IMG/VR virus record: IMGVR_UViG_3300038417_000475
Coordinates: 1-64,000 of that record
Direction: 5' to 3' (one strand)
Origin: a virus
DNA: 64,000 bases
A program made the translations under genes and the position numbers. Of the stretch, positions 1 to 64,000 are shown piece by piece. The notes below the pieces were generated by a model that worked only from the letters and a program-made list of their open reading frames with translations, ran no database searches and had not been told where the DNA came from. Numbering within the stretch: position 1 is the first letter of the stretch; the number at the start of each line of letters is the position of its first letter.

Positions 1-441
1 TACCCTGCCAGGTTTGCCGGCGGGCTGGATCCCGAGTTGGTCGATGATTGGGTCGCCGAGGAGCTGCGGTCGCTGCGGATAGACGAGGTATTTCTCTCCG
101 CGGATTCCTACGCCGGGCTTCAAGGGCTGAAGAAAGCGGCAGAGAAGCTCTCCTTCCTGAGCGATAAATCGAAGAGGCTGCGCTGCTATGTCCTGTGCGC
201 CTATGGCTCGGACACGCCGGCCAAGGCGGAGGGGCGATTATGGCAGGTAGTCAAGGCAGGGTGTACCCCTTTTGCCCAGCTCTACCAGCCCCCGGATAAA
301 TTTGTGGAGTACTCCCAGGAATGGCAGGACCTGGCGCGGAAATTTATGCGCCCTGCGATAGTGGCTGCCTTGAAGCGGAAAAGGGAGCGGGCTGCTGATA
401 AGTTAGGTAACCTCCGGGGTGGACGGTCACTCGAGGGGTAA
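1..441 (+). CDS. Radical SAM-like protein, C-terminal part (partial)
   Basis: The reading frame is open from the first base, so this is the 3' end of a longer gene; the first in-frame start codon (TTG at 37) is probably internal. The stretch with CYVLCAYGSDTPAKAEGRL followed by TPFAQLYQP and a final EWQDLARKFMRPA resembles the C-terminus of radical SAM or B12-binding-like proteins found in phage genomes. The diagnostic CxxxCxxC cluster would lie upstream of the window, so the family is judged only from the tail. The end is basic and probably disordered. It is followed after 14 bases by an ASCH-like gene on the same strand. Confidence 0.5.
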   Translation, partial: YPARFAGGLDPELVDDWVAEELRSLRIDEVFLSADSYAGLQGLKKAAEKLSFLSDKSKRLRCYVLCAYGSDTPAKAEGRLWQVVKAGCTPFAQLYQPPDKFVEYSQEWQDLARKFMRPAIVAALKRKRERAADKLGNLRGGRSLEG

Positions 442-455
442 ACTGGCAGAGGTTA

Positions 456-794
456 ATGTACCTGGTGTGGACGGTAAACAAGATGGGTAAAACCATTACC
501 CGCTTCCCCTTTCAGCCTGAATGGGAGCAGAAGATGCTCAGTGGCGAAAAAACGTGTACCTCCAGGAGGACGGTCTTCGGTCTGGCGGGTGATACGTTTG
601 TCGCCTTTGGCCAGCGGTATCTGATCACCAAGGTAGAGGAGCGATCCCTGGAGGATGTCGCCAGAAACCTCTACCGTCAGGAAGGGTGTCAGAATGTCTC
701 CGAGTTCGTCGGCTGGTGGAATAAGCTCCATCCAAGGCGGGGCTTCCAGCTGAAGCAGGTGGTATTTGTCCACCATTTCAGGAGGCTCGAATGA
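456..794 (+). CDS. ASCH-domain-like small protein
   Basis: 112 aa. The N-terminus (RFPFQPEWEQKMLSGEKTCTSR) followed by a beta-rich segment (GDTFVAFGQRYLITKVEER) and a final FVHHF strand fits the compact ASCH/PUA-like beta-barrel fold, which in known members binds RNA or modified nucleosides. The family call is from pattern only. GAGG lies 6 bases before ATG 456; a second possible start is ATG 483, which would give a more typical ASCH N-terminus. The stop overlaps the next start (ATGA), suggesting translational coupling. Confidence 0.55.
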   Translation: MYLVWTVNKMGKTITRFPFQPEWEQKMLSGEKTCTSRRTVFGLAGDTFVAFGQRYLITKVEERSLEDVARNLYRQEGCQNVSEFVGWWNKLHPRRGFQLKQVVFVHHFRRLE

Positions 795-970
795 AGCTTA
801 TTACAAGGGGAGATAGAGTGCTGTTAGATTGCACAAGGGTGGAAGCATTGTTAATCAAAGATGCCATTCATGATTTTGCAGACTATCGAAAAGAAACAGA
901 GTCATGGGACTCACAAGTAGATGGCCTTATCACAGCGAACATGAACAAGAAATTAGAGGGTGTAGCTTGA
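791..970 (+). CDS. Small protein of 59 aa, unknown
   Basis: A short frame starting MKLITRGDRVLLDC and ending NKKLEGVA. It begins inside the upstream stop (ATGA at 791-794) and its own stop overlaps a TTG start of the methyltransferase (TTGA at 967-970). The double coupling is the main reason to call it a gene. The sequence is mixed charged helix with no recognised motif. Confidence 0.55.
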   Translation: MKLITRGDRVLLDCTRVEALLIKDAIHDFADYRKETESWDSQVDGLITANMNKKLEGVA

Positions 971-1935
971 TTGTGCCGGCAGATGGCGAGCTAAGGGAAA
1001 TGATTGAAAGGGGCTTAGGGCCAGGGACCTTTGCCACGAGGGGTCTTAACCCCTGGGAAGATTATACCGAGACAAAGTCCGGGCTTCTTGTTCCAGGTCA
1101 TGTGGTACAGAAACCTGAGTGGCCGACTGGCGTCGACTTATTTAGCGGGGCTGGCGGATTCAGCCTCGGCTTGATGAGAGCCGGCTTTAGAATTGCTGGC
1201 TGTATAGACAATGATCCCGTTTGTATGCTTACTTACCTGGTTAATCTGGGAAGCCCCAGGACGAAGATATACTTCGTAGAGCCAGAAGATGAAGCCAGAT
1301 GGGAAAGGCTTATCAAACGCCAGTTGAAGGAAGAGAAGCGAGCTGCGGCTAACAATAAAAACGAAGAAGCACAGCATTTCTATGATTGGGACGTGGAAAA
1401 CCTGGAGAAGAGAAACTGGGGTTTTCAGCACCGGCATTATAGTGAGGTTCCGGAATCCCAGGCGGTCGAGGTCGCTGTTCTCGGTGATGCTCGAAAGATA
1501 ACCGGCGAACATTTCCTGGAACTTTTGGGTATGGAGATGGGAGAGATCGATTGTATTTGCGGCGGGCCGCCATGCCAGGGTTTCACCACTGTTGGGAAAC
1601 GGCAGGTCATGGATCCGAGAAATAGCCTGGTCTTTGAATGGGCCCGACTCGTGGTCGAGATGAAACCGAAGACCTGCATCATGGAAAATGTTCCGGGGAT
1701 CGTCAGTATGGTGACTCCGGAAGGGCTGCCTATACTCGATGTGCTGGCCAAGATACTCCAGGATGGCGGAATGGGCCCGGCTGACGCTCTGCGGAAAATG
1801 CTCATACAGACTTCGGGAGCTGGAGCCGTTATCAGTTCAAGCGGGACGCCAGCGAAACCCGGAGCCCCCAAGAAGCTGAAGAAAGAACAGGTTAGAAAAC
1901 AACAGGTTAAGGAGGTACAGCCAAGCCTACTATGA
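967..1935 (+). CDS. DNA (cytosine-5)-methyltransferase, C-terminally short
   Basis: Class I SAM-dependent C5-cytosine methyltransferase. Visible motifs are motif I (VDLFSGAGGFSLGL), the catalytic motif IV with Pro-Cys (GGPPCQGFTTVG) and motif VI (ENVPGI). About 60 residues of charged insert lie between the early motifs and motif IV. After motif VI the protein runs only about 75 residues, ending in a Lys-rich tail; I see no QxRxR motif VIII, no target-recognition region, and no motif IX/X. It may be a catalytic half that needs a partner, or a degenerate enzyme. I place the start at TTG 967, where GAGGG lies upstream and the codon overlaps the previous stop; a longer in-frame start at 904 would overlap the 59-aa gene. 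Likely protects or marks element DNA. Confidence 0.85.
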   Translation: MIVPADGELREMIERGLGPGTFATRGLNPWEDYTETKSGLLVPGHVVQKPEWPTGVDLFSGAGGFSLGLMRAGFRIAGCIDNDPVCMLTYLVNLGSPRTKIYFVEPEDEARWERLIKRQLKEEKRAAANNKNEEAQHFYDWDVENLEKRNWGFQHRHYSEVPESQAVEVAVLGDARKITGEHFLELLGMEMGEIDCICGGPPCQGFTTVGKRQVMDPRNSLVFEWARLVVEMKPKTCIMENVPGIVSMVTPEGLPILDVLAKILQDGGMGPADALRKMLIQTSGAGAVISSSGTPAKPGAPKKLKKEQVRKQQVKEVQPSLL

Positions 1936-2132
1936 GCAAGCCCATTGTGGGTGACCGAATACGAATCAATAACACCGCCCGCGAATTCTTTCGAGGCAAG
2001 GAAGGTATAGTCTCTGAGATCGGTGATGGGCCCTGGGGCTATCGCGTGGTAGATGTGAACGGGTATTGGGTAGAAAACTTCAAGGATACCGAAATAGAGG
2101 TTCAGAAAAGCTCTGTTGTGCGAAGTGGATGA
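1932..2132 (+). CDS. Small KOW/SH3-like protein, unknown
   Basis: 66 aa, beta-rich, with a GDRIRINNTAREFFRGKEG start that resembles KOW or SH3-like barrels (GD-x-V/I-x-I ... G-x-x-G). It is coupled to the methyltransferase by an ATGA overlap, so it is probably co-translated. No catalytic residues are visible. A role in binding nucleic acid or a protein partner is only a guess. Confidence 0.55.
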   Translation: MSKPIVGDRIRINNTAREFFRGKEGIVSEIGDGPWGYRVVDVNGYWVENFKDTEIEVQKSSVVRSG

Positions 2133-2133
2133 C

Positions 2134-2376
2134 ATGAGAGCAGAAAGATTCTGGAACTGGGCCAAAGAGAGAATTAACGAAGATGGCGAGCTCGAGAGGT
2201 TCTGCCCAAAGTGTCAGGAGTGGTGGCCGGCAGACCGTGAGTTCTTTTATAGCTCTGGCCCTAATGGGAAGGAGCTTCACTCTTGGTGTAAGGCTTGCTA
2301 TAACGAATGGAGAAATTCTCGAAGGGAAACCATGCGCGGTACGGTGCGAACCATGAGGGAAACCGGTGCGCATTGA
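2134..2376 (+). CDS. Zinc-ribbon protein
   Basis: 80 aa from ATG 2134, with two CxxC knuckles (FCPKCQEWWP and WCKACYNEW) spaced about 30 residues apart. This resembles the Cys4 domain that accompanies HNH nucleases in phages, but no HNH motif is present. A TTG at 2116 is in frame but lies within the previous gene, so I prefer the ATG just after that gene's stop. The coding end contains the GAGGAGG that serves the next gene. Confidence 0.6.
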   Translation: MRAERFWNWAKERINEDGELERFCPKCQEWWPADREFFYSSGPNGKELHSWCKACYNEWRNSRRETMRGTVRTMRETGAH

Positions 2377-2384
2377 GGAGGTTT

Positions 2385-3032
2385 ATGGAACTGGTAGTCA
2401 GAAAAAGTATCATTGATGGGGTCTTTCAAAGCCACTTGAAGCGGTGGAAGAACGCCGCAAACCAGGACGGTCTCAAGGATAATATCTCGTTCAAAGAGAG
2501 TGAAGTCTGCAAAACTACTGTCGCCAGGCTTCAGGCTCTCAATGAGAGGAATCCCGGAGCAGTGGCGTTCATTGCAAGTCAGAGCCGATTTGCCCGTGAT
2601 GTTCTAGAGGGGTTTATAACAAAGACTGTACCAAGGCCGAAAGAGAAAGCCGCCCAAGAGGAGATCGAAGTGGGTATCGCCTATATGAACGCCATTGTGA
2701 TTGATGGCATGGTCAGTCTGGTAGAGGCATTTGAGAAGGAATTCTTCGCTCAGCACATGGAGAGCCTGATGGGAGACGCTAGGCTCTCTGAATCCGGCAC
2801 CGTCTGGCCGGCCAAGGTAGAAACGCCCGCCTCCGCGCCTTACTGCACAGAGGATACCCCATGTTGCGATCGCCGGGGCAAGCCAGGTCGCGGCAACTGC
2901 CCTGTACTCTGCCCCTGTCATGCCTGCTCGAAAGAGAATCCATGCTGCGACCGCCAGGGCGAATACAATGGTTTTAACTCCGGCTTCGATCGGTTATTCA
3001 CCTGCCCGAATGGGTGTAGCTGCCATGACTGA
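2385..3032 (+). CDS. Protein with Cys-rich C-terminus, unknown
   Basis: 215 aa. The start is ATG 2385, preceded by GAGGAGG; the frame is open further upstream but without a better site. The N-terminal two thirds is helical with no recognised motif. The last 60 residues hold repeated Cys clusters (CTEDTPCCDRRG, CPVLCPCHAC, ENPCCDRQG, CPNGCSCHD), arranged as an imperfect tandem duplication, which suggests metal binding. Its end overlaps the next gene by 8 bases. Confidence 0.6.
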   Translation: MELVVRKSIIDGVFQSHLKRWKNAANQDGLKDNISFKESEVCKTTVARLQALNERNPGAVAFIASQSRFARDVLEGFITKTVPRPKEKAAQEEIEVGIAYMNAIVIDGMVSLVEAFEKEFFAQHMESLMGDARLSESGTVWPAKVETPASAPYCTEDTPCCDRRGKPGRGNCPVLCPCHACSKENPCCDRQGEYNGFNSGFDRLFTCPNGCSCHD

Positions 3033-3246
3033 GAAGAAATACTGTTGCAAATTCTGCAACGGAGAGCTTGTCTTGAAGATCAACAGGCACAAAAAGGCTC
3101 ATGCGGATAGAATTGGGAACATTGTTTTAGATGATCCTGTAGTAGTGGTAGATACACCTTACTATGAATGTTCTGCCTGTGGCTTTACATACACAACCAA
3201 AGAGATTGAAGGCAAATGGAGAGAGGATAAGGTGGTAGAACCATGA
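3025..3246 (+). CDS. Two-CxxC zinc-finger protein (YgiT-like)
   Basis: 73 aa from ATG 3025. CCKFC near the N-terminus and CSACG after a VVVDTPYYE strand give the spacing of YgiT/MqsA-type zinc fingers. No antitoxin HTH follows, so it would be only the metal-binding half. It starts 8 bases before the previous stop and ends in an ATGA overlap with the next gene. Confidence 0.55.
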   Translation: MTEKKYCCKFCNGELVLKINRHKKAHADRIGNIVLDDPVVVVDTPYYECSACGFTYTTKEIEGKWREDKVVEP

Positions 3247-3476
3247 CTATGCCCGGTTTTGTTCTCCTGCCGGCAAAGCCAGGGACCTGCCCTGAATGTG
3301 CCGTAGAACACGAGCCGACATACCCTCACAATAAGCAAAGCCTGTATTACCAGTATCACTTCTATGCTGAACATAAGCGGTGGCCGACCTGGGAAGATGC
3401 TATGGCCCATTGCTCCGATGAGATGAAGGCGTTCTGTCGCCAAGAGCTAACTGCTGCCGGAGAGAAGTTGTCATAA
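3243..3476 (+). CDS. Small Cys/His protein, unknown
   Basis: 77 aa, coupled by ATGA to the previous gene. It contains CPECAVEHEPTYPHNKQSLY and an aromatic segment (YYQYHFYAEHKRWPTWEDAM), an arrangement common among uncharacterised phage proteins. The single CxxC plus His residues could bind a metal. Function unknown. Confidence 0.55.
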   Translation: MTMPGFVLLPAKPGTCPECAVEHEPTYPHNKQSLYYQYHFYAEHKRWPTWEDAMAHCSDEMKAFCRQELTAAGEKLS

Positions 3477-3484
3477 GGAGGATT

Positions 3485-3733
3485 ATGGAACGTCATGAGA
3501 GCCCCAAGATCCCTACAGGCCCGAAAACACAGATAACTGTTGAGGGGGATTTCTTTCCCCGAGGCGGCTTCAAGACCGCCTATTGTAAGGGAGCTCTAGC
3601 CTGGCGTGAGGGTAAGAACCTCACTGAAAACCCATATCCTCTGAAGGGAAATTGCTGCTGGTATAGGCAATGGGAGCGAGGTTGGCATGGGGCTGAAAGC
3701 GGAGCAGTTACCTTCAAGGAAGTATCATGCTGA
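3485..3733 (+). CDS. RMF-like small protein
   Basis: 82 aa, preceded by AAGGAGG. The pattern A-x-C-K-G-x-x-A-W-x-x-GK, then NPYPLKGNCCWYRQWERGW, matches the layout of ribosome modulation factor (A..G..A....G...NPY.......W..GW). RMF proteins dimerise and inactivate 70S ribosomes in stationary phase; phage relatives exist but their role is not settled. The extra Cys pair (NCCW) and an N-terminal extension differ from the E. coli protein. The end overlaps the DUF1643 gene. Confidence 0.5.
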   Translation: MERHESPKIPTGPKTQITVEGDFFPRGGFKTAYCKGALAWREGKNLTENPYPLKGNCCWYRQWERGWHGAESGAVTFKEVSC

Positions 3734-4242
3734 AAACAGCGGTCTTCTCCCCCGACCGGAGGTACCGCTATGCCCTGTGGCGCATCTGGGATATGCGGAA
3801 GCCTGTTTGTATGTTCATCGGTTTGAATCCCAGCACAGCCAACGAGATTAAGGACGATCCGACAACCATACGCTGTATGGGGTTTGCGGCAAGCTGGGGG
3901 TATGGTGGGCACTGTATGGCCAATATGTATGGGTTGGTATCCCGCGACCCTCATGCCCTGAGTATTGGGGACCCGATAGGCCCGGAGAATGATGCCTGGC
4001 TTTTCTATCTAGCTGCTGCGTCGCCAATGGTGGTAGCCTGTTGGGGGCAGATCTGGAAAGATGAGGATGGAAGAAGAGAAGCAGTCATAAAGCTGGTCCC
4101 TAATCTCTACTGCCTGGGGATTACAAAAACTAGGCAACCGAAGCATCCGTTATTTTTACCGCGAGGCACCAAACCGGTGCCATTCCCTGGGAGGTACCTG
4201 GAGGATTATTCCCCTCAACTCAGGTCCCCTCCAGCTTGGTGA
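3727..4242 (+). CDS. DUF1643 family protein
   Basis: 171 aa. The segment RYRYALWRIWD, then CMFIGLNPSTANEIKDDPTT, RCMGFAASWGYGG, NMYGLVSRDP and VVACWG is the DUF1643 signature across the whole protein. The family is widespread on phages and plasmids with no established activity. The start ATG 3727 overlaps the previous stop, with AAGGAAG upstream. Confidence 0.85.
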   Translation: MLKTAVFSPDRRYRYALWRIWDMRKPVCMFIGLNPSTANEIKDDPTTIRCMGFAASWGYGGHCMANMYGLVSRDPHALSIGDPIGPENDAWLFYLAAASPMVVACWGQIWKDEDGRREAVIKLVPNLYCLGITKTRQPKHPLFLPRGTKPVPFPGRYLEDYSPQLRSPPAW

Positions 4243-4247
4243 ACTGT

Positions 4248-4514
4248 ATGCCTAGATTTGCTGTCGCCATTCTCTATCAGAAGATCCCTAAGTACGACAG
4301 GGTGATTTTAGACCACGGTAAGACCCTCCGTTATTTTCAGGGTGATGTGGAGGTAATGAATTGCGATGCCGGGGTTATCCTTACTCCGGAACTGGGGTTA
4401 GACCTTGAATTCGTCGAGGCTGGTAGTGCTGAAGAGGCGATGAAAGATATGATGGATCACTTTGGTAGTCATATCCTCAGAGTAACCGCGAGGGAGGTAG
4501 TCAATGACCGTTGA
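4248..4514 (+). CDS. Small protein, unknown
   Basis: 88 aa from ATG 4248 (GGTGA upstream); a TTG at 4236 in the same frame is a weaker alternative. It has an alternating beta/alpha pattern with a DLEFVEAGSAEEAMKDMMDH helix. No recognised domain. It overlaps the next gene by 11 bases. Confidence 0.5.
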   Translation: MPRFAVAILYQKIPKYDRVILDHGKTLRYFQGDVEVMNCDAGVILTPELGLDLEFVEAGSAEEAMKDMMDHFGSHILRVTAREVVNDR

Positions 4515-4875
4515 ACAGTTTCTTGAAAGAGCGAGAGAGAAAAGTCCTATCCTTGCCCTGGGTATCTTGCTGGACCTGATGCAGCTCCTGGATGAGTACG
4601 AGAGTGAGAAATGCTCCGTTTTGGTCGGCAAGATGCGGGAGGAGCTGCGAAAGACTGGAGAGCTGCCGGAAGAAGAACCTGGGAAGACTGGAGGGCTTGA
4701 AGATGTGGAGATCTGGACGTGTACCCTCTGCCAGGAGACGTTCCACATGATTCTGATAAGCCATGATGGCATCGCGCGGCGATATCGCCCCCTTGAGGAA
4801 GACAAGGAGCTGTACAAAGAACATACGGAACGCCACCAGGCAGAGCATGAAGCCTGGGGCTATACTGTCACATAG
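4504..4875 (+). CDS. Protein with single CxxC, unknown
   Basis: 123 aa. A helical, acidic N-terminal half is followed by WTCTLCQETFHMILISHDG and a late HTERHQAEHEAW; Cys2 plus His residues at this spacing could form a C2H2-like zinc site. No family recognised. Start chosen at ATG 4504, coupled to the previous gene. Confidence 0.55.
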   Translation: MTVEQFLERAREKSPILALGILLDLMQLLDEYESEKCSVLVGKMREELRKTGELPEEEPGKTGGLEDVEIWTCTLCQETFHMILISHDGIARRYRPLEEDKELYKEHTERHQAEHEAWGYTVT

Positions 4876-4884
4876 GAGGCAATA

Positions 4885-5271
4885 ATGATTAGGCTAGATC
4901 CGAATAAGCATCGCCATTATACGCCTGGTGAAGTACTCCATCTCAAAGTAGTTTCTATGCAAGAAACACGCCCTGGCTGGTGGGTGCTGAAAGTCGATGA
5001 TGTGACACCCCTGCCGGGTGCCGAACCAGATGGCTACGGCTGTCATATCTGCGGCATTATCGACAATGCCAAAGAAGACGGAGGCCTCCCGGATGGTTGG
5101 ACAGAGAAGAAGTTCCAGGAAGGTTCCTGCTTTGTCTGCTCGAAATGTCAGGACCAGCCGATTTGCAAAGTCTGTGGCTGTACTGATGAAGGGGCATGTC
5201 AAACTGCGGAGGGGTCCTGCCACTGGGTTGAACCTGACCTTTGTTCGGCATGTGCGGGAAAACCAAAATGA
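4885..5271 (+). CDS. Cys-rich protein, unknown
   Basis: 128 aa with GGAGG before the ATG. The N-terminal half is beta-rich; the C-terminal half holds CHICG, CFVCSKC and the block CKVCGCTDEGACQTAEGSC with CSAC at the end. That last block is a motif seen in many phage proteins of unknown role and looks like a metal-binding knuckle. No enzyme motif is visible. Confidence 0.6.
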   Translation: MIRLDPNKHRHYTPGEVLHLKVVSMQETRPGWWVLKVDDVTPLPGAEPDGYGCHICGIIDNAKEDGGLPDGWTEKKFQEGSCFVCSKCQDQPICKVCGCTDEGACQTAEGSCHWVEPDLCSACAGKPK

Positions 5272-5326
5272 TAAACCCGTGGAGCCAACAGGCTTGAGAA
5301 AACTAAACGCAGTGAGCGGAGTGTGA

Positions 5327-5710
5327 ATGATGGCAGTCTATAGAAGCGCAGTATGCCCTCTCTGTGGTATCTCTCACGGGAAGCGGGTCACCAGGCGAAT
5401 GGAGGGCAGACCTGACATCAAGCTGGAGACAGCGAACTTCTGGACGGGAGTCCAGGACTTTGACCCGGATAAGCCCCTGGGGGTCATCCAGGAAACCACC
5501 GGGAGGGGTAGCTTCCGGACCATCGGCCATTTTGGGCCCGAGGACGATCCTGATGGCTACTTCCCCCTGATTAAAGCCAGGCTGCTCAATGCCTTGAGGG
5601 AATGGGTTGCCAAAGGCTGGATAACGGTGGATGAAGCCCATGATGCGGCCAGGGGAGTCACCTTTACCGCTGCGGAGCTGCAACCTCTGGCTAAGAAACG
5701 GAAGAGGTAA
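5327..5710 (+). CDS. Small protein, unknown
   Basis: 127 aa. It begins MMAVYRSAVCPLCGISHG, which could be half of a zinc knuckle, then a beta-rich middle (DKPLGVIQETTGRGSFRT) and a helical, basic C-terminus. The stop overlaps the next start (TAATG). A 9-codon frame at 5268-5297 upstream is too short to call. Confidence 0.55.
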   Translation: MMAVYRSAVCPLCGISHGKRVTRRMEGRPDIKLETANFWTGVQDFDPDKPLGVIQETTGRGSFRTIGHFGPEDDPDGYFPLIKARLLNALREWVAKGWITVDEAHDAARGVTFTAAELQPLAKKRKR

Positions 5711-6243
5711 TGGAACCGCCACAACTCGATATCACCAAAGCGACCGATGCAGAGATAGAGGCGTTCATCGAATCCATCCACCAGGCCGGCGTGAGGATCA
5801 AGTTTAATATCCGCCTCACGCAGGAGAGTTTTAACGAGTTCTTTGCAGGCTTTAAGTGCCAGCATTGCGGAGTCTGTTGCGCCGGCCTCCCCAATTCCAA
5901 ACCGCCGGTAGGAATCCTGCTGCGGCCTGAAGAGGTGGTATCCCTGGCGGCAGAGAAGAGGGTATCATCCAAGAAATTCAAGGAGGCCTATACCTTCACT
6001 GTCACCGGCCGCAGGGAGCGGTTCATGAAATACCCTTGTCCCTTTTTCTCCGCTGATAAGCAACACCATTGCTCTATCTATGCCAGGCGGCCAGCTGTCT
6101 GTCACTACTTCCCCCTGGCGGGCATGCTGCGGGGCAATGTTTACATAATGGAGATCGACAGCGATTGCCCAGAGGCCCGCAGGGTTGCCTGCGGGATAGC
6201 CAGGCAGATTAGAGACTCCAAGCGTAATCTATTGACAACGTAA
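5710..6243 (+). CDS. YkgJ-type CxxCxxCC cluster protein
   Basis: 177 aa. FKCQHCGVCCAGLP around residue 50, then YPCPFFS, HHCSIYARRPAVCHYFPL, is the full CxxCxxCC family pattern (YkgJ/UPF0153), predicted to bind zinc or an Fe-S cluster. The biochemical role is not established. An extra N-terminal helix (EIEAFIESIHQAGVRIKF) precedes the domain. The TTGACA promoter lies across its last codons. Confidence 0.8.
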   Translation: MEPPQLDITKATDAEIEAFIESIHQAGVRIKFNIRLTQESFNEFFAGFKCQHCGVCCAGLPNSKPPVGILLRPEEVVSLAAEKRVSSKKFKEAYTFTVTGRRERFMKYPCPFFSADKQHHCSIYARRPAVCHYFPLAGMLRGNVYIMEIDSDCPEARRVACGIARQIRDSKRNLLTT

Positions 6244-6260
6244 GAACCGTTCCCCTAATC
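6232..6260 (+). promoter_or_regulatory. Sigma70-like promoter, TTGACAACG family
   Basis: TTGACA at 6232-6237, 17 bases, then CTAATC at 6255-6260. The spacer starts ACGTAAGAACCGTT, which recurs in the promoters near 39480 and 50200. It precedes a 60-base leader and the gene at 6321. Confidence 0.55.
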
Positions 6261-6320
6261 TACCATCAGCGCCCATTTCCGCCGGGAGGCTTATTTTGTC
6301 AAAAATGCCGAGGTGGATAG

Positions 6321-6941
6321 ATGAAAACGGTCAACAGAGGTAAGCTGCTCAAGGATGCCCAGGCCGGCCTCCTGGAGGGCAAGGTTATCATTGCCCCCGA
6401 CCCCATGCGCGACTCCATCACCACTCCGAGGATGAACTGGCTGCCGGTCCGGGTCAAGAAAGGCTATGGGGATTTCGTCGACGGGTACCTGAACCTCCTG
6501 GAGCTGGATTTCAAGTCCCACACAGGCCATGCTAGTGAGGATGAGCATGGTATAATTCACCTCCATGTTCATTCCAACTCGTCCATGGAGCTGCGATATA
6601 AAGCTATACCACCCAAGTGGGCTAAAAAACCGGAACCTATACCACCCGTGCAGGTGGAGATCTGGTACTGGAGAGACACCAAGTACTTGGCAGGAAACGT
6701 GCCAACAGCCCTTGAGCTCCAAAGAGACTATGCCGTGATGTGGCGCGGTACCCAGGCTGGTGTCATCAATGTAGACCGGTTGTTTTCGGATGTGAACCAG
6801 CACCCGGAGAATTACTTCAGCCAGGCTGATGTCAAACAGAAGCTCCAACCGCATCCTCATACATCGATGTCAGTGGGCGATATCATAGTAGTCAACGGCA
6901 GGAAATTCCTCTGCCAATTTCATGGCTGGAAGGAGATCTAA
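6321..6941 (+). CDS. Protein with YodL-like C-terminus, unknown
   Basis: 206 aa, with GAGGTGG before the ATG, first gene after the 6232 promoter. The C-terminus (TSMSVGDIIVVNGRKFLC, then FHGWKEI) resembles the end of YodL-like phage proteins. The centre, with DYAVMWRGTQAGVINV and DVNQHPENYFSQ, also looks like a type seen in large phage proteins of unknown role. No catalytic motif seen. Confidence 0.55.
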   Translation: MKTVNRGKLLKDAQAGLLEGKVIIAPDPMRDSITTPRMNWLPVRVKKGYGDFVDGYLNLLELDFKSHTGHASEDEHGIIHLHVHSNSSMELRYKAIPPKWAKKPEPIPPVQVEIWYWRDTKYLAGNVPTALELQRDYAVMWRGTQAGVINVDRLFSDVNQHPENYFSQADVKQKLQPHPHTSMSVGDIIVVNGRKFLCQFHGWKEI

Positions 6942-7352
6942 ATGGAGAAAGAAGAGAAGGACTGCCCGGGCAGTTGCGTCGGTGCCGGCATTATGCTCGC
7001 CAGGCAAGCCTGGGAGAACCCGGAGCTCACCACTATGCTGTGGGCAGACAATGTAAGGAGTTTGGTCCGTCCGGAAGACCTCCAGGTGCCTCACTCGGAA
7101 CTCGCGGTGCACATAAAGGCTGCTGGCGCTGACGTCATAGCCTGGATGGTGGGGAAGAATAGCTCACATGTTGTCTGGAAAGGTAAGGATGGCTGCTGCG
7201 GCTATGCTGCCGGCGCGGAAACCGAGCTCCTGACCCCTGCCCTGGTCAGCAAAACCAGAGAGATGTTCCCCAAGATCCCGGGAAGCGATCAGGTGCAGCT
7301 CCCCACGGGGGTTGAGTGGACCGCCGAAGACGTAATGAGAAGGGAAGGATAG
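6942..7352 (+). CDS. Protein of 136 aa, unknown
   Basis: Starts one base after the previous stop with GGAAGGAG upstream. N-terminal CPGSCVGAGIMLARQAW and a central GCCGYAAG are small Cys motifs. The rest is mixed alpha/beta with no domain recognised. It lies directly before the papain-like peptidase, so the two are probably expressed together. Confidence 0.5.
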   Translation: MEKEEKDCPGSCVGAGIMLARQAWENPELTTMLWADNVRSLVRPEDLQVPHSELAVHIKAAGADVIAWMVGKNSSHVVWKGKDGCCGYAAGAETELLTPALVSKTREMFPKIPGSDQVQLPTGVEWTAEDVMRREG

Positions 7353-8144
7353 ATGGAAAGAAAGCTCGGATGGCGTAAAGACAAGTTCGATGCCAGGGAT
7401 TACCTTCATTCTACGGCCTTGGTGGTCCCGCCCAGCGCCAATAACCAGGCGTATATTCCCTCGATAAGAGACCAGGGGCAGGAAGGCGCCTGCGTTGGCT
7501 TTGGCATCGGAGGCACTATCACTGCCGTACTGAAACAACTGGGCATCTACGTCGAATGGGTTTCGCCCCGGTATATCTACAACGGTGCCCGCTATATGGA
7601 AGGCACTCTGACGCAGGACTGCGGCTGCGAGCCTGGCGATGCTCTGGCCTGGTCAAAGAAAATGGGCGTCCTGCTCGAGCATTTCTGGCCCTATGTGGAT
7701 GTTCCGCTGGATACCAGTGCCCCATCGAGCAAGAGAGAAAAGGAAGCCGTCAAATACCCCAAGTTTACCTATACCCGTGTGGTAGACGGGCCCAACGGTA
7801 TCTGTTCGGCTCTGGCTGCAGGGCACATAGTCTCGATAGGAACTCCCTGGCCTGACAAATGGATGGATCCACCTAATGGGACTCTACCCGAGGTGAAAAG
7901 CTCTGATTTCGGGCAAGAGGGGCACGAGACATACCTCTTCGGCTATGATAAGACTCTGGTGACCCTCTACTCCACTGGTGTGTTCCCCTTCTTCGGGACA
8001 AATTCCTGGAGTACTGCCTGGGGTAACAAGGGGCTTTACACCATGCCATCCTCAGCCTTTGAGGTCATGAAGCAGATAGGCGGTTATGATGCGTACATCA
8101 TAACCTTCAATAAACCCAAGAAGAAGTGCCTCGGAATCTTCTAA
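7353..8144 (+). CDS. Papain-like (C1) cysteine peptidase
   Basis: 263 aa, full-length C1A-type fold without a visible propeptide. Gln41 and Cys47 sit in RDQGQEGACVGF (oxyanion Gln and nucleophile), His191 in GHETYLFGYD, and Asn217 in GTNSWSTAWG, giving the complete papain triad. Short domains of this type occur on phages and in archaea, where they may process virion proteins or act as hydrolases; which applies here is not shown. No signal peptide is evident. Good RBS (AGAAGGGAAGG). Confidence 0.9.
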   Translation: MERKLGWRKDKFDARDYLHSTALVVPPSANNQAYIPSIRDQGQEGACVGFGIGGTITAVLKQLGIYVEWVSPRYIYNGARYMEGTLTQDCGCEPGDALAWSKKMGVLLEHFWPYVDVPLDTSAPSSKREKEAVKYPKFTYTRVVDGPNGICSALAAGHIVSIGTPWPDKWMDPPNGTLPEVKSSDFGQEGHETYLFGYDKTLVTLYSTGVFPFFGTNSWSTAWGNKGLYTMPSSAFEVMKQIGGYDAYIITFNKPKKKCLGIF

Positions 8145-8153
8145 GGAGAGGAA

Positions 8154-8615
8154 ATGATTGTAGAACTCGTGACACCGCGGGCAAGGGCGGCTTATCCGGA
8201 GCTGGGCCAATGCGTCAAGGATTCTCCTTGCCTGGTACCTAAGATCTCGCTGATTCTCGAGGACCAGATCGTGCTCGGTATAGTGAGGTCGGAAAGGCGT
8301 ATCACGCGCTGGGAAACCCAAAGGGAAGAAGCCCACGAAAAAGGGGACAGAGAACAGGAACAGGGCTTGATAGTCACGATCGCCCAGGAAGAGACTTATA
8401 TCGAGGACCTGAACAGAATCTCCGAGCTGGTCCGTAATCAGGTCTGCGGCGGCGCCGGCAGCGGGAAGGCAAAAAAGAAAGCGGCGCCGGCAGAAAAGAA
8501 AGTTAAAGTGCCTGGCGGTACCGCCGTCAAGAAAGAGACGGTTAAAAAAGTCGCAAAACGGGCAGCCGAAAAAGAGTCGGGCAAAGTTACGGTCCTGCCC
8601 GGTGTGCCAGTATAA
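8154..8615 (+). CDS. Helical protein with Lys/Ala-rich tail
   Basis: 153 aa. Residues about 35-100 are predicted coiled-coil-like helix (RRITRWETQREEAHEKGDRE); the last 50 residues are a basic, Lys/Ala/Val tail like histone H1-type or DNA-packing tails. AAGGAGAGG precedes the ATG. Function unknown; DNA binding by the tail is plausible only from composition. Confidence 0.55.
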   Translation: MIVELVTPRARAAYPELGQCVKDSPCLVPKISLILEDQIVLGIVRSERRITRWETQREEAHEKGDREQEQGLIVTIAQEETYIEDLNRISELVRNQVCGGAGSGKAKKKAAPAEKKVKVPGGTAVKKETVKKVAKRAAEKESGKVTVLPGVPV

Positions 8616-8618
8616 ATC

Positions 8619-8630
8619 GCCCGAAAGGGC
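8619..8630 (+). terminator. Short GAAA-loop hairpin between genes
   Basis: GCCC-GAAA-GGGC, a 4-bp stem with a GNRA loop, lies just after the stop at 8615 and before the AAGGAGG of the next gene. No U-run follows, so it is more likely a stabiliser or spacer than a terminator. Confidence 0.35.
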
Positions 8631-8644
8631 AGAAGGAGGTTAGT

Positions 8645-9088
8645 ATGTCCTTGCTACAAGCATTTCTAAGCCAGATCGACTGGTGGGCTATCTACACGGT
8701 GATAGCTCTCATCCTGGGGTATGTCGTCATTGGCCTAGTGCTGTCAATAAAGGACGGCAAAAGCGAACTCATTACAATAGGCAAATGGATCCTGGAAGAG
8801 TTTCTTCCTATGTGCGGAGGCTATATCTTCACTGTCTTCATAGCCGCTCTTCCATCCCTGGCCCTTGCTCCGAAGTACGTCGAATGGTTCAAAACCCTGC
8901 CACTAACAATCTTCGCTTTCATTACCGCTATGCTGATAGGCAAGATTAAGGCGGCATTGCAGGAGATCTTCCCCTGGATTCCGGATATCCCGGTCATCGA
9001 GGCTGGAAGGATCAAGGCAAGAAAGGCAGCGAAGGCGGCAGCGATCGCAGCAAAAGCCAAGCCAGCAGCGGCTAGGTCGCCCACTTAA
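8645..9088 (+). CDS. Membrane protein, three TM helices
   Basis: 147 aa with AAGGAGG upstream. Hydrophobic segments lie at about residues 12-33 (WAIYTVIALILGYVVIGLVL), 55-75 (GGYIFTVFIAALPSLALA) and 83-100 (LPLTIFAFITAMLIG), followed by a basic Ala/Lys tail. Size, TM number and the charged tail would suit a holin, but no lysozyme gene is adjacent, so the call stays structural. Confidence 0.6.
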   Translation: MSLLQAFLSQIDWWAIYTVIALILGYVVIGLVLSIKDGKSELITIGKWILEEFLPMCGGYIFTVFIAALPSLALAPKYVEWFKTLPLTIFAFITAMLIGKIKAALQEIFPWIPDIPVIEAGRIKARKAAKAAAIAAKAKPAAARSPT

Positions 9089-9118
9089 TTATTCTATTCT
9101 GACCGAATAACCGAACGA

Positions 9119-9143
9119 AGGAGGGGCCGAATAAGCCCCTCCT
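9119..9143 (+). promoter_or_regulatory. 9-bp stem-loop before 9154 gene
   Basis: AGGAGGGGC pairs perfectly with GCCCCTCCT around a CGAATAA loop. It sits between two genes and contains one SD-like AGGAGG in the stem, while a second GGAGG lies just after it and serves ATG 9154. It could be a translational control element or a weak terminator (no U-run). Confidence 0.45.
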
Positions 9144-9153
9144 GGAGGCGTTT

Positions 9154-9771
9154 ATGCCGACAATCTATCTGGACAAACTGGATCCCGAGTCCGAGCTATT
9201 GAGACGTTTGACGTTCCCGGGATACTCAGGCAGAAAATTCCAGGTAGAGCTGACAGAGACGATCACCTTTAGCGGTACACAGTGGGCGGGCGGCTCCAAA
9301 ACTGACTACCGCATTGTTCAGCTCGACGGAATGAAAGTCGTGGGGATCCCGGAAGCGCCCTTCCTGCAACGGTCGCCGCTTCATGAGGGTCAGTACCCGT
9401 TGCCGCCTGGCTATGTGGTGGTAAGCCATCACATATCCTGCGGGAAAGATCTGGGGCTGACCTTTGCCGTCAACCCCAGAGAGTCCTTCAAACTGCTGCC
9501 CAAGCCAAGCGAGGAGCTGACCCGGGCGCAGAAGATAGTGCTGGCGGCAACCGGCTACAAATCGAGCTATGGGGGCATAAAGGACCTCAGATTTCATGAA
9601 GCCCATGAAAAGACAGGGATCTCGCGCCAGGAATATGACCAGGCCAAAGAGTCGCTGATAAAGAAGGGTCTGTTCAATAAAGCCGGCGCCATTACACCCC
9701 AGGGGAGAAACGCGATCGGGAACCAAAGGCTGGAGGATTTTAGGGAGATGACAAGGGGGAGGTATGGGTAG
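9154..9771 (+). CDS. Protein ending in EMTRGRYG tag
   Basis: 205 aa. N-terminal two thirds beta-rich with no recognised motif; residues about 130-190 (RAQKIVLAATGYKSSYGG to LFNKAGAITPQGRNAI) have the helix pattern of a winged helix. It ends EMTRGRYG, one of five copies of a C-terminal tag in 9.1-15.6 kb. The tag codons also provide the GGGGGAGG used by the next gene. Function unknown. Confidence 0.55.
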   Translation: MPTIYLDKLDPESELLRRLTFPGYSGRKFQVELTETITFSGTQWAGGSKTDYRIVQLDGMKVVGIPEAPFLQRSPLHEGQYPLPPGYVVVSHHISCGKDLGLTFAVNPRESFKLLPKPSEELTRAQKIVLAATGYKSSYGGIKDLRFHEAHEKTGISRQEYDQAKESLIKKGLFNKAGAITPQGRNAIGNQRLEDFREMTRGRYG

Positions 9772-11245
9772 AATAACTGAATTCCGCAATGGCATGAGGT
9801 TCAACCCTCCGATTCTGCCGGATGCCTTCTGGCTGGCCTATAACTCTATCGCTCGAGCTGCCGTAAATGCCAAACCGCCGCCCTCTGTCATCTTAAGCAA
9901 AGAGAAGTCCCAGGAGGTCTACCGGGCATGGGTAGCTGAACTTCAAAAGTATGTGGCTGCCAACGGTAAATTCACCAAGTTCGAGGTGATCTATGTTCCC
10001 TTCTCGCCCCCTCCGTTCTTCTGGGATTACAAGTGCGGAAAGTGCAGGTGGTGGATCCAGGGTGGCTGCCAGCTCGTCGACGGAACAATCAACGCGAGGG
10101 GCTGGTGTGCCGTTCCTGGTACTCTAACCCCTACCCATAGAGGAGTATTACCCATCGAGGAAGTAATTCCAGGTGATATAGGATATTCGTTGAATGGGGC
10201 GTTCCATTCAAATAAAATAGCCGCTATCTCCATGAGAGAATACAGTGGGAGAATGTATAAACTGCAGGCAAACTACCTGTTGCCTCTCACTGTTACTCCT
10301 GAGCATATTCTATATGTTCAAAGGTTTATCTCCTCTACTACTAATAAAAGAAAGACTGGATATGCCATGAAATTGTTTTCTCCTGAGGAGATGACAGCTG
10401 AGAGGTTATACCAGAATGTCATGGCTGGTGACAAGTATCGTATTTTACAGCCTTATCCTCTAAATGAGGAATCATCATTAGGTTTGGATGGAATACTTGC
10501 CAGGTTCCTGGGGATATTTATGGCAGAAGCACATATATTGTATCGTGATGATGAACCAGCTGGAGCCGGATTTGACTTTGGAGAAGAACCCGAGCTAATT
10601 AACTTTATTGAGGAAGTCTGTAGCTCTAGATTCAGTGCTAACAGTACAGTTAGGCCTAATTCAAGAGGTGGACTCAACGTTAGAGTACATTCCAGTAAGC
10701 TAGCTAAATTCATCCTCAAGTACTTTAATGGTTCTCATTCAGCTAATGGTAAATCTCTTAGCAACGACGTTCTTTATCTCCCAAGAAGTCTACAGAGAGA
10801 TCTTTTACAGGGGATGCTAATTGGAGATGGCCATACAAGGGGTACCAATAATCAGCTGGGATCCTCTTCTCCTTCGTTGATATGGCAATCTGAAATCATC
10901 TTATGGAGAAGTGGTACCACTGGAAGCATGGGCAAAATGAGAGAAGGTGGCGACAAAGTAATAATCTCTGGGAGAGAGGTTAATAGAGGTCCATTTTATA
11001 GATTGTCTTGGTATCCCAAGCCCAATGGAGGAAGATTAATCCAAGAAGAACCTGGCCTATTATCATTTATGGTGAGGAAGATTGCTCCGACGCAATATAG
11101 TGGACCAGTACACGACCTATCAATGATTAATGAACCAAATTTCATTACACTTGGTGGTCTTAGTCATAACTGCGCCATCTGGCTGCCACCGGACAGCTAT
11201 AAACCGTTTACCTGGCCGCAGGAGCTGCTGGCTGGGAATTGGTGA
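9764..11245 (+). CDS. HiPIP-like Cys protein interrupted by intein
   Basis: 493 aa precursor. The extein (residues 1-114 plus 470-493) would be 138 aa after splicing. It carries CGKCRWWIQGGCQLVDG and, once joined, ARGWCAIWLP: spacing C-x2-C-x7-C, then GWC, resembling high-potential iron-sulfur proteins and short phage relatives. The intein starts at Cys115, exactly the fourth Cys ligand, and ends HN469 before Cys470. An uninterrupted gene would therefore code a 4Fe4S-type cluster site that only forms after splicing. The start ATG 9764 overlaps the previous gene. Extein start and tag-family neighbours suggest expression with the 9-16 kb block. Confidence 0.75.
   Translation: MGRITEFRNGMRFNPPILPDAFWLAYNSIARAAVNAKPPPSVILSKEKSQEVYRAWVAELQKYVAANGKFTKFEVIYVPFSPPPFFWDYKCGKCRWWIQGGCQLVDGTINARGWCAVPGTLTPTHRGVLPIEEVIPGDIGYSLNGAFHSNKIAAISMREYSGRMYKLQANYLLPLTVTPEHILYVQRFISSTTNKRKTGYAMKLFSPEEMTAERLYQNVMAGDKYRILQPYPLNEESSLGLDGILARFLGIFMAEAHILYRDDEPAGAGFDFGEEPELINFIEEVCSSRFSANSTVRPNSRGGLNVRVHSSKLAKFILKYFNGSHSANGKSLSNDVLYLPRSLQRDLLQGMLIGDGHTRGTNNQLGSSSPSLIWQSEIILWRSGTTGSMGKMREGGDKVIISGREVNRGPFYRLSWYPKPNGGRLIQEEPGLLSFMVRKIAPTQYSGPVHDLSMINEPNFITLGGLSHNCAIWLPPDSYKPFTWPQELLAGNW
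10106..11170 (+). mobile_element. Intein with LAGLIDADG endonuclease
   Basis: Residues 115-469 of the host protein, 355 aa. Block A (Cys115, TLTPTHRGVLPIEEVIPGD), block B-like TVTPEHILYV, two dodecapeptide motifs (LGIFMAEAH and GMLIGDGHTRG) and the C-terminal LSHN|C splice end are all present, so both splicing and homing domains look intact. Its DNA is visibly richer in A/T than the flanks, a sign of recent acquisition. Confidence 0.85.
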
Positions 11246-11255
11246 GAGGTGAGAT

Positions 11256-11369
11256 ATGGCCAAGAAGAAGGGCGATACCAAGAAAGACATCGACCGGAGT
11301 ATGAAGGATAGTGGAGCCGGCAGCATAGCCAAGGCCGATGCCGAGTTCCTGAAAAAGCGGAAGAAATGA
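11256..11369 (+). CDS. Small basic protein, 37 aa
   Basis: MAKKKGDTKKDIDRSM then a Lys/Arg-rich end. GAGAGGTGAG precedes the ATG and its stop overlaps the next gene's ATG (ATGA at 11366). Highly charged; function unknown. The context and RBS support a real gene. Confidence 0.55.
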   Translation: MAKKKGDTKKDIDRSMKDSGAGSIAKADAEFLKKRKK

Positions 11370-12727
11370 ACATCCTCTCTCCGGAGCAGATCGAGACCTA
11401 TAAGAAGCAGGGATGGAGGGTATTCCAGCCTGGCTTTGACGTCTCGTACAAAAGTCAATGGAATACTCCGTGGTTCATCATCCGGGAGTTCTTCCAGAAC
11501 GCCTTGGACGAACATGACGAGGCTGGAATAAGTGCGAAACCACGCCTGGCGGGTAGCAGCAAAGGAGTGGTGATCGAAGACCGGGGCAGAGGGCTGGGCG
11601 CCGAGAGCTTGATTCTCCGCGAGACAAAGGGCGGGGGAGATCTCCGCGGCCGGTTTGGAGAAGGGCTGAAATTTGCCTGCATATCCGCAGTCAGGCAAGG
11701 CTTTACCCCTGTCATTGAAAGCGCGAATGTCACTATCAGGGCATATGCGTCCCCTAGCGTCATGGGCAAAGCCCAGCTGAATCTCTTGACTTTCCTTTTC
11801 AAAGAGACTGCTGGATCCAGGTTAGGTACTCTGGTCACCATCGAGGGCTATCATGGCACCCTCTACACCGAGAATTTCACCACGTTTCTGGGGAGTCCCA
11901 TAGCGTGGAAAGATACCCAGATAGGGCGTTTTGTCAGAAGAGAAGCGGTCTACAGTAACCCGAAGGGCAATCTCTACGTCGGCGATATCTTCATCAAGAA
12001 GTTCGACAAACCAACATCCTACAGCTATAACCTCTGGGGGATAGATCTGAACCCCGACCGGATCTCGGAAATAAGGGTCCGTGATGTTTTAGACGGTATG
12101 GCCCGGCCATGGACTACAATCAAGAGCAGGGAACTGGCTACCAGTCTTATACGCGCAGTAACGGATGTTAGGTCGCAGGAAGCGGAGATATACTGGTCTG
12201 CCGGTCCCTCCCGAGCCGTGTTGTTGGCTGCCTGGCAGCAGCTATTCGGCCAGCGGGCTGTCCTCTCTACCGGCGAGCGTGACTCAAAACTGGCGGAAGG
12301 ATACGGCTATCGTGTTATGGGGAAGAGCTGGACATCGAATATCAGGTCACTGTTTAGATATAATGTCCCGGATGCCTCGGATATAGTAGAGGCTCGAGTA
12401 AAAGAGCTTTCTGCTCCCACCATTATTCCCTCCACCAGGCTTACCCAGAAGCAGCACCAGAACTTGGATATCATACGTTTTCTAACCGCTAACTGCCCAT
12501 CATGTAGTTATGAGGGCAGGAAACCCGTGATCGAGGTCGCAAGCATACGACCGGATCCACGGATTCAGGAGGTTGTGCTAGGGCTATGCGATTATGACGG
12601 GGGTAAAATCTACGTTGTACCTTCAGTATTGAACACTGAAGAAGACACGATAGCTACTTACTACCACGAGATGGGACACTGGGTAGGCGGCGAGATAGCT
12701 ATTGACGGCTCGATGAGCCATACCTAA
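11366..12727 (+). CDS. GHKL ATPase domain joined to HEXXH motif
   Basis: 453 aa to the first stop. The N-terminal 150 residues have the Bergerat ATPase signature: REFFQNALDEHDEAG (E41, N45), VIEDRGRGLG (D72, G-box) and GRFGEGLKFACIS. Such domains bind ATP in Hsp90, MutL, histidine kinases and Morc proteins. The C-terminal end has YYHEMGHWVGGE (H434, E435, H438), a zincin-type HEXXH. I know of no standard family with this pairing. The frame stops at TAA 12725 but stays open for 57 more codons ending in the EMTKG tag, so the gene may be truncated, read through, or wrongly sequenced there. Confidence 0.75.
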   Translation: MNILSPEQIETYKKQGWRVFQPGFDVSYKSQWNTPWFIIREFFQNALDEHDEAGISAKPRLAGSSKGVVIEDRGRGLGAESLILRETKGGGDLRGRFGEGLKFACISAVRQGFTPVIESANVTIRAYASPSVMGKAQLNLLTFLFKETAGSRLGTLVTIEGYHGTLYTENFTTFLGSPIAWKDTQIGRFVRREAVYSNPKGNLYVGDIFIKKFDKPTSYSYNLWGIDLNPDRISEIRVRDVLDGMARPWTTIKSRELATSLIRAVTDVRSQEAEIYWSAGPSRAVLLAAWQQLFGQRAVLSTGERDSKLAEGYGYRVMGKSWTSNIRSLFRYNVPDASDIVEARVKELSAPTIIPSTRLTQKQHQNLDIIRFLTANCPSCSYEGRKPVIEVASIRPDPRIQEVVLGLCDYDGGKIYVVPSVLNTEEDTIATYYHEMGHWVGGEIAIDGSMSHT

Positions 12728-12901
12728 GCAGTGCAGAGAATAGCTGCCCGGATATCGCTCCTGATGAGGCAAAAGACGGCTGATATTGATAGGATCTTGG
12801 GCGTTAAAAAGGCCCCTGCGCCCGCAGCTGCCCCGGCCTTTGTCCAGGCAAGCCAGGCGCAGCGATCGAAGCCTGAGATGACTAAGGGCAGGTATAGGTA
12901 G
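12728..12901 (+). pseudogene. In-frame 3' continuation of the GHKL/zincin gene
   Basis: After TAA 12725 the same frame encodes a helix (AVQRIAARISLLMRQKTADI), an Ala/Pro linker and a final KPEMTKGRYR before TAG at 12899-12901. This tag is shared with neighbours, so the segment was clearly once, or still is, the C-terminus of the upstream protein. No RBS or good start is seen for an independent gene. Confidence 0.6.
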
Positions 12902-12912
12902 ATGGAGGCGAT

Positions 12913-13311
12913 ATGAGAGATCTGACTGCGAATGAGAATGAACTGCTCAAGCATGTGAGTAAGATGGGACACTGGCAGAGCTATGAGATCGTTAGAACTG
13001 AGTCAAAGGAATACGACTTGTACATCAAAGGTGCGTCTAAAGATAGCTCCAGTGCTACGAAGGGCACCACCTTCATATCCTGGCTGCCACTGGCTACTCT
13101 CTCTGTTATGAACTGGGCAGCCCCGGATATCTGGGAACTGAATAATGCTTATGGGGTGAAGGGCTTTACTCCACCTGGAGGGCCTGATTGGAGTGGAATC
13201 CGGGATAGTTCCACAGAGACGATCTGGAAGATGTTTGATATAGCCCTCTGGCGGCTGGGGATCAAGAAACGTAAAGGGCCAGAAATGACTAAGGGCCACT
13301 TCGGGAGGTAA
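12913..13311 (+). CDS. Protein ending in EMTKGHFGR tag
   Basis: 132 aa, GGAGGCGAT before the ATG. No known domain; aromatic motifs FISWLPLATLSVMNW and TPPGGPDWSG are notable. It ends GPEMTKGHFGR. The codons of the tag contain GGGAGG, the RBS for the next gene. Confidence 0.55.
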   Translation: MRDLTANENELLKHVSKMGHWQSYEIVRTESKEYDLYIKGASKDSSSATKGTTFISWLPLATLSVMNWAAPDIWELNNAYGVKGFTPPGGPDWSGIRDSSTETIWKMFDIALWRLGIKKRKGPEMTKGHFGR

Positions 13312-13313
13312 GA

Positions 13314-13802
13314 ATGGGAAGAAGCTCGAGAGATATTGATATCCCTGCTGCCATAAAGCTGGCTAGGACAGGCAGGCTGGAATCCTGGTCGACGGGCTTG
13401 CTGCAGCGGATAGACGAGAGGAAGGTTGTCCGGGCAGAGCTGTTTGATGATGGGAAGGTGGCCCTCTATTACCCCGACCCCAAGAGCCCCCATGGGTACC
13501 GGGGGAAAGGGGACAGAGAGCTTTTCCAGGAATTCATTTTGCCGAAGAAGAAATTCACTTATACCTATGTGCCCTGGAACAGCGCGATCCCTGGCCACCC
13601 GGACCTCCCCTTCGTTATGTCCCTGGGTACCATCCGGACCGTGCCGGAGAATTACTATGTAGCCGATGTCTACAAGGATCTTTCCCTCATGTTCGACTCA
13701 AGGCTGGAAGCGGCGACGCGGAATGTCGACAGGGCCTCCGTTAGGAAATGGTGGGAGCAGAACAAGCCCGAAATGACGAAGGGCAAGATGGGGAAGAAAT
13801 GA
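13314..13802 (+). CDS. Protein ending in EMTKGKMGKK tag
   Basis: 162 aa, starting two bases after the previous stop. It has a beta-rich centre (VRAELFDDGKVALYYPDP) and ends KPEMTKGKMGKK. No family recognised. Part of the tagged run of genes. Confidence 0.55.
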   Translation: MGRSSRDIDIPAAIKLARTGRLESWSTGLLQRIDERKVVRAELFDDGKVALYYPDPKSPHGYRGKGDRELFQEFILPKKKFTYTYVPWNSAIPGHPDLPFVMSLGTIRTVPENYYVADVYKDLSLMFDSRLEAATRNVDRASVRKWWEQNKPEMTKGKMGKK

Positions 13803-13839
13803 AGCCCGATATCTTCAGGCAAAGCGCGGGAAGCCACTG

Positions 13840-14343
13840 ATGAGCTATAACTCGAAAAATGTCAGGGCCAACGTGTGCCACAAGATTTACATGGCCCTTC
13901 TGACCGAAGAGAGGCGCAGTCAACCCGGTATGGCCTTGTCTCAGCAACAGAGTGAAGATATAAGGCTCGATACCGAAAGCGTCACGGATCTCATCGAGCA
14001 GGAATACAGCAGCAAGGGGGGAGCTGGCGCCCTCTGGCTGGACCGCATGCTCAAAGATCTCAACTGGCTGGCCGATATCCAGGAAAAGGCCTGGGCGGTT
14101 CAAAAGGAAAAGAAAGCGGCAGCGAAAAACTGGCTCTGGTCCCAACAGGGCTGGGCCACTGAAGCTCAAGCCAAGGCCGTTGCCACCAGGCTCCGGGTGG
14201 AGAATTACGTGGTGGAACCAGGCTATGAAAACAAAGCCTGGAGGCTGAAGGTAAGGATCGATACCATTCCGGAGAGCACCCGCCAGGCGCCCCATGCCGT
14301 GCTGTGGGACGCAATAAAGAAAGCTGAGGGGAAATCTCGATGA
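13840..14343 (+). CDS. Protein of 167 aa, unknown
   Basis: Helical, charged; a Trp-rich centre (LDRMLKDLNWLADIQEKAWA). It lacks the EMTKG tag, ending KKAEGKSR. ATGA overlap with the next gene. No family recognised. A short 13-codon frame at 13799-13840 before it is not called. Confidence 0.5.
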   Translation: MSYNSKNVRANVCHKIYMALLTEERRSQPGMALSQQQSEDIRLDTESVTDLIEQEYSSKGGAGALWLDRMLKDLNWLADIQEKAWAVQKEKKAAAKNWLWSQQGWATEAQAKAVATRLRVENYVVEPGYENKAWRLKVRIDTIPESTRQAPHAVLWDAIKKAEGKSR

Positions 14344-14567
14344 GCGGGAAAGGGCGCATTGTCGGAGTCGGTAAAACCTCGCCGGTTTGTCTGCCGGCAC
14401 GCTGTAGCCATACAGACCATCTTTTCGGCAAGGCTATGAGGTGCCCGCTACCCTGCGCCCCCTTCAAGGCGGTCTGCCCGGCTCATTCCCTCCCGGAGGC
14501 CCCGAGACCCGACGAGTTTGCCCGGGCAATCCGGATGTGCCTGGAACAGGAGAGGAGAAAATTCTGA
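14340..14567 (+). CDS. Small Cys-rich protein, unknown
   Basis: 75 aa, with CLPARCSHTDH, CPLPC and CPAH motifs and a helical end with Arg. It starts in the previous stop (ATGA) and its own stop overlaps the next ATG (TGATG). Metal binding is likely from Cys spacing; nothing more can be said. Confidence 0.5.
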   Translation: MSGKGRIVGVGKTSPVCLPARCSHTDHLFGKAMRCPLPCAPFKAVCPAHSLPEAPRPDEFARAIRMCLEQERRKF

Positions 14568-14998
14568 TGCCTAGAATCTTTCAGGAGCCAAACTATGGCG
14601 TAACAGAGAGGTCCCTGGAGTGGGTGCGCCGTTATAAGTCTGATTTGGGCCCTCTCTTCCGGATTCGTTGCTTTATCCATCCCCACCGGGTTGCTGGGCT
14701 TGAAGGTGACCAGTGGGTAGAGTTTGAAGATCAAGCCGGCAATAAGATAATCGCTACCGGTTTCGGATGGGGATATCCGGGGACTGGACCAGCCGGCCTG
14801 GCCAAGATCCTGCGTGAATTGGGAATTCAAGGTCAAATTATTACCACGGCGCGTTGGCTTACTCAAAATAGCGAGTGGAGAATCGATATTAAGGAGAATA
14901 CTGCCACCGTGAAACTCAAACAGGAGATGACCGGAGGGGAGAGCAGCTGGGAGATCATGGGTTATGTCAGGTATTCGGCAGGAGATTGCAGAAGATGA
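14567..14998 (+). CDS. Protein of 143 aa, unknown
   Basis: Start at ATG 14567 with AGGAGAGGAG upstream; the same frame is open back to 14441 but that part overlaps the previous gene. Beta-rich (IRCFIHPHRVAGLEGDQWVE), ending YSAGDCRR. No family recognised. Coupled to the next gene by ATGA. Confidence 0.55.
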   Translation: MPRIFQEPNYGVTERSLEWVRRYKSDLGPLFRIRCFIHPHRVAGLEGDQWVEFEDQAGNKIIATGFGWGYPGTGPAGLAKILRELGIQGQIITTARWLTQNSEWRIDIKENTATVKLKQEMTGGESSWEIMGYVRYSAGDCRR

Positions 14999-15324
14999 CT
15001 GTCGAGATCCGGAAAAGACAGGTAGGGGTTACCGACCGCTGGATAATCGAGGCGGTCGATGGCAAGCAGGTCCGGAACGAGCTGGATATCGATTTCGCCC
15101 TGGCCGGCAATCCTGCAGTCAAAAAGTACATCCCTCCGGACCAGCTCTGGGTGGAGATGATGTCAGACAAGACGGAGTGGCCCTGTTTCATTGTCCACGA
15201 GGACTGGGAGGATGGCCGCGTAGACCAGGGTATGCCGTATGAAGTAGCGCACGAGGAAGCCAACGTCCTGGAGAGACTGTGCCGGCAAGGGAAAATGGAG
15301 CTGACGGTATTCAGGCCGGGATAA
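14995..15324 (+). CDS. Protein of 109 aa, unknown
   Basis: Beta strands at the N-terminus (VEIRKRQVGVTDRWIIEAVD), then a helix near the end. ATG 14995 overlaps the previous stop; an earlier TTG at 14986 is possible. No family recognised. Confidence 0.5.
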   Translation: MTVEIRKRQVGVTDRWIIEAVDGKQVRNELDIDFALAGNPAVKKYIPPDQLWVEMMSDKTEWPCFIVHEDWEDGRVDQGMPYEVAHEEANVLERLCRQGKMELTVFRPG

Positions 15325-15334
15325 GGAGGGAGAA

Positions 15335-15634
15335 ATGGCCCAATATTGCATGTTCAAGCAACCTGAGGTTATTGCTCGGCAGAAGGAATGGGAAAAGAAG
15401 ACGGATGACGAGATCCGCCGCCAGATGGAGAAGCTGAATCTTGACAAACCTTCGGAAGAGGAGCGATACAAGGCGGCAGTAAACGTCTTGATCTCTCGGG
15501 GATGGGGTGTAGAAGTGAAGCGGCGGCCCTCGTCGTATAAGCACAAAACTGGCGGCATGACCATACACCACGAAGGATTTGTGCTGGCTTTCCACCGGCC
15601 AAAGGTGGAGATGACCAAGGGACATAATAAGTAA
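15335..15634 (+). CDS. Protein ending in EMTKGHNK tag
   Basis: 99 aa with AAGGAGGGAG upstream. The N-terminal half is a charged helix (KEWEKKTDDEIRRQMEKL); the C-terminal half has MTIHHEGFVLAFHRP, closely like TTVHHEGFVLASYP in the minus-strand protein at 37179-37421. It ends VEMTKGHNK, the last tag copy seen. Confidence 0.6.
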   Translation: MAQYCMFKQPEVIARQKEWEKKTDDEIRRQMEKLNLDKPSEEERYKAAVNVLISRGWGVEVKRRPSSYKHKTGGMTIHHEGFVLAFHRPKVEMTKGHNK

Positions 15635-15646
15635 CTGGAGGGTGAC

Positions 15647-16078
15647 ATGAAATGTGATCTCAGCGCACCAGCGGAGAGCTGTGAGTGCAAGAAGCTGCTA
15701 TGCAAGGCAATGGCCGAGGCATTGGAACATGAGGCAGAAGAATTCCGAGATTATGCTGAAATAGCTCGGAAGGCGGGCGGCTTCCCGGGAACAGCACAGC
15801 CGAGGCCTTCTTTCTCTGCGGATGAATACCATAGCCTTGTCAGGGAGCTGGATGCTCAGAAGTTCCTGCGATGGGGTATGGTCAATGCCCATGGTTTGCT
15901 GGTAGGCGATTACAATAATCTCTCGTATGCCCAGAAGATGAGCGAAGAGATACGGATGGGGCAACAGAAAGACCAGGCCACGCCAGCAAAGCACGCAGCA
16001 GAAGCCCTCGAAGGCGCAGCCAAAGCCTTGAGACAGGCGGCTGCCTTTGGTTTTCTCAACTGTATCCAGGAGGCATGA
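15647..16078 (+). CDS. Helical protein of 143 aa, unknown
   Basis: N-terminal Cys motif (CDLSAPAESCECKKLLC), then long helices (AEALEHEAEEFRDYAEIARK) and an Ala-rich C-terminus. CTGGAGGGTGAC precedes the ATG. ATGA overlap with the next gene. Function unknown. Confidence 0.5.
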   Translation: MKCDLSAPAESCECKKLLCKAMAEALEHEAEEFRDYAEIARKAGGFPGTAQPRPSFSADEYHSLVRELDAQKFLRWGMVNAHGLLVGDYNNLSYAQKMSEEIRMGQQKDQATPAKHAAEALEGAAKALRQAAAFGFLNCIQEA

Positions 16079-16404
16079 GCTTGGACCCGAAAGATTTACT
16101 GCCTGCATCGCCCCGGGATGGCCCGCCTCTGCCGAAAGGACTGGGGGTCAAATGGTCTGGGGGAAACCCCCAGACCTACGAAGAGTATCGGGCCTATGAA
16201 ATGAACAGGCAGGAGATTATCAGTAGAAATCGCTCCCGCCGGCTGCGCGGGCTGCCGCTCCTGCCCCAACCTCCGAAGGTGGCACCTCCCAAGAAACGCG
16301 TTGTGTATAGCCGTGAAAAGGATGGCAGCCTTACTTACGAAGGCACTCTGCGAGAAGGGGAAGATGTACCCGAGGGGATGGTTCTCAAGTTGGAGGACTA
16401 TTGA
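16075..16404 (+). CDS. Pro/Arg-rich small protein
   Basis: 109 aa. Extended Pro/Arg-rich centre (RSRRLRGLPLLPQPPK) and an acidic end; likely largely disordered. Coupled at both ends (ATGA, then TTGA). Function unknown. Confidence 0.5.
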   Translation: MSLDPKDLLPASPRDGPPLPKGLGVKWSGGNPQTYEEYRAYEMNRQEIISRNRSRRLRGLPLLPQPPKVAPPKKRVVYSREKDGSLTYEGTLREGEDVPEGMVLKLEDY

Positions 16405-16808
16405 ACGAGCTGGTATCGCCCTACGTCGGATATCGAACTGACGAGTTCCGGGGCATAGGTGAAGGAAACGAGGATCTCCTGGAAGTCACCCGGCATGAGA
16501 TGAGGGAGCTGGGGAACCAGGATATCCCCTATACCCTGATACACCGGGGCGCTATCAGGAGCACGAGCGGAGTGAATGACTACCTCCTCCAGCTCTACAA
16601 GAGCAGATACAGAAAGTGTGTCTGGCTCTGCGACTCCATGGAGCACCTGATAAGCAGCTACTTTGAGCCTCCAGAGAAGCCCGAAGTGGTGACCAGGTGG
16701 GCGTTCTCCCCTGGGACGTGGAAGATCATCTCTGACCTCGGAGAAGAGGGCAAGCTGATAGCCTACCTGGGCGATCCCCTGGTGACTGAAGTGCCCGTAC
16801 CTCGCTAA
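16401..16808 (+). CDS. Protein of 135 aa, unknown
   Basis: Starts at TTG 16401 within the previous stop, with GGAGGAC upstream. Mixed alpha/beta with WLCDSMEHLISSYF and a C-terminal VTRWAFSPGTWKI segment. Last gene of the first plus-strand block. The 108 bases after it hold nothing I can identify. Confidence 0.5.
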   Translation: MNELVSPYVGYRTDEFRGIGEGNEDLLEVTRHEMRELGNQDIPYTLIHRGAIRSTSGVNDYLLQLYKSRYRKCVWLCDSMEHLISSYFEPPEKPEVVTRWAFSPGTWKIISDLGEEGKLIAYLGDPLVTEVPVPR

Positions 16809-16916
16809 GTCGCAAAAACCGCCCCTATCTCCCAACCTGACCTAATCCCTTGCCAGAAGCTCCAAGCCCCTATCTTGCCCTTGTAGATCGAGCCACAGGT
16901 AGGAAGTTTTAAGAGG

Positions 16917-17474
16917 CTAGAGTAGAGTGAGCTGATTGCTTTGTTTGGGAGACTCAGCGCCCAGAGATAACTGGCAGGTGCCTTTGTTTATGAGGTTCAG
17001 GAGATATTGTGCATCCCTGTAGGCGCTTTTGCCGACATGCTGCCGTTTATTCCCCGGGTTCATCTTGTCCCGTAAGGCGAGGATCTTCTTGAGGTCTTCT
17101 CTTGTGAGAGGGCTTTTCTGCATGAGATCGAGGCACTGGCTCCAATACTGAAAGGTCTCCTTCTTCTTAGTATGAAGAGGGTGATTGTTGAAGAAGTCCC
17201 TGAGTACCAGACACTCCGGTAATGAAGACACTATATAGGTTGCCCTGGGCCACTTCAGCTTCCCATACCCGCTTGTATATCCCTTGGAATCTGGGACACG
17301 CCCGACGCCCAGCTCCTGGCATATCTCATGCAGTACCTTCCGATCTGATTTAGATAGCCAGATGCAAAATACTGGAGTGACAGTAAGCCTGAAGTTCTTC
17401 TTGTTCTGAGCTTGACACTTAATACTGAAGCAGCCCTCACCATCACAAAAGCCTGAAATCCAACCAGCAATCAT
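16917..17474 (-). CDS. LAGLIDADG homing endonuclease (free-standing)
   Basis: 185 aa on the opposite strand to its neighbours. MIAGWISGFCDGEGCFSI is a full LAGLIDADG_1 dodecapeptide region, followed by a LSKSDRKVLHEICQELGVG helix-strand unit; only one motif is present, so it would act as a dimer. It lies between two transcription units and interrupts no visible gene; no intron core was recognised around it. Confidence 0.85.
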   Translation of the reverse strand: MIAGWISGFCDGEGCFSIKCQAQNKKNFRLTVTPVFCIWLSKSDRKVLHEICQELGVGRVPDSKGYTSGYGKLKWPRATYIVSSLPECLVLRDFFNNHPLHTKKKETFQYWSQCLDLMQKSPLTREDLKKILALRDKMNPGNKRQHVGKSAYRDAQYLLNLINKGTCQLSLGAESPKQSNQLTLL

Positions 17475-17552
17475 GCTTCAATTATAAAATTCTAAATAGT
17501 CTTTCGCAAATCGGAAAATGGATTTGCTCATCTCAACGGAATTACGAAAGAC

Positions 17553-17566
17553 ATTAGTCCACTAAT
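17553..17566. promoter_or_regulatory. Operator-like palindrome ATTAGTCCACTAAT
   Basis: Perfect 6-bp arms with a CC centre, ending 4 bases before the -35 box at 17570. Position suggests an activator or repressor site for the downstream gene. Confidence 0.35.
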
Positions 17567-17569
17567 GAC

Positions 17570-17598
17570 TTGACTACTTGCCTCGTATGTGATAAACT
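17570..17598 (+). promoter_or_regulatory. Sigma70-like promoter for 17693 gene
   Basis: TTGACT at 17570-17575, a 17-base spacer ending TGTGA, and TAAACT at 17593-17598. The predicted transcript has a leader of nearly 90 bases that holds the palindrome TGCAAATTTGCA at 17627-17638. Confidence 0.55.
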
Positions 17599-17626
17599 GG
17601 CAGGGTTGAAAGTGAGGCGCAAAAAA

Positions 17627-17638
17627 TGCAAATTTGCA
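17627..17638. promoter_or_regulatory. Palindrome TGCAAATTTGCA in leader
   Basis: Perfect 12-base palindrome about 30 bases downstream of the predicted transcription start; placed like a repressor site, possibly autoregulatory. Confidence 0.35.
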
Positions 17639-17692
17639 AAAAAAATTGAACACGAAATGAGCACAAAAATCATCGAATGAAAGTGAGGGACA

Positions 17693-18352
17693 ATGAGACA
17701 ATCAGCTACAAAAACAAGCACAGTTAAGCACGTCAAGCCAGTGAAGCCGAATTACAAGGCAATAGAGCGGGATACTCAGAAGCGAGCCATACCGCCACTG
17801 AGGGACATAGCTAAGATGTTCGCATCTGCGCTACCTCTAGAGGGTGATGCGTTCGGGCAGATGGTAGATACCATCGAGGCGCAACTGACACGCATGACCA
17901 AGAGAGACAAAACTAACTTGCTGGCCTTACAAACTGCGTTCATATTCGCCCACAAAGTTCCTCGTCAAAACCGTGAGGATGTATTCCAAGATATCTTCCT
18001 CGCCTTGTATCAGCACAAGGTTACTGACAACGGGCTGGCTTATGCCATAGCCAGAACAGACTGGGTTGACTGGTGGCAGTCATACAAGATTCGCTCGCAC
18101 TACTCGCTTGACAGTGTAGCGAATCAAGACACTGGTGACACGTTCGGGGATTTGCTCGTGGGTGTATGTGACTTTGAAGCGCAGATATGCGGAAAGATCA
18201 ACGGAGATCGACTGCTAGAGGCATTACCGCAGCGTATCAGAGGCATTGTGCAAAAGAGACTTGACGGACACGCTACAAACAAGCTGGAGCAATCTCAGCT
18301 AAGACGTTTTGTCGCTACTCGTCCTACAATCCTCGCTCAGTATTCAAACTGA
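17693..18352 (+). CDS. Divergent sigma-factor-like protein
   Basis: 219 aa. Residues about 90-140 (PRQNREDVFQDIFLALYQH, then AYAIARTDWVDWWQSYKIR and SLDSV) follow the sigma70-family region 2 layout: an acidic helix, then a basic-aromatic -10 recognition helix and the SLD that often follows in ECF sigma factors. The last 50 residues (LLEALPQRIRGIVQKRLDG) could be a degraded region 4. A basic, Lys-rich N-terminus precedes. It sits directly before the first of four copies of a promoter-like box, which makes it a candidate regulator of those boxes. Its own promoter is of normal sigma70 type. The call rests on pattern, not on a search. Confidence 0.55.
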   Translation: MRQSATKTSTVKHVKPVKPNYKAIERDTQKRAIPPLRDIAKMFASALPLEGDAFGQMVDTIEAQLTRMTKRDKTNLLALQTAFIFAHKVPRQNREDVFQDIFLALYQHKVTDNGLAYAIARTDWVDWWQSYKIRSHYSLDSVANQDTGDTFGDLLVGVCDFEAQICGKINGDRLLEALPQRIRGIVQKRLDGHATNKLEQSQLRRFVATRPTILAQYSN

Positions 18353-18358
18353 GCGTGG

Positions 18359-18400
18359 ATTATGTCAACCTGACCTCAGCGATTAGTTAAGTGTGAGGGG
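18359..18400 (+). promoter_or_regulatory. Promoter-like box, copy 1 (diverged)
   Basis: ATTATGTCAACC, then CCTCAGCGATTAG, as in copies 2-4; the downstream part (TTAAGTGTGAGG) departs from the TAATATAGGGAG of copies 2 and 3. It lies just after the sigma-like gene and just before the structured RNA region, so it would drive that RNA. Confidence 0.55.
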
Positions 18401-19215
18401 TGGGGATTTGCTCCCACCCCTTACTCATGCCCATGTTTCGGCATGGGGTGGACAACTTAATACTGTCAGGGGTCATACTACTAACCTCGTTGGCTAGGAA
18501 AACGGCCTTACTCCCGCACACGTTCCTCTTGGGGATGGCCAGGGCGACTTGTCGCCCGGCGGGAGCGGTAAGGTGTCATGCTAACTTCTGGCGAGGGATA
18601 GGGCAGACAAGAGGGATACGTGCCTGAAGGTGCGACTTCGGGTCTACGGTGGAAACACGCCCCTCACAGGACAAGCCCCTAGCACCCTAGCTGTGCTGGC
18701 GCAAGCCAGTTACCTGACGGTCAACGGACAGGGATCGGCCTGACCTAAATCAGCCAAAAAACGTCCAAGCTCAGACGTGAAACAGAGTGAAGGGTGAGTC
18801 TTAGCCAGCACTACCCACCCAAAACCAAAGGGAGAAGTGGCTCGGTAGTGAAGACCGCAGCACGGCTGTGCTCCAAGCCCTAGAGCAAGAGCACACAGCG
18901 CAGTCCTGTACGGCCTCATGCTGCTCTCCAGCAACCCCAGTAGGGGCAATACTGGAAACAAGAGCACAAGGGGATAGGGCGGGATCGGGGCGGTAAGCAA
19001 GCCCCAAAGGCTGTAACCGACTGCGGTAATTCGTTCCCTTCATAGTCCTGAATGATCTACCGTGGCAACTCGTGGACTGTTGCATAGGACATAACTCTGA
19101 GGCACACGCTCCCTGCCCCAGCAGGGGGCACTCACTTCAAAACTTGCTTCGGTTTGTTTTGCTGTGACCCTGTGAGTCAAACCACGATTTGACTCACAGG
19201 GTCAAATCAAAACGG
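18391..19215 (+). ncRNA. Candidate giant structured RNA, about 800 nt
   Basis: No gene fits this region, but helices follow one another: 18393-18404/18413-18424 (12 bp with one GU), 18426-18431/18440-18445, 18506-18517/18559-18573 (12 bp, 3-nt bulge) enclosing 18542-18548/18551-18557, CTGGC-GCAA-GCCAG at 18696-18709, 18761-18765/18774-18778, 18809-18815/18844-18850, 18865-18873/18889-18899, CCCC-AGTA-GGGG at 18935-18946 with outer CCAG/CTGG, 18987-18991/19001-19005, 19111-19116/19121-19126, and a 17-bp perfect hairpin 19165-19204 with a 6-bp outer clamp. Size and phage context recall the GOLLD/ROOL class of large ornate RNAs; I cannot confirm membership. Both ends are estimates. A group I/II intron is less likely: no conserved core or exon pair is apparent. 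Confidence 0.6.
19156..19213 (+). terminator. Long perfect hairpin at end of structured RNA
   Basis: TGACCCTGTGAGTCAAA (19165-19181) pairs without mismatch to 19188-19204 around CCACGA; GTTTTG (19156-19161) pairs CAAAAC (19208-19213) outside a small internal loop. No U-run follows, so it may be an RNase III-type processing site or a boundary rather than a classical terminator. Confidence 0.5.
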
Positions 19216-19230
19216 AAGGCGGTGAGAACC

Positions 19231-19581
19231 ATGACCATGATAAACCAGAGACGGAAGTGCCTTATTTGTGAGGTTCGGCCTCGCTTTGACGGCTCTCCGT
19301 ACTGTAGGCCATGCCATGACGGTTTGAGCAAGGCCAGCAACAGACGGACGGCGGGTGATCCAGTGAAATTCCTTGTCTATCAGGGCAGCGTGGTCGGGCT
19401 GTTCCCGAACGGTAAGACCACAGAGGACGGACAGCCGCAGTTCTCTCCTGTTCTTCTCAAGAGAGACCCTGAGAAGCTCCCGAAGGGTAAGACCCTCGAC
19501 CTGAACACGTACCTAGAGGGGTACACACGAGCACAGATCAAGAAGCTCAAGGCAGCGCACAGACAGGCAGTAGCCTGCTGA
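19231..19581 (+). CDS. Zinc-knuckle small protein
   Basis: 116 aa from ATG 19231 (GGCGGTGAG upstream); the frame also opens at TTG 19189 inside the hairpin, which I reject. CLICEVRPRFDGSPYCRPC is a four-Cys zinc site. The C-terminus is basic and Lys/Ala-rich. First gene after the structured RNA. Confidence 0.6.
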   Translation: MTMINQRRKCLICEVRPRFDGSPYCRPCHDGLSKASNRRTAGDPVKFLVYQGSVVGLFPNGKTTEDGQPQFSPVLLKRDPEKLPKGKTLDLNTYLEGYTRAQIKKLKAAHRQAVAC

Positions 19582-19603
19582 ATATCGGAAAGGAGAGTGT
19601 ACC

Positions 19604-19810
19604 GTGGCAGTAGCGACAGCGAAGAAAGCAAAGGGCGCAAAGGGGGACAAGCCGAAGGCGGAGAAGTATCCCGTCAACCAGCTCATCGTCCTGTCGGCGT
19701 ACAAGAAGACCTTCACATCAGGGAAGGACGGCTTCTTCGGGCAGGTGCAAGACCCTGCAACTGGAGATCGCTTCCAGATCGTCGGCGCAGTCAAGATCAG
19801 CAAGAACTAG
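19604..19810 (+). CDS. Small basic protein, unknown
   Basis: 68 aa, GTG start with GGAAAGGAG upstream. A Lys/Ala N-terminus, then YPVNQLIVLSAYKKTFTSGK and FFGQVQDPATGDRFQIVGAV, which look like a small beta-barrel (possible DNA or RNA binder). Function unknown. Confidence 0.55.
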   Translation: MAVATAKKAKGAKGDKPKAEKYPVNQLIVLSAYKKTFTSGKDGFFGQVQDPATGDRFQIVGAVKISKN

Positions 19811-19869
19811 GTCAACCCTGACCGCTTCGGGCGCACCTCGGTATGCGCCCGAATGGTGAGGGCTGAACG
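19811..19869 (+). repeat. Intergenic RNA motif, copy 1
   Basis: GTCAACCCTGAC, then a hairpin with TTCGGGCGCA arm and TGCGCCCGAA arm, then TGAGGGCTGAACG. CAACCCT can pair with AGGGCTG with one mismatch, so the whole is a two-helix element. Copy 2 follows the next gene. Confidence 0.55.
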
Positions 19870-19897
19870 CAGCCTATAACGGAAGGAGTGTGCAACT

Positions 19898-20071
19898 GTG
19901 GAGAACGTAGTCCTGAAGAGAACAGCCATCAAAGGGGCACTAAAGTCTCGTGCCGCCCTGCGGAACGAGAAGCTCACCGAAGAGCAGATGGAAGCCTTCG
20001 TCAAACAGGTAGAGGCGAAGCTGCCTGGGTGGGTGGAAGATCAGGCCAAGCGGTACGTAGTAGCCAGCTAG
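19898..20071 (+). CDS. Small protein, 57 aa, unknown
   Basis: GTG start with GGAAGGAGTG upstream; begins MENVVLKRTAIKGALKSRAA, then an acidic-basic helix and WVEDQAKRYVVAS. It lies between the two copies of the intergenic motif, which supports its being a unit of a small-gene series. Function unknown. Confidence 0.6.
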   Translation: MENVVLKRTAIKGALKSRAALRNEKLTEEQMEAFVKQVEAKLPGWVEDQAKRYVVAS

Positions 20072-20124
20072 TCAACCCTGACTTCGGGCATCTCTCCCGA
20101 TGTGCCCGAAGATGAGGGCTGAAC
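20071..20124 (+). repeat. Intergenic RNA motif, copy 2
   Basis: GTCAACCCTGAC, hairpin TTCGGGCA...TGCCCGAA with a different loop and compensating change from copy 1, then GATGAGGGCTGAACG. The arms differ in sequence but keep pairing, which favours a conserved RNA structure. Confidence 0.55.
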
Positions 20125-20234
20125 GGCCAGCCAGCAGATAGAGATAACCCTCTCTAACTCTGGCTGGCGTAAGCCTCTACATCCGCCTGGCGGGACCGCC
20201 GGATCTCACCGGGCGCCGTAGGAAAGGGGGCAAC

Positions 20235-20438
20235 GTGCCGTTGATCTGTATTGAATGTAACTTTGAAGCCAAGGATGGTAAGGCTCTCCAGAAGAAGGGG
20301 GGCAAAATCATCCTGTCTCGTGGCCTTCGGGCTGTCTGTCCGAACGGACATGATATGGGGGCTTTCGACCCCACGTATATCTCGAACAAGGAATTGAGGA
20401 AGGGGGCGTTGACGCTGGGGAGTTTCGGGGGTTCGTAG
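20235..20438 (+). CDS. Zinc-knuckle small protein
   Basis: 67 aa, GTG start with AAAGGGGG upstream. CIECNFEAKDGKAL and VCPNGHDMG make a CxxC...CxxGH site typical of phage zinc proteins. The 110 bases before it, after the second RNA motif, hold only GC-rich inverted repeats. Confidence 0.55.
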   Translation: MPLICIECNFEAKDGKALQKKGGKIILSRGLRAVCPNGHDMGAFDPTYISNKELRKGALTLGSFGGS

Positions 20439-20489
20439 CTGGCCTCTCTTTCGCCTCGGCGCAGCGACCCCTCTCGGAAAGGGGGAGAT

Positions 20490-20690
20490 ATGGAAGCAGG
20501 GTTAAATCTCGGCAAGTTCAGGCCGTTTGTCGGGGCTGAGGGGATAGAGGCTCGATATGCGCCCTTCGGCGCAACCGTGTCAATCGGCGATGACGAGGAG
20601 ACCAAGCAGACCAGGGTGCAGTTGAACATCTACCTCGTATTCGGTTTCCTGTCCTTCGGGATAGGAATGGTAAATTCGGAGAAGGAGTGA
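20490..20690 (+). CDS. Small protein with hydrophobic end
   Basis: 66 aa. The centre RYAPFGATVSIGDDEETKQ is polar; the last 20 residues (LNIYLVFGFLSFGIGMVN) are hydrophobic and could be one membrane segment. GGGGGAGAT precedes the ATG. Function unknown. Confidence 0.5.
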   Translation: MEAGLNLGKFRPFVGAEGIEARYAPFGATVSIGDDEETKQTRVQLNIYLVFGFLSFGIGMVNSEKE

Positions 20691-20693
20691 GAG

Positions 20694-20783
20694 ATGGACG
20701 GGATGGAACTATTGGCAGAGCTTGAGGAAGATTGCGTAAAGGAACTCCACTATTCGGCAAAGAGAAGACATCTGCAACCCTGA
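20694..20783 (+). CDS. Small ORF, 29 aa
   Basis: MDGMELLAELEEDCVKELHY, then a basic end; GGAGTGAGAG upstream and coupled closely to the previous stop. Short, but the RBS and position before a promoter box favour translation. Confidence 0.4.
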   Translation: MDGMELLAELEEDCVKELHYSAKRRHLQP

Positions 20784-20831
20784 AATTATGTCAATTTGGC
20801 CTCAGCGATCAGTAATATAGGGAGATTTTCT
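20784..20831 (+). promoter_or_regulatory. Promoter-like box, copy 2
   Basis: AATTATGTCAATTTGGC, CTCAGCGATCAGTAATATAG, then GGAGATTTTC. As a promoter, GTCAAT to TAATAT would be spaced 17 bases; the end (TATAGGGAGA) also recalls T7-type initiation sequences. Drives the unit containing Ku. Confidence 0.6.
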
Positions 20832-20971
20832 GCCTTCCCCACAGACTCCTGTCGATTTGGCCTCTCTATGTTCGGCTCTTGAGAGTCTGGCAGGTTAGCA
20901 AGCGATGAGACCACCTTCCGAACTGGTGAGCACCAGCTCTGCTATCCGATACAGGAGTCGGTGGGGAAGGC
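20832..20971 (+). ncRNA. Structured leader closed by 21-bp helix
   Basis: 20832-20852 pairs with 20951-20971 over 21 positions with a single mismatch. Inside lie smaller hairpins such as CTGGT-GAGC-ACCAG (20923-20936). The helix starts about 10 bases after promoter box 2 and ends 14 bases before ATG 20986: a cis-regulatory leader or a separate small RNA. Confidence 0.6.
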
Positions 20972-20985
20972 AAGACGAGGTGAAT

Positions 20986-21207
20986 ATGTCAGCAGCAAAG
21001 AGCATTTTGGAAGAGGTAGCTCTGCGGGAGTTCGGGGCGATAACAGAGGAAACCCTTCGGCTGGCTACGCCCATAGCTCAGGCGGAGCTGGAAGAATTAG
21101 AGCGGAAAGCAGGGTATCCCACCAGGGTAGGAAAGGGGGCTGTTCATGCCGATCTATGTAGTGGCCGACAGGGAGCAAACCTGCACTCACTGTCAGGGAA
21201 CGATTGA
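20986..21207 (+). CDS. Small acidic helical protein
   Basis: 73 aa, GAGGTGAAT before ATG 20986; the frame is open upstream but within the structured leader. MSAAKSILEEVALREFGA then ITEETLRLATPIAQAELEEL is helical. The last 60 bases overlap the next gene, so its C-terminus is less certain. Confidence 0.5.
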   Translation: MSAAKSILEEVALREFGAITEETLRLATPIAQAELEELERKAGYPTRVGKGAVHADLCSGRQGANLHSLSGND

Positions 21208-21379
21208 ACCTGCGTGCTCAGAGGAAACTCTGCCAGAAGATGCACGCCTGTGTAGGGCAGGGTACGTCTGGACAAGGCCAGAAGATCAGAAGGTGATGGA
21301 TCAGTGTCCTGACTGCCAGTTCTTCCCTGAGAACTGTGCGGAGAGCAAACAGACACCCTGCCAGTATTGGGCAACGTAA
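21146..21379 (+). CDS. Cys-rich small protein
   Basis: 77 aa with AAAGGGGG before the ATG. CTHCQGTIEPAC, then CPDCQFFPENC and CQYW suggest two metal sites. It overlaps the previous frame by 62 bases, unusual here; the Cys pattern makes this the stronger of the two calls. Confidence 0.55.
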   Translation: MPIYVVADREQTCTHCQGTIEPACSEETLPEDARLCRAGYVWTRPEDQKVMDQCPDCQFFPENCAESKQTPCQYWAT

Positions 21380-21435
21380 GCAACCTCATGTCGAGTGACA
21401 GAGGAATAGATAGAGAAGGAGCAGGAGTTGAGAGA

Positions 21436-22341
21436 ATGAAAGCATGGCGAAACACGGCAATCGTTATGGGAGTTATGACCATCCCTGTGAAGCTGTACTC
21501 TGCTACAAGCGATCACGATATGGAGCGGCATAATCTCCACGCCAAAGACGGCGGAAGGGCAAAGCAGGGAAGCAAATTCTGTAGCAAGTGCAAGGCCGAT
21601 TTAGATGATACGAACACGGTGAAGGGCTACGAGGTCGGCAAGGATAGAGATATCATCCTGACTCCGCAGGAGCTTGCCACCATCAGCCTCAAGTCGGCCA
21701 AGGCAGTTGAGATCGTGGAGTTTACCGCCAGTGACAAGGTTGACCCACGGATGCCTGAGAATCACTACTTCGTTGCACCAGAGGACATGGGGAAGAAGGG
21801 CTTCTCCATCCTGCTGGAGACGATGCAGGACACGGGGCTGTTTGCCATCGGCAGGGTAGTCTTCAGTGAGACCAAGGAGACCCTTGTCCTGATGCGACCC
21901 TTCGGCCACGTCCTGATGCTGCACACGCTGGCATGGGCTGATGAGCTGAGGGATGCCTCAGAGCTTACCGATACCACCGTGGCAATCTCCGACAAAGAGC
22001 GTGAGCTTGGCAAGATGCTGGTGGAAGTTATGGTCGGCGATGGTGACATTAGCAAGTTCCACGACCAGTATCAGGAACAGCTCAGGGCTTTGATCGAGAC
22101 GAAGGGGTTGGGCGGTGTCATCGAAGTCCAGCCAGAACGTACTGAGGAACAGGTGGCGGCTGTGGATGCAGCGGAGCAGCTCCTGGCGAGCATTGTGGCG
22201 GTACAGAAGAGTCAGAAGAGCAAGGGCACAGTTCTCCGGGCTGGCGAAGGGGAAGTCCCCACGGAGTTGGAGCCTGAGTTGTCGCCCAAGCCGAAGAAAA
22301 CGGCCAAGGCGAAACGCTCTGCCAAAACAGTAGCAGCTTAG
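21436..22341 (+). CDS. ku: Bacterial Ku protein
   Basis: About 301 aa, the usual size for bacterial Ku. The N-terminus (WRNTAIVMGVMTIPVKLYSA) and the central barrel (HNLHAKDGG, KYCSKC-like KFCSKCKADL, VKGYEVGKDRDIILT, DKVDPRMPENHYFVAPE, VLMRPFGHVLMLHTL) match the Ku core. Ku binds DNA ends and recruits ligase in non-homologous end joining. A Lys/Ala-rich tail ends the protein, as in many bacterial Kus. Start at ATG 21436; the frame opens 23 codons earlier but lacks a good RBS. The DNA ligase gene is 330 bases downstream in the same unit, so this is a portable end-joining pair, as known in some mycobacteriophages. Confidence 0.9.
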   Translation: MKAWRNTAIVMGVMTIPVKLYSATSDHDMERHNLHAKDGGRAKQGSKFCSKCKADLDDTNTVKGYEVGKDRDIILTPQELATISLKSAKAVEIVEFTASDKVDPRMPENHYFVAPEDMGKKGFSILLETMQDTGLFAIGRVVFSETKETLVLMRPFGHVLMLHTLAWADELRDASELTDTTVAISDKERELGKMLVEVMVGDGDISKFHDQYQEQLRALIETKGLGGVIEVQPERTEEQVAAVDAAEQLLASIVAVQKSQKSKGTVLRAGEGEVPTELEPELSPKPKKTAKAKRSAKTVAA

Positions 22342-22470
22342 TGAGACTAGACTGCGTTCGGATTGAGCCTAGCCCTTTGCGCTAGGATTGAGCCTGACCC
22401 TCTAGCCTCTCACGTCAGGGCGAGTCCGTAGACACCGTGTCATTGACACAGATGCCAGCGGAACGCCCTG
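22341..22470 (+). ncRNA. Structured intergenic RNA before ligase operon
   Basis: GTGAGACTAGA (22341-22351) pairs with 22401-22413 (2-nt bulge), enclosing CCTAG...CTAGG and two direct ATTGAGCC copies; CAGGGCG (22416-22422) pairs with CGCCCTG (22464-22470), enclosing GTGTC-ATT-GACAC. No coding frame fits. It precedes the 57-aa gene and ligase. Confidence 0.5.
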
Positions 22471-22501
22471 CGGTGAGCGACTAGCTCGAAAGGGGGTCTA
22501 T

Positions 22502-22675
22502 ATGGAAATACCTGTCGTAGTGCAGGCTTCCAGTCTCGCCTATCCTCTGGAAGAGGAAGACTTCTTTGCGGAAGAGCGACTCCGCAAGGAGATGGGAAAT
22601 CAGGAAGCCCGCCATCTGGATGATGGCGATGAGTGGCCTTGCCAGCATCTTTCTACCAATGGGGGTGGGCTATGA
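22502..22675 (+). CDS. Small acidic protein, 57 aa
   Basis: MEIPVVVQASSLAYPLEEED, then EERLRKEMGNQEARHLDDGD and CQHLSTNGGGL. AAAGGGGG lies upstream and the stop overlaps the ligase start (ATGA at 22672). The coupling to ligase suggests co-translation; function unknown. Confidence 0.55.
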   Translation: MEIPVVVQASSLAYPLEEEDFFAEERLRKEMGNQEARHLDDGDEWPCQHLSTNGGGL

Positions 22676-23574
22676 ATCTACCGATGAAGTGCCAGAAGCA
22701 GAAGAAACCCTTCAGCTCCAGCCGACATCTCTTTGAGCCAAAGGTGGACGGTTGGCGGTTGAGGATGGTCACCAAGACAGAGTATGGTCAGGTCGAGCTG
22801 GATGGAGAGGTGGCTGTCCTGGATGCCCAGGGCGTGCCCCGCCTTCACCTTGTCCAGCAAAGAGGACAGGACGATCCCCTGTTTCTCAAGACAGCCATGC
22901 GGGATTACCCCGCCCTGTTCTTTGGGTTCGATATCCTTCAGTGTGGGGGCAGGGGTGATCTACACCTGACTCCCCTCAAGACTCGAAAACGGATACTGAC
23001 GGATATTTGGCCTGCTCTGAGGAAGAACGGCGTTCATCTCTACAGCAAGAACGGGCATGATATAACAGGCCGCTTCCCTGAGCTGGGCGATCCCCGGAAT
23101 TGCAAGCTCCTGTCCTGGGTTGAGGGAGATGGGGAAGCACTTTTCGAGAAACTCTGTCTTGCTGGTTGGGAAGGCGTGGTGGGCAAAGAGCTGGAGTCGC
23201 CATACCTCTACGACAGCAGGACGAAGCTCTGGATCGCCTCCAAGAGGCCGAAGATCGAGGGGGATTTCGTCATCTGCGGTGCTACCCTGGGCAAGGGAAA
23301 CCGTGAGGGCTTGGTCGGCTCCCTGATACTCGGAGAGCCAACGTCTAGGGGACTGATCTACATGGGAGAGGCCGGCACAGGACTCGGCTTCGCCGATCTG
23401 CGAAGGTTGACCGAGAAGCTGTCCCGCAAGGATGCCTGTCCCTTTACTGACAGGCCGAAGATCGACGGATTCTGGTTCTGGTCTGCGCCCACAGTCAAGG
23501 TGGAGATCGCCTATGTCGAGCGCACCAAGGATAACAAGCTGCGGGAGCCGGTGATAAAGCGCCCGCCGATGTGA
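22672..23574 (+). CDS. ATP-dependent DNA ligase (LigD-type catalytic core)
   Basis: 300 aa: adenylation plus OB domain, without the polymerase or nuclease parts of full LigD. Motif I FEPKVDGWRL (Lys that carries AMP), motif III FFGFDIL, motif IV EGVVGKE and motif V WIASKRPKIEGDFVI are present in order. Start ATG 22672, preceded by GGGGGTGGG and overlapping the small upstream gene. With Ku nearby it should seal double-strand breaks, for example to circularise or repair element DNA. Confidence 0.9.
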   Translation: MNLPMKCQKQKKPFSSSRHLFEPKVDGWRLRMVTKTEYGQVELDGEVAVLDAQGVPRLHLVQQRGQDDPLFLKTAMRDYPALFFGFDILQCGGRGDLHLTPLKTRKRILTDIWPALRKNGVHLYSKNGHDITGRFPELGDPRNCKLLSWVEGDGEALFEKLCLAGWEGVVGKELESPYLYDSRTKLWIASKRPKIEGDFVICGATLGKGNREGLVGSLILGEPTSRGLIYMGEAGTGLGFADLRRLTEKLSRKDACPFTDRPKIDGFWFWSAPTVKVEIAYVERTKDNKLREPVIKRPPM

Positions 23575-23613
23575 AACGCTCTGAAAGTGGAGATGAAACG
23601 AAGGGGGTGAAGT

Positions 23614-23874
23614 ATGACACTGGTACAACTGCTGGACAAAGCCAACGAAGGGTATGATGACCATTTCCTGTCCGAGTTCTACAACAGGAAGACCGGCAAA
23701 TTCAAGCCGAGGGCCAAGGGGGATGGGCTGGCCCGCTTCATCGTTCTGGAGATCATGCAGACCTTTGACGAGAAGGCTAAGGATGCGGACCAGCTACAGG
23801 AAGCACTCAAGCTGATGGAGAACGCCAGGGATGATGTCCAGAGGGTAATTCAGGCCCTGGAACAATATACGTGA
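23614..23874 (+). CDS. Small helical protein, 86 aa
   Basis: GAAGGGGGTGA upstream. MTLVQLLDKANEGYDDHFLS, then a helix-rich, acidic end (AKDADQLQEALKLMENARDD). Same layout is common for small phage proteins of unknown role near replication genes. Confidence 0.55.
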   Translation: MTLVQLLDKANEGYDDHFLSEFYNRKTGKFKPRAKGDGLARFIVLEIMQTFDEKAKDADQLQEALKLMENARDDVQRVIQALEQYT

Positions 23875-23886
23875 AGGGGTGACGTG

Positions 23887-24033
23887 ATGATTTATCATTA
23901 TGAGCACCGCTATCCAAAAGAGATGAAGATGGTGCCTGGTTCAAAGAACAGAGTACAAGTGAATATCAAAGGGGAGAAGCGTGAGCAGTGCCTGCATTGC
24001 GGTAGCTTAAGATCATGTGAACATGATCTATGA
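23887..24033 (+). CDS. Small protein, 48 aa, zinc knuckle
   Basis: ATG 23887, with AAGGGGTGACG upstream, MIYHYEHRYPKEMKM, then CLHCGSLRSCEHDL at the end, a CxxC...C...H site. Closely spaced with neighbours on both sides. Confidence 0.5.
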   Translation: MIYHYEHRYPKEMKMVPGSKNRVQVNIKGEKREQCLHCGSLRSCEHDL

Positions 24034-24044
24034 GGGGTGAGTAC

Positions 24045-24140
24045 ATGATGGAATTATTTTGTGACGGATGTGGAGAGAAAATTGAGCAGGGGCAGGCGGT
24101 TGCCCGACATCTGGCCATATTCCGGCGCGCTTCAGTGTAG
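24045..24140 (+). CDS. Small ORF, 31 aa, half zinc ribbon
   Basis: MMELFCDGCGEKIEQGQAVA, then a basic end. GAGGGGTGAGTAC precedes the ATG. The CxxC with Gly-Glu looks like the first half of a zinc ribbon whose second half is missing, perhaps a truncated gene. Confidence 0.4.
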   Translation: MMELFCDGCGEKIEQGQAVARHLAIFRRASV

Positions 24141-24153
24141 TCCCCCCCTCGTC

Positions 24154-24200
24154 AAATTATGTCAACTTTGTCTCAGCGATCAGTAATATAGGGAGATTTT
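24154..24200 (+). promoter_or_regulatory. Promoter-like box, copy 3
   Basis: AATTATGTCAACTTTGT, CTCAGCGATCAGTAATATAG, GGAGATTTTCC. It differs from copy 2 at only a few spacer positions. A second AGCAGTAATATCG lies about 30 bases later. Drives the beta-clamp unit. Confidence 0.6.
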
Positions 24201-24405
24201 CCTCTCCAGTATATGACTAGCAGTAATATCGCAGAGGTGAGCAGGGCTGGTATAAAGCCTTCACCCCTTCGGAAAGCCCCATCCAGAGAAAATCCTCGTC
24301 TCAGCTGGCCTCCACTCGACCATCTGAAATAACCGAGGTCTCGTGGATGGGGCTAACTGGGTTGTAAGGGTCTTCAGATAACAGAATCAAAATTTTGGAA
24401 AGGAG
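24200..24405 (+). ncRNA. Structured leader of the beta-clamp operon
   Basis: About 220 gene-free bases between box 3 and ATG 24418. AGCCCCATCC (24275-24284) pairs with GGATGGGGCT (24345-24354), and GGAGA...TCTCC forms a small 5' hairpin. An RBS (AAAGGAGCG) follows near 24400. Less convincing than the box-2 leader but similarly placed. Confidence 0.45.
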
Positions 24406-24417
24406 CGTGAAAGACAG

Positions 24418-25665
24418 ATGAAGGCAACCCTGAAAACTGCTGACCTGTTGGGCGTGCTCAACAGAGTCAAGCCCTGCTTAGGGAAACGGGAACCCTATGC
24501 AGCGTACCACCTGGCCACCGCTGACGGTGTAGTGCTGGTCATCGGCAACGGCGGCGATTCTGCCCTGATGGGTAAGATCAAGGCAACCATAACCAGCAAG
24601 GGTGAGACCACCCTGCCTCCGGGAGCAGTGGAGTTCCTGAAGGCACAAGCCTCTGCCACTGTGACCGTCTCCACCGTACACAAGACGGAAGAGAAGAAGG
24701 TCATGGGCCAGGGGCATTGGGAGAATGGTCACTACGTGCAGGGAGAAGAGGCGCTTCAGACAGTCCACACCTGGAAAGTGAATCTGGAAGCCGGCAACTC
24801 CCGCATCTCCTACCCTGCGGCAGATCCCAAGGATATCCCGGAGCTGCCCATGCCCCTCAAGACGCTGCCCAAGCTGGAGCAGCCTCTAGTGCTGAAGGAC
24901 TTCGGCGCTGCGCTCTCTGAGGTGTCCTATGCCGTAGCAGCCAAGAATGACTCACGGCCTATCCTGACCTGCGTTGCTATGGCGCCTGATGCCAAGGGTG
25001 TGGCTCTGATAGCCAGCGATGGATTCCGTCTGGCCAAGACATCCATCAAGGGCAGTGTTCCCTCTACCTTTGCCGTCGACGGCGACCTGTTAGCTATCTT
25101 GCAGAAGTTCGGGAAGACCAAGTTCTCCTGCAAGAAGGTCCAGATAGCTAAAGAGAGGGTACAGTGGGTGCTCGTCTTCGAGAGCGACGGCCTGACGGTA
25201 ATGACCTGCAATGCCGGCGACTTCCCTAAGTGGGAGAAGTTCATCCCCGAGCATACCCGCAGGGCGCTCCGGGTGGACAACCTTGAGTTCAAGGATGCCA
25301 TCAGGACAGCGATATCGGCTGTCGGCTCGCAGGGCACTATCCGCCTGATCGGAAAGGGCAAGACACTGAGAGTGATCGGCCTCTCCGACCAGACACAGGC
25401 AGAGGTCAAGATCCCGTCCAAGGGACGGATACAGCAGGCTTATCAGGCCAACCATCTGCTGGCTGTTCTCAGCAGAGTGGGAGAGAGGGTGGATATCCTC
25501 CATGACACGGAAGCCAAGGATGGGAAGCCGACTCCTGCCATTGTGCGGAGCAACGGCAGCACCCACCTGATGTGTGCCCGTGAGGTTGCGGAATGGACCA
25601 AGGCTGACGTCAAGGCAGAGGTTCAGGCTCCAGAGGTCGAGGATCTGGAAGAAGTTCCAGCCTAA
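24418..25665 (+). CDS. dnaN: DNA polymerase III beta-clamp-like protein
   Basis: 415 aa, near the usual 365-400 aa. The centre (SEVSYAVAAKNDSRPILT, then VALIASDGFRLAKTSI) is the conserved middle domain of the bacterial sliding clamp, and AVLSRVGERVDILHD falls in the third domain. It should encircle DNA and tether a polymerase. Differences from chromosomal clamps: no clear canonical C-terminal VMPMR-type end; instead an acidic tail (VEDLEEVPA). No polymerase gene is in the window. Good RBS; follows the box 3 leader. Confidence 0.85.
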   Translation: MKATLKTADLLGVLNRVKPCLGKREPYAAYHLATADGVVLVIGNGGDSALMGKIKATITSKGETTLPPGAVEFLKAQASATVTVSTVHKTEEKKVMGQGHWENGHYVQGEEALQTVHTWKVNLEAGNSRISYPAADPKDIPELPMPLKTLPKLEQPLVLKDFGAALSEVSYAVAAKNDSRPILTCVAMAPDAKGVALIASDGFRLAKTSIKGSVPSTFAVDGDLLAILQKFGKTKFSCKKVQIAKERVQWVLVFESDGLTVMTCNAGDFPKWEKFIPEHTRRALRVDNLEFKDAIRTAISAVGSQGTIRLIGKGKTLRVIGLSDQTQAEVKIPSKGRIQQAYQANHLLAVLSRVGERVDILHDTEAKDGKPTPAIVRSNGSTHLMCAREVAEWTKADVKAEVQAPEVEDLEEVPA

Positions 25666-25703
25666 AGGTAGTTTAGTCAATAGGCTAAGGAAGGAGCATC
25701 ATC

Positions 25704-26087
25704 ATGATAAAGTGGGACCCTGTTCTAGTGATAGACAGATGCAATGAGGCTGAGGCGATACTGGCCGAAGCCCTCCCCATCATCCAGAGAGCAGCCGCGA
25801 AACTTGAGGAAGTGGGGCAGATCCAGGGCATGCCTCAGTACATCACGCAGCCGGTGGCCAATGCCAGGGCTTCGGTCGAGAACTGCGGGCGCAGGACCAA
25901 GCAGGACATCGAGATGGTTCGGAGTCATGTGCCCAAGAAGGAACTGGAGCGATGGCGCTTCAAGGGCAAGGCGACGAGTCTCGGCCTTAAGGTCGTGCCC
26001 GGCACCAAACCGTACCAATACCACCCTCCCCGGGATACCACACCAGGATTCGACGGAACACGGCAAACGTCCCTGGTCGGGCGATGA
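25704..26087 (+). CDS. Protein of 127 aa, unknown
   Basis: AAGGAAGGAGC precedes the ATG. Helical N-terminal 90 residues (RCNEAEAILAEALPIIQRAA), then a Pro-rich basic end. Just before it lies GTCAATAGGCTAAG (25675-25688), repeated exactly at 35662-35675. Coupled to the next gene by ATGA. Confidence 0.5.
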   Translation: MIKWDPVLVIDRCNEAEAILAEALPIIQRAAAKLEEVGQIQGMPQYITQPVANARASVENCGRRTKQDIEMVRSHVPKKELERWRFKGKATSLGLKVVPGTKPYQYHPPRDTTPGFDGTRQTSLVGR

Positions 26088-26404
26088 CCGCCCCGGTAGC
26101 GGAGATCAAGAACCTCAAAGCGTTTCCGAAGTTGCTCCATATGACCCATGGAGAGGACGGCGAGCGTGAGTGGTGGGACTGGCATAAGGACAGCAAAAAG
26201 GTAGTCATACAGCGCCGCATCAAGACCCCGAAGACCACTTGGACAGTGTACTTTCTCAATGGGGGAGAGATCGGCTGTCTATATGAAGACGATACGATGA
26301 AGAGGTCTGTCGGCGGTGAAGTTGAGACGTGTGTCTCTGCGTTGGCAGAGCTTGGCTTCAAGGTCGTTTTCCCTCAATCCCTGTTTGACAACGACAGGGA
26401 CTGA
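26084..26404 (+). CDS. Protein of 106 aa, unknown
   Basis: Beta-rich centre (KKVVIQRRIKTPKTTWTVYF) with a C-terminal helix; no known family. Last gene before promoter box 4. Confidence 0.5.
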   Translation: MTAPVAEIKNLKAFPKLLHMTHGEDGEREWWDWHKDSKKVVIQRRIKTPKTTWTVYFLNGGEIGCLYEDDTMKRSVGGEVETCVSALAELGFKVVFPQSLFDNDRD

Positions 26405-26413
26405 AACACGGTT

Positions 26414-26464
26414 GAATTATGTCAACCTAGGCTCAGCGATTAGTAATATAGAGGGTTTTCCTCT
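26414..26464 (+). promoter_or_regulatory. Promoter-like box, copy 4
   Basis: AATTATGTCAACCTAGG, CTCAGCGATTAGTAATATAG, then a small hairpin AGAGG-GTTTT-CCTCT (26450-26464) ending just before the RBS. Shortest leader of the four copies; drives the Walker ATPase and DUF932 genes. Confidence 0.6.
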
Positions 26465-26479
26465 GTGGAAAGGAGCTTA

Positions 26480-27319
26480 GTGAGTCCAGAGTTTGTAAAG
26501 AAACTCGCTCAGTGGCGCAACCGGCACAAAGAGAGATGGGCCAAGGCTCTGCTTTCTTCTCCGATTCAGACCACCATGAGAAGGATAGTCCGCCCCGAAG
26601 GCGTACTCCTCATCATGGGCAGCCGGAGATCGGGGAAGACCGGCCTGGCCATGGAGATCATGGACGATTTCCACGACCGCAAGAATATCCCTGGTGCGGT
26701 GTGCTATCCGCAGGAGCATAAGAAGCTGAAGAAGCTCCTGCCCCGGTGGGTCAAGGTGGTAACAAGGCTCAAAGACCTGCCTCCCAACTCGATCTGCGTT
26801 GTGGACGAGGCCTCACAGGTAGCCCATGCCAGACGGACTTCCAGCGGAGCTGCGGTTGATCTGGATGCGCTGGTGGCGATCTCCGAGCAGAAGCACCAGT
26901 TGATCATCTTCATCACCCACCATTCCAGGAAGTTCGACATCAACGATGTCCACGGTTCCGACATGATCATCTGGAAGATGCCAACGCTGGCCGATACCAT
27001 GTGGGAGAGGGAAGAGCTACAGATGTATGTGCTGCGGGCCTGGGAATTTTTCGAGGCTCTGCCGCATGCCAGAGAGTCAGGGAAGTTCAGCCTGCAACAG
27101 CTTAAGGCCTGCTACGTCATGAACCTCAAGCGGATGGAGTTCTACACCTTCAAGAACGGACTCCCGAAGTGGTGGACGAATGAGCTGAGCACGGTCTTCA
27201 AGCTGTTCGAGGATCTGGACCCGAACGGAAAGGGGGCGGTCAAGGCCAAGGAAGTTGAAGCGAAGGTAGTCAAGCGGAAGAAGAAATCAAGGAAGAAGGA
27301 GGCCAAGAAGAAGCGATGA
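26480..27319 (+). CDS. Zot/HerA-like P-loop ATPase
   Basis: 279 aa from GTG 26480 (AAAGGAG 5 bases before). Walker A GSRRSGKTGLAME, Walker B SICVVDEASQVAH and a following QKHQLIIFITHHSR that could be the sensor strand. Size and spacing resemble Zot-like or HerA/FtsK-type DNA motors used for packaging, conjugation or secretion; which one is not decided by the sequence. The C-terminus is very Lys-rich. The stop overlaps the DUF932 gene by 4 bases. Confidence 0.65.
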   Translation: MSPEFVKKLAQWRNRHKERWAKALLSSPIQTTMRRIVRPEGVLLIMGSRRSGKTGLAMEIMDDFHDRKNIPGAVCYPQEHKKLKKLLPRWVKVVTRLKDLPPNSICVVDEASQVAHARRTSSGAAVDLDALVAISEQKHQLIIFITHHSRKFDINDVHGSDMIIWKMPTLADTMWEREELQMYVLRAWEFFEALPHARESGKFSLQQLKACYVMNLKRMEFYTFKNGLPKWWTNELSTVFKLFEDLDPNGKGAVKAKEVEAKVVKRKKKSRKKEAKKKR

Positions 27320-28296
27320 CCAAAGAAGAAGTAATGCAAAGCATCGGGAGAGTCGCCGACCTGAAGCCCCGGGTAGTGGACTCGGCCACTCCGAGGGTTG
27401 TCATGATCGGAACGGAGCAGCTTGCCATCAAGCCGTCCTCCGGCTCGAAGTCAATCCCGCTCTCAAATGCGGGCTCTGATAGCCTGATGCACCTCGTGGG
27501 GATGTCCAACAAGATGCGCAAGGATCTCAGTGGTGGGACATTCCTCAAGGCAGCCAGTGAGCTGCTCGCCGCCCAGGGCCAGTTTGTTGTCCTGACAAAG
27601 GATGACATAGGCCATGATTTTGTGGGCGGGAAACACTACCACGCAGTTGACCCGGAGAGGGCGCTGCGCACTATGGAAAGCCTGGAGATCACGAATTACC
27701 ACCGTTGCTATCCGCTGGCAGAGAAACGGGCAGTGGTGATCGAAGCTGTCGGGCCGAGGATAGAGAGCGTGGTGGTCGGAGACAGGGTTCAGGCTGGCGT
27801 TCAAGTCTCTTTCAGCCCCTTTGGGGTTATTGCGCCGGCTGTCTCGTCCTTCAGCCTGCGGCTGGTCTGCACCAACGGTGCCGCAATCCAGGAAATTGAA
27901 GACACGTTCAAGGATACCGGCGGCAGCCGCGATGCGAACGGGTTTTGGGACTGGTTCAGGAAGAACGTCAAGACGGCCTATAATGAGATCGGCCCTATGA
28001 CGGAAAGATTCAAGGGGATGCGAGATCACCGGATTACTCCGAAGGACAGGGCCGGTGCCATCGAGGGGATCATCCGGCAGGGACACCTTGAGGAACTGTC
28101 TGAGGCTATCCACGCCCGGGCTCTGCAGGAGCCGCCCCACAATGCCTGGGATCTGTTGAATCTGGTCACCTGGGCTGGCACCCATGCTTCAGGGGGTGAC
28201 TATCAGCTGGTCCGCAGGGCGAACAAGGCAGCGACAACGTTCTCCACAAACGTCAGTGTTCACAGGGTCTGCCCTCTGTGCAACTCACAGAACTAG
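27316..28296 (+). CDS. DUF932 phage/plasmid-like protein
   Basis: 326 aa. HYHAVDPERALRTMESL, VVVGDRVQAGVQVSFSPFG and FSLRLVCTNGAAIQE are the DUF932/TIGR03299 hallmarks, found on phages and plasmids and sometimes linked to replication or recombination. It ends with a CPLCNSQN half-knuckle. Start overlaps the ATPase stop. Co-transcribed from box 4. Confidence 0.75.
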   Translation: MTKEEVMQSIGRVADLKPRVVDSATPRVVMIGTEQLAIKPSSGSKSIPLSNAGSDSLMHLVGMSNKMRKDLSGGTFLKAASELLAAQGQFVVLTKDDIGHDFVGGKHYHAVDPERALRTMESLEITNYHRCYPLAEKRAVVIEAVGPRIESVVVGDRVQAGVQVSFSPFGVIAPAVSSFSLRLVCTNGAAIQEIEDTFKDTGGSRDANGFWDWFRKNVKTAYNEIGPMTERFKGMRDHRITPKDRAGAIEGIIRQGHLEELSEAIHARALQEPPHNAWDLLNLVTWAGTHASGGDYQLVRRANKAATTFSTNVSVHRVCPLCNSQN

Positions 28297-28520
28297 CTCA
28301 TACAGTCTGGGCCATTCAGAGAATGACTCAGACGTATGGCCTGGTCGCCAGGGCCGAGTGCGGTAGACCGATATTCGCGCGTGGGCATGACCGTCCGGCC
28401 CTGACGCCTGGTCGCTGGCTGTGTGTGCGAGGTGTAAGAAGATGAGTCTCCTTACGGAACAGCTTGACTCCTTCAGGGCTTAAAGCTCTGACAAAGCATA
28501 GGCCTTGGTCACAGCCAGCC
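28297..28520 (+). ncRNA. Structured intergenic RNA, about 220 nt
   Basis: No gene fits. Helices include GGCCAT/ATGGCC near 28313-28345, CCTGG-TCG-CCAGG just after, TCAGGGCTT/AAGCTCTGA near 28475, and a long-range GGCTGTG/CACAGCC closing about 28415-28515. It could be a 3' element of the DUF932 unit or a leader of the next genes. Confidence 0.45.
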
Positions 28521-28534
28521 GAAAGAGAGGACGA

Positions 28535-28756
28535 ATGATCATCAGAATAGGTAAGTTCTTCCTGACTTGTCATCTCTGGTGGAGTGCCTGGTGTCTAGGA
28601 GGGGCAATCTATTCACTCGTGGTGAGAGACCACGTATGGGTAGGCATCTTTGGGGGGATGGGGCTCTACTTTGCCATTGTGAATTTGTTAAAGGTAGGCT
28701 CAAAACGAGGAGGAAAGAAGGATGAGGAGAAAGAAAGAGATCAAAGAGGCCCTTAA
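28535..28756 (+). CDS. Small membrane protein
   Basis: 73 aa from ATG 28535 (AGAGAGGACG upstream). Two hydrophobic segments, KFFLTCHLWWSAWCLGGAIY and VGIFGGMGLYFAIVNLL, then a Lys/Glu-rich cytoplasmic tail. Size would suit a small holin or antiholin but nothing nearby supports that. Confidence 0.55.
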   Translation: MIIRIGKFFLTCHLWWSAWCLGGAIYSLVVRDHVWVGIFGGMGLYFAIVNLLKVGSKRGGKKDEEKERDQRGP

Positions 28757-29180
28757 GCAGATAGCTGCGCTGGATGATGAGTGCCCGGAGAAAGCAAGGC
28801 ATCAAGAGGGCCGGCTGTGCTTTGAACCCGGTCATGCTCAGAATAACAAATGGAGAGCTGTACTGCTATGGGTGCTTGGTAATCATCCGGCACCGTGGGG
28901 CGGTGGCGATGATCCAAACCCGCTGGCCACTCCGGGTGAGACTTACACCAGGTGGGATATCTCCCGCTTGGGAGCCGGCCTGGCACACGTCAGGTATGAG
29001 ACCAACGACGATAACGATGACGGTGTCCCGGATCCAGGCCTGACCGTTTGGGAGCAGAATCTTACTCTGAAGACAGCCCTGGAGCTCTGTGGCCACAAGT
29101 CCCACACTGGCGCCTATGGGCAGCCGGTGGATGTCTATATCGATGGAGAGAAGCTCCTTACCTTCTCGTCAGGTGAGTAG
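28722..29180 (+). CDS. Protein of 152 aa, start uncertain
   Basis: The C-terminal two thirds (TYTRWDISRLGAGLAHVRYE, then ALELCGHKSHTGAYG) look like a folded domain. The first 34 bases overlap the membrane protein gene; ATG 28722 has GGAAAGAAGG upstream. Another frame (ATG 28774) overlaps the middle, so the N-terminus is not settled. No family recognised. Confidence 0.5.
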   Translation: MRRKKEIKEALKQIAALDDECPEKARHQEGRLCFEPGHAQNNKWRAVLLWVLGNHPAPWGGGDDPNPLATPGETYTRWDISRLGAGLAHVRYETNDDNDDGVPDPGLTVWEQNLTLKTALELCGHKSHTGAYGQPVDVYIDGEKLLTFSSGE

Positions 29181-29181
29181 G

Positions 29182-29442
29182 ATGCGCCGCAAGCTCTACT
29201 TCACCCAGGTATTGGATGTGCAGACCGCTTGGGGACCAGCCCGCCATCTTGTGGTCGGGCGTTATGACGGCAAGCCCGGTATCTCCTGGGATGTTCTACA
29301 GGCTTTGAAGAATGAAATGCTTGGGCCTGATGCCTGCGCCGTGGAGTTTTTTCCTCCAGCGCATAAGGTCGTCGATGAAGTGAATAGACGGCACTTGTGG
29401 GAAGTGCCCAAGGATTTGGAGCTTCCCATGAGTCCGAGATAA
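29182..29442 (+). CDS. Phage protein of DUF7694-like type
   Basis: 86 aa from ATG 29182 (AGGTGAGTAGG). WDVLQALKNEMLGPDACAV followed by EFFPP and NRRHLWEVP is a layout I recognise from many short phage proteins of unknown function. The longer upstream frame overlaps the previous gene. Confidence 0.55.
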   Translation: MRRKLYFTQVLDVQTAWGPARHLVVGRYDGKPGISWDVLQALKNEMLGPDACAVEFFPPAHKVVDEVNRRHLWEVPKDLELPMSPR

Positions 29443-29452
29443 GGAGGAGCAT

Positions 29453-30109
29453 TTGCCGAAGGATTTGACGGAGAGAGCAACAGAAGCTACAGAGGCGGCC
29501 AAGGAGCAATTCTGGGCGTTGATCGCTCGAGGTTTCCGGAAGCCAAGACGGGAGACGTTGATCCTCTCTCAGCTATCAGGTTCGATGACGGTCTCGGATG
29601 CCGTCCGCGAATGGGTGCTGAACAACGTACCCGGGGCCAGCATCCAGCCGGCGCATCCGGAGTCCGAACCCATCCGCTGCCCGCAGTGCAGGGCTGACAA
29701 ACAAGGTATGAAGAAAGAACCGCAGGTCATGACGTTCATCTACAAGGATTACCCGCAGAACAGCTTTGTGGCTCTGCTGGTCAGCCAGGGGCCCAAGAAT
29801 TTTACTCTCAGGCTCAAGAGCATGTCTGAAGGTGGAGGCTGGCGGGAGGGTACCTGGCAAACCGAGAAAGTGAAATACATCCTCATCACCGGCGATCGCC
29901 AGGATCTCGTCGACATGGTGAAAAAGGCCAGGGCCGACCATGAGGCAGCCCATGAGAAACGCAGCAGGGACAGGCAAGAGGCGATACACGATTTTGAGTG
30001 CCAGTGGGACAAGGACCATCCCTACCCGCCATCCCTGGATATCCCGGGCCTTATCGCTCCCTATCTCCTAGTCCCTGGAAAGGCGGTGAATCATGATGGA
30101 AAAGCCTAA
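29453..30109 (+). CDS. Protein of 218 aa, unknown
   Basis: TTG start with AAGGAGGAGC upstream. An N-terminal helix, a single knuckle CPQCRADKQG, a beta-rich middle (VMTFIYKDYPQNSFVALLV) and a charged helix. It overlaps the next gene by 17 bases. Function unknown. Confidence 0.5.
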   Translation: MPKDLTERATEATEAAKEQFWALIARGFRKPRRETLILSQLSGSMTVSDAVREWVLNNVPGASIQPAHPESEPIRCPQCRADKQGMKKEPQVMTFIYKDYPQNSFVALLVSQGPKNFTLRLKSMSEGGGWREGTWQTEKVKYILITGDRQDLVDMVKKARADHEAAHEKRSRDRQEAIHDFECQWDKDHPYPPSLDIPGLIAPYLLVPGKAVNHDGKA

Positions 30110-30458
30110 GGAAGAGAGATTCATCATCCACATGGTTATCATGAAAGAGCCCACGGTGCAGGTGCACAGCCACGGCATGGAGAAGGTCGGCCAGCCCAAT
30201 TTCGTTATCATCGTCCCCTCTGTCATGGGCCGGTCGGCGGCTGAGATGCTGGGCGAACTCTGCCTTCAGGTGCTCGATAAGGGTGAGAGGTTTGAAATTA
30301 ATCAGGTCTGCGACCATCCCTACTGGGGCTATTGGACCTTCGATGAAGCCGACCCGGAGCTGGTGAAGGCGGAAGGCGGGCACAAGCTCTGGAAGATTGT
30401 TCCTCTCCCCATCCCTGAGTGTGCTTGCCCCGAATGTCTACGGAAGAGGAGGAACTGA
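30093..30458 (+). CDS. DUF4262-like protein
   Basis: 121 aa. The core HSHGMEKVGQPNFVIIVPS, then AEMLGELCLQVLDKGERFE matches the early part of DUF4262 (a family of unknown role). The end CACPECLRKRRN adds a knuckle. Stop overlaps the next ATG (TGATG). Confidence 0.6.
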   Translation: MMEKPKEERFIIHMVIMKEPTVQVHSHGMEKVGQPNFVIIVPSVMGRSAAEMLGELCLQVLDKGERFEINQVCDHPYWGYWTFDEADPELVKAEGGHKLWKIVPLPIPECACPECLRKRRN

Positions 30459-30766
30459 TGGCCACAGAGATTCGCAGTAATGGCAGTCATTGGGCTGGAG
30501 AGGCCCCAGATACCATTGAGCAACTATTAGAGTGCCTCAGCAACCATGCCCTTGATAGGGTATTTGAGCAATGCGGCAATTTCTACGAGGTAGAGGGCGG
30601 CGGAAGTGTCCGATTCTTTGGCAACTTCCGGGATGTCTCCCATGTCTTCAACATAACATCGGATGATCCAGAGGTTACGAGGAAACTCATCAAGGCTATT
30701 GACCTCAACAGACAACGACCGGACTATAAGAGCCAACCAAAACCGAAGGCTGGCAAGGTACCATGA
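30458..30766 (+). CDS. Protein of 102 aa, unknown
   Basis: AGGAGGAACTG before ATG 30458. SGGG-type beta unit (GNFYEVEGGGSVRFFGNF) in the middle; C-terminus basic and Pro-rich. No family recognised. Coupled to the next gene by ATGA. Confidence 0.5.
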   Translation: MATEIRSNGSHWAGEAPDTIEQLLECLSNHALDRVFEQCGNFYEVEGGGSVRFFGNFRDVSHVFNITSDDPEVTRKLIKAIDLNRQRPDYKSQPKPKAGKVP

Positions 30767-31065
30767 AGACTGCTCTCGACATTCCGGTTATTCTCGTGAT
30801 GCTCCTGCTGCATTTGATAACCAATGGGATGGAGATTCTAGAGACAAGGCTGAATAACCTCAGCTCGCGCCTGGCGCTCTGGCGGCTGAAAGCCAATGAC
30901 GCACTCGCAGACCTTGCCCTGGACCAGCACAAAGAGGATGTGGAGTACTGCAAATTTCTCCTGGAACACCGGAGAGAGAAGAAATTTCAGTGGGTGAATC
31001 TCTTAATACTTCTGGCAGGCCAACAGGCTGCCGGAGAGAAGGAGGCTACAGATGGCTTTGAGTGA
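30763..31065 (+). CDS. Small protein with N-terminal membrane helix
   Basis: 100 aa; MKTALDIPVILVMLLLHLIT is hydrophobic, followed by amphipathic helices (NNLSSRLALWRLKANDALAD). Probably anchored in the membrane by its N-terminus. Function unknown. Confidence 0.5.
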   Translation: MKTALDIPVILVMLLLHLITNGMEILETRLNNLSSRLALWRLKANDALADLALDQHKEDVEYCKFLLEHRREKKFQWVNLLILLAGQQAAGEKEATDGFE

Positions 31066-31246
31066 AGAAACCAAAGCAGGACTGACGAAGCTATTCACTG
31101 GCTTCGGTGAGAACATGGGAAAGGGGCTCTGGACCTCTCTCACGTATCTCCCCAAGACCAAGACAGTGTACCTTCAGACTGCCCCGGGCGGGAAGACGGA
31201 CTCCGTCGAGGTTATCGAGAGTGAGCCTCAATCGGGTGGCCACTGA
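31052..31246 (+). CDS. Small protein, 64 aa, unknown
   Basis: AGAAGGAGGC before ATG 31052. Ends IESEPQSGGH. Overlaps previous gene by 14 bases and shares its last base with the next ATG (TGATG). No motif. Confidence 0.45.
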   Translation: MALSEETKAGLTKLFTGFGENMGKGLWTSLTYLPKTKTVYLQTAPGGKTDSVEVIESEPQSGGH

Positions 31247-31413
31247 TGCCAAACAAGGGAAGTTGGCATAAAGGCAAATGTCAGAAATGTAGGGTGTCTT
31301 ATAACTGGACAGGCGGGCCCAGGTTGAAAGACGCCAGGTGCCCCAAGTGCGGTGGCAGCCTGTCATGGGTGTCATGGGATGAAGGTGGCCGTTGGGAAGT
31401 GCTCCATGCTTAG
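31246..31413 (+). CDS. Zinc-ribbon protein, 55 aa
   Basis: KGKCQKCRVSYNWTGGPRL, then ARCPKCGGSLSW: a textbook short zinc ribbon with CxxC...CxxC. ATG at 31246 follows the previous stop at once. Probably a nucleic-acid or protein adaptor. Confidence 0.6.
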   Translation: MPNKGSWHKGKCQKCRVSYNWTGGPRLKDARCPKCGGSLSWVSWDEGGRWEVLHA

Positions 31414-31426
31414 AAAGTGAGGAACA

Positions 31427-32500
31427 ATGCACAGATGGACGGATGAAGAGCGGGATATCGTCCGCCAGCGTTATGACGGAACAAGGGCATCGGCAGAGGC
31501 AATCGCCCGGGAACTGGGCGGCCTGACATTCCTCCAGGTCAGAGGGCAGGTCCAAAAACTGAAACTCGGCCATCCTTCTGAGAAGTGGAGCCCTGAGGAT
31601 CTGGCGTTCCTACGTAAGAACTATGGGCTAGTTCCCGACGAGGTGATAGAGAAGAAGCTCAAGAGGACGCATAATTCCATCATCCTGACAGTCAAGCGGC
31701 GTTTGCAGATCAACCGCAAGTCGAACTTCTACACCGCCAGGGAGCTCGCCAAAATCCTCGGCATATCCTGCTCGAAGACCATTACGGAAACCTGGATGCC
31801 GCGCAAGTGGATCCGGGGAATAAAATCCCCTGTCCGCTGCGGCCCCAATATCATGTGGAGTTTCAAGGAAGAGGAGATCACCCGCTGCCTCAGAGCGCGG
31901 CCCTACCTGGTAGAGATCTCAGATATCCAGGAAGAGCATCTCTTCCGCTCGGTTGTCCAGGAGGAATGGGATAGAGACCCCTGGTATGGTCTTGAAGAGG
32001 CGGGGTATCTCCTGGATGTCGGCGACAATGCTGTAGTCAAGTATATCAGGCGGGGAGATCTGCCGGCAACGAAGAAGACCGGCGGCCCGTGGCAGGGCGT
32101 GTGGATTGTCCGGAGAAGCGCAATAGAGGAGTTTCTGAAGAACGACCGGAGATTCAAGGTCCATATGCAGAAGCTGGAAATGAGCCGGAAGGTCTTGAGG
32201 TTCGAAAGGGGAGAGGCCTGGATGCTCGGCAAACTCTGGCTCATCCTCTGTCCCGGCTGCCGGCGCCATGTCGAGGTCCTGGCCCCGAAGCAACTGGATT
32301 ACAAAGAGATCGTGCCGAAATTTGTCGAGGCTTTCGTCAAAGGTGGCTGCCACCATGACGAGAGGGCATCATTGATAGACTGGAAATCTGGAGAGCCCAA
32401 TGGAAAGGCCAAACTTCTCACAAAGCTGATAGATGAGCACCCTACATGGTCCGCTTCTCAGATAGTCAAAGAGGCAGAGAGAATTGGAGGTCAAATATGA
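31427..32500 (+). CDS. Myb/GcrA-like DNA-binding protein with HTH
   Basis: 357 aa. Two repeats of the form W(T/S)(D/P)E(E/D)...(F/I)...L near residues 4-50 and 54-100 (WTDEERDIVRQRYDGTRASA; WSPEDLAFLRKNYGLVPDEV) resemble SANT/Myb or GcrA-like helices. ARELAKILGISCSKTI and EEAGYLLDVGDNAVVKYIR are later HTH/excisionase-type units, and CPGCRRHVE a knuckle. A multi-domain DNA binder, possibly a regulator or recombination helper. Good spacing from the upstream gene. Confidence 0.6.
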   Translation: MHRWTDEERDIVRQRYDGTRASAEAIARELGGLTFLQVRGQVQKLKLGHPSEKWSPEDLAFLRKNYGLVPDEVIEKKLKRTHNSIILTVKRRLQINRKSNFYTARELAKILGISCSKTITETWMPRKWIRGIKSPVRCGPNIMWSFKEEEITRCLRARPYLVEISDIQEEHLFRSVVQEEWDRDPWYGLEEAGYLLDVGDNAVVKYIRRGDLPATKKTGGPWQGVWIVRRSAIEEFLKNDRRFKVHMQKLEMSRKVLRFERGEAWMLGKLWLILCPGCRRHVEVLAPKQLDYKEIVPKFVEAFVKGGCHHDERASLIDWKSGEPNGKAKLLTKLIDEHPTWSASQIVKEAERIGGQI

Positions 32501-33174
32501 GCTATCGTGTATTTTTCTCTATGTCGTCAGGCCTTAAAGAGCCTATTACCGTACCAAAGGGAACACTGAAAGAAATCCTTGATCGGGTTACACTGACTGA
32601 GGAGACATTGGGGTTTGAGGCTGAGCAATACCGAGACAACCCTAAGCACTGGAAAGGTACTACACCAAAAGAGGGTATATCCGACAAAGTGTTCTGTGAG
32701 GTTGCCGAGGAACATAATCGTTTCGTCAGATGGCTCCATCAGAGGCTCGCGGAATGTTCCAAAACTCCGCCTGCTGATGGCGAGGTTATTACTCCTGAGG
32801 ATGCGGCTTCATTCTGGCATGGCCTTACCATCATTGAGGTCCCAGCCTATAGGTGGACGGGTGATTATTACCGCGCCAGGATGGATGCCATTTATCAAGC
32901 AATGAGAGGGCATGAAAGCGAGGGCATTATCTTCGAGAGTAAGCGGCTGACTCCAAGGCAAGCAGCCGACGTGATCAATCTTTTCAGCCCATTTCTCGAC
33001 CTGACTGATTTACGTCTGGATGTACCGAAGGGTTGCGATCAACTAGCCTCATCATCCGATGGTGGCTATGTGTGGTGTGAGAAATGTGGAGCTGTCACTC
33101 CTGAATATGCTGAGGCTTGCCGGAAGAAAGGTTGCCCTGCGAAGGAGGAAGAGGATGCCAACGGCAATTTGTAA
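32497..33174 (+). CDS. Protein of 225 aa with C-terminal knuckle
   Basis: GGAGG before ATG 32497. The N-terminal domain is mixed alpha/beta with no family recognised. The C-terminus VWCEKCGAVTPEYAEACRKK has a Cys site. Coupled to the previous gene by ATGA. Confidence 0.5.
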   Translation: MSYRVFFSMSSGLKEPITVPKGTLKEILDRVTLTEETLGFEAEQYRDNPKHWKGTTPKEGISDKVFCEVAEEHNRFVRWLHQRLAECSKTPPADGEVITPEDAASFWHGLTIIEVPAYRWTGDYYRARMDAIYQAMRGHESEGIIFESKRLTPRQAADVINLFSPFLDLTDLRLDVPKGCDQLASSSDGGYVWCEKCGAVTPEYAEACRKKGCPAKEEEDANGNL

Positions 33175-33363
33175 GAAGTGTCAGAAGACAACGAACTGGA
33201 GAAACCGGCGCGGGGTGAGACTCTCCGATATCCGGTGTGAGTGCGGTGGGGAGCTAACCAGGCGCGGCACGTCTGGTGTAAGAGCCCGAATTGCATACAT
33301 CCTGAACAGAAGAGGGACTGCCGGCAGTGCCCTGAACATCAAGACCGCTATGAGGCATACTGA
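33155..33363 (+). pseudogene. Zinc-finger gene with apparent frameshift
   Basis: ATG 33155 encodes MPTAICKKCQKTTNWRNRRG and RCECGGEL. Past about 33250 that frame becomes Arg/Gly-rich and runs to 33472, deep inside the next gene. Another frame then reads HVWCKSPNCIHPEQKRDC and CPEHQDRYEAY, a convincing zinc-site end, with its stop overlapping the next ATG (TGATG at 33361-33365). The two halves together make one sensible protein of about 69 aa. Either a sequencing error, a mutation, or programmed shifting at the G-run near 33248. Confidence 0.5.
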
Positions 33364-33749
33364 TGTCAAGAACGTCAAGAACGTATACAAATGCCGACAA
33401 GAACGTACACCGGCAAAGCCTGGGCTTCGAGATACCGGAAACTCCCAAGAAGGCAGATCTCAAACCGGCTGAAGACCTGGCGGGTGTTTTCTGCGATCCG
33501 ATAATAGTCATGCCCAACGGATGGGGCAACGATCTGCCCCCCGAGATCAAGAAGCAGGTGACCATGCAGCGGTTGCTCCGCCTGGCGCGAAGTGCAGAGC
33601 ATCCTGAGGAGCTGGAACTGGCCACCGATGCCGAAATAGCCTGCTACATGTTTACAGTGACTATGGACCATCCGGTGCATAACGAATGGGTACAGATCTA
33701 TATGTTCGTCATGACCCGCTTCATGGGGAGAAGTTCCCGGAAGACATGA
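33363..33749 (+). CDS. Protein of 128 aa, unknown
   Basis: ATG 33363 overlaps the stop of the C-terminal frame of the zinc-finger gene, and its own end overlaps the next start. Folded-looking centre with DPIIVMPNGWGNDLPPEIKK, then RLLRLARSAEHPEELELATD. No family recognised. Confidence 0.5.
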   Translation: MSRTSRTYTNADKNVHRQSLGFEIPETPKKADLKPAEDLAGVFCDPIIVMPNGWGNDLPPEIKKQVTMQRLLRLARSAEHPEELELATDAEIACYMFTVTMDHPVHNEWVQIYMFVMTRFMGRSSRKT

Positions 33750-33925
33750 AGGTGACCGAGCTCTCGCAGTATGAGGAAAGCATGCTGCGCGACCTCCAGC
33801 GGTGGATAGTCCAGCAGCAGTTAAAGCATCGCGCTGAGGCGCGGCGGGCTGAGAAGGTGAAGAAAGTGAGAGAGGTGCCGAAGGTGAAAGAGGCGCAAAC
33901 AGCTATAGCATTTGATTTCAAGTAG
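33746..33925 (+). CDS. Small basic helical protein, 59 aa
   Basis: ATG 33746 couples to the previous stop. Long helix with heptad-like charge (YEESMLRDLQRWIVQQQLKH), then KKVREVPKVKEAQ. Function unknown. Confidence 0.45.
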   Translation: MKVTELSQYEESMLRDLQRWIVQQQLKHRAEARRAEKVKKVREVPKVKEAQTAIAFDFK

Positions 33926-33937
33926 GAGGAGGAACTG

Positions 33938-34249
33938 ATGCCGAAGAGTGATCTATATGAGGGTAGCCAGCAGACTATTGTCTTGAAGAATGGGCGACCA
34001 TTGCCCATAGAGCCAAGCCGCAAGCTCGCAAGCAAATCAACAGAGTTCAGTTGGTCTTATGGTGGAAGTGGCCCGGCGCAGCTCGCCCTGGCCCTGCTCT
34101 ACGATGTCACCGGCGATGAAAAACTGTCCCTGGATCTCTTCCAGGACTTCAAGTGGACCGTCGTGGCCGGGTGGGGTGAGACCTGGGTCATCACCGCTGA
34201 CGGAATCCGGAAGTGGATCGCAGCTAAGAAGGCCGGACAGAGTGAATAA
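33938..34249 (+). CDS. DUF6166-like protein
   Basis: 103 aa, GGAGGAGGAACTG upstream. SWSYGGSGPAQLALALLYDV, then DLFQDFKWTVVAGW and WVITADGIRKW follow the usual layout of DUF6166, a phage/plasmid family with no known role. Confidence 0.6.
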   Translation: MPKSDLYEGSQQTIVLKNGRPLPIEPSRKLASKSTEFSWSYGGSGPAQLALALLYDVTGDEKLSLDLFQDFKWTVVAGWGETWVITADGIRKWIAAKKAGQSE

Positions 34250-34367
34250 CCAATGTAAAGCTATGGTTAAAAGGGGCTATGGGGGAGTCTGGGGGAAGTG
34301 CAAGCGTGCCGCTGTGCCAGGTCAAAGGTTCTGTCAGCAACACATGAAGAAGCACAAAGGGGGTTGA
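34242..34367 (+). CDS. Small zinc-knuckle protein, 41 aa
   Basis: GTG 34242 overlaps the previous gene. CKAMVKRGYGGVWGKCKR, then RFCQQHMKKHKGG: C...C...C...H treble-clef-like site, basic. Stop directly before ATG 34368. Confidence 0.5.
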   Translation: MNNQCKAMVKRGYGGVWGKCKRAAVPGQRFCQQHMKKHKGG

Positions 34368-34571
34368 ATGGACGAGAACGAGAAAAAATTACAAGAGCTG
34401 CAGGAGTACCGGGATGCCATGATAAAAGAAGGCTATTTCAAAACTGCTGAGGCATTGATCATGTTTAAGCTGGAGTGCCGCAAGGTGGAAACTCTCATGG
34501 AGATCTCGAAGAGCCTGACCAGCATAGAGAACTGCCTATGGCGAGAGTATAGCGAGAAAAAGGTTCACTGA
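34368..34571 (+). CDS. Helical small protein, 67 aa
   Basis: Starts at the base after the previous stop. MDENEKKLQELQEYRDAMIK, then LECRKVETLMEISKSLTS: coiled-coil-like. Function unknown. Confidence 0.5.
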   Translation: MDENEKKLQELQEYRDAMIKEGYFKTAEALIMFKLECRKVETLMEISKSLTSIENCLWREYSEKKVH

Positions 34572-34580
34572 AAGGAGCTT

Positions 34581-35080
34581 ATGTCTGAAATCGAACAGGT
34601 TCCCGAAAATGTGAGTGCGGTTATCCATTACGCTACCCGATCTGGCGCATCGGATATCTGCGGCCAGGTCAGAGGTACGTCTGCACTCAGTGTGCAGCGA
34701 AGAAATACAGAGTCACTGAGGCGATTACTCTGATGGCAGCCAACTTGGGCCTCCAGAAGTGCTTCACTCACTTTGGCAGCCCTCAGTGGATTCCGCCGCA
34801 GTCTCCCGGAGAAGCGATTATCTGTAACCGTTGTCCGATGGCGGATGCCTGCCAGTCGATGACCGGAGACGGTGAAAAGTTGGCCGCCACCTTTAAGGAC
34901 TGCCTGACTCGCATCGGCCCGATGGATACTCACGAGATAGAGATGGCCTATGCCGCCTGGTGCAGGTACAACAGGCTGGAGCCTGGCGACTGGCTACACC
35001 TGGCCAAGTGGTTGGAATCCGGCCACCCGAAAGCGGATTACGCCCTGCAGAAGCTGGGCTTGAAGAAAGGGGGTGATTAA
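34581..35080 (+). CDS. Zinc-ribbon gene, 5' part frameshifted
   Basis: AAAGGAGCTT gives ATG 34581 a strong RBS, but that frame (MSEIEQVPENVSAV) stops at about 34733. From 34607 another frame reads KCECGYPLRYPIWRIGYL, then RYVCTQCAAKKYRV and continues through ATG 34733 to 35080 (with CNRCPMADACQS), so the natural protein seems to switch frame near GAAAAT at 34605-34610. The total would be about 166 aa with two zinc sites. A conservative call is only 34733-35080. Confidence 0.5.
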
Positions 35081-35082
35081 GA

Positions 35083-35562
35083 GTGAACAAGATACCCAAA
35101 GCTATAGAGACAGTGTTCCTGTTAAATGAGACCCATGATCTCATTGTCCGCGCGAGAGATCTGGGCCTCGGCATACCGTCGGAACAAGCGGATATTCTGC
35201 GTGCCGTCTCCCTTATAGAGAGCACCGAGAAGCATGCGACTCCCAGCAAGCTGGCCAGGATGATGACGAGGGCGCCGCATACCATGTCCGGGATGCTCAA
35301 CCGCATGGAGGACAATGGCCTCGTCAAGAGGAAGAGGCGTGCTGACCCGAGAAAGAACATCATCTGGATCGAGCTGACCCCGAAAGGTCAGGAGGCCCTT
35401 AAAACGGCAGAGAATCAGCTGATTGCCGAAACGATCTTCAGCAGCATCGGAAGCGGCGAGCGGATGGAGCTGGTGCGGATACTGGAGAAGCTCCGGAATA
35501 AGGCGCTTCACAAGATCAAGGACCTCCAGCCTCTGCCATATGCCCTGAAAGGGAAGACATAG
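35083..35562 (+). CDS. MarR-family transcription regulator
   Basis: 159 aa, GTG start with AAAGGGGGTGATT. The winged-helix core (ATPSKLARMMTRAPHTMSGM recognition helix, DNGLVKRKRRADPRKNIIWIELTPKG wing) flanked by N- and C-terminal dimer helices is the MarR layout, full length. MarR proteins bind palindromes as dimers and often sense small phenolic ligands. The structured element downstream could be its target or that of the next genes. Confidence 0.85.
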   Translation: MNKIPKAIETVFLLNETHDLIVRARDLGLGIPSEQADILRAVSLIESTEKHATPSKLARMMTRAPHTMSGMLNRMEDNGLVKRKRRADPRKNIIWIELTPKGQEALKTAENQLIAETIFSSIGSGERMELVRILEKLRNKALHKIKDLQPLPYALKGKT

Positions 35563-35567
35563 AGGTT

Positions 35568-35631
35568 GGAGCCCCGCCCAGCAGGTTACCGGGGGGAAGG
35601 CCTGTGGGCTTGTGGCCCAGGGCGGGGCTCC
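35568..35631 (+). promoter_or_regulatory. Three-way-junction RNA element
   Basis: GGAGCCCCGCCC (35568-35579) pairs perfectly with GGGCGGGGCTCC (35620-35631). Inside, CAGG...CCTG and GGGC-TTGTG-GCCC hairpins form, giving a compact junction with a G-rich centre. It sits in the gap after MarR and upstream of a terminator, the usual layout of a riboswitch or attenuator. Confidence 0.5.
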
Positions 35632-35702
35632 TCCCCGATAATATCAGCGGGATGTCAGTGAATGTCAATAGGCTAAGCTGAATTGCAAAGGTGAAATATG
35701 AC

Positions 35703-35727
35703 ACCAGGCGTTGGCCTGGTTTTTTTG
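35703..35727 (+). terminator. Rho-independent terminator
   Basis: ACCAGGC-GTTG-GCCTGGT followed by a run of seven T. It lies 23 bases before ATG 35750, so transcripts from upstream would end before that gene unless terminator folding is blocked. Confidence 0.8.
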
Positions 35728-35749
35728 TATAATTTGGGAGAGGTGATTT

Positions 35750-35956
35750 ATGAAAATTGAAGAGAGAGCCGAGAGGTTAAAGAGATCTGCCGACCGCATG
35801 GAGAAGATGGCCAGGGAGGGATTTGACCAGTCGGGGAACGGCAAGCAGCCCAACATCCCCCGCAAGATCATCCGGAAGGAAGCTGCCATCCTGCTAAAGA
35901 GGACCATGGAGCTTTTCCTGGCCCTTTATGGTGAAGAGGTTGACTACAAGGATTGA
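35750..35956 (+). CDS. Helical small protein, 68 aa
   Basis: GAGAGGTGATTT before the ATG. MKIEERAERLKRSADRMEKM, then a helix with IIRKEAAILLKRTMEL. Follows the terminator; TATAAT at 35728-35734 could restart transcription but has no good -35 box. Function unknown. Confidence 0.5.
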   Translation: MKIEERAERLKRSADRMEKMAREGFDQSGNGKQPNIPRKIIRKEAAILLKRTMELFLALYGEEVDYKD

Positions 35957-35957
35957 G

Positions 35958-36161
35958 ATGCCGTACAGAAAAGGCGGCTGGACACCTGAAGAGAAGGCCG
36001 AGGCGATTGGTAATGTACTAAAGGAAGCTGGCATTACCCTCCACCAGCCGAAGCAATGCCGATACTGCAATTTCTACAAGCGCAACACAAGATGGTGTAA
36101 GTCTCTTCATCGTACAGTCAGGCTAAGCGATGGCTGTCTAAATTGGGAGTTGAGAAAATGA
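35958..36161 (+). CDS. Cys-rich small protein, 67 aa
   Basis: ATG 35958 with AAGGATTGAG upstream. CRYCNFYKRNTRWCKSLHR and a later GCLNW: four Cys, one His, likely zinc. Overlaps the next gene by four bases. Confidence 0.5.
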   Translation: MPYRKGGWTPEEKAEAIGNVLKEAGITLHQPKQCRYCNFYKRNTRWCKSLHRTVRLSDGCLNWELRK

Positions 36162-36553
36162 CTACGCGGGATGATTGGGAGTCTGCTGCCGGCAGAAAAT
36201 GCGCCAAGTGCGGTCGGGAGGCTTACCGCCTGGTGAAAGGTATCTGTCTGCCCTGCTCCGGAGAGGAAGCCGATGAGGTCCAGCTCCTACGGGCAGTCGT
36301 TGAACTAGGTAAAGAGCTATCCGATGAGGATATGAAAATTGTATGGGAGTGGAACAAGGAACATCAGGTCTTCCTGGAAAGTCTTCAGGAGATCGCTCGA
36401 GCGCAGCACCTTACGTTTAATCCCAAGCTACATCTCAAAGAGTGGATAATCAGGCGGGTGGCTGCCGGCAATTTCTGTTTCACCCCGGGGCGGGCGTGCC
36501 CATGTCCACAACCGTCCGCTGTTCGCTGCCCTCTTCTTGTCCCGGGCAAGTGA
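36158..36553 (+). CDS. Zinc-knuckle protein, 131 aa
   Basis: ATG 36158 overlaps the previous stop. CAKCGREAYRLVKGICLPCS is a zinc site; a helical middle follows. The last 74 bases overlap the end of the converging minus-strand gene, so one of the two C-termini may be wrong. Last plus-strand gene of the block. Confidence 0.5.
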   Translation: MTTRDDWESAAGRKCAKCGREAYRLVKGICLPCSGEEADEVQLLRAVVELGKELSDEDMKIVWEWNKEHQVFLESLQEIARAQHLTFNPKLHLKEWIIRRVAAGNFCFTPGRACPCPQPSAVRCPLLVPGK

Positions 36554-36968
36554 TAATCAGGACTTGCTCTTCCCTGTCTATTTCCAGCTTGCAGACTTGC
36601 CCATCATATTTGGCCGTGGGTACCTGCTCCAGCTTCTCGCTCTCGACAAAAGGGAATCCTTCCTCTGTCGTCACGTCAATCAGATCAAGCCCAACATCGC
36701 CAGGGATATTGGACTCAAAGCGTCCCTGTACCACCATCTCTTTGATCGGGCCGCAGGGTTTGCAACCCTCACCGACAAAAAGCCGTATCGCCTTCTTCGC
36801 CATCGCTTCCTCCTGATAGACTGCCGGGACGCAGTTCGTCATTCTATCAACTAATTCCCCCCGTGTCATACCCTTATGGACCCCGCAGCGGACTGATGCT
36901 GCCGCGATTGCTCTCTGTTGCCATGTTTGAGGATAACTCGAAGGGGTGGCCCTCACAATCATCGTCAT
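36480..36968 (-). CDS. Fusion: HKGM-motif protein and CxxC thioredoxin-like domain
   Basis: 162 aa. Residues 20-50 (AIAAASVRCGVHKGMTRGEL, then NCVPA) match the end of the protein at 37179-37421. The rest (KKAIRLFVGEGCKPCGPIKE, then VGLDLIDVT) resembles a thioredoxin/glutaredoxin with a CKPC active site. The join at QEEA is encoded by AGGAGGAAGCG, a perfect RBS before ATG 36803, so the second part can also be made alone. Stop codon loss between two genes is the simple explanation. Confidence 0.6.
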   Translation of the reverse strand: MTMIVRATPSSYPQTWQQRAIAAASVRCGVHKGMTRGELVDRMTNCVPAVYQEEAMAKKAIRLFVGEGCKPCGPIKEMVVQGRFESNIPGDVGLDLIDVTTEEGFPFVESEKLEQVPTAKYDGQVCKLEIDREEQVLIITCPGQEEGSEQRTVVDMGTPAPG

Positions 36969-37162
36969 TTCGTTATCTCCAAAGCTATCGTCTTATGAGG
37001 TAGGCAGAAGGTCGCTGAGGTTATCTGTGCACCCCGAGGAATCTTCTGACAGCCAAGAGTGTCTACCGTGGCAGTAGTCCCATCCGAGTGTTCTATAACA
37101 ATTTGCTTTACCGGGCTTAAACGAATCGGGCGGGGATTTCTCCTCGCCCGATGTTCGCCCAT
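36965..37162 (-). CDS. Small protein, start uncertain
   Basis: 65 aa. The C-terminal part (QIVIEHSDGTTATVDTLG) is beta-rich. The N-terminal 15 residues are Arg/Pro-rich and coincide with a stem (ATCGGGCG/CGCCCGAT around 37128-37156), so the true start may be further in, although no other start codon is present. Overlaps the next gene (ATGA). Confidence 0.4.
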   Translation of the reverse strand: MGEHRARRNPRPIRLSPVKQIVIEHSDGTTATVDTLGCQKIPRGAQITSATFCLPHKTIALEITK

Positions 37163-37178
37163 TTTATTCCAGCCTCAG

Positions 37179-37421
37179 CTAGAACTTGCCGGGTACGCAG
37201 TCGGTCATCGCGGTGACCAGAGCGCCTCTGGACATACCCTTATGGATGCCGCACGCCTTAGCCGCGTCCTTCACTTTCTTTTGCTGTGAAGTCATAGGAT
37301 AAGGCGCCGGATAGGAAGCCAGCACAAACCCCTCATGGTGCACCGTGGTGATGCTCTCCAGTCTATGGGACTTGGGCCGTCTTTTCAGGTATCCGAAGGA
37401 CTTCAGGTTCTTTAGGATCAT
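37179..37421 (-). CDS. HHEGFVLA/HKGM-motif protein
   Basis: 80 aa, GGGAGGTACC before the ATG. TTVHHEGFVLASYP is shared with the tagged protein at 15335; KACGIHKGMSRGALVTAMTD with CVPGKF is shared with the fusion protein downstream. A small mosaic of element-specific modules. Driven by the promoter at 37506-37535. Confidence 0.55.
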   Translation of the reverse strand: MILKNLKSFGYLKRRPKSHRLESITTVHHEGFVLASYPAPYPMTSQQKKVKDAAKACGIHKGMSRGALVTAMTDCVPGKF

Positions 37422-37436
37422 TTCGGTACCTCCCTT

Positions 37437-37775
37437 CTATTCCCCTTTGCCCGGGGGTTCGGGGTTGGCCTCTTGTCCTCTAACGACTGCCGTTCGACCG
37501 CTTTCATTATCAGACAACGTTTGTCCGTTTGTCAATAGGGCCTGATTGATATAGAACGCCGCATGTTCGCGGCATGATTTGTGGCGGCATAAGAGGAACA
37601 TGGCATCATCAGTGGTCTTCTTGATAACCAGGTACCCCATGTAATGGCCTTTGGGACACGTGAGCCTGACGGGAGTGCCCAGGGGCGAAAGAGCTTCGAG
37701 AATCTCTTCATCAAGCTCTTGTAACGGTGGGTTGCTATTCGGGTTACTGCCGGCAATGGTTTTATGCTGCTGCAT
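37437..37775 (-). CDS. Protein with Cys/His site, 112 aa
   Basis: CPKGHYMGYLVIKKTT and CRHKSCREHAAFYI give a C..H...C...C site in the middle; the ends look disordered. A TTGACA-type promoter for downstream genes lies in its C-terminal coding part. Confidence 0.5.
   Translation of the reverse strand: MQQHKTIAGSNPNSNPPLQELDEEILEALSPLGTPVRLTCPKGHYMGYLVIKKTTDDAMFLLCRHKSCREHAAFYINQALLTNGQTLSDNESGRTAVVRGQEANPEPPGKGE
37506..37535 (-). promoter_or_regulatory. Sigma70-like promoter, minus strand
   Basis: Read on the minus strand: TTGACA, 18 bases containing the palindrome GACAAACGTTGTC, then GATAAT. The -10 is within one base of consensus. It would serve the genes at 37421 and below. Confidence 0.55.
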
Positions 37776-38022
37776 TTGCTTTCTGTTTCTCCTTCCAAGC
37801 CTGGGCGCACTCCTTCATTTTTGGAGCCGCAGCGCCAAACGGCTGCCCTTTCAGACCCTTCGTCTTCATGCACTCGCCGATGAAAATATTGTATCCGCTG
37901 CGGGTCCTCTTCTTCCTAATTCCACAGACGGTGATCCCCTCGGGGTCTTCGCACTCCGGGATCTCGTCAACCACTGCGATAGTCCCGACATCGCTGAGGA
38001 CGCTACGTAGAGCTTCCTTCAA
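37762..38022 (-). CDS. Cys-containing protein; possible ATA start
   Basis: 86 aa from TTG 38022. SGYNIFIGECMKTKGLKGQ and a charged helix (PKMKECAQAWKEKQ) form a pattern common in phage HMG-like small proteins. The frame continues upstream as IAKKKCVPCLGAT to ATA at 38061, which overlaps the previous stop (ATAG) and follows GAAGGCGGTG; a CVPC knuckle would be gained. ATA is a rare start, so the longer form is a suggestion. Confidence 0.5.
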   Translation of the reverse strand: MKEALRSVLSDVGTIAVVDEIPECEDPEGITVCGIRKKRTRSGYNIFIGECMKTKGLKGQPFGAAAPKMKECAQAWKEKQKANAAA

Positions 38023-38057
38023 CGTAGCCCCGAGGCAGGGAACGCATTTCTTCTTGG

Positions 38058-38393
38058 CTATGTCGCACCGCCTTCAGCCACAGCCACCGGCTGCGCGATA
38101 TCGCAGGTACCGCACTCCTCTTTTTTCTGGATCTCACAATCGATCGATACCAGTTTCTCCCGGAGCTCCGGAGGCGCTTTCTCCTTCACCTCATCCATGG
38201 CACCTGCCAGATTCCCAATCGTATCGTCATCAGTCATCAGGGCAGTACTCATTACCTGCACCAGCTCAGGTTTCCCGCCCTCCGTGAGCGCCCTCCTGTA
38301 CTTGCCAACCCCTATGGCCACCCTGCAGGGACGGCAATCTTTCCCCTCACCCTTTACCCACTTCTTCATCGGCTCGAGCTCGCGACAACCCAT
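38058..38393 (-). CDS. Cys-rich protein, 111 aa
   Basis: CRELEPMKKWVKGEGKDCRP with CRPC near the N-terminus and CEIQKKEECGTCDI near the C-terminus. The middle is helical. Start overlaps the previous stop (TAATG). Function unknown. Confidence 0.5.
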   Translation of the reverse strand: MGCRELEPMKKWVKGEGKDCRPCRVAIGVGKYRRALTEGGKPELVQVMSTALMTDDDTIGNLAGAMDEVKEKAPPELREKLVSIDCEIQKKEECGTCDIAQPVAVAEGGAT

Positions 38394-38683
38394 TACACAA
38401 CTCCCTTCCGGACTTTACTCAATTCGGCAGACAACTCCCTCCAATGCTGGTCCTCTTCCCCTGCTATGTGCTCCCACAATTCGGCCGTTCTGACATATCC
38501 CTTTACCCGGGCGCTTTTAGCTCTCTCGCGATATACTCTAGCGGCCAGGGTTTCCTCTTTCATACTCGTGAGAATACATTCCTCCAGTTGCAGGTCGACT
38601 TTATGGCCCTGCCGGTCAACCATGAGCTTACCAGACGGGTGACTAGGAGTGATCTCACCTTTCCTTATCCTATAGATCTGCAT
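38393..38683 (-). CDS. Ferritin-like small protein
   Basis: 95 aa from ATG 38683, with AAGGAGG upstream (the longer frame would place the RBS inside the gene). The second half (EECILTSMKEETLAARVYRE, then AELWEHIAGEEDQHW) repeats the E-x-x-x and E-x-x-H spacing of rubrerythrin-like four-helix proteins, but only one half-site is present. Could dimerise around a metal. Weak family call. Confidence 0.5.
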   Translation of the reverse strand: MQIYRIRKGEITPSHPSGKLMVDRQGHKVDLQLEECILTSMKEETLAARVYRERAKSARVKGYVRTAELWEHIAGEEDQHWRELSAELSKVRKGVV

Positions 38684-38684
38684 A

Positions 38685-39347
38685 CTAACCTCCTTCATAG
38701 GGAGTGAACTTGAACCACGGAATTATGATCTCGACGGGCTTACCGTTTATAGGAGGCTTCCCGCTAACTAACCACAGCTGAAAGTAGGCTAGCAATGGCT
38801 TCTGGGGAACGTAGATCAAAGGCTGCTTCGGAGCGTAAGTCCAGCTAGCACACTGCTTTCCCTTGCTGTCGTAGATGGCGAACATGACCTTCGTCTTTGT
38901 CCGGAACAGCTTGTGCACCGTCGGACCGGCTGGAATGCCTTTGAACAAATGGTCAACAAGGTTATAACCGTCCATCTCAGGAAACACAGTGAACTTCCCT
39001 GGTGGGCAGTTCGGATCCCTCCACCTTGTTATCTCTATGTCACACTCCTCAGTCTGCTTCTTCGTGGCAGGGGTATCATGCGGAAAAATGAATAGGCCAA
39101 AACACACTCCTGGGTCGAGAGCATTGATATCACTCTGAACATGCCACTCCGATGTTCCACTTCCATAGAGTATTTGGGTTCTGGCCTCTGCACAAGGCCA
39201 TTGATCACCTACATGGGTAATATTCAGGTGCAATGCCCCCTTGTCATCTACAGTGACATTGCCAGGGCTCCACTTGTTTGGGCCAGGTGCGCCATCATAA
39301 TCCCTTACATCCAGAGTAAGACCCATATAATTCACAGTGTTTCCCAT
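38685..39347 (-). CDS. GH16-like concanavalin-fold protein
   Basis: 220 aa. WSPGNVTVDDKGALHLNIT, then SEWHVQSDINALDPGVCFG, and the E-x-D-x-E core in EECDIEITRW (E101, D103, E105) follow the glycoside hydrolase 16 layout. Phage GH16-like proteins cut or bind surface polysaccharide. No signal peptide. It is the first gene after the tRNA in the direction of transcription. Confidence 0.65.
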   Translation of the reverse strand: MGNTVNYMGLTLDVRDYDGAPGPNKWSPGNVTVDDKGALHLNITHVGDQWPCAEARTQILYGSGTSEWHVQSDINALDPGVCFGLFIFPHDTPATKKQTEECDIEITRWRDPNCPPGKFTVFPEMDGYNLVDHLFKGIPAGPTVHKLFRTKTKVMFAIYDSKGKQCASWTYAPKQPLIYVPQKPLLAYFQLWLVSGKPPINGKPVEIIIPWFKFTPYEGG

Positions 39348-39370
39348 CTCTTCCTCCGTCCGAATTATTA

Positions 39371-39448
39371 TGGTGGCGGGGGTTGGATTTGAACCAACGA
39401 CCTCCGGGTTATGGGCCCGACGAGCTGACCTGGCTGCTCTACCCCGCT
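39371..39448 (-). tRNA. Initiator tRNA-Met (CAT)
   Basis: 78 nt with encoded CCA. Anticodon stem has three G:C pairs (GGG-CCCATAA-CCC), a T-loop GGTTCAAATCC, and an unpaired 1:72 position (A/C) as in bacterial initiators. It matches the E. coli fMet tRNA closely along its length, with one extra D-loop base. The promoter just upstream would start transcription at its first base. Confidence 0.95.
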
Positions 39449-39455
39449 GTGCTCA

Positions 39456-39484
39456 GATTAGTGTAACGCTCCTCACGTTGTCAA
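39456..39484 (-). promoter_or_regulatory. TTGACAACG-family promoter for tRNA
   Basis: Minus strand: TTGACA at 39484-39479, then ACGTGAGGAGCGTTACA and CTAATC ending at 39456. Distance to the tRNA 5' end (39448) fits direct transcription start. A CAGACTG/CAGTCTG stem at 39558-39584 upstream may end the previous unit. Confidence 0.6.
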
Positions 39485-39609
39485 TGTGCATCTCGCCAAA
39501 CGCTCTAAAACGGCCTTTGCTCGGTTGCCGTGACTGTTTCCACCCACCCCACGCTCAGACTGTTGCGTTTTTTGGCAGTCTGGCGCATATGGAAATCCTC
39601 TTATGGGAA

Positions 39610-39924
39610 TCATTCCTCTTGTGAGCCTTCCGCCAATTTTGGAAACTCCCACCGGGACACCGGCTCGGGCTGAAACGCTACCGCCAGCTCCCTGGCTATC
39701 TCTTGTGTGGTAGGAGTGATCGAGTAGACAGCCTGAGGGGAGTAGAATTGCGTTGTCATCTCAGCCGGATTTCCGAATCCGACAGGGCATTTCTTGGGGA
39801 TATCGAGCCGCAGAAAGGATACACCACCGATCTGTTGCTCGGTCATCAGTCCTGCCATGCGCCGGTGGCCGAAAAGCTCCAGAATACACCACTCCTTGAA
39901 TGTCCCATCAGATGATTCAGCCAT
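39610..39924 (-). CDS. Widespread phage-type protein, unknown
   Basis: 104 aa from ATG 39924 (AAGGAGGAAC). EWCILELFGHRRMAGLMTEQ, then GGVSFLRLDIP and YSPQAVYSITPTTQEIAREL is a pattern I have met in many phage and plasmid proteins, function not known. Overlaps the next gene by 8 bases. Confidence 0.6.
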   Translation of the reverse strand: MAESSDGTFKEWCILELFGHRRMAGLMTEQQIGGVSFLRLDIPKKCPVGFGNPAEMTTQFYSPQAVYSITPTTQEIARELAVAFQPEPVSRWEFPKLAEGSQEE

Positions 39925-40102
39925 GTTCCTCCTTGAAGTACTCCTCCAGGATGGCATAAAGTTCCCTGGCCACCTTCTCCGCCTCCTCGGGATTCTTGCC
40001 CACCCATTTCATAATGACGGAGCTGGGATCCAGAATCCGGAATTTGCCCAGATGGGGTTTGAGCTTTTCCAGTGCCTTCGAATAAAGTTCAGCGATACTC
40101 AC
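39917..40102 (-). CDS. Small helical protein, 61 aa
   Basis: GTG start overlapping the glycosyltransferase stop. MSIAELYSKALEKLKPHLGK, then acidic helices. Function unknown. Confidence 0.5.
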   Translation of the reverse strand: MSIAELYSKALEKLKPHLGKFRILDPSSVIMKWVGKNPEEAEKVARELYAILEEYFKEEHG

Positions 40103-41043
40103 CGCATCCTCACCTCCTCCATGATATCACGGTGTTTCCTGTAATTCGGATCCCTGGCCAGCCATGCCGGCAGATAAAAGCCCATCCGCTCAAAAGTAAG
40201 GCCCCAGCAGTTCCAGGCGCTCCATATCTCGGTGGCCTTTTTCAAGCCCGCTGCGGCTATCTTATACCTCTCTCCCTGATGCTTCAGGTAGTAACGCACC
40301 TTGTTCAAGAGATCCTGTTTTCCGGAGAAAACAACCATCTCCTTCTCCGGCTCGAAGAATTCCCTTGCCTCGGTTTCCTGAATGTCCATCATCATGGCCC
40401 CGCAGGAGGTTATCTCGAAAAGATGGCGCCCATTGAAATTAAGGCTGATTTTGCTCCTGTTGAGAACATCATTCATCCGCCAGGGCTCGAGCTGGCCCGG
40501 AATATGTACGTTGATTCCGCTGTCCGCCAAAAAACGTATGTACTCCTTCCACAGCGATTGATCTTCTCCGATAAAAGTTACGTCGAAATCACGCTCGATT
40601 GATCTGTCGTAATACGTGGAGGGGTCCACAGCATTGTAGGTCAGCAGCACGTTGGCGATATCGCGGGAAGAGCGGTAGGCTGTCAGGTCCGTTATCCCAC
40701 AGTAGGTGGCATAGTCCGCTCCCATGAACAGGGAGAGATTGGTGACAACCATCAGCACAGGGATATTATGACGTGTGCGGGCCAGGATATCACTCGGCGG
40801 GGTCAGCCCGTTGGGTGGTATAAAGATAATGAGGTCCGGATGGAAAAGCCGGCACTCTTCCACCAGGATCTGCTCCGCCCTATGCTGCTTGAATATCTCA
40901 TCAGTAATAACAGACTTGTCATCCCCCAGCATGTTGCTGGCTCTCACCACGCCGACAAGCTCCTCGTTTTTTCCCCTGAGGAACAGAACGCGCAGTTTCC
41001 TGAAGGAGTCCTCTGTGATCTCCGGTCTGCGTATCGTGGACAA
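40099..41043 (-). CDS. CgeB-like glycosyltransferase
   Basis: 314 aa. The C-terminal half (SLNFNGRHLFEITSCGAMMM, then EMVVFSGKQDLLNKVRYYLK and GERYKIAAAG) is the conserved CgeB/YkvP-type GT-B C-domain. The N-terminal half is a Rossmann-like domain. Likely moves a sugar to a virion or host surface glycan. Overlaps the small gene downstream. Confidence 0.75.
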   Translation of the reverse strand: MSTIRRPEITEDSFRKLRVLFLRGKNEELVGVVRASNMLGDDKSVITDEIFKQHRAEQILVEECRLFHPDLIIFIPPNGLTPPSDILARTRHNIPVLMVVTNLSLFMGADYATYCGITDLTAYRSSRDIANVLLTYNAVDPSTYYDRSIERDFDVTFIGEDQSLWKEYIRFLADSGINVHIPGQLEPWRMNDVLNRSKISLNFNGRHLFEITSCGAMMMDIQETEAREFFEPEKEMVVFSGKQDLLNKVRYYLKHQGERYKIAAAGLKKATEIWSAWNCWGLTFERMGFYLPAWLARDPNYRKHRDIMEEVRMR

Positions 41044-41083
41044 GCACCCCCCTTGCCGATATTATACAGCAGGGGGGCAAGCT

Positions 41084-43726
41084 CTAGATGACGGCTGCAG
41101 CCAGGAGCTTGGCTGCATTACCCCCAAGAGCCGAGACCGGCTTCCGGCCAAGGATAAGACCGGCCGAGACATAATCCAGAGCAGGAGAGCCTGACGGAGT
41201 CAGTACAAAGTAAGCGTTTTTCTTGGCTCTCCAGCTTACAGGGTGAGTCGCTATTCCGAACGTGTCATTTCCTGATACAGTAACGGAGAGACCAGTAGGA
41301 TTTCCGTCAGTGTACAAGGTAAGAGTCCAGGACTTTCCTACTCCCGGAGCCGTCTTGCACTTCAAGCAGATGGTGTTAGGATAGCAGTCATAAGGAGTTA
41401 TGCAGACTTCATTCCCCGGTATGGAAGCATCTACCCAGCTTATGTTGCAGGCATTGACTTCTATCTCCGCTCTAGTGGGGATGGTATTAAATCCCGGCAT
41501 CCCCCTGGTCAGGAGGTAGACCTCGTAGTCCATTCCGATGAAGCAGAAGCCAAAGTAAGGCCAACCTGGGGGGCTTCCTCCCGACGCAGTCGCTTCCCAC
41601 CAGAACTGGTCACCAGGTACAAAGTCAATTACCGTGGTGTCGTCGTAGTAGACGTCGTTATGGCCTTGGGCGACAGGGACACCGTGGAAGGTGACACTGG
41701 TACTGACTCCGTTCTTCATCAGGGTAAGGTCGGTAGTATCACTTCCTCCACCAGTCCAACCTGTCATGGCAGCGAAGTACTTCATCTGGCCAGTATGGAC
41801 CATCGTGGTCTTGGATTGTTCCAGTGTTCCACCGCTGCCTCCAAGCAGTCCACTGTAGCTTGGAGGGAAAGCCTGAAGATATCCTTGGGACATGGGGAAG
41901 TAGCCATCTGTCAGAGGCGTGAAGTCAGCTGACCAAGAGAATTGCCCATTCTGTGCACAGGGGACGTACCAGGAGAGTATGTCTCCTTTTTGTATTTCGC
42001 AAAGGGTGGCCAGATCTTCATGGTATTTTTCGTTAGCGTAGAAGTCGAGGTGTAGAAGGTCTACAGTCTGGATAACATGGTTTACATCCAAATAGCTGCG
42101 TCGGAGGGTGTAGGTGACAGGCGTACTAATCATCACCGGGTCATCTGTTAGCTGAAGCCGGACATTCTGGAGCTGGCCAGAGATGGTGATGATGCCAGAA
42201 GGAGGAACTGAATCTTCAACCCAGATAGAGCCCTGGAACTGCCCTATGTTCTGGTTCCCGCCAATGCTTGCTCCAGTGAACCAGCCAAGCAGGGAGAATG
42301 TAGTGAGCCCAAGAGTATGGACGCTGACCTCCGCTCCATACCCGTAGTGGCCATTGCTGCCCAGAGCGTAAGCCCGGTAGTAATAGATGGTAGCTGGAGT
42401 CAGGCCACTCAGTCCCGTAGAAAAAGGTCCTGTCCCAAAGCTTCCTCCGCTAGAGCACCAGTTAGGATATCCGGAAAGACTTGGGGCTACATCTCCCGGG
42501 TCACCGTGAGGTGATGTATCCCAGACAAAGCACTCATTGGTGATGACAGTGTCATTGATAGCGGTTACATTCCCATTCAGGGTGGCTACTGTTTTGCCTA
42601 CGGAAGTTGCTGGCTGAGTTGTCACCGTAGGCACTCCGCTGAGAATAGTGAATCCGCCCAACAGCGTGCCGGTGCCATAGGAGTTGGTGACAGAGATATC
42701 CCGAGCGCCAACAGCAGCCCCATTCGCAATAGTGATATTCGCTGTGATCTGGTTGTCGTTATCTACGGTGAAGCTGTTGACGGTGATGCCAGCTCCGTAG
42801 CTCACTACCGTGGCTCCGGTGAAGTTGGAGCCGGCTATGACATCGCTGGCGATGGTAGCTCCCTGGTGGCCTGAGTTGGGAGTAGCTGATGTGGGCAGCG
42901 GGGCAGCAGTGAGCACAGTGAAGCCATCAGTTAGAGTTCCTGTACCATCCGGCGAGGTGACAGAGACATCTCTCGCTCCCAGGACCGCTCCAGAAGCTAT
43001 AGCGATATCTACCGTGATATGAGAATCATCCACCACATCGAGGCCGCTTACTGTTATCCCGGCACCGAAGCTCACAGAAGTGGCTCCAGTGAAGTGAGCT
43101 CCACCAATAGCCACCCCAAGGATAGTAGCCCCCTGAATACCGGTGTTCGGAGTGACTGAGAGCACAGAAGGAGCCGGCGGAACGGGCAGGCTGTAATCTA
43201 TCATGAGAGAAACCCCGCTCATCGCAGCATAGTTCATCCAGTTCGATCTCTCATTGTGGTCATCCACAAACATCTCAACATTGTCTATCGAAAAGGCGTT
43301 GACGAGCTCCTGGATGATGGCGGTTACATCGAAGGGGTTATCGCCGTTTATCCAGGTATGGCTTACCACATTTACTAAGGCCAGGGTTACCAGTCCTGTA
43401 TCAACCACTGTCCCCCCAGGGACAAGGCCTCTCCTGGCCATATAGTCAGCAAGGTCAGCTATTAGGCCAGGTGAAGCGACTAGCTGGGCCTTAATATAGT
43501 TGGTTGGGGTAGCGTTACTATATCCACAGGTGACAGTTAAGATTGCGCTGTTGATGGTCGACCCTAGTGGAATGGTAACACCGAGAGGGTGATGAGAGCC
43601 GAAACCAAATCTGTCTACTCCATAATATGCTATGCTTCCTACAGCAAGGCCATAGCCGGAGTTTTGCCATGGACCACCATAGTCTACGTCGTAGAGTTGG
43701 TCAGCGGCTATAGTGATAACTGGCAT
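41084..43726 (-). CDS. Large IPT/TIG-domain surface or tail protein
   Basis: 880 aa. Two IPT/TIG repeats (SVTPNTGIQGATILGVAIGG; TSATPNSGHQGATIASDVIA, each about 90 aa) near residues 185-365, then a fibronectin-like module (TVATLNGNVTAINDT) and beta-rich domains. The N-terminal 180 residues form a separate beta domain. Such arrays are usual in phage tail fibres and adhesins. The two IPT repeats are about 60 percent identical by eye, so likely a recent duplication. Confidence 0.7.
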   Translation of the reverse strand: MPVITIAADQLYDVDYGGPWQNSGYGLAVGSIAYYGVDRFGFGSHHPLGVTIPLGSTINSAILTVTCGYSNATPTNYIKAQLVASPGLIADLADYMARRGLVPGGTVVDTGLVTLALVNVVSHTWINGDNPFDVTAIIQELVNAFSIDNVEMFVDDHNERSNWMNYAAMSGVSLMIDYSLPVPPAPSVLSVTPNTGIQGATILGVAIGGAHFTGATSVSFGAGITVSGLDVVDDSHITVDIAIASGAVLGARDVSVTSPDGTGTLTDGFTVLTAAPLPTSATPNSGHQGATIASDVIAGSNFTGATVVSYGAGITVNSFTVDNDNQITANITIANGAAVGARDISVTNSYGTGTLLGGFTILSGVPTVTTQPATSVGKTVATLNGNVTAINDTVITNECFVWDTSPHGDPGDVAPSLSGYPNWCSSGGSFGTGPFSTGLSGLTPATIYYYRAYALGSNGHYGYGAEVSVHTLGLTTFSLLGWFTGASIGGNQNIGQFQGSIWVEDSVPPSGIITISGQLQNVRLQLTDDPVMISTPVTYTLRRSYLDVNHVIQTVDLLHLDFYANEKYHEDLATLCEIQKGDILSWYVPCAQNGQFSWSADFTPLTDGYFPMSQGYLQAFPPSYSGLLGGSGGTLEQSKTTMVHTGQMKYFAAMTGWTGGGSDTTDLTLMKNGVSTSVTFHGVPVAQGHNDVYYDDTTVIDFVPGDQFWWEATASGGSPPGWPYFGFCFIGMDYEVYLLTRGMPGFNTIPTRAEIEVNACNISWVDASIPGNEVCITPYDCYPNTICLKCKTAPGVGKSWTLTLYTDGNPTGLSVTVSGNDTFGIATHPVSWRAKKNAYFVLTPSGSPALDYVSAGLILGRKPVSALGGNAAKLLAAAVI

Positions 43727-43767
43727 GTTTCCTCTTTAAGACTGGATGACCCCGGGGTGGTCGACAT

Positions 43768-44694
43768 CTAGACCTTCAGATAGATCCGGATACCAACCTC
43801 TACGTCGTGGAGCTCCAGGCCGGCTACGCCAGTGATGATGGCATTAAGCCACTGGAACTGGTAGGTATCTGCGGCAGTGATGTTGCCGGGATCGAAGCCA
43901 ACTCTGACGTCGCCTGGTCCCGGGCTTGCTACGTCTGTCCAGAGCTGAGCATCGGCCCAGTTGATGCAGGTAATGTAGCTCCCGCCGCCTTTGCGGACCT
44001 GAATGTACTGACCTCCGCTAAGCTCGTTGATATTGGCCCCATCGAGGTTGAGGCGCATCCCGAACTTGAACAGAGGAATACATTGGACCACTGTGAAGCC
44101 GGCTGGGAAGGCTCCAGCTGGTAAGACCACAGCGGGCAAGGCCAAAGACGCAGGAGTGGTGTCCGGCAGGGTGATCTTGGCAACGGGTGTAGCATTCCAG
44201 AACTCCAGGAAGCCCAGAGCATGATTGATTGTAGGTATGGCTCCAATCAGAGTCGCCAACTCTGCAAGACCGTACCCCGGGTCAGTGAGCAGCGATCCGA
44301 TTGCTGAGATCAATGTGGCCAAGTCTGTGCTGGGATTCCCCAGCTTGGCCACTATGCTTGTTAGATGATCGGAACTAGGGTCACCAATGGCCGCGAACAT
44401 CTTCTTGAGGTAATTGCCTGGGCTGAAAGCAAGGTCAAAGGTGTCTCCGTTAGCCGGCGCAGATGTCCACCGATCTAAGGCCGCAAACGTCATAGCCTTA
44501 GTAGCTCCGGTGTAAGTATCTACTTGATGGGATTGCCCGGCTAGTGCTCCGCTGGTAAATATGAGCAAACTACCATCATAGAAGTCATTGACCGCTGAGG
44601 GTAAGTTGGTAACAAACCCTGATACAGATGGAGCAGCATCATTCACTGCTCCGGGAATTACAAGGAGAGGAGTTACGCTCGAACCGCCAGCCAT
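43768..44694 (-). CDS. Probable virion protein, 308 aa
   Basis: Beta-rich, Gly/Ala/Thr-rich with a helical middle (LTSIVAKLGNPSTDLATLIS, then AELATLIGAIPTINHAL). No homology recognised. Placement between fibre-like genes and close spacing suggest a structural role. Confidence 0.5.
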   Translation of the reverse strand: MAGGSSVTPLLVIPGAVNDAAPSVSGFVTNLPSAVNDFYDGSLLIFTSGALAGQSHQVDTYTGATKAMTFAALDRWTSAPANGDTFDLAFSPGNYLKKMFAAIGDPSSDHLTSIVAKLGNPSTDLATLISAIGSLLTDPGYGLAELATLIGAIPTINHALGFLEFWNATPVAKITLPDTTPASLALPAVVLPAGAFPAGFTVVQCIPLFKFGMRLNLDGANINELSGGQYIQVRKGGGSYITCINWADAQLWTDVASPGPGDVRVGFDPGNITAADTYQFQWLNAIITGVAGLELHDVEVGIRIYLKV

Positions 44695-45494
44695 TACGTT
44701 TGCTCCACGATGAAGGAGACTATTTGATTGGCCGCGTTACTCGAGAGCCAGATACTGTTCGTATTAGCCACACCTAAGCTCAAATCCTCACGGGCTACCA
44801 GGGTCCGGCTCTTGGTGGGATCCAGGACCGATACCTTGTCGAAGGCCACATAACACATGCCGGTGTTGTTGGGATGACCTTGCAACAGCACTTTATACCC
44901 GGTCGGTATGACAAATGCGGGCACGGGATAAGCAGTACTCGGGACGACGCAGGTGACTGTGAACGCCACTCCCGAGCTGGGGTTCGGTGGAGGAACCAGG
45001 CCACCGATCGCAGTCAGGATAAGGATTAAAGTCGCTTGTACAGCCTGAAGAGTTGCCTGGCTTGCCCTCGTGGACAGGGGAACATCCAACGCGAGGGCTA
45101 TATTCGCATTGGCGATGACATAAGGAGTCCCCCGTTCTACCTGGACGCCACCTGGCAAAGTCGGGAAAGTAATCGTGTCACTGGTATTGGAACTGATGAG
45201 GACAGGATACCTCTGGCCCCCAATGTCCATCTGGAGGTGAGCGCCGGGCCAGATATTAGCCCCCCAGTACTTGGAGCTATCCCTGAGAGTTGTGGGGCTT
45301 CCCCCTGTGGCTATGCCGAAATCCAGAGGCACGAGGCCGGTTATAGGCATGCCTAAGGAGGCAAAGATCTTAAGCAGGTCTGCACGCCCTCCAGTAGGGC
45401 CTCTCTCCGCAACTAGCTGCTTGATGGCCTCGACCAGCTCATGTAACTCAGTCCACGGAGCTTCCGGAAGTTTGTCTCTAAGCCCCAATACCAT
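44694..45494 (-). CDS. Probable virion protein, 266 aa
   Basis: Starts with a helix (APWTELHELVEAIKQLVAER), then beta-rich domains with SPTTLRDSSKYWGANIWPGA and a C-terminal domain like the end of the 43768 protein. Shares one base with that gene's ATG. Structural role inferred from position. Confidence 0.5.
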   Translation of the reverse strand: MVLGLRDKLPEAPWTELHELVEAIKQLVAERGPTGGRADLLKIFASLGMPITGLVPLDFGIATGGSPTTLRDSSKYWGANIWPGAHLQMDIGGQRYPVLISSNTSDTITFPTLPGGVQVERGTPYVIANANIALALDVPLSTRASQATLQAVQATLILILTAIGGLVPPPNPSSGVAFTVTCVVPSTAYPVPAFVIPTGYKVLLQGHPNNTGMCYVAFDKVSVLDPTKSRTLVAREDLSLGVANTNSIWLSSNAANQIVSFIVEQT

Positions 45495-45505
45495 ATCTCA
45501 CCACC

Positions 45506-46447
45506 TTACGAGATGGGTAATGCAGTGATGCCGAAGTAGTTCAGGCCCATCAGTCCGGCCTTTCCGCTGCCGCAGACATCACAGGCATGAGCATTATCAG
45601 CAAAGCCCACCAGATGGTTGTCATCAATCACCAGCTGGCCAGGGCTAGGAGTATTCACCACTTGGATTCCCACCCCGTTGACCGGATCGGTGGTAGATAC
45701 CTTATTGCTCAGGATCTTCCGGTATGGCCGGCTGGAGCTGTTCTGCACATCCTGGATTCCGATGGCGCCGGTCGGGACCTGAATAATATTCCTTCTGGTC
45801 ACGCAGCCGCCCCCGTTGTTGCGGACAGCCACGGTCACGAAGTCATCAAAGCGGCAGTCCTCAACTATGGTCCAAGGAGCATCACTGCCCACTCCGCCGG
45901 CATAGACGCCATAGGTTGCTACCCCATTGCCGCCGAAGCAGCAATCGTGGACATGAGACCTCCAGGTATTCAAGCCCCAAGCATCCTCAGCCACGCCGAT
46001 ACAGAGCTTCGCCGCCAGCTGATGGAAGCCTAAGCCCGCAATCTCCACTGAATCGGCCTTGATGTTGATAAGCTCCATATTGTCGGATAAGCCACCCTTG
46101 ATAGTCGGCTGCCCCCAAGTCAAGCCTGAGGACATGTTGCCCAGTATCTTCAGTCCCTTCTGGGTCACTACAAGAGTTCCAGCCTCAATGGTAGTCGCGT
46201 ACTGAATTCCCACCAGGATGATGTCGTAGGGACTGGCCACGGCCAGGGCTTTGGTGATGGTGGCGAAGGCCTTGGACCAGGGGTAGCCTGCCCAGGAATC
46301 ACTGCCGCCGGTCGCTCCATTCACACACCATATAGTGCCTGGCATGTTCACTGCACCGAGTATCCCTCCAGGAGCTACAAGGGAGCCACTCGGCCCCAGG
46401 TTCATTGGGCCGTAAATTCTCTCTCCTGCAATACGTTCGCCTATCAT
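45506..46447 (-). CDS. Parallel beta-helix protein (tail-spike-like)
   Basis: 313 aa from ATG 46447 (AAGGAGGCTACTG); the frame opens earlier but without a RBS. After a Gly-rich start, short strands repeat (IEIAGLGFHQLAAKLCIGV, HDCCFGGNGVATYGVY, EDCRFDDFVTVAVRNN, RRNIIQVPTGAIGI) as in right-handed beta-helix polysaccharide lyases and tail spikes. No catalytic residues can be assigned. The very end has CDVCGSGKAG. Confidence 0.65.
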   Translation of the reverse strand: MIGERIAGERIYGPMNLGPSGSLVAPGGILGAVNMPGTIWCVNGATGGSDSWAGYPWSKAFATITKALAVASPYDIILVGIQYATTIEAGTLVVTQKGLKILGNMSSGLTWGQPTIKGGLSDNMELINIKADSVEIAGLGFHQLAAKLCIGVAEDAWGLNTWRSHVHDCCFGGNGVATYGVYAGGVGSDAPWTIVEDCRFDDFVTVAVRNNGGGCVTRRNIIQVPTGAIGIQDVQNSSSRPYRKILSNKVSTTDPVNGVGIQVVNTPSPGQLVIDDNHLVGFADNAHACDVCGSGKAGLMGLNYFGITALPIS

Positions 46448-46458
46448 CAGTAGCCTCC

Positions 46459-46806
46459 TTAGAAGTACTCGTAGTCCACAACGGTCAGGCAGCCAGCGTC
46501 TGCTGAGTCTGCATAGCATTTCAGAGTTCCCAGAAACTCCTTCTCCCTCAGCTCATCTGCCTTGATCACCACCATTAAGCCTTTTGGCACAGAATACTGG
46601 GCCCTTATAAGGGTTTGGGATGAACCTGCCGGTGTGCCTATCGAGGGGTCAATGGTGACATCATCCCGGAAGTAGATGATGTGGTCTGCACTTCCGCCTG
46701 AATTGTCAATAGTGATATCAGTCATCCTCAGCTTCCGCTCATAGGGAACTGTTGCCAGGGTGACAATGTTTCCGACTGCGAATGCTGCTGTTCTCGCTGT
46801 AGCCAT
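46459..46806 (-). CDS. Probable virion protein, 115 aa
   Basis: Beta-rich, beginning MATARTAAFAVGNIVTLATV. Resembles small phage structural or decoration proteins in composition only. Confidence 0.5.
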   Translation of the reverse strand: MATARTAAFAVGNIVTLATVPYERKLRMTDITIDNSGGSADHIIYFRDDVTIDPSIGTPAGSSQTLIRAQYSVPKGLMVVIKADELREKEFLGTLKCYADSADAGCLTVVDYEYF

Positions 46807-46856
46807 CTCTCATACCTCCAATGTGAAATTGTAGATCACGTCGCGGTAATCCAAAA

Positions 46857-47636
46857 TCAGAACGATTGCATCTCGGTGTACCACTCGATGAGAGTGGCTT
46901 TGTCCTGCATCTGTTCCCACCTGGAGTCGTCGATCACCTTCGCCCCGACAGGGACGGACGGGATCACGGCTCCCATTGGCGTCTGGGTCGGTGCCAGCGC
47001 CGCCGCCTGGGCCTGCATCGACTTGGCCAGCACTTCTCTGAGCGGGCACTTGTTGATATAGAAGTCGATGGTCACCTTTTCGAAGTCTACGCCATCGACA
47101 AAGGGAGCCAGCACGAAGGCCGTCTGGCTGTATATCGCGTACAACTTCCACAGCGGGCTTCTGTCCGGGCTGTCATCAGGCCTCTTGGCACCGAGGTACC
47201 TGTAGTACTGGTTGGTGATATCCGGGAAGATGGAGTTCGAGCCCACAGTGTACACATACTGGCTCTTGGGCACATAGAGCTGGACGAAATAGTTGCCCTT
47301 ATGGAGGCCAATGGCTATCTCGTACAGGATGCCAGTCTGGGCCGGATAAGCCTGCAGGGTGCCGGAGATGCCCGGCGGGGAAGCCATATTGGGGACATTC
47401 TGGTTTGACAGGTCGAGGAGCTGGTAGTCTGACCCCGGGAGCTTCAGAGCCACCGGGAACTTCACCAGGACCGGATCTGCCGCAACCTCGAAGGTGCGAC
47501 CAGAGGCCCAGGCGAAGCCGGCCTGGTTGGGGAACAACGATGAGAATTTGAACCAGGAGCCTTTCTTGGCGAGGACATCCTCAGGGCGTACAGAAATGTC
47601 TGCTTTGCCGAATAACTTGGCAAGTTCTATGATCAT
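46857..47636 (-). CDS. Probable virion protein, 259 aa
   Basis: Beta-rich N-terminal two thirds, then a helical end with AKSMQAQAAALAPTQTPMGA, and WEQMQDKATLIEWYTEMQSF. No family recognised. In the virion gene series. Confidence 0.5.
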   Translation of the reverse strand: MIIELAKLFGKADISVRPEDVLAKKGSWFKFSSLFPNQAGFAWASGRTFEVAADPVLVKFPVALKLPGSDYQLLDLSNQNVPNMASPPGISGTLQAYPAQTGILYEIAIGLHKGNYFVQLYVPKSQYVYTVGSNSIFPDITNQYYRYLGAKRPDDSPDRSPLWKLYAIYSQTAFVLAPFVDGVDFEKVTIDFYINKCPLREVLAKSMQAQAAALAPTQTPMGAVIPSVPVGAKVIDDSRWEQMQDKATLIEWYTEMQSF

Positions 47637-47733
47637 TTGCGTTCCTCCGTTTTCTTCTCTCTTCTCCCGAGAGTACGCTATGATGGGCGCTGCCCCGGCT
47701 TACCAGGGCAGCGCATTATTCTGTTGTGAAGGT

Positions 47734-48000
47734 TTACTCTGCGTCGACCAGCATGGCAATGTAGACCACATCACCAGTAGTCGCTGGCTCCCAGTCACTC
47801 CAGCTGCCAGAATAGACATTCTTCTCTACAGTTACCGTCAACACATTCCCGGATATGGACCATGAGGTTGCTAGCAGAGTGGAGGTGGTAAATTTGTTAC
47901 AGATAGCTACTAGTGCAGACTTGATGTGCACAAACTCGCCAAACTCCTGGACGACCTGTCCCCCAGCAGTTAGAGCAGTAGCTACTTTCATCATAAGCAT
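47734..48000 (-). CDS. Small virion-like protein, paralog A
   Basis: 88 aa. QEFGEFVHIKSALVAICNKF, then SWSISGNVLTVTVEKN: same layout as the next gene, so a tandem duplication. Likely a small capsid or tail protein present in many copies. Confidence 0.55.
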   Translation of the reverse strand: MLMMKVATALTAGGQVVQEFGEFVHIKSALVAICNKFTTSTLLATSWSISGNVLTVTVEKNVYSGSWSDWEPATTGDVVYIAMLVDAE

Positions 48001-48009
48001 AGTAGCCTC

Positions 48010-48309
48010 CTACTCCCCATCCACAGTCATAGTGCAAATACAGCCTTGCACGTCGGACGTAGTTGCATTTACCCATGCTCCGGGACTTCCGATATTCTCC
48101 TTGTCCACGGTCACAACCAGGGTATTGTTGTTGGTAATAGCCCAAGAGCATGCCACTTCATAGGAACTCTTGAAGGGATTGGCGATAGTCACCAACGCCG
48201 AAACGATGTTCACAAACTCGCCAAACTCTTGAGTAAAAGCTCCGCTACCGAGTCCAGTTTGCCCAGACGAAGAACCTAGAGTCACTGTCTTTTGTAACAG
48301 CATACTCAA
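48010..48309 (-). CDS. Small virion-like protein, paralog B
   Basis: 99 aa. QEFGEFVNIVSALVTIANPF, then SWAITNNNTLVVTVDKEN, and a shared VD-E end. Diverged copy of the 47734 protein; both are beta-rich. Confidence 0.55.
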   Translation of the reverse strand: MSMLLQKTVTLGSSSGQTGLGSGAFTQEFGEFVNIVSALVTIANPFKSSYEVACSWAITNNNTLVVTVDKENIGSPGAWVNATTSDVQGCICTMTVDGE

Positions 48310-48331
48310 TACCTCCTTGCCCTAACCCAGG

Positions 48332-49183
48332 CTAGAGCGACTTATTCTGCGACTGCGCGACTATGAGAGAGATCATCTCGAAGTCCGTGTCGTTGGTGGC
48401 CGTTGCCGGGCCATCAGGCATCACATCCACCAGCTGGGTCTTCAGAGGCGGGATGATGATGGGCTTCTCGAAGCGGGTGAACGAGACCTCCCTGCCGACG
48501 CCCCAGGTCTTCTTGTAGTTCCGGGAACAAGGCTGAGGAGGAGAAGCCGTGCCGCCCAGGGTGAACTGAATACCCTCGATCTTGGGGACCTGGATCTTCT
48601 CGATGGCTCCGAGATGGATCATGCCGGCATACTGCCACATGGTTTGCGACGGGATATAGCCGTTGGTTGGCTTGGTGCCACCAGTAAGACCAGTGGTCAA
48701 CCAGTCAAACACACCCGCCGAAGTGCCACCATAAAGACCTAGAGAAGCTGTCTTCAGTGGGTTCAACAGCACCCCGCCGACATCCTTCGGCCTCATCGGC
48801 CAGATATCGAGCTGGGTGCCCTGGGCCAGGATGCCGCCGAATGAAGACTGGGTCTGCCACTTCACCGCTTCGATGGTCGCCAGGATGTTCAGGATCTCCT
48901 CGGCGATCATGATGGCAATGTCCTCCTGCTCCTTATTGCGGAAGATCATGTCCAGCTTGGAACAGACGGCGTTGACTTCATCAGGCGATAACCCCATCAG
49001 GGTGAGGGCGACTGCCGTTTTTCCGGAGTCGATCAGGGCGGCTGTCCAGTTAAAGGACCCGCCGTTCAGGAATGCCAGGGAGCCCAGCGGACTGTTGACT
49101 GTAGACCAGTCGAAAGGCTTGGGGCCCGGTGGCGCCTGCTGGATGAGATTGTTATTCTTGCAAAACGTGTAGATAAGTGCCAT
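48332..49183 (-). CDS. Probable virion protein, 283 aa
   Basis: A helical N-terminal part (SPDEVNAVCSKLDMIFRNKE, then IAEEILNILATIEAVKW) and a beta-rich end with RYEKPIIIPP-like strand (FTRFEKPIIIPPLKTQ). Size and position would allow a capsid or tube role, but no signature supports either. Confidence 0.5.
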   Translation of the reverse strand: MALIYTFCKNNNLIQQAPPGPKPFDWSTVNSPLGSLAFLNGGSFNWTAALIDSGKTAVALTLMGLSPDEVNAVCSKLDMIFRNKEQEDIAIMIAEEILNILATIEAVKWQTQSSFGGILAQGTQLDIWPMRPKDVGGVLLNPLKTASLGLYGGTSAGVFDWLTTGLTGGTKPTNGYIPSQTMWQYAGMIHLGAIEKIQVPKIEGIQFTLGGTASPPQPCSRNYKKTWGVGREVSFTRFEKPIIIPPLKTQLVDVMPDGPATATNDTDFEMISLIVAQSQNKSL

Positions 49184-49236
49184 TGTTCTGAAGTTCCTCC
49201 TTCTTCCTAATTTTCTGCGGCTCTGCCGCTTGTTAC

Positions 49237-49683
49237 CTAGAGACTGCCTCTTGCCCCCTGCATGGCCACAGACTGAGTGAGATGAGCCTGGGTGAAGGCA
49301 CTCAGGCCGGGCACCGCAGTACGGAGACCTTCAGGCGCGGCGGCTATTAACTCAGCAGGACTCTCTTTCACCTTGAGCCCATCTCCTATAGCCTTAGCTT
49401 TCTGTCCCGTCAGCTGATTCAGCTTCAGGTTGGCCGTGGATTCCCCCTTCGCGAGCAGAGAAGAAACCTTCGGCACTCCGGGGATATTCTCCTCAACCTT
49501 GGAGACGATAGGGGCTACCCTGGGCAAACGCAGGCCTGAAATACTTGCCGTACCTCCCAGGTTAGGTACCTTGCCGGCGATCTTGGACATGATGCCCGAT
49601 ATACTGGGCGCTCCATTGGGCAGGATCGATTCAATCTTCTGCGGGATTACGACGGGCTTTAGTAAAGCTGCTTGAACACCCAT
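49237..49683 (-). CDS. Pro-rich protein with shared C-terminal tail (copy 1)
   Basis: 148 aa. The first 100 residues are Pro/Ile/Lys low-complexity (GAPSISGIMSKIAGKVPNLG). The last 35 residues (PEGLRTAVPGLSAFTQAHLT, then QSVAMQGARGSL) are nearly identical to the end of the protein at 52998-53390. The tail looks like an assembly or anchoring module. Confidence 0.6.
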   Translation of the reverse strand: MGVQAALLKPVVIPQKIESILPNGAPSISGIMSKIAGKVPNLGGTASISGLRLPRVAPIVSKVEENIPGVPKVSSLLAKGESTANLKLNQLTGQKAKAIGDGLKVKESPAELIAAAPEGLRTAVPGLSAFTQAHLTQSVAMQGARGSL

Positions 49684-49710
49684 GTGGATATGTCCTCCTT
49701 CTCAAAATAC

Positions 49711-50061
49711 TTAGGGCATCCATTTTTGGATATCGCCCTGGACTTTGCCGATCGTCTCCTCAGCTGCGGTACTTACAGCATGACGGACGCCATCAACGCC
49801 ATTCTTGGCATTACCGATGGCACCCTGCACCGCGTCTCTGGCTGTTGACAAGTCGGCGCCGGCCTGGCTCACCGCATCTGAGGCGGCTGACTTCGCTGAG
49901 CCGAGGACGCTTTCGGCAGTGCCTACCACAACATCTTTGGCCCCGTCAGCAACACTGTCGACAGCACCGAGAAAGCCTTCGGCAACATCCTTCGCGCCTT
50001 CAGCAAGTCCGTCAGCAACCTTGAGAAGATCCGGTAATGTAGGTCCCTTTGCCATATCCAC
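49711..50061 (-). CDS. Amphipathic-repeat helical protein
   Basis: 116 aa. Eleven-like repeats such as DGLAEGAKDVAEGFLGAVDS and DGAKDVVVGTAESVLGSAKS recall LEA, phasin or apolipoprotein-type amphipathic helices. Probably a lipid- or surface-binding protein; no enzymatic motif. Confidence 0.55.
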   Translation of the reverse strand: MDMAKGPTLPDLLKVADGLAEGAKDVAEGFLGAVDSVADGAKDVVVGTAESVLGSAKSAASDAVSQAGADLSTARDAVQGAIGNAKNGVDGVRHAVSTAAEETIGKVQGDIQKWMP

Positions 50062-50097
50062 ACCTCCTTCGGTGATATTTGGGGGAAGCAGCTAAAG

Positions 50098-50145
50098 CAA
50101 AAGGGTTGGGGACCCAACAGCTTTAGCTGTTCCCCAACCCTTTTT
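50098..50145. terminator. Strong stem-loop, attenuator-like
   Basis: AAAGGGTTGGGGA pairs with TTCCCCAACCCTTT around an inner ACAGCTTTAGCTGT hairpin. Plus-strand copy ends in TTTTTTATT, minus-strand copy in TTTTG. On the minus strand it falls between the 50200 promoter and ATG 50061, so it could be an attenuator for the structural operon. Confidence 0.65.
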
Positions 50146-50171
50146 TATTCGGTTATTGAATTACGGTATTA

Positions 50172-50200
50172 GACTATTAGAACGCTTCCTACGTTGTCAA
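50172..50200 (-). promoter_or_regulatory. TTGACAACG-family promoter, minus strand
   Basis: Minus strand: TTGACA at 50200-50195, ACGTAGGAAGCGTTC, then TAATAG with a 15-base spacer (or ATAGTC at 17). Less good -10 than the tRNA promoter. Lies just after the subtilisin gene. Confidence 0.45.
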
Positions 50201-50220
50201 TAGGGTATGCTCAATTTACG

Positions 50221-52539
50221 TTACATTTGATTGTCGATATACGTTTTCAGAAGCGAATAATTTATAAGTCCCCAACCGTAATCATTGCTCTTGGCTGAGG
50301 CATAATCGCCATATATCGACATCGCAGCCTTGATATGCTCCGTGGTCAGGACCTTCCCCTTTTTACGGGCATACTGGATCGCCAGGGCTGTCACGTATGC
50401 GGCATGGGGTGTGGCCATTGACGTGCCGGAAATCGCGGCAAGCTGCGGAGGTCCGTCTCCAAGCTGCATGGCTGCGATATATCCGTTGGAAGTCGAAAGG
50501 ATATCCACACCCGGAGCCACCACGTCGGGCTTGATGAATCCGGCTTTCGTGGGGCCTCGAGAGGAGAAGCTGGCTATGTTTCCGTGGATATCCACAGCTC
50601 CGACAGTCAACGCATCCGGTGAACAGCCGGGGCCTCCTACAGTCATCTGGCCAGGGCCGCTGTTGCCGGCAGCGATACAACAGATGATCCCAAGTTGCGT
50701 CATGGCGGTGATGGCCTGGCATTCCGGGTCATTCAGGTAATCATCGGGTTCGTCCCCTCCCAAAGACATCGAGATGATATCGGCTTTCCAGTGCAGAGCG
50801 TTCATCAGGCCGGCCAGTATCCAGCTTGCCATCCCTACGCCGATCCCGCCGCCCAGGACTTTGAACGGACGAACCTCTGCTCCCGGAGCTCCGCCCTTGA
50901 GCAACGCTCCTCGCGCAGGCCCGGCGAGAACCTTAAAAGGCCTCCCGCCGATGCAGGTGTTACACCAGGTATTGTGGATAAAAGCCATACCTTGTTTACC
51001 AGCAAGGTAATAAGGGCTTTCTGGGTCAAGGGTGAAATCATAGAGGAACCCCTTGAAGTCTATCTCCTCAACAGATTTGGGCAATAGGTAAGGGGCTGTT
51101 CTGTGAACTTCAGTGTAGAGAGGCCTTTTCAGCTTCAGGTAGGGAATCAACGCCTCGGTCATCCGGGTAAATCCTGCATCTACAGCAGATACTTGGTAAC
51201 AAACCTTCTTCCCTTTACCAGAAGGTTTCTGTTTTGTAAACCGTCCTCCAAAACCTAGAACACCGAACAGGCTAACGATTTGCTGTGCCAGTTGCCTTGA
51301 AGTAGTGCTAACCCTGCATCTAGCACGATCAGGGTCGAAATGACCATCACCATCTATGATCCCGGCCAGCACTGCCAGGAGTACATTCGTGGGTTGTTTT
51401 AAGAGCCTCTCCGGTATGGTATTCTCTTTCCGTCTTAGACCTAGCGCAATGAACTCTCTTTTCAATCCTGATACCTCAATGCTTCTACTCTTCTTGCGTT
51501 TTTTGGGAGTCCAAGCACAATAATGATAGCCGAGCTGCTTCAGATATGTCTCAATAGCAGGCCCTTCGTCATGGTGTAGAGAAAGGTTCACGGCACTGTG
51601 ATGGAAACAGCCCTCAGCTATGAACAGCCCTGCCAAGTAGGCCAGATCTGTATTCACAGTCTGTACGAAAGGCAGATTGATGATCTGCTCATTCGTAGCC
51701 AGACCGTAATTTCTATGGGACTGAATCAGGTCAGAAGCTCTCACATCCCTGTATCTTTTGCACCGTGGCTCATAGATTTTGAATGGATGCCACGGAGTTG
51801 TCACAAATTCAGATGTCCCGGCTTTCACTTTTATCAATTTGCCGTCGAAAGGAATCTTGTGTACAGCCAAGACCCTTACAGGTTTTCTGAAGCCGATCGT
51901 CCATGTGGGATCTACGGGTATTTTGGTAAATCCCAGTTCACTCTGGACCTCTGGAACCTTCAAATTCTCATAGAGGTCTTGGAATCGCACAAGGCCACAG
52001 AACGTAGTATAGACAAAGGCTTCTCCCTCAATGCAACCATGGCCGACCTCATCGAACATAAAAGGCTGGCCGGGTACCGATGATTTACCATGTCCGAAGT
52101 ATCCCTGGACCGCGAAATCCAAGGCTGTACCGGTATCGAGCACTGCAACTTTTACACCTTTGCCGGTGATACCGTCCGCGGCAGCTACGTCCGCTCCCAC
52201 CATCTGCCCGCTCACCGATGTCGGGATCCTCTCGTGCGAGGAGTCGGAGGCGGCATAAGCCATGGCTTTCGCCGGCCCCGTGATGGGGTTGGAGAGGAAG
52301 AGGTTGATGAACTTGGAAAACTTCTGATCTACCGGCATGGTGATGCGGATGGCCCGTATCTGCTCCGGTTTCACGTTGAGCACATAAGGCACAGCTTCTA
52401 TCGCCGCTACCTGGTTAGGCTGGATATCCACCTTCACAAAATTGAAATCGAGAGGAGCAGGGAATATACCCATCTTGGTCAGAGAAATGTTGACCTCGGC
52501 AAGATGAATAGGGTCTACCTGGACAAGGTATTTAGCCAT
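50221..52539 (-). CDS. Subtilisin-like serine protease with intein at catalytic His
   Basis: 772 aa precursor, 417 aa after splicing. Asp136 in VAVLDTGTAL, His167 in VGHG, oxyanion Asn626 in AAGNSGPG, Ser707 in GTSMATPHA: a full S8 catalytic set. The first 110 residues would be an inhibitory propeptide-like domain. The intein lies between GHG168 and Thr524, inside the GHGT active-site motif, so the precursor is catalytically dead until splicing. After the intein, WCNTCIGG shows an unusual Cys pair where GHGTHVAG is normal. Phage subtilases are thought to process virion proteins or act on the host; the neighbouring genes suggest the former. Confidence 0.9.
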   Translation of the reverse strand: MAKYLVQVDPIHLAEVNISLTKMGIFPAPLDFNFVKVDIQPNQVAAIEAVPYVLNVKPEQIRAIRITMPVDQKFSKFINLFLSNPITGPAKAMAYAASDSSHERIPTSVSGQMVGADVAAADGITGKGVKVAVLDTGTALDFAVQGYFGHGKSSVPGQPFMFDEVGHGCIEGEAFVYTTFCGLVRFQDLYENLKVPEVQSELGFTKIPVDPTWTIGFRKPVRVLAVHKIPFDGKLIKVKAGTSEFVTTPWHPFKIYEPRCKRYRDVRASDLIQSHRNYGLATNEQIINLPFVQTVNTDLAYLAGLFIAEGCFHHSAVNLSLHHDEGPAIETYLKQLGYHYCAWTPKKRKKSRSIEVSGLKREFIALGLRRKENTIPERLLKQPTNVLLAVLAGIIDGDGHFDPDRARCRVSTTSRQLAQQIVSLFGVLGFGGRFTKQKPSGKGKKVCYQVSAVDAGFTRMTEALIPYLKLKRPLYTEVHRTAPYLLPKSVEEIDFKGFLYDFTLDPESPYYLAGKQGMAFIHNTWCNTCIGGRPFKVLAGPARGALLKGGAPGAEVRPFKVLGGGIGVGMASWILAGLMNALHWKADIISMSLGGDEPDDYLNDPECQAITAMTQLGIICCIAAGNSGPGQMTVGGPGCSPDALTVGAVDIHGNIASFSSRGPTKAGFIKPDVVAPGVDILSTSNGYIAAMQLGDGPPQLAAISGTSMATPHAAYVTALAIQYARKKGKVLTTEHIKAAMSIYGDYASAKSNDYGWGLINYSLLKTYIDNQM
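50971..52035 (-). mobile_element. Intein with LAGLIDADG endonuclease
   Basis: Residues 169-523, 355 aa. Cys169 start (GEAFVYTTF, block A), TTPWHPFKIY block B-like region, dodecapeptide motifs AGLFIAEGCF and AGIIDGDGHF, and an FIHN|T end. Extein +1 residue is Thr. Same length as the intein at 10106 but unlike it in sequence. Confidence 0.85.
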
Positions 52540-52546
52540 CTCTACC

Positions 52547-52942
52547 TCACTCTGTAGGGATATTCAAAGCGCCCTCAATACGTCCCAACCTGGTCGAGAT
52601 ATCCTGCAGGGGCTCTGCCAGTTCCTTTTGAGTCACGCAATTCTCAAGGTGAGCGGTTATCCGTGTATCTGTCACCGCTAGCGCCCCCTTGATTTCGGCC
52701 AGGTCCTTTATCATCCGGCCGCCTATGTCCACTAAACTTTTGTCCACTTCCGCCTTGTGATTTTCATGCGCTCTCCACAGTTTATCGAGAGAATCACCCT
52801 GGTCCTTCTGTACCTTCCCCTGGGCTTTCTGCGTATCCGTAATCTCCTGATACCGTCTCCCGAATGTCCATGCCGTGGTCAGGGCACCGGCAGCAACTCC
52901 TCCTACGCTGGAGATCGTATACCACAATGCGTTTAAGTCCAT
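52547..52942 (-). CDS. Membrane-anchored coiled-coil protein
   Basis: 131 aa: one N-terminal hydrophobic segment (LWYTISSVGGVAAGALTTAW), then heptad-rich helix (KVQKDQGDSLDKLWRAHENH). Size and layout are typical of phage membrane or spanin-like proteins, but a role is not shown. Ends 8 bases before the subtilisin start. Confidence 0.55.
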   Translation of the reverse strand: MDLNALWYTISSVGGVAAGALTTAWTFGRRYQEITDTQKAQGKVQKDQGDSLDKLWRAHENHKAEVDKSLVDIGGRMIKDLAEIKGALAVTDTRITAHLENCVTQKELAEPLQDISTRLGRIEGALNIPTE

Positions 52943-52997
52943 ATCTCATCAACTTCACACCCACCCCCAGGCCTCACCCACAGGTTGACGGCCTCCT

Positions 52998-53390
52998 TTA
53001 TAAGCTACCTCTTGCCCCTTGCATATCTACCGACTGAGTCAGATGCGTTGTGGTGAAGGCGCTCAAGCCCGGCACCGCAGTACGCAGACCTTCAGGCACC
53101 GACTCTATCAGCTCGGGCGCGGCCTCTGTTACCTCAGGGGTTTGTATCTCAGGGGCTGCCGCAGCAACATTTGCTCGTATTTCGGAAATATCATTGATCA
53201 TGCCGGGAGTCGGCAACCGCTTTTTCGGCATCTTCCGGATATCGGTTATCATGCTGGTCTTTCCAACGGTAGGCAGATCAGGAAGCTGACCGGCCACACG
53301 GAGCAGTAATGGGGACACCCGAGGAAGAGCAGTGCCCTGCTCAACTTTTGAAATCCGAGAGGCAAATGTCTTTAACGGATTCATCTTCAT
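52998..53390 (-). CDS. Protein with shared C-terminal tail (copy 2)
   Basis: 130 aa. Same end as the 49237 protein: PEGLRTAVPGLSAFTTTHLT, QSVDMQGARGSL. N-terminal part differs (Pro/Lys-rich). Codons differ at synonymous positions, so the tail is conserved as protein. Confidence 0.6.
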   Translation of the reverse strand: MKMNPLKTFASRISKVEQGTALPRVSPLLLRVAGQLPDLPTVGKTSMITDIRKMPKKRLPTPGMINDISEIRANVAAAAPEIQTPEVTEAAPELIESVPEGLRTAVPGLSAFTTTHLTQSVDMQGARGSL

Positions 53391-53395
53391 CCCCC

Positions 53396-54388
53396 CTAGA
53401 GTTTAGGTATCCTGTCCAATATGGGAGCCACCTTATTGATCTCAGTTTCAAGTTTTGACACTCTCGCCTTCAGGTCACTCACCGTACTCTCATCAGCTGT
53501 CAATTTGTCCTGGAGCGTAGCAATATTCTGGTTCGCGGCAGCCAGGGCCGCGTTCGCTTTATCCGTAGAAGCCTGGTTGGCATCATCGATTCTCTTGTTC
53601 AGTGCTGCCGTAGTCAGGGGGAATTCGTTCTCGAGGTCACCGATTCTGCCATCTGAGTTATTTATCTTGTCTGCCATCTTGGCATCAAGATCACTGATGT
53701 TCTGGTTGGCTGCCGCCAGAGCTGCATTGGCCTTGTCGGTGGCATCTGACTTGGCTTGGGCTAGTGCACTATCTGTATAATCTGTCCACAAGGGTCTTTC
53801 AGCTACAGAGGTGCTCTCAATCTGTGCTTTTATATTGGCCCAGTCATCTCCAGTCCTGTTCTTGATGTTGTCTAGCCTTGTCATAACCCCGTTAAGGTCA
53901 TCTCGCGCACTATCTATCTGACCCTGCAGGGCATCTCTGGCTGTACCCATATTCTGGTTGGCGGCAGCTAGCGCCTGATTGGACTTCAATGTGGCCCAAT
54001 CCGAGGCAATGGACACTACGCCCTGGTAGTCATCTCCGACTCTGTTTTTGAGGTCGTTCAGTCTTTGGACCGCAGCGGCTGCTTTAGCCTGTGCATCAGC
54101 TATTTGAGCCCGCGAATCAGATGCCCATTGCAGTAACTGGTTAATTTTCGTGTCTACTGCACCGTTTAGATTATCGAAAGTGGTGTTGAGGTCATTCAGC
54201 TTGTTCGCCGCAGTAAGGAGCGCATCAGCCACGTCATACAGGGCTGTATCGATGTCGTTGGCCGGGCCACCCAGAGAGGATATAACATTGGGCCAATGCC
54301 CGAGCTGTGCATAAATACTGTCTGCGACAGCCTTTACTTTTAGTCCAGCCTCCCCTATTTGGTCTTTGACATTGAGAATGTCTTGCAT
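53396..54388 (-). CDS. Long coiled-coil fibre-like protein
   Basis: 330 aa, heptad pattern almost throughout. Repeats: DKANAALAAANQNI twice and a degenerate third copy, and LNDLKNRVGDDYQG / LDNIKNRTGDDWAN. A trimeric or dimeric rod such as a tail fibre or whisker is likely. Confidence 0.6.
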   Translation of the reverse strand: MQDILNVKDQIGEAGLKVKAVADSIYAQLGHWPNVISSLGGPANDIDTALYDVADALLTAANKLNDLNTTFDNLNGAVDTKINQLLQWASDSRAQIADAQAKAAAAVQRLNDLKNRVGDDYQGVVSIASDWATLKSNQALAAANQNMGTARDALQGQIDSARDDLNGVMTRLDNIKNRTGDDWANIKAQIESTSVAERPLWTDYTDSALAQAKSDATDKANAALAAANQNISDLDAKMADKINNSDGRIGDLENEFPLTTAALNKRIDDANQASTDKANAALAAANQNIATLQDKLTADESTVSDLKARVSKLETEINKVAPILDRIPKL

Positions 54389-54850
54389 CTACTTCCTTCT
54401 GATCGTCTGCAATACCGCTATGGAACTCAAAGGGCTTTTCTTGTCCCACCCCATAAAGGTCTTGAATTCCTCAGGGGTGAACGAATCGTTGATCTTCCCC
54501 AGGTAGGTATCGCCAACCCTCTGGCCAATAATGGGGCCGACCACAGGCACGAATTCAAGCAGGTCAGCCAGGTCCCGGCCTATGGAGGCTTTGAGCGCGG
54601 CGCTGTGCCCCGGGGTCATCGAAGGGGCTTTGAGCTGGGGCAGACGCAGTTCGGGCAGAGTTACACTCCCGAATGGCGTCCCCATCTCGGCCTCCGGAAG
54701 ATACGGCGCTTTGTCCATAACAGCGTTGATCGCCTTGATAGGCGGAGAGCTGTCAAGTTTCCGGGAGACCTTCAGCGCCGCCCTCCCTAAGGTGCTCTCA
54801 AACGGGAGTTTGCTCGGTATCGGAGGGGGTGGTATCCGTATCGCACCCAT
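54389..54850 (-). CDS. Pro-rich protein, 153 aa
   Basis: Starts RIPPPPIPSKLPFEST; contains VTLPELRLPQLKAPSMTPGH. C-terminal 60 residues are helical (GRDLADLLEFVPVVGPIIGQ). Composition like the 49237 and 54860 proteins, so perhaps one structural family. Confidence 0.5.
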   Translation of the reverse strand: MGAIRIPPPPIPSKLPFESTLGRAALKVSRKLDSSPPIKAINAVMDKAPYLPEAEMGTPFGSVTLPELRLPQLKAPSMTPGHSAALKASIGRDLADLLEFVPVVGPIIGQRVGDTYLGKINDSFTPEEFKTFMGWDKKSPLSSIAVLQTIRRK

Positions 54851-54859
54851 TCTCCCCCC

Positions 54860-55006
54860 TTATTTGGGTATTACGTCCGAGATCCGGGGCAGGAATTTGG
54901 GAAGCACAGACTCAACAGACTGGAAAATCTTGGGAACGCCGGGGATAGCAGGGAGCTTCGTCATCATTCGGACCAGACCCGTGGGCATAGCAACTTGAGC
55001 AGACAT
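54860..55006 (-). CDS. Small Pro-rich protein, 48 aa
   Basis: From ATG 55006 (GGGAGGTGTTGTT). TKLPAIPGVPKIFQSVESVL, then FLPRISDVIPK: same flavour as the 49237 N-terminus. Follows the 55068-55096 promoter. Confidence 0.5.
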   Translation of the reverse strand: MSAQVAMPTGLVRMMTKLPAIPGVPKIFQSVESVLPKFLPRISDVIPK

Positions 55007-55067
55007 AACAACACCTCCCGCACATTTTCTCCAAAAAGAGATGCCGAAACCCAAAAAGGTAATTCAA

Positions 55068-55096
55068 AACTAACGGAATCGGAGAAACGTTGTCAA
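55068..55096 (-). promoter_or_regulatory. TTGACAACG-family promoter, minus strand
   Basis: Minus strand: TTGACAACGTTT then, after 17 bases, TTAGTT. The -35 and first spacer bases match the family; the -10 is weak. It precedes the 55006 gene. Confidence 0.4.
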
Positions 55097-55106
55097 GAGG
55101 TTGTGC

Positions 55107-55406
55107 TTATTTTTGGTCTTTGCTGACTTCCCGCAGGAGTTCGATAATCTCAGGAGGAAGGTTCTCCGACAATTTCTTGGCGTCCGCCAGCATTTGACTG
55201 ACCGCCCTTATTTTCTCTATCGGCATCGAGCTGATCAGCCTCACCAGCTCCAGGCCGTTGTCTAAAGACTTGGGGTCTCCGGAGGTCAGGGCCTTGGCTT
55301 TGTCCAGAATCTCGCCGATCTGTTTGAGCTTCCTCTGGTCTATCGCTGCCAGGTCATGGACCAGCTGCTGCGCCTTGCCAACTCCATCAAAAATCTTCGG
55401 CATCAT
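55107..55406 (-). CDS. Helical protein, 99 aa
   Basis: Almost all helix (KAQQLVHDLAAIDQRKLKQI, then LELVRLISSMPIEKIRAVSQ), RBS GTAGGAGGTTT. Amphipathic, no known family. Last gene of the lipid cassette unit or first of the virion unit. Confidence 0.5.
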   Translation of the reverse strand: MMPKIFDGVGKAQQLVHDLAAIDQRKLKQIGEILDKAKALTSGDPKSLDNGLELVRLISSMPIEKIRAVSQMLADAKKLSENLPPEIIELLREVSKDQK

Positions 55407-55416
55407 GGCAAACCTC

Positions 55417-56358
55417 CTACTCTATGACGCTCTGCGCTACGGAGCCCGTAATGAATTTATGGTCGATCTCCGGGCAGGCCATCAGGTCACTCGGGAAATC
55501 ATTGCCTTCCAGGTAGGGCAGGAACGGCTCTGCCAGCCTGTGGAATACAGCTTCGATCGCCGACTTCTTAAAATCCTCAGGGTGGACCTGGATATCGACA
55601 TACATGGCCTCTCCCATCCAGTTGCAGACCTCCTGGATGGTGGGAGGCTTGGGGTTTGTCAGCCAGTATTTGCCGGCGAGCTGCTGTTTGACGATGTAAT
55701 CCGCCACCGCGTCGACAGGGACCAGGTTGATATGCCCGTCCGGATTGCCTTTGACCCTGAACTGCGGTGTCAGAACAGGCAAACGCAACGTACCTTCGAT
55801 GGCCCGCCTCACAATCTCAGCCCTTTCATGGACTGCGCAGATTCCCCGGGCAAACTGGTAGAGGGCGCCCATCGAAGGCTTGATGATATTCATGCAGGGG
55901 ATGATCACCCCCGGCTTGAAGACAGCCTTGAAGAGCCAGGTCTGGGCATCGACCGCCTTCTCCGCCGCTTTCTTGGAGATCTCGTAGGAATTGCGCCCTA
56001 TGGTGTACGCCGTCCCAACGTAGAAAAGTTGCGATACGTTATAGCGTTTGCAGAAGTCGATTACATGAATAGTGCCATCGTAATTCGTCTTCCAGACCCG
56101 GTCTTCGTGCTTCGTTCCCAGGTTGATATCCGCCGCCAGGTGGTAAAGAGCGTCAAATCTGCGGACGTTAGCCTCGTCCTCTCTGACTCCCAGCAGATTC
56201 TCCACAATATCGCCATGGATGATATCCATATCCGGAAAGAGCTTCTTCGTTTTATCCACGTCGCGGGCTATGAGAGTCACGAGATCACCGCGCTCGATGA
56301 GTCGCGGTACCACTTCCTGCCCGAGCTGCCCCGATGCGCCTGTCACCAGAATCTTCAT
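55417..56358 (-). CDS. SDR-type NAD(P)-dependent epimerase/dehydratase
   Basis: 313 aa. TGASGQLGQEVV (Rossmann nucleotide site), ALYHLAADINLG, NYDGTIHVIDFC and the catalytic YEISK pair are the extended SDR pattern, full length. Acts on a nucleotide sugar, steroid or polyketide-derived substrate; context favours lipid or polyketide. Start at ATG 56358, after GGAGG; an alternative GTG at 56370 overlaps that RBS. Confidence 0.8.
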   Translation of the reverse strand: MKILVTGASGQLGQEVVPRLIERGDLVTLIARDVDKTKKLFPDMDIIHGDIVENLLGVREDEANVRRFDALYHLAADINLGTKHEDRVWKTNYDGTIHVIDFCKRYNVSQLFYVGTAYTIGRNSYEISKKAAEKAVDAQTWLFKAVFKPGVIIPCMNIIKPSMGALYQFARGICAVHERAEIVRRAIEGTLRLPVLTPQFRVKGNPDGHINLVPVDAVADYIVKQQLAGKYWLTNPKPPTIQEVCNWMGEAMYVDIQVHPEDFKKSAIEAVFHRLAEPFLPYLEGNDFPSDLMACPEIDHKFITGSVAQSVIE

Positions 56359-56379
56359 CATTACCTCCACAGTTCCTTA

Positions 56380-56821
56380 TTAAACCGCCAAGGCAAATTG
56401 CCGCCGTTGCTTTTGGCAGGCACGGCAAAATCTATAACCATGCCAGGCATACGTATTTTCTTCATCAAAAGGATGCCCATGCTTACAAGCTGTTTTCTTG
56501 GCATTCAAGGCAGTCGGGCTAAGACCACGAAGAAGATTTATCTTAAGCGGAACAGGCTCCAAATGCCCTGGATTCACGCATAAGGTATTTATGCAGCCTC
56601 TAGCCTTCACATGATCTAGCGTATAACTTTCAGGTATGGGCCCCACCATGAGTTCATAGGAAAAACGGTGTGCCAACACATGCTTGCCATTAACTTTAAA
56701 CATCCCATACCTAAGCCCACCCCTACCACTACTAGTACCTGCCTGCCAGAGCCAGCAGGCATCAGGATCAGTATGAGGCCCGACTTTCTCCCAAAACCGC
56801 TCTTCAACTGTTTTTTTTCAT
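56380..56821 (-). pseudogene. HNH homing endonuclease, frameshift in A8 run
   Basis: From 56703 down: AHRFSYELMVGPIPESYTLD, CVNPGHLEP, then ACKHGHPFDEENT and CRAC, a full HNH_3-type enzyme. The frame continues upstream (VEERFWEKVG, then CWLWQAGTSSGRGG) to an A8 run at 56811-56818 (T8 on the plus strand). ATG 56821, which overlaps the previous stop (ATGA), is out of frame by one base; a 7-A run would restore MKKTVEERFW. Either disrupted or expressed by slippage. Confidence 0.65.
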
Positions 56822-57084
56822 CGTCGGTTATCACAGCCCTTATGGCTATAGTGGGCATCCTTCCCCTTTTTGCCCACCCTCATCAGTGTGCCACCTCCTC
56901 GCCCACAGTGCACGCAGACAATCGGCCCTCCGGGAGCTGGAGGCGGTAAGCCCGGGACAGCATCCAGGATAGGGATGTCCGAGACCAACTTCCCGGGCAC
57001 CTTTGGGTATTGATCCATCAATTCCCGCAAGTGAACCAGAGACTGGGTGGCACTCCCCACCAGCACAACTCGTTTCTCGTCCAT
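56818..57084 (-). CDS. Small Cys/His protein between PKS and HNH
   Basis: 88 aa from ATG 57084. CVHCGRGGGTLMRVG and HYSHKGC are zinc-like sites; a helical N-terminus (KRVVLVGSATQSLVHLRELM). Role in the cassette unknown. Confidence 0.45.
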   Translation of the reverse strand: MDEKRVVLVGSATQSLVHLRELMDQYPKVPGKLVSDIPILDAVPGLPPPAPGGPIVCVHCGRGGGTLMRVGKKGKDAHYSHKGCDNRR

Positions 57085-57085
57085 A

Positions 57086-58234
57086 TCAAGCCCAGTAGAG
57101 CAAAATTCCATACGTTTTGAAGCCGGCGCCCATTGTGAGCACCAGGCCCCAGTCGCCCGGCTGGGCCTGCTCTTTCGCCAGGCGCCCGATTGAAGCAATG
57201 GTAGCAGAACTCTGGTTACCCTGCTGCCTCAGGATTTGCCTCGAGTAAGCCAGCTTCTCCTCCGGGATCTTCAGGCGATCGCGGATATTGTCCAGGACTT
57301 TGACCCCGCCCGGGTGAATAATAAGGTGTTTGATGTCGCGCAGCGTCATCCCCGGGACCTGTTCCAGGATTCTGTTTACCACCCTCTCGACCAGCACAGG
57401 TGCCACCTTCGGCACATCCTTGTCCAGCTTCACCTTCAGCCGGCCGTCCACCCAGTCAAAGCCAAGATAGTCAATATAGCGGCGGTCGAACTCTTCGGCA
57501 AAAGCCCAGATCCAGGGGTGCTTCGGGTTGTCATCCTGCCCGATCAAACAGGCACAGGCCCCGTCGCTGAAAATGGCATTGGCCACCGTATTCTCCAGGT
57601 CTTTCTCCGGAGCCGGGTAGAACGTGGCGGTGCAGATCTCCGCCGTTATTACCAGCGCGGGGTAGCCCGTCTGCATGAAATGGTCATGGGCCCTGCGGAT
57701 AGCCGGAGCTCCGCCAACGCACCCGCCTCCGATCATATCGGTATGCTCAATATCAGAGGGCAGCTTCAGCAGCATCGAATAAAAGTAACTCAGAGAGGGG
57801 CAGAGCAGCCGGGGTTGCGTTGTGGTAGCAAAGGTGATTGAGCCGATGTCCTTACGGATCTCTAAACCTTCGATGCACTGTAAGGCGGCTTCCAGCCCCA
57901 GGTTTACAGCACCCGCCTCATATTCCTGGCACATCTGCTCAAAGGTCATATTACGCAGCTTGCTGGGATGAATCCAGCACGGCCGCCGGTCGATCCCGGA
58001 ATTCTTGAAGATATTCCAGACCCGTTGAGACGTGTAGCCCAGGGCATCATATGCTTCCTTCTGGGTCACAAATGTCTTGGGGACTGCGGTACCCAGTGAG
58101 ATGATCTTGGCCCTCTTCGGCTTCCGATAATAGGCCGCCGAGCGTTGGGGGGCTGCCTCTTCCTGCCGTTTAATAGTTTCAGGAGTCCGGGTATCCGGAA
58201 AGCCGTTCAGGTCTGGTCTGGTTGCAATCATCAT
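57086..58234 (-). CDS. Type III polyketide synthase
   Basis: 382 aa, full length. Cys172 in GGGCVGGAPA, His307 in HPGGVKVLD and Asn340 in GNQSSAT form the chalcone-synthase-type triad; NAIFSDGACACLIG is also typical. Type III PKSs are homodimeric enzymes that condense malonyl-CoA on acyl-CoA to make alkylresorcinols, pyrones or phloroglucinols. An extended, partly disordered N-terminus of about 40 residues precedes. Stop overlaps the next gene region closely. This is an unusual gene for a phage-like element. Confidence 0.9.
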   Translation of the reverse strand: MMIATRPDLNGFPDTRTPETIKRQEEAAPQRSAAYYRKPKRAKIISLGTAVPKTFVTQKEAYDALGYTSQRVWNIFKNSGIDRRPCWIHPSKLRNMTFEQMCQEYEAGAVNLGLEAALQCIEGLEIRKDIGSITFATTTQPRLLCPSLSYFYSMLLKLPSDIEHTDMIGGGCVGGAPAIRRAHDHFMQTGYPALVITAEICTATFYPAPEKDLENTVANAIFSDGACACLIGQDDNPKHPWIWAFAEEFDRRYIDYLGFDWVDGRLKVKLDKDVPKVAPVLVERVVNRILEQVPGMTLRDIKHLIIHPGGVKVLDNIRDRLKIPEEKLAYSRQILRQQGNQSSATIASIGRLAKEQAQPGDWGLVLTMGAGFKTYGILLYWA

Positions 58235-58449
58235 ACCCCCGGAGCTTTCGGCATCGGCTGGTCAAATGCGTGGGCATAATCTTCCAAAGCCACATAGTAA
58301 TCCACTACACCCTTCCTGAATTCTGGGGTTTCTATAAGAAGCTCCATCAGTTTTCTGAAACCATCACGGCCTAATCCCCTGATTTCTTCCGGGCTCAGTA
58401 TATAATCTGGATCCTTCTGGTACTTTTCAAAAATCTCTTCCGGCTTCAT
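58231..58449 (-). CDS. Small helical protein, 72 aa
   Basis: Begins MKPEEIFEKYQKDPDYILSP and overlaps the PKS start (ATGA). Acidic helix-turn-helix-like; may be a partner of the PKS or a carrier, not recognised. Confidence 0.5.
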   Translation of the reverse strand: MKPEEIFEKYQKDPDYILSPEEIRGLGRDGFRKLMELLIETPEFRKGVVDYYVALEDYAHAFDQPMPKAPGV

Positions 58450-58460
58450 TTAGGCCTCCT

Positions 58461-59423
58461 TCATTTCGCCACCGCCTGGCTGATGACCAGTGCCAGCATC
58501 CACAGGAACATCACCCCCATTGCCGCCATAATCGCCTTGTTGTTGAATTTCAGCTCAGCCTGCTTGACGTCCGGCTTTGTTTCGCAGACCGCCAGGATGC
58601 AGTAGATAAACGGCGGCATGAGGGCCAGAGTAGAGAGCGTCAGCGGCGCTAGGTACCCGCCGATGACAAGGGCTATCTGGATGATGTACGCAAAGCCCAG
58701 CAGTGTACACGTAAAGAGCACCGGGTTGACTCCCGTCTTCCAGGCCAGGGCGCCCATGTTGCGGAGTCCGGAACTCCAGTTGACATCCGCATCGAACGCC
58801 TGGTCGATGAATTCCGCGCCAAACCCAAACGTCCAACCGAAAACTAGCCCTGCCATAAAAGCCGGGCCGAAATTGTGGAACACAAATGTGCTGGAGGCCG
58901 CAGCTCCAAGACAACATGCCAATGGCCCAAAGCCCAAACCCAACACAGTCTCGCAGGCATAATGTAATTTACCGAGGGAATAAAACGGAGAACAGAGAGC
59001 TGATAGCCCCCATGGCAGCCAAATCCAAGCTGAGGCATAGTGAGCAATGATCGCAGCCACTACCGCAGACGCAGCCAACCAGCAGAGGGCATTGACAAGA
59101 ACTTCAGTTGGCTTCATCAAGCCAGTCACAATGACCTGGTTGCCGCTGGTGTAGGACTTCGGCTTCGAGGTATCATCGCCGATATGGTCAATCCCTGTAG
59201 TATAGTCAAAGAATGTATTGAGTGAGTGTTCCCCAGCCATCAATAGACCAGAGCAGACGATTGCTAACGCAATCAGCCAGCCCGCAGCGCCGGTGAGAAT
59301 GCAACCGAGGGCCACGGCACATCCGGCTGCTGGCAATGCAAAGGGTCTACTTAATATGACTATGTGGATTCTTGCTCTTTGTAGTAACGAAAGTCCTGAT
59401 TTTGGCAGTAACTTTTGGCTCAT
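58461..59423 (-). CDS. UbiA-family prenyltransferase
   Basis: 320 aa, about nine hydrophobic segments. First Asp-rich motif NTFFDYTTGID (N69, D73, D79) and second DQAFDAD (D207, D211) bind prenyl diphosphate through Mg2+. The substrate is not known, but a type III PKS product next door is the obvious guess, giving a prenylated phenol or lipid. The first 77 bases overlap the end of the upstream homing endonuclease; RBS GGAGGAACTGAAGG is within that gene. Confidence 0.9.
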   Translation of the reverse strand: MSQKLLPKSGLSLLQRARIHIVILSRPFALPAAGCAVALGCILTGAAGWLIALAIVCSGLLMAGEHSLNTFFDYTTGIDHIGDDTSKPKSYTSGNQVIVTGLMKPTEVLVNALCWLAASAVVAAIIAHYASAWIWLPWGLSALCSPFYSLGKLHYACETVLGLGFGPLACCLGAAASSTFVFHNFGPAFMAGLVFGWTFGFGAEFIDQAFDADVNWSSGLRNMGALAWKTGVNPVLFTCTLLGFAYIIQIALVIGGYLAPLTLSTLALMPPFIYCILAVCETKPDVKQAELKFNNKAIMAAMGVMFLWMLALVISQAVAK

Positions 59424-60144
59424 CCTTCAGTTCCTCCTCCCAAATAACGAGGCATTTGATTCCAAGAGCATTATAAGCCATGATTCTACCGAGCTCTGTT
59501 CGTCTCCACTTTGGATTGTTCCCTTCGTGCCAATAGCGTCCGAAGGCTTCAATCACCATTTTGCGGCCATTTTTATTGAAGAAATCAGGGATCATCCCAT
59601 CAATAATAACCTTGCCATCACCAGTGTATTCCCATTCGCCTGGATAGTCCCTCTCCAGCAGTACCTCCAGGTTCTTCTCCAGCTTCGTTGGCTTAATCAA
59701 TGCCCTATTTGATTCAGCCCTTAATTGTCGATATGCCCTAGAACTTGTCCAGCACTTCGAGGAACAATATTCACCTGTCCCCTTAGTAGTCATAGCTGAC
59801 CTTGGAACTCTGAAATCCCTCCCACAATTCAGGCAAATGCGGGCTACCCTCCTATTTCTATGATCTGAGCATTTCCGGGAGCAGAATTTCCGGGTACGCC
59901 GCAACCCCGGTTCCTTCACTGGGAGGGTTTTGCCACATTTAGCACAAGAGATGATTCTGGGTTCTTTCTTAACCCAATTCTTGCTGAAATTCTTCACAAT
60001 GGTCTGATAATCTTGAGGAAGAGAGCCAAACCAAACTAGGCGGCAGGGATTCGAACAAAAGTTGTGCTCACGTACTAGCCAGGAAGCTTTCTGAAATTGC
60101 TTGCCACACGTAGTGCAGGTTACCTCACGCATTACAGTTGTCAT
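59347..60144 (-). CDS. VSR-like homing endonuclease with zinc knuckles
   Basis: 265 aa. Three CxxC/CxxxC units (CTTCGKQFQKASWLVREHNF, CAKCGKTLP, CLNCGRDFRVP) then a nuclease-like domain (MIPDFFNKNGRKMVIEAFGR, then HEGNNPKWRRTELG, CLVIWEEEL), close to VSR/DUF559-type homing endonucleases. Weak RBS. Sits between two membrane enzyme genes and overlaps UbiA by 77 bases. Confidence 0.75.
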   Translation of the reverse strand: MTTVMREVTCTTCGKQFQKASWLVREHNFCSNPCRLVWFGSLPQDYQTIVKNFSKNWVKKEPRIISCAKCGKTLPVKEPGLRRTRKFCSRKCSDHRNRRVARICLNCGRDFRVPRSAMTTKGTGEYCSSKCWTSSRAYRQLRAESNRALIKPTKLEKNLEVLLERDYPGEWEYTGDGKVIIDGMIPDFFNKNGRKMVIEAFGRYWHEGNNPKWRRTELGRIMAYNALGIKCLVIWEEELKDEPKVTAKIRTFVTTKSKNPHSHIK

Positions 60145-60785
60145 ATTAGCTTACATAGTGCCATTACCAAAGCACTCGCAAGGGGTATGGAGAAATTATC
60201 ATCGATATATCTTGTAGTTTTCGTGAATCTTTCTGCAAGCACAGCAGTAATGGCCCCGACAGCGCCAATCCAGTAGGGTTGGATGAAGTATGCGAGCAAG
60301 AGACAGGTTACCACCATACCCACGCTGCCCCACAATCCTTTGACTTCTCTCCCATAGACACGGCTACGGATGAGCCCCGTTATCGCATCCCCTCCCCCCA
60401 TGAACGTCAGAGGAACTATTGCCAACCAGGGTTCGTGGTATATCCCCCAGAGAACGCCGATGAGAACAGCTCCGGTGGCTGGGAAATGTATTTCGGCTAG
60501 AGCATCTAATCTCCCGGAGCCACCCACACCACGGAAAAGACCAGGGCGGAAAACCCTGGCATAAAGTAACAGGATTGTGAATCCGGCTGTCAGAATAAAT
60601 GGCCACCAGAAATTATGGAACAGGAAAGGCATCAGAAGAAATCCAAGACAACCCCCCAGGTGACCTATTTTCCTGCTGATATACTGCGGCACTTTATAGT
60701 CATAGAAGAGATTGGCCAGATACAAGGACGTGAGAACTCCGAGGAGTATCAGGGCAACGTATGGCAATTCGTGTACGTAGCTCAT
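60141..60785 (-). CDS. Polyprenol/phytol kinase-like membrane protein
   Basis: 214 aa from ATG 60785 (AGGGAG); six or more TM segments. ISRKIGHLGGCLG and TFMGGGDAITGLIRSRVYG, then KGLWGS are signatures of the dolichol kinase/phytol kinase/CDP-diglyceride synthase group, which use CTP to phosphorylate isoprenoid alcohols or lipids. It would supply prenyl phosphate to UbiA. ATGA overlap with both neighbours. Confidence 0.7.
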   Translation of the reverse strand: MSYVHELPYVALILLGVLTSLYLANLFYDYKVPQYISRKIGHLGGCLGFLLMPFLFHNFWWPFILTAGFTILLLYARVFRPGLFRGVGGSGRLDALAEIHFPATGAVLIGVLWGIYHEPWLAIVPLTFMGGGDAITGLIRSRVYGREVKGLWGSVGMVVTCLLLAYFIQPYWIGAVGAITAVLAERFTKTTRYIDDNFSIPLASALVMALCKLI

Positions 60786-60787
60786 TC

Positions 60788-61186
60788 TCATCTCCCTAAA
60801 TGCAGCATCTTTTTGATTTCCTTGAGCCAGTCTTCTATAGCCTGCATCAGCTCTTCGGTATCGTAGAGTTCCTCCGTACCGCTGACCATGATAAGCCGGT
60901 GCGCCTTTGCCGCCCTCGGGGTTATCACACCGTCAACAAGGTCGAAGAACGTATCTTCGTGCATCAGGATCTTGTTCCGCACTTCACACGGTTCTTCGAG
61001 AAGGTGCAGCTTTCCCTCGTAGTATTTGAGGTAGAAAAGGCCTCCTTCTTCCCCCAGTACTTTGAGTTCAGCGGCCCGCCCCTCCGCGGACTTCAGCTTT
61101 TCTTTGATCTCTGCCGGCAGCCGCTGCATCAGGGAAGCCTGCCGTTTTTCCGCTCGCGCGAGTAGATCTGCAACAAGGCCAGCCAT
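60788..61186 (-). CDS. SCP2-like lipid-carrier protein
   Basis: 132 aa. The C-terminal half (CEVRNKILMHEDTFFDLVDG, then ITPRAAKAHRLIMVSG) has the sterol-carrier-protein-2 rhythm, with a beta sheet (GGLFYLKYYEGKLHLLEEP). Family call is tentative. It is adjacent to membrane lipid enzymes and overlaps the kinase gene. Confidence 0.5.
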   Translation of the reverse strand: MAGLVADLLARAEKRQASLMQRLPAEIKEKLKSAEGRAAELKVLGEEGGLFYLKYYEGKLHLLEEPCEVRNKILMHEDTFFDLVDGVITPRAAKAHRLIMVSGTEELYDTEELMQAIEDWLKEIKKMLHLGR

Positions 61187-61196
61187 ATACCCTCCT

Positions 61197-62192
61197 TTAA
61201 GTGAGTTTGGCTATAACTCTCCCGCCCATTTTAGTTATTCCCCTCTTGACCCTCTGCCCCCTTGATTCTCTCCGGAGTGTAACCGGCTTGGCTGTCAAAA
61301 TATCCTGCGCCAGTTTTGTAAAATACGGTTTCAATGCGTTCATGTCCGGGGTCTGGGGAATGGACATCAGAAACGGGATCCCGCAATCCCTGGCCTCTTT
61401 TCCCATAGCTAGCTTGGGGGAAAGCAGCTGGTGGCTCACCCTCCCGCAGCTCGGGCACAAATAGCCGTCCATCATCGAGAGAAGACCGATTATGGGCACT
61501 TCCTCGAGCCTCAAAAAGTCGACGGTTCTCCTCATGCCGAGTGCCGAGATTTCTGACGGTTGGGAGACTATAATCACACCTAGCAGTCCACTTAGGTGCT
61601 CAAAAAACGAGAAAACTTCGGATGCAGTTGATGGCGGCATATCCGCCAGAAGAATCTCCGTGTCATCGGGCCACTGCACCTGTTCCGATAAGAGTTGACG
61701 GATGATTGAAGCCCTGTTGGAAACATACGTTTGTTTCAGGTACCAGGCCTGATGGTTATACACATCGGCTTCCTGAACGATCTCGAAGGAAGAATGTACG
61801 TCGGGATTCTTCTCGAGAAACTCTTTGCATTTCTGTACGATGTCCTGATTGGCCTTCAGCCAGTTCTGCACCTTCTCCATCACTTCATCGGGGATCTCAA
61901 CGGTGCCCGTCTCACCCTTCCACATGACGGAATTAGCTTCGCCAAAATGAGCACAAATCGAGAACAGATAATATCCGTTGATTTCCGGAGGAATGAGCTT
62001 GCGTTGTTCCGTTGATGTTTTGATGCGTGGGGGTTCCGAGAGCCCCAACGCCTTGTGAAGTGTACTGCCGCTCAGGTCGATATCCAGAAATCCGACCCTG
62101 TGCCCCATATCGCGTAATGCCAGCCCCAGAAGTGCCGTAACGGTGCTTTTCCCGACCCCGCCCTTCTGGCTCCAGACCGCGATTTTTTTCAC
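61197..62192 (-). CDS. Mrp/ApbC-like P-loop ATPase
   Basis: 331 aa from GTG 62192. Walker A SQKGGVGKSTV, a deviant-Walker D (FLDIDLSGS), LADMPPSTASEVF and GLLSMMDGYLCPSCGRVSHQ with a CxxC pair where Mrp/NBP35 proteins hold their bridging Fe-S cluster. ParA-type partition is the alternative, as a regulator-like gene stands divergently, but the CPSC argues for Fe-S scaffold chemistry. A 170-residue insert (ending NRASIIRQLLSEQ) separates the two halves. The -10 box ends 7 bases before the GTG, so the mRNA should be leaderless. Confidence 0.7.
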   Translation of the reverse strand: MKKIAVWSQKGGVGKSTVTALLGLALRDMGHRVGFLDIDLSGSTLHKALGLSEPPRIKTSTEQRKLIPPEINGYYLFSICAHFGEANSVMWKGETGTVEIPDEVMEKVQNWLKANQDIVQKCKEFLEKNPDVHSSFEIVQEADVYNHQAWYLKQTYVSNRASIIRQLLSEQVQWPDDTEILLADMPPSTASEVFSFFEHLSGLLGVIIVSQPSEISALGMRRTVDFLRLEEVPIIGLLSMMDGYLCPSCGRVSHQLLSPKLAMGKEARDCGIPFLMSIPQTPDMNALKPYFTKLAQDILTAKPVTLRRESRGQRVKRGITKMGGRVIAKLT

Positions 62193-62199
62193 GTTCTTG

Positions 62200-62229
62200 A
62201 TTATATGCGCACGTTTCTTACGTTGTAAA
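62200..62229 (-). promoter_or_regulatory. Minus-strand promoter, leaderless start
   Basis: Minus strand: TTTACA (62229-62224), an 18-base spacer with ACGTAAGAAACGTGCGCA, then TATAAT (62205-62200). GTG 62192 is at the predicted first transcribed bases. Confidence 0.65.
62205..62216. repeat. 12-bp direct repeat ATGCGCACGTTT, copy 1
   Basis: Identical to 62271-62282. Lies in the spacer of the minus-strand promoter, so a protein bound here would control it. Confidence 0.55.
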
Positions 62230-62259
62230 TGCCCCAAACGCGCACTGCCTCGCGCTCTA

Positions 62260-62288
62260 TTTACAACGCAATGCGCACGTTTTATAAT
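62260..62288 (+). promoter_or_regulatory. Plus-strand promoter, leaderless start
   Basis: TTTACA (62260-62265), 17-base spacer, TATAAT (62283-62288). ATG 62296 follows by 7 bases, so translation would begin at or near the 5' end. Confidence 0.7.
62271..62282. repeat. 12-bp direct repeat ATGCGCACGTTT, copy 2
   Basis: In the spacer of the plus-strand promoter. Two copies 66 bases apart, both in promoter spacers, look like an autoregulatory operator or a partition site. Confidence 0.55.
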
Positions 62289-62295
62289 CCGATTT

Positions 62296-62541
62296 ATGAC
62301 AATAGAAAACACTACTGAAACCCAGCCTGAAACCCCGGCAGCAGATGTCCCATCGGAAGTCTATCGTTTGACTGTGGAAATGCCCGAAAAGTACCGTAAA
62401 ATTCTGAAGACTGCGGCGCAGCAGGCATTTCTCCTGAAGAAGATAGATGAGCCCTCGGTACACAACGTAATGAACCTCTTCATTAACCTGGGGCTTCAGT
62501 ATCTGGTGGACGAAGGCCGCAGAGCACAAGGCTACAGATGA
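62296..62541 (+). CDS. Small RHH-like regulator candidate
   Basis: 81 aa from ATG 62296. The N-terminal 25 residues are disordered; VYRLTVEMPEKYRKILKTAA then a helix resembles ribbon-helix-helix or ParG-like proteins (a short strand YRLTVEMP, two helices), but not strongly. Divergent from the Mrp-like gene with a shared operator repeat. Confidence 0.5.
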   Translation: MTIENTTETQPETPAADVPSEVYRLTVEMPEKYRKILKTAAQQAFLLKKIDEPSVHNVMNLFINLGLQYLVDEGRRAQGYR

Positions 62542-62801
62542 CCCACGAGCGTCTGGAAACGCTGCGTTACATTGGGCAATGGCGGGTAGTCACCGCAGAT
62601 GGCGTCGCCTCCGCCCTGGGCATATCATATAACACAGCAGTCAGACGGCTGGAACGTATGAGGGATATGGGGCTGGTCAGATCGGACACCAACTTCGTCA
62701 TGCAAAAGGAATTCGGCCCGGTGCATTTGGACTGGAGCCTCACCAGAAACGGAAGAAAGAGGCTCGAATATTTTGAACAACATCTTCGGGAGGTGGCATA
62801 A
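62538..62801 (+). CDS. Winged-helix DNA-binding protein
   Basis: 87 aa. RYIGQWRVVTADGVASALGI, YNTAVRRLERMRDMGLVRSD is a clear HTH; a beta wing (HLDWSLTRNGRKRLEY) follows. ATGA overlap with the previous gene, TAATG with the next. Regulator of this end of the element. Confidence 0.65.
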   Translation: MTHERLETLRYIGQWRVVTADGVASALGISYNTAVRRLERMRDMGLVRSDTNFVMQKEFGPVHLDWSLTRNGRKRLEYFEQHLREVA

Positions 62802-64000
62802 TGGCCAACAAAAAAACAAGGAAAACAGCACATCGCAAATCCCAACGGAAACCAGCTGCAACTGCCGGCGTCGACCTCGCAAATCCAACGGAAATAGAGA
62901 CCGGCGGCAGTGAACATCCCCCGCTGCCGGGGAGACGCCCAAGTCTGGAGATGGATTCAGGCTTGGACGGTGGGAGCGAGCCGCCACCTACCGAGACCGA
63001 GAAGCCCATGCCCAACGAGACCACTGCCTTTGAGAACCTGTTGCGCGACATGGGGGTTTCTGACGAGTTTATCAAGCCCATAACGGTGTACTGCTCCCAG
63101 GAAAATCTCAAGGACCTGCCCAGGCTGTACGAGAATCTCTGGGATATGGGCATCTCGAATGTTCACCTGCGCCGGCGCATCATCAACTTCTGGGCCAGGT
63201 CAATCGGAATCAAGGTCCCCAAAGAGCTGACTCAACAGTTTATAGTGCATGATCAAAGTGCGCCGGAGGCTACTGTACGCAACAGCTCCGGAGGCCTGAG
63301 ATGGATAGTTGAGGATGACGGTGCAGGCAATCCCAAGCTGCGCCCCAGCAGGCAAAACGAGGCAGGGATGACCCTCGCGGAGGCCAAGGCTGCCATCAGG
63401 GAAATGCGTGATCAGGGCGGCCAGGGCGCTGAGCCTATCGTGGAATTCAATGCTGAGACACAACAGTACACACCCAATCCCAAGTCAGCCTGGGTTAAAG
63501 CTAATCCGGCAGCAGCCTGGGCAACTGCCCATGACTTCACTCGCCACATGCAGGAAGGGAATCCAGCGGACCCTGTTGATATTATGGCAGAACAGCTTAG
63601 TAGAGTGGAAACTATCAAACAGTCCCTCGGTCTCAAACCGGACGCAAAAACTGGCACAGATGATGTCTTTGATGCCATCGCCAAGGTGGACGAAATCGCC
63701 AGGAATCGCAACCAGGGGGGAGGGCAGCCGGCATGGATGGCAGACCCTGTAACCTTCGTGAATACAATCAGGAACATGAATCCGCAGCCAACGGGGCCGG
63801 ATCCAGTGATAATGGCACAGATGGCTGAAATGAAGGAAGATGTCAAGGCGGCCAGGGCTGAGAACCAGGCCTTGAAAGACCAGATACAGAATGACAGAAT
63901 GGAGGCCCTCAGGCAGCAGAACCAGGCTATCCTGACACAGCTTCAAGAAGTGCGAACGGAACTCGCCAGGCCCCGGGACGGAGTGACTGCCCTGGGCGTC
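62801..64000 (+). CDS. Large protein, partial (400 codons, no stop)
   Basis: Open from ATG 62801 to the window end. First 60 residues basic, then Pro/Gly-rich and disordered (EHPPLPGRRPSLEMD). A folded part around LLRDMGVSDEFIKPITVYCS, then ENLWDMGISNVHLRRR. From residue about 330 it becomes coiled coil (ENQALKDQIQNDRMEALRQQ). No domain known to me. Coupled to the wHTH gene by TAATG. Confidence 0.55.
   Translation, partial: MANKKTRKTAHRKSQRKPAATAGVDLANPTEIETGGSEHPPLPGRRPSLEMDSGLDGGSEPPPTETEKPMPNETTAFENLLRDMGVSDEFIKPITVYCSQENLKDLPRLYENLWDMGISNVHLRRRIINFWARSIGIKVPKELTQQFIVHDQSAPEATVRNSSGGLRWIVEDDGAGNPKLRPSRQNEAGMTLAEAKAAIREMRDQGGQGAEPIVEFNAETQQYTPNPKSAWVKANPAAAWATAHDFTRHMQEGNPADPVDIMAEQLSRVETIKQSLGLKPDAKTGTDDVFDAIAKVDEIARNRNQGGGQPAWMADPVTFVNTIRNMNPQPTGPDPVIMAQMAEMKEDVKAARAENQALKDQIQNDRMEALRQQNQAILTQLQEVRTELARPRDGVTALGV

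Follow-up and report, generated by a model that had tools for sequence, protein, structure and literature searches.

A C-terminal EMT[KR]G peptide shared by five otherwise unrelated proteins in one block of an orphan 85-kb mobile element or virus

Five genes lying within 6.5 kb of one co-directional block end in the same short peptide, which follows the consensus (K)P-E-M-T-[KR]-G and is continued by three to five mostly basic residues up to the free C-terminus. Its terminal position, its presence on more proteins than chance would allow and a constraint acting on the peptide itself follow from the data below, and we consider it an even prospect that the tag is a short linear docking motif that would gather the five proteins on one common partner. 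The window analysed here comprises 64,000 nt, namely positions 1-64,000 of a record of 85,151 bp. A six-frame scan of the window finds exactly five copies of [DE]MT[KR]G, all of them on the plus strand and 8-10 codons before a stop, and together with the list of open reading frames it confirms the five tags where an earlier note, made from the letters of the sequence, had placed them (Table 1). No further copies exist elsewhere in the record, in which the DNA pattern of the K-form gives four forward, no reverse and no control matches; a loosened search for partial tags over all C-termini added a single MTRG, which is not credible. The description of the carriers as five neighbouring proteins holds in so far as they form one block, but they are not consecutive: five untagged genes (at 9764, 13840, 14340, 14567 and 14986) are interspersed among them, and because of these the tag cannot be attributed to the region alone.

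Table 1. Coordinates of the tagged proteins, their tags and associated features.
Feature	Position	Strand	Description	Basis
Tagged protein 1	9154..9771	+	205 aa, ends EMTRGRYG	ORF
Tag 1	9745..9768	+	E M T R G R Y G (GAG ATG ACA AGG GGG AGG TAT GGG)	
GHKL/HATPase-like protein	11366..12727	+	453 aa as annotated; C-terminal HExxH (YYHEMGH)	phrog_6077 E 3.6e-15; HATPase_c E 0.078
In-frame TAA	12725..12727	+		distant homolog aligns across; sister contig identical here
In-frame continuation	12728..12901	+	last helix of zincin-like part, Ala/Pro linker, tag 2	codon score
Tag 2	12875..12898	+	E M T K G R Y R (GAG ATG ACT AAG GGC AGG TAT AGG)	
Tagged protein 3	12913..13311	+	132 aa, orphan, ends KGPEMTKGHFGR	ORF
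Tag 3	13282..13308	+	E M T K G H F G R	
Tagged protein 4	13314..13802	+	162 aa, orphan, ends NKPEMTKGKMGKK	ORF
Tag 4	13770..13799	+	E M T K G K M G K K	
Tagged protein 5	15335..15634	+	99 aa, ends PKVEMTKGHNK; untagged paralog at 37179-37421	ORF
Tag 5	15608..15631	+	E M T K G H N K	
Untagged paralog of protein 5	37179..37421	-	HHEGFVLA core shared; C-terminus is the CGIHKGMSRGALVTAMTDCVP module instead of the tag	BLASTP E 7e-5

Given the amino-acid composition of the element, the motif as stated is expected in the last 12 residues of 0.0013 genes, compared to five observed (Poisson P 2.6e-17). The post-hoc choice of the motif was allowed for by asking how many ends, in sets of shuffled C-termini, share their commonest 5-mer in a reduced alphabet: the motif is shared by five of 93 C-termini, in an approximate gene list called by a simple codon-score script of our own, and none of 5,000 shuffles reaches five (14 reach four). 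Likewise, in 1,000 draws of internal windows, used as a control, a 5-mer was never shared by five of them. A coincidence is refuted by these figures at the present level. So is its variant, in which the tag is the shadow of a peptide P[LF]VIS encoded on the other strand: the opposite strand, one base out of register, does show the same wobble pattern, but its codon score is negative in every antisense frame (15/15), in contrast to 5/5 positive sense frames. Antisense coding is thereby ruled out, and we leave coincidence and antisense reading together a negligible probability.

The shared feature resides in the peptide rather than in the nucleic acid. Compared between tags, the E, T and G codons have the same base at their synonymous third positions in 8 of 30 cases, where 10.9 would be expected under independent codon choice, and all four ACN codons are in use; the remaining tag positions are identical in 116 of 120 comparisons. 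Upstream of the tags the DNA shows background identity, and downstream it lies slightly above background, mostly owing to a few pairs and above all to tags 1 and 2, which are alike beyond the core (GRY, AGGTAT). Since synonymous sites are randomised while the other sites are nearly fixed and the flanks are at about background, what is shared is a peptide and neither a nucleic-acid element nor the trace of a recent duplication. The earlier note had deduced selection on the peptide from the synonymous variation, and the peptide-level constraint stands. However, the strand cannot be deduced from the wobble pattern by itself, which recurs on the opposite strand in a shifted frame, where the translation is P[LF]VIS; it is the codon scores that assign the tag to the plus strand.

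Two alternative explanations bear on these comparisons. On the one hand, the tag could be a nucleic-acid signal at gene ends, either an RNA operator or the ribosome-binding signal of the next gene, which is only incidentally translated. About 19-39 nt separate each tag from the nearest plausible start that follows (70 nt for tag 4 if the annotated start is taken), and in some cases the tail runs into a Shine-Dalgarno-like sequence of the next gene, an overlap that may explain the G/R-rich ends of the tags. Such a signal is nevertheless very improbable, given that variation is confined almost entirely to synonymous sites, with every ACN codon represented and flanks at about background. On the other hand, an old C-terminal segment could have been spread by recombination onto several genes and have drifted since without any function. 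The confinement of all five tags to 6.5 kb and the similarity of tags 1 and 2 past the core would suit such a shared ancestry; drift, however, would erase synonymous and other sites alike, whereas the former are saturated and nearly all of the latter are kept. We regard shared ancestry as the sole cause as quite unlikely.

Apart from their ends, the carriers have little in common. Pairwise BLASTP among the five proteins gives little beyond the tag itself, and the best match that includes protein bodies, between the genes at 12913 and 13314, has an E-value of about 0.05 in this five-protein database; the claim that the bodies are unrelated is thus borne out. Searches against PADLOC, NCBIfam and PDB sequences put a name to none of the tagged proteins, and proteins 3 and 4 belong to no Pfam, PHROG, NCBIfam or PADLOC family. 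Protein 1 possesses a C-terminal segment resembling a winged helix-turn-helix (residues 149-190; Pfam PF24409 wHTH-PRTase_assc, E 5.4e-5, below the curated cut-off), and a low-confidence model places helices at residues 145-191. A match of protein 1 to phage SaP7 (E 0.05) was judged to be due to chance. Proteins 4 and 1 were modelled without an alignment, and the models, with mean pLDDT of 39 and 46, were too poor for a fold search. In both of them the tail, including the tag residues, has pLDDT below 50, which is weak evidence for an added end in models as poor overall as these, the single-sequence model of protein 4 included.

Tag 2 requires separate consideration. As previously described, it is situated behind an in-frame stop codon (TAA, 12725-12727) that terminates a gene for a GHKL/HATPase-like protein with a zincin-like C-terminal part, and as annotated it is for this reason not on the finished protein. 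The read-through open reading frame would extend over 11366-12901, and the stretch behind the stop has a codon score of +4.4 in frame, compared to -17.4 and -13.2 in the other two frames. In a tblastn search of phages and plasmids the only useful match was a distant full-length homolog of this protein from Exiguobacterium phage vB_EalM-132 (E 3e-3), whose alignment to the read-through protein continues for 20 residues beyond the TAA and stops at residue 473, where the homolog itself ends. From the alignment across the stop together with the in-frame codon score it follows that the TAA most likely interrupts what was formerly one gene; it may represent either a nonsense mutation or a readthrough site. 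The Ala/Pro linker and tag 2 are extra relative to the phage homolog, and because the latter aligns across the stop and ends before them, tag 2 appears to be a terminal module added to a gene that was interrupted.

The same picture emerges from protein 5 and its untagged paralog. In these two cases with a comparable homolog, the ATPase protein and protein 5, the sequence comparisons present the tag as a detachable end module beyond the homologous region, and on the same grounds it is dispensable for these two folds, since untagged homologs exist. The earlier note had regarded the absence of tags from homologs as an argument against its proposal: two distant homologs are untagged, which strictly read touches upon that argument, and which is also what is expected for an added tag. 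The paralog of protein 5 displays a module of a different kind, CG[IV]HKGM[ST]RGxLVxxMT[DN]CVP, which is shared between the minus-strand genes at 36480-36968 and 37179-37421, N-terminal in one and C-terminal in the other.

The evidence for the tag comes from one element. The sole other carrier found, the sister contig IMGVR_UViG_3300018015_000425, is uninformative because it is 99.99% identical. We scanned IMG/VR with exact DNA patterns for KPEMTKG, for PEMTKG with both Lys codons and for an EMTKG..Y form, and about 85,000 species genomes for KPEMTKG; neither collection yielded an independent carrier of the tag, and beyond the sister contig only single, chance-like matches were obtained. As these patterns were exact and back-translated, altered tags are missed by the scans. 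None of 250 loci has two tagged C-termini, in a locus set that may omit the newest loci of the last scan. Homolog searches with the tagged proteins returned, among viral contigs, the sister contig only (three proteins) and nothing among genome contigs; no relatives were detected via the helicase of the element, and no close relative of the element was found either. In the literature searched we found no relevant mention of EMTKG.

The record is classed as a virus by IMG/VR, and it is an orphan 85-kb mobile element or virus. Its genes include an integrase, ParA- and ParB-like proteins, a DnaB N-domain, a UvrD-like helicase, Ku and a DNA ligase, besides a weak match to the beta-clamp. Capsid, portal and terminase families (PF05065, PF04860, PF03237, PF03354 and PF04466) have no match in the record, there is no structural PHROG for head or tail among the proteins scanned, and the encapsulin shell family PF04454, for which the control was positive in 3 of 14 genomes, is likewise without a match. 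It is possible that the element is a virus with unrecognised, highly diverged structural genes, a plasmid-like element or an incomplete contig.

These gene contents bear on an encapsidation tag, one of the functions suggested by the earlier note, under which the carriers would enter the virion and pass with it into the next host like the internal proteins of T4 or DarB of P1. Unrelated accessory proteins in a single block, among them an ATPase/zincin-like protein, would suit such a tag, phages are known to use short packaging signals at protein termini (PMC9024508), and the record is called a virus. The reading finds no support here, however, since none of the genes recognised encodes a capsid, portal, terminase or encapsulin, no structural PHROG is present among the scanned proteins, and the viral label stems from IMG/VR only. 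Moreover, the packaging signal is N-terminal in P1 and, according to PMC9024508, in the T4 system. Encapsidation is therefore, in our judgement, unlikely.

Comparison with described systems leads to a similar result. Like the capsid-targeting sequences of P1 (DarB) and T4 (internal proteins), EMTKG is a short terminal peptide that might lead dissimilar proteins of the same phage to a single place. Those sequences are N-terminal (PMC9024508), whereas all five tags lie 8-10 residues from the C-terminus, differ in sequence and occur in an element without recognised head genes, that is, without a capsid, portal or terminase of tailed phages. With the cargo-loading peptides of family 1 encapsulins the tag shares its C-terminal position, its shortness and its distribution over unrelated proteins; it differs both from the targeting-peptide consensus SDGSLGIGSLKRS (PMC8346489) and from the GSL core, and the record is devoid of a shell gene. 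Phage-encoded sorting of a set of proteins has been described in PMC11087766, in which the signal is a surface-exposed region and not, as in EMTKG, a shared terminal peptide. Sortase and PEP-CTERM signals consist of a motif followed by a transmembrane helix and a basic end, unlike the tag, behind which only three to five mostly polar or basic residues remain. By analogy, the tag would work like known terminal targeting peptides, yet it lacks the defining features of capsid-targeting sequences as well as of encapsulin peptides, and we file it under neither.

Alternatively, the tag may serve as a signal for processing or degradation: a protease, possibly the papain-like protein encoded at 7353-8144, would cut at or after EMT[KR]G, or the tag would be a degron that sets the lifetime of its carriers. 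This gene for a C1-type peptidase (Pfam E 9.9e-7) is located about 1 kb upstream and in the same direction, and the three to five variable residues behind each tag are compatible with a cut after Gly. The basic end of the tag, however, is unlike that of ssrA-type degrons, which are hydrophobic, and for a ubiquitin-like use of the exposed Gly there is no E1-like ThiF, as PF00899 has no match in the record, although an E1 of the host is possible. Conjugation through a C-terminal Gly in the manner of ubiquitin was lowered in rank for lack of this match, and the processing or degradation signal as a whole appears improbable to us.

The docking motif agrees with what the five proteins have in common, a terminal peptide under peptide-level constraint on otherwise unrelated bodies. 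A single receptor for all five, whether the element or its host encodes it, would bind the EMT[KR]G ends and would thereby bring the tagged proteins to the same place or into the same complex. Against this stand the failure to find a receptor candidate, the lack of an independent genome with the tag, the untagged homologs and the position of one tag behind a stop codon, as if it were no longer needed. A more far-reaching proposal would be a targeting system encoded by the element and not described before, in which EMT[KR]G sends unrelated accessory proteins to one structure, be it a particle, a compartment or a complex, by means of a dedicated receptor, and in which readthrough of the TAA possibly sets the share of tagged ATPase; we put this forward tentatively, as a possibility well short of even. 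The shared end would mark orphan proteins as working together, a relationship that their sequences alone do not reveal, and if the receptor exists, a mobile element would possess a new targeting system. Its present value is that of a precise, testable hypothesis rather than a demonstrated system, and a short, transplantable C-terminal peptide is easily tested on a reporter.

Several other genes of the element deserve mention. Ku (21367-22341, E 9e-37) and an ATP-dependent DNA ligase (22633-23574, E 3e-13) lie side by side on the plus strand and constitute an element-borne end-joining pair. The plus-strand gene at 9764-11245 encodes a small protein rich in Cys (CxxC) that is divided by an intein-like insert containing a LAGLIDADG-like domain (Pfam E 0.007); residues 115-470 match a region in Dmt of phage P1 and relatives. 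A second probable intein, a LAGLIDADG/Hom_end insert at about residues 294-450, is found in a subtilase on the minus strand (50221-52539; Peptidase_S8 E 8e-37). The same strand carries a chalcone/stilbene-synthase-like (type III PKS) gene (57086-58234) and an NAD-dependent epimerase-like gene (55417-56370), as well as a duplicated C-terminal segment (PEGLRTAVPGLSAFT..HLTQSV.MQGARGSL), the copies of which, at 49237-49683 and 53001-53135, are 76% identical over 45 residues.
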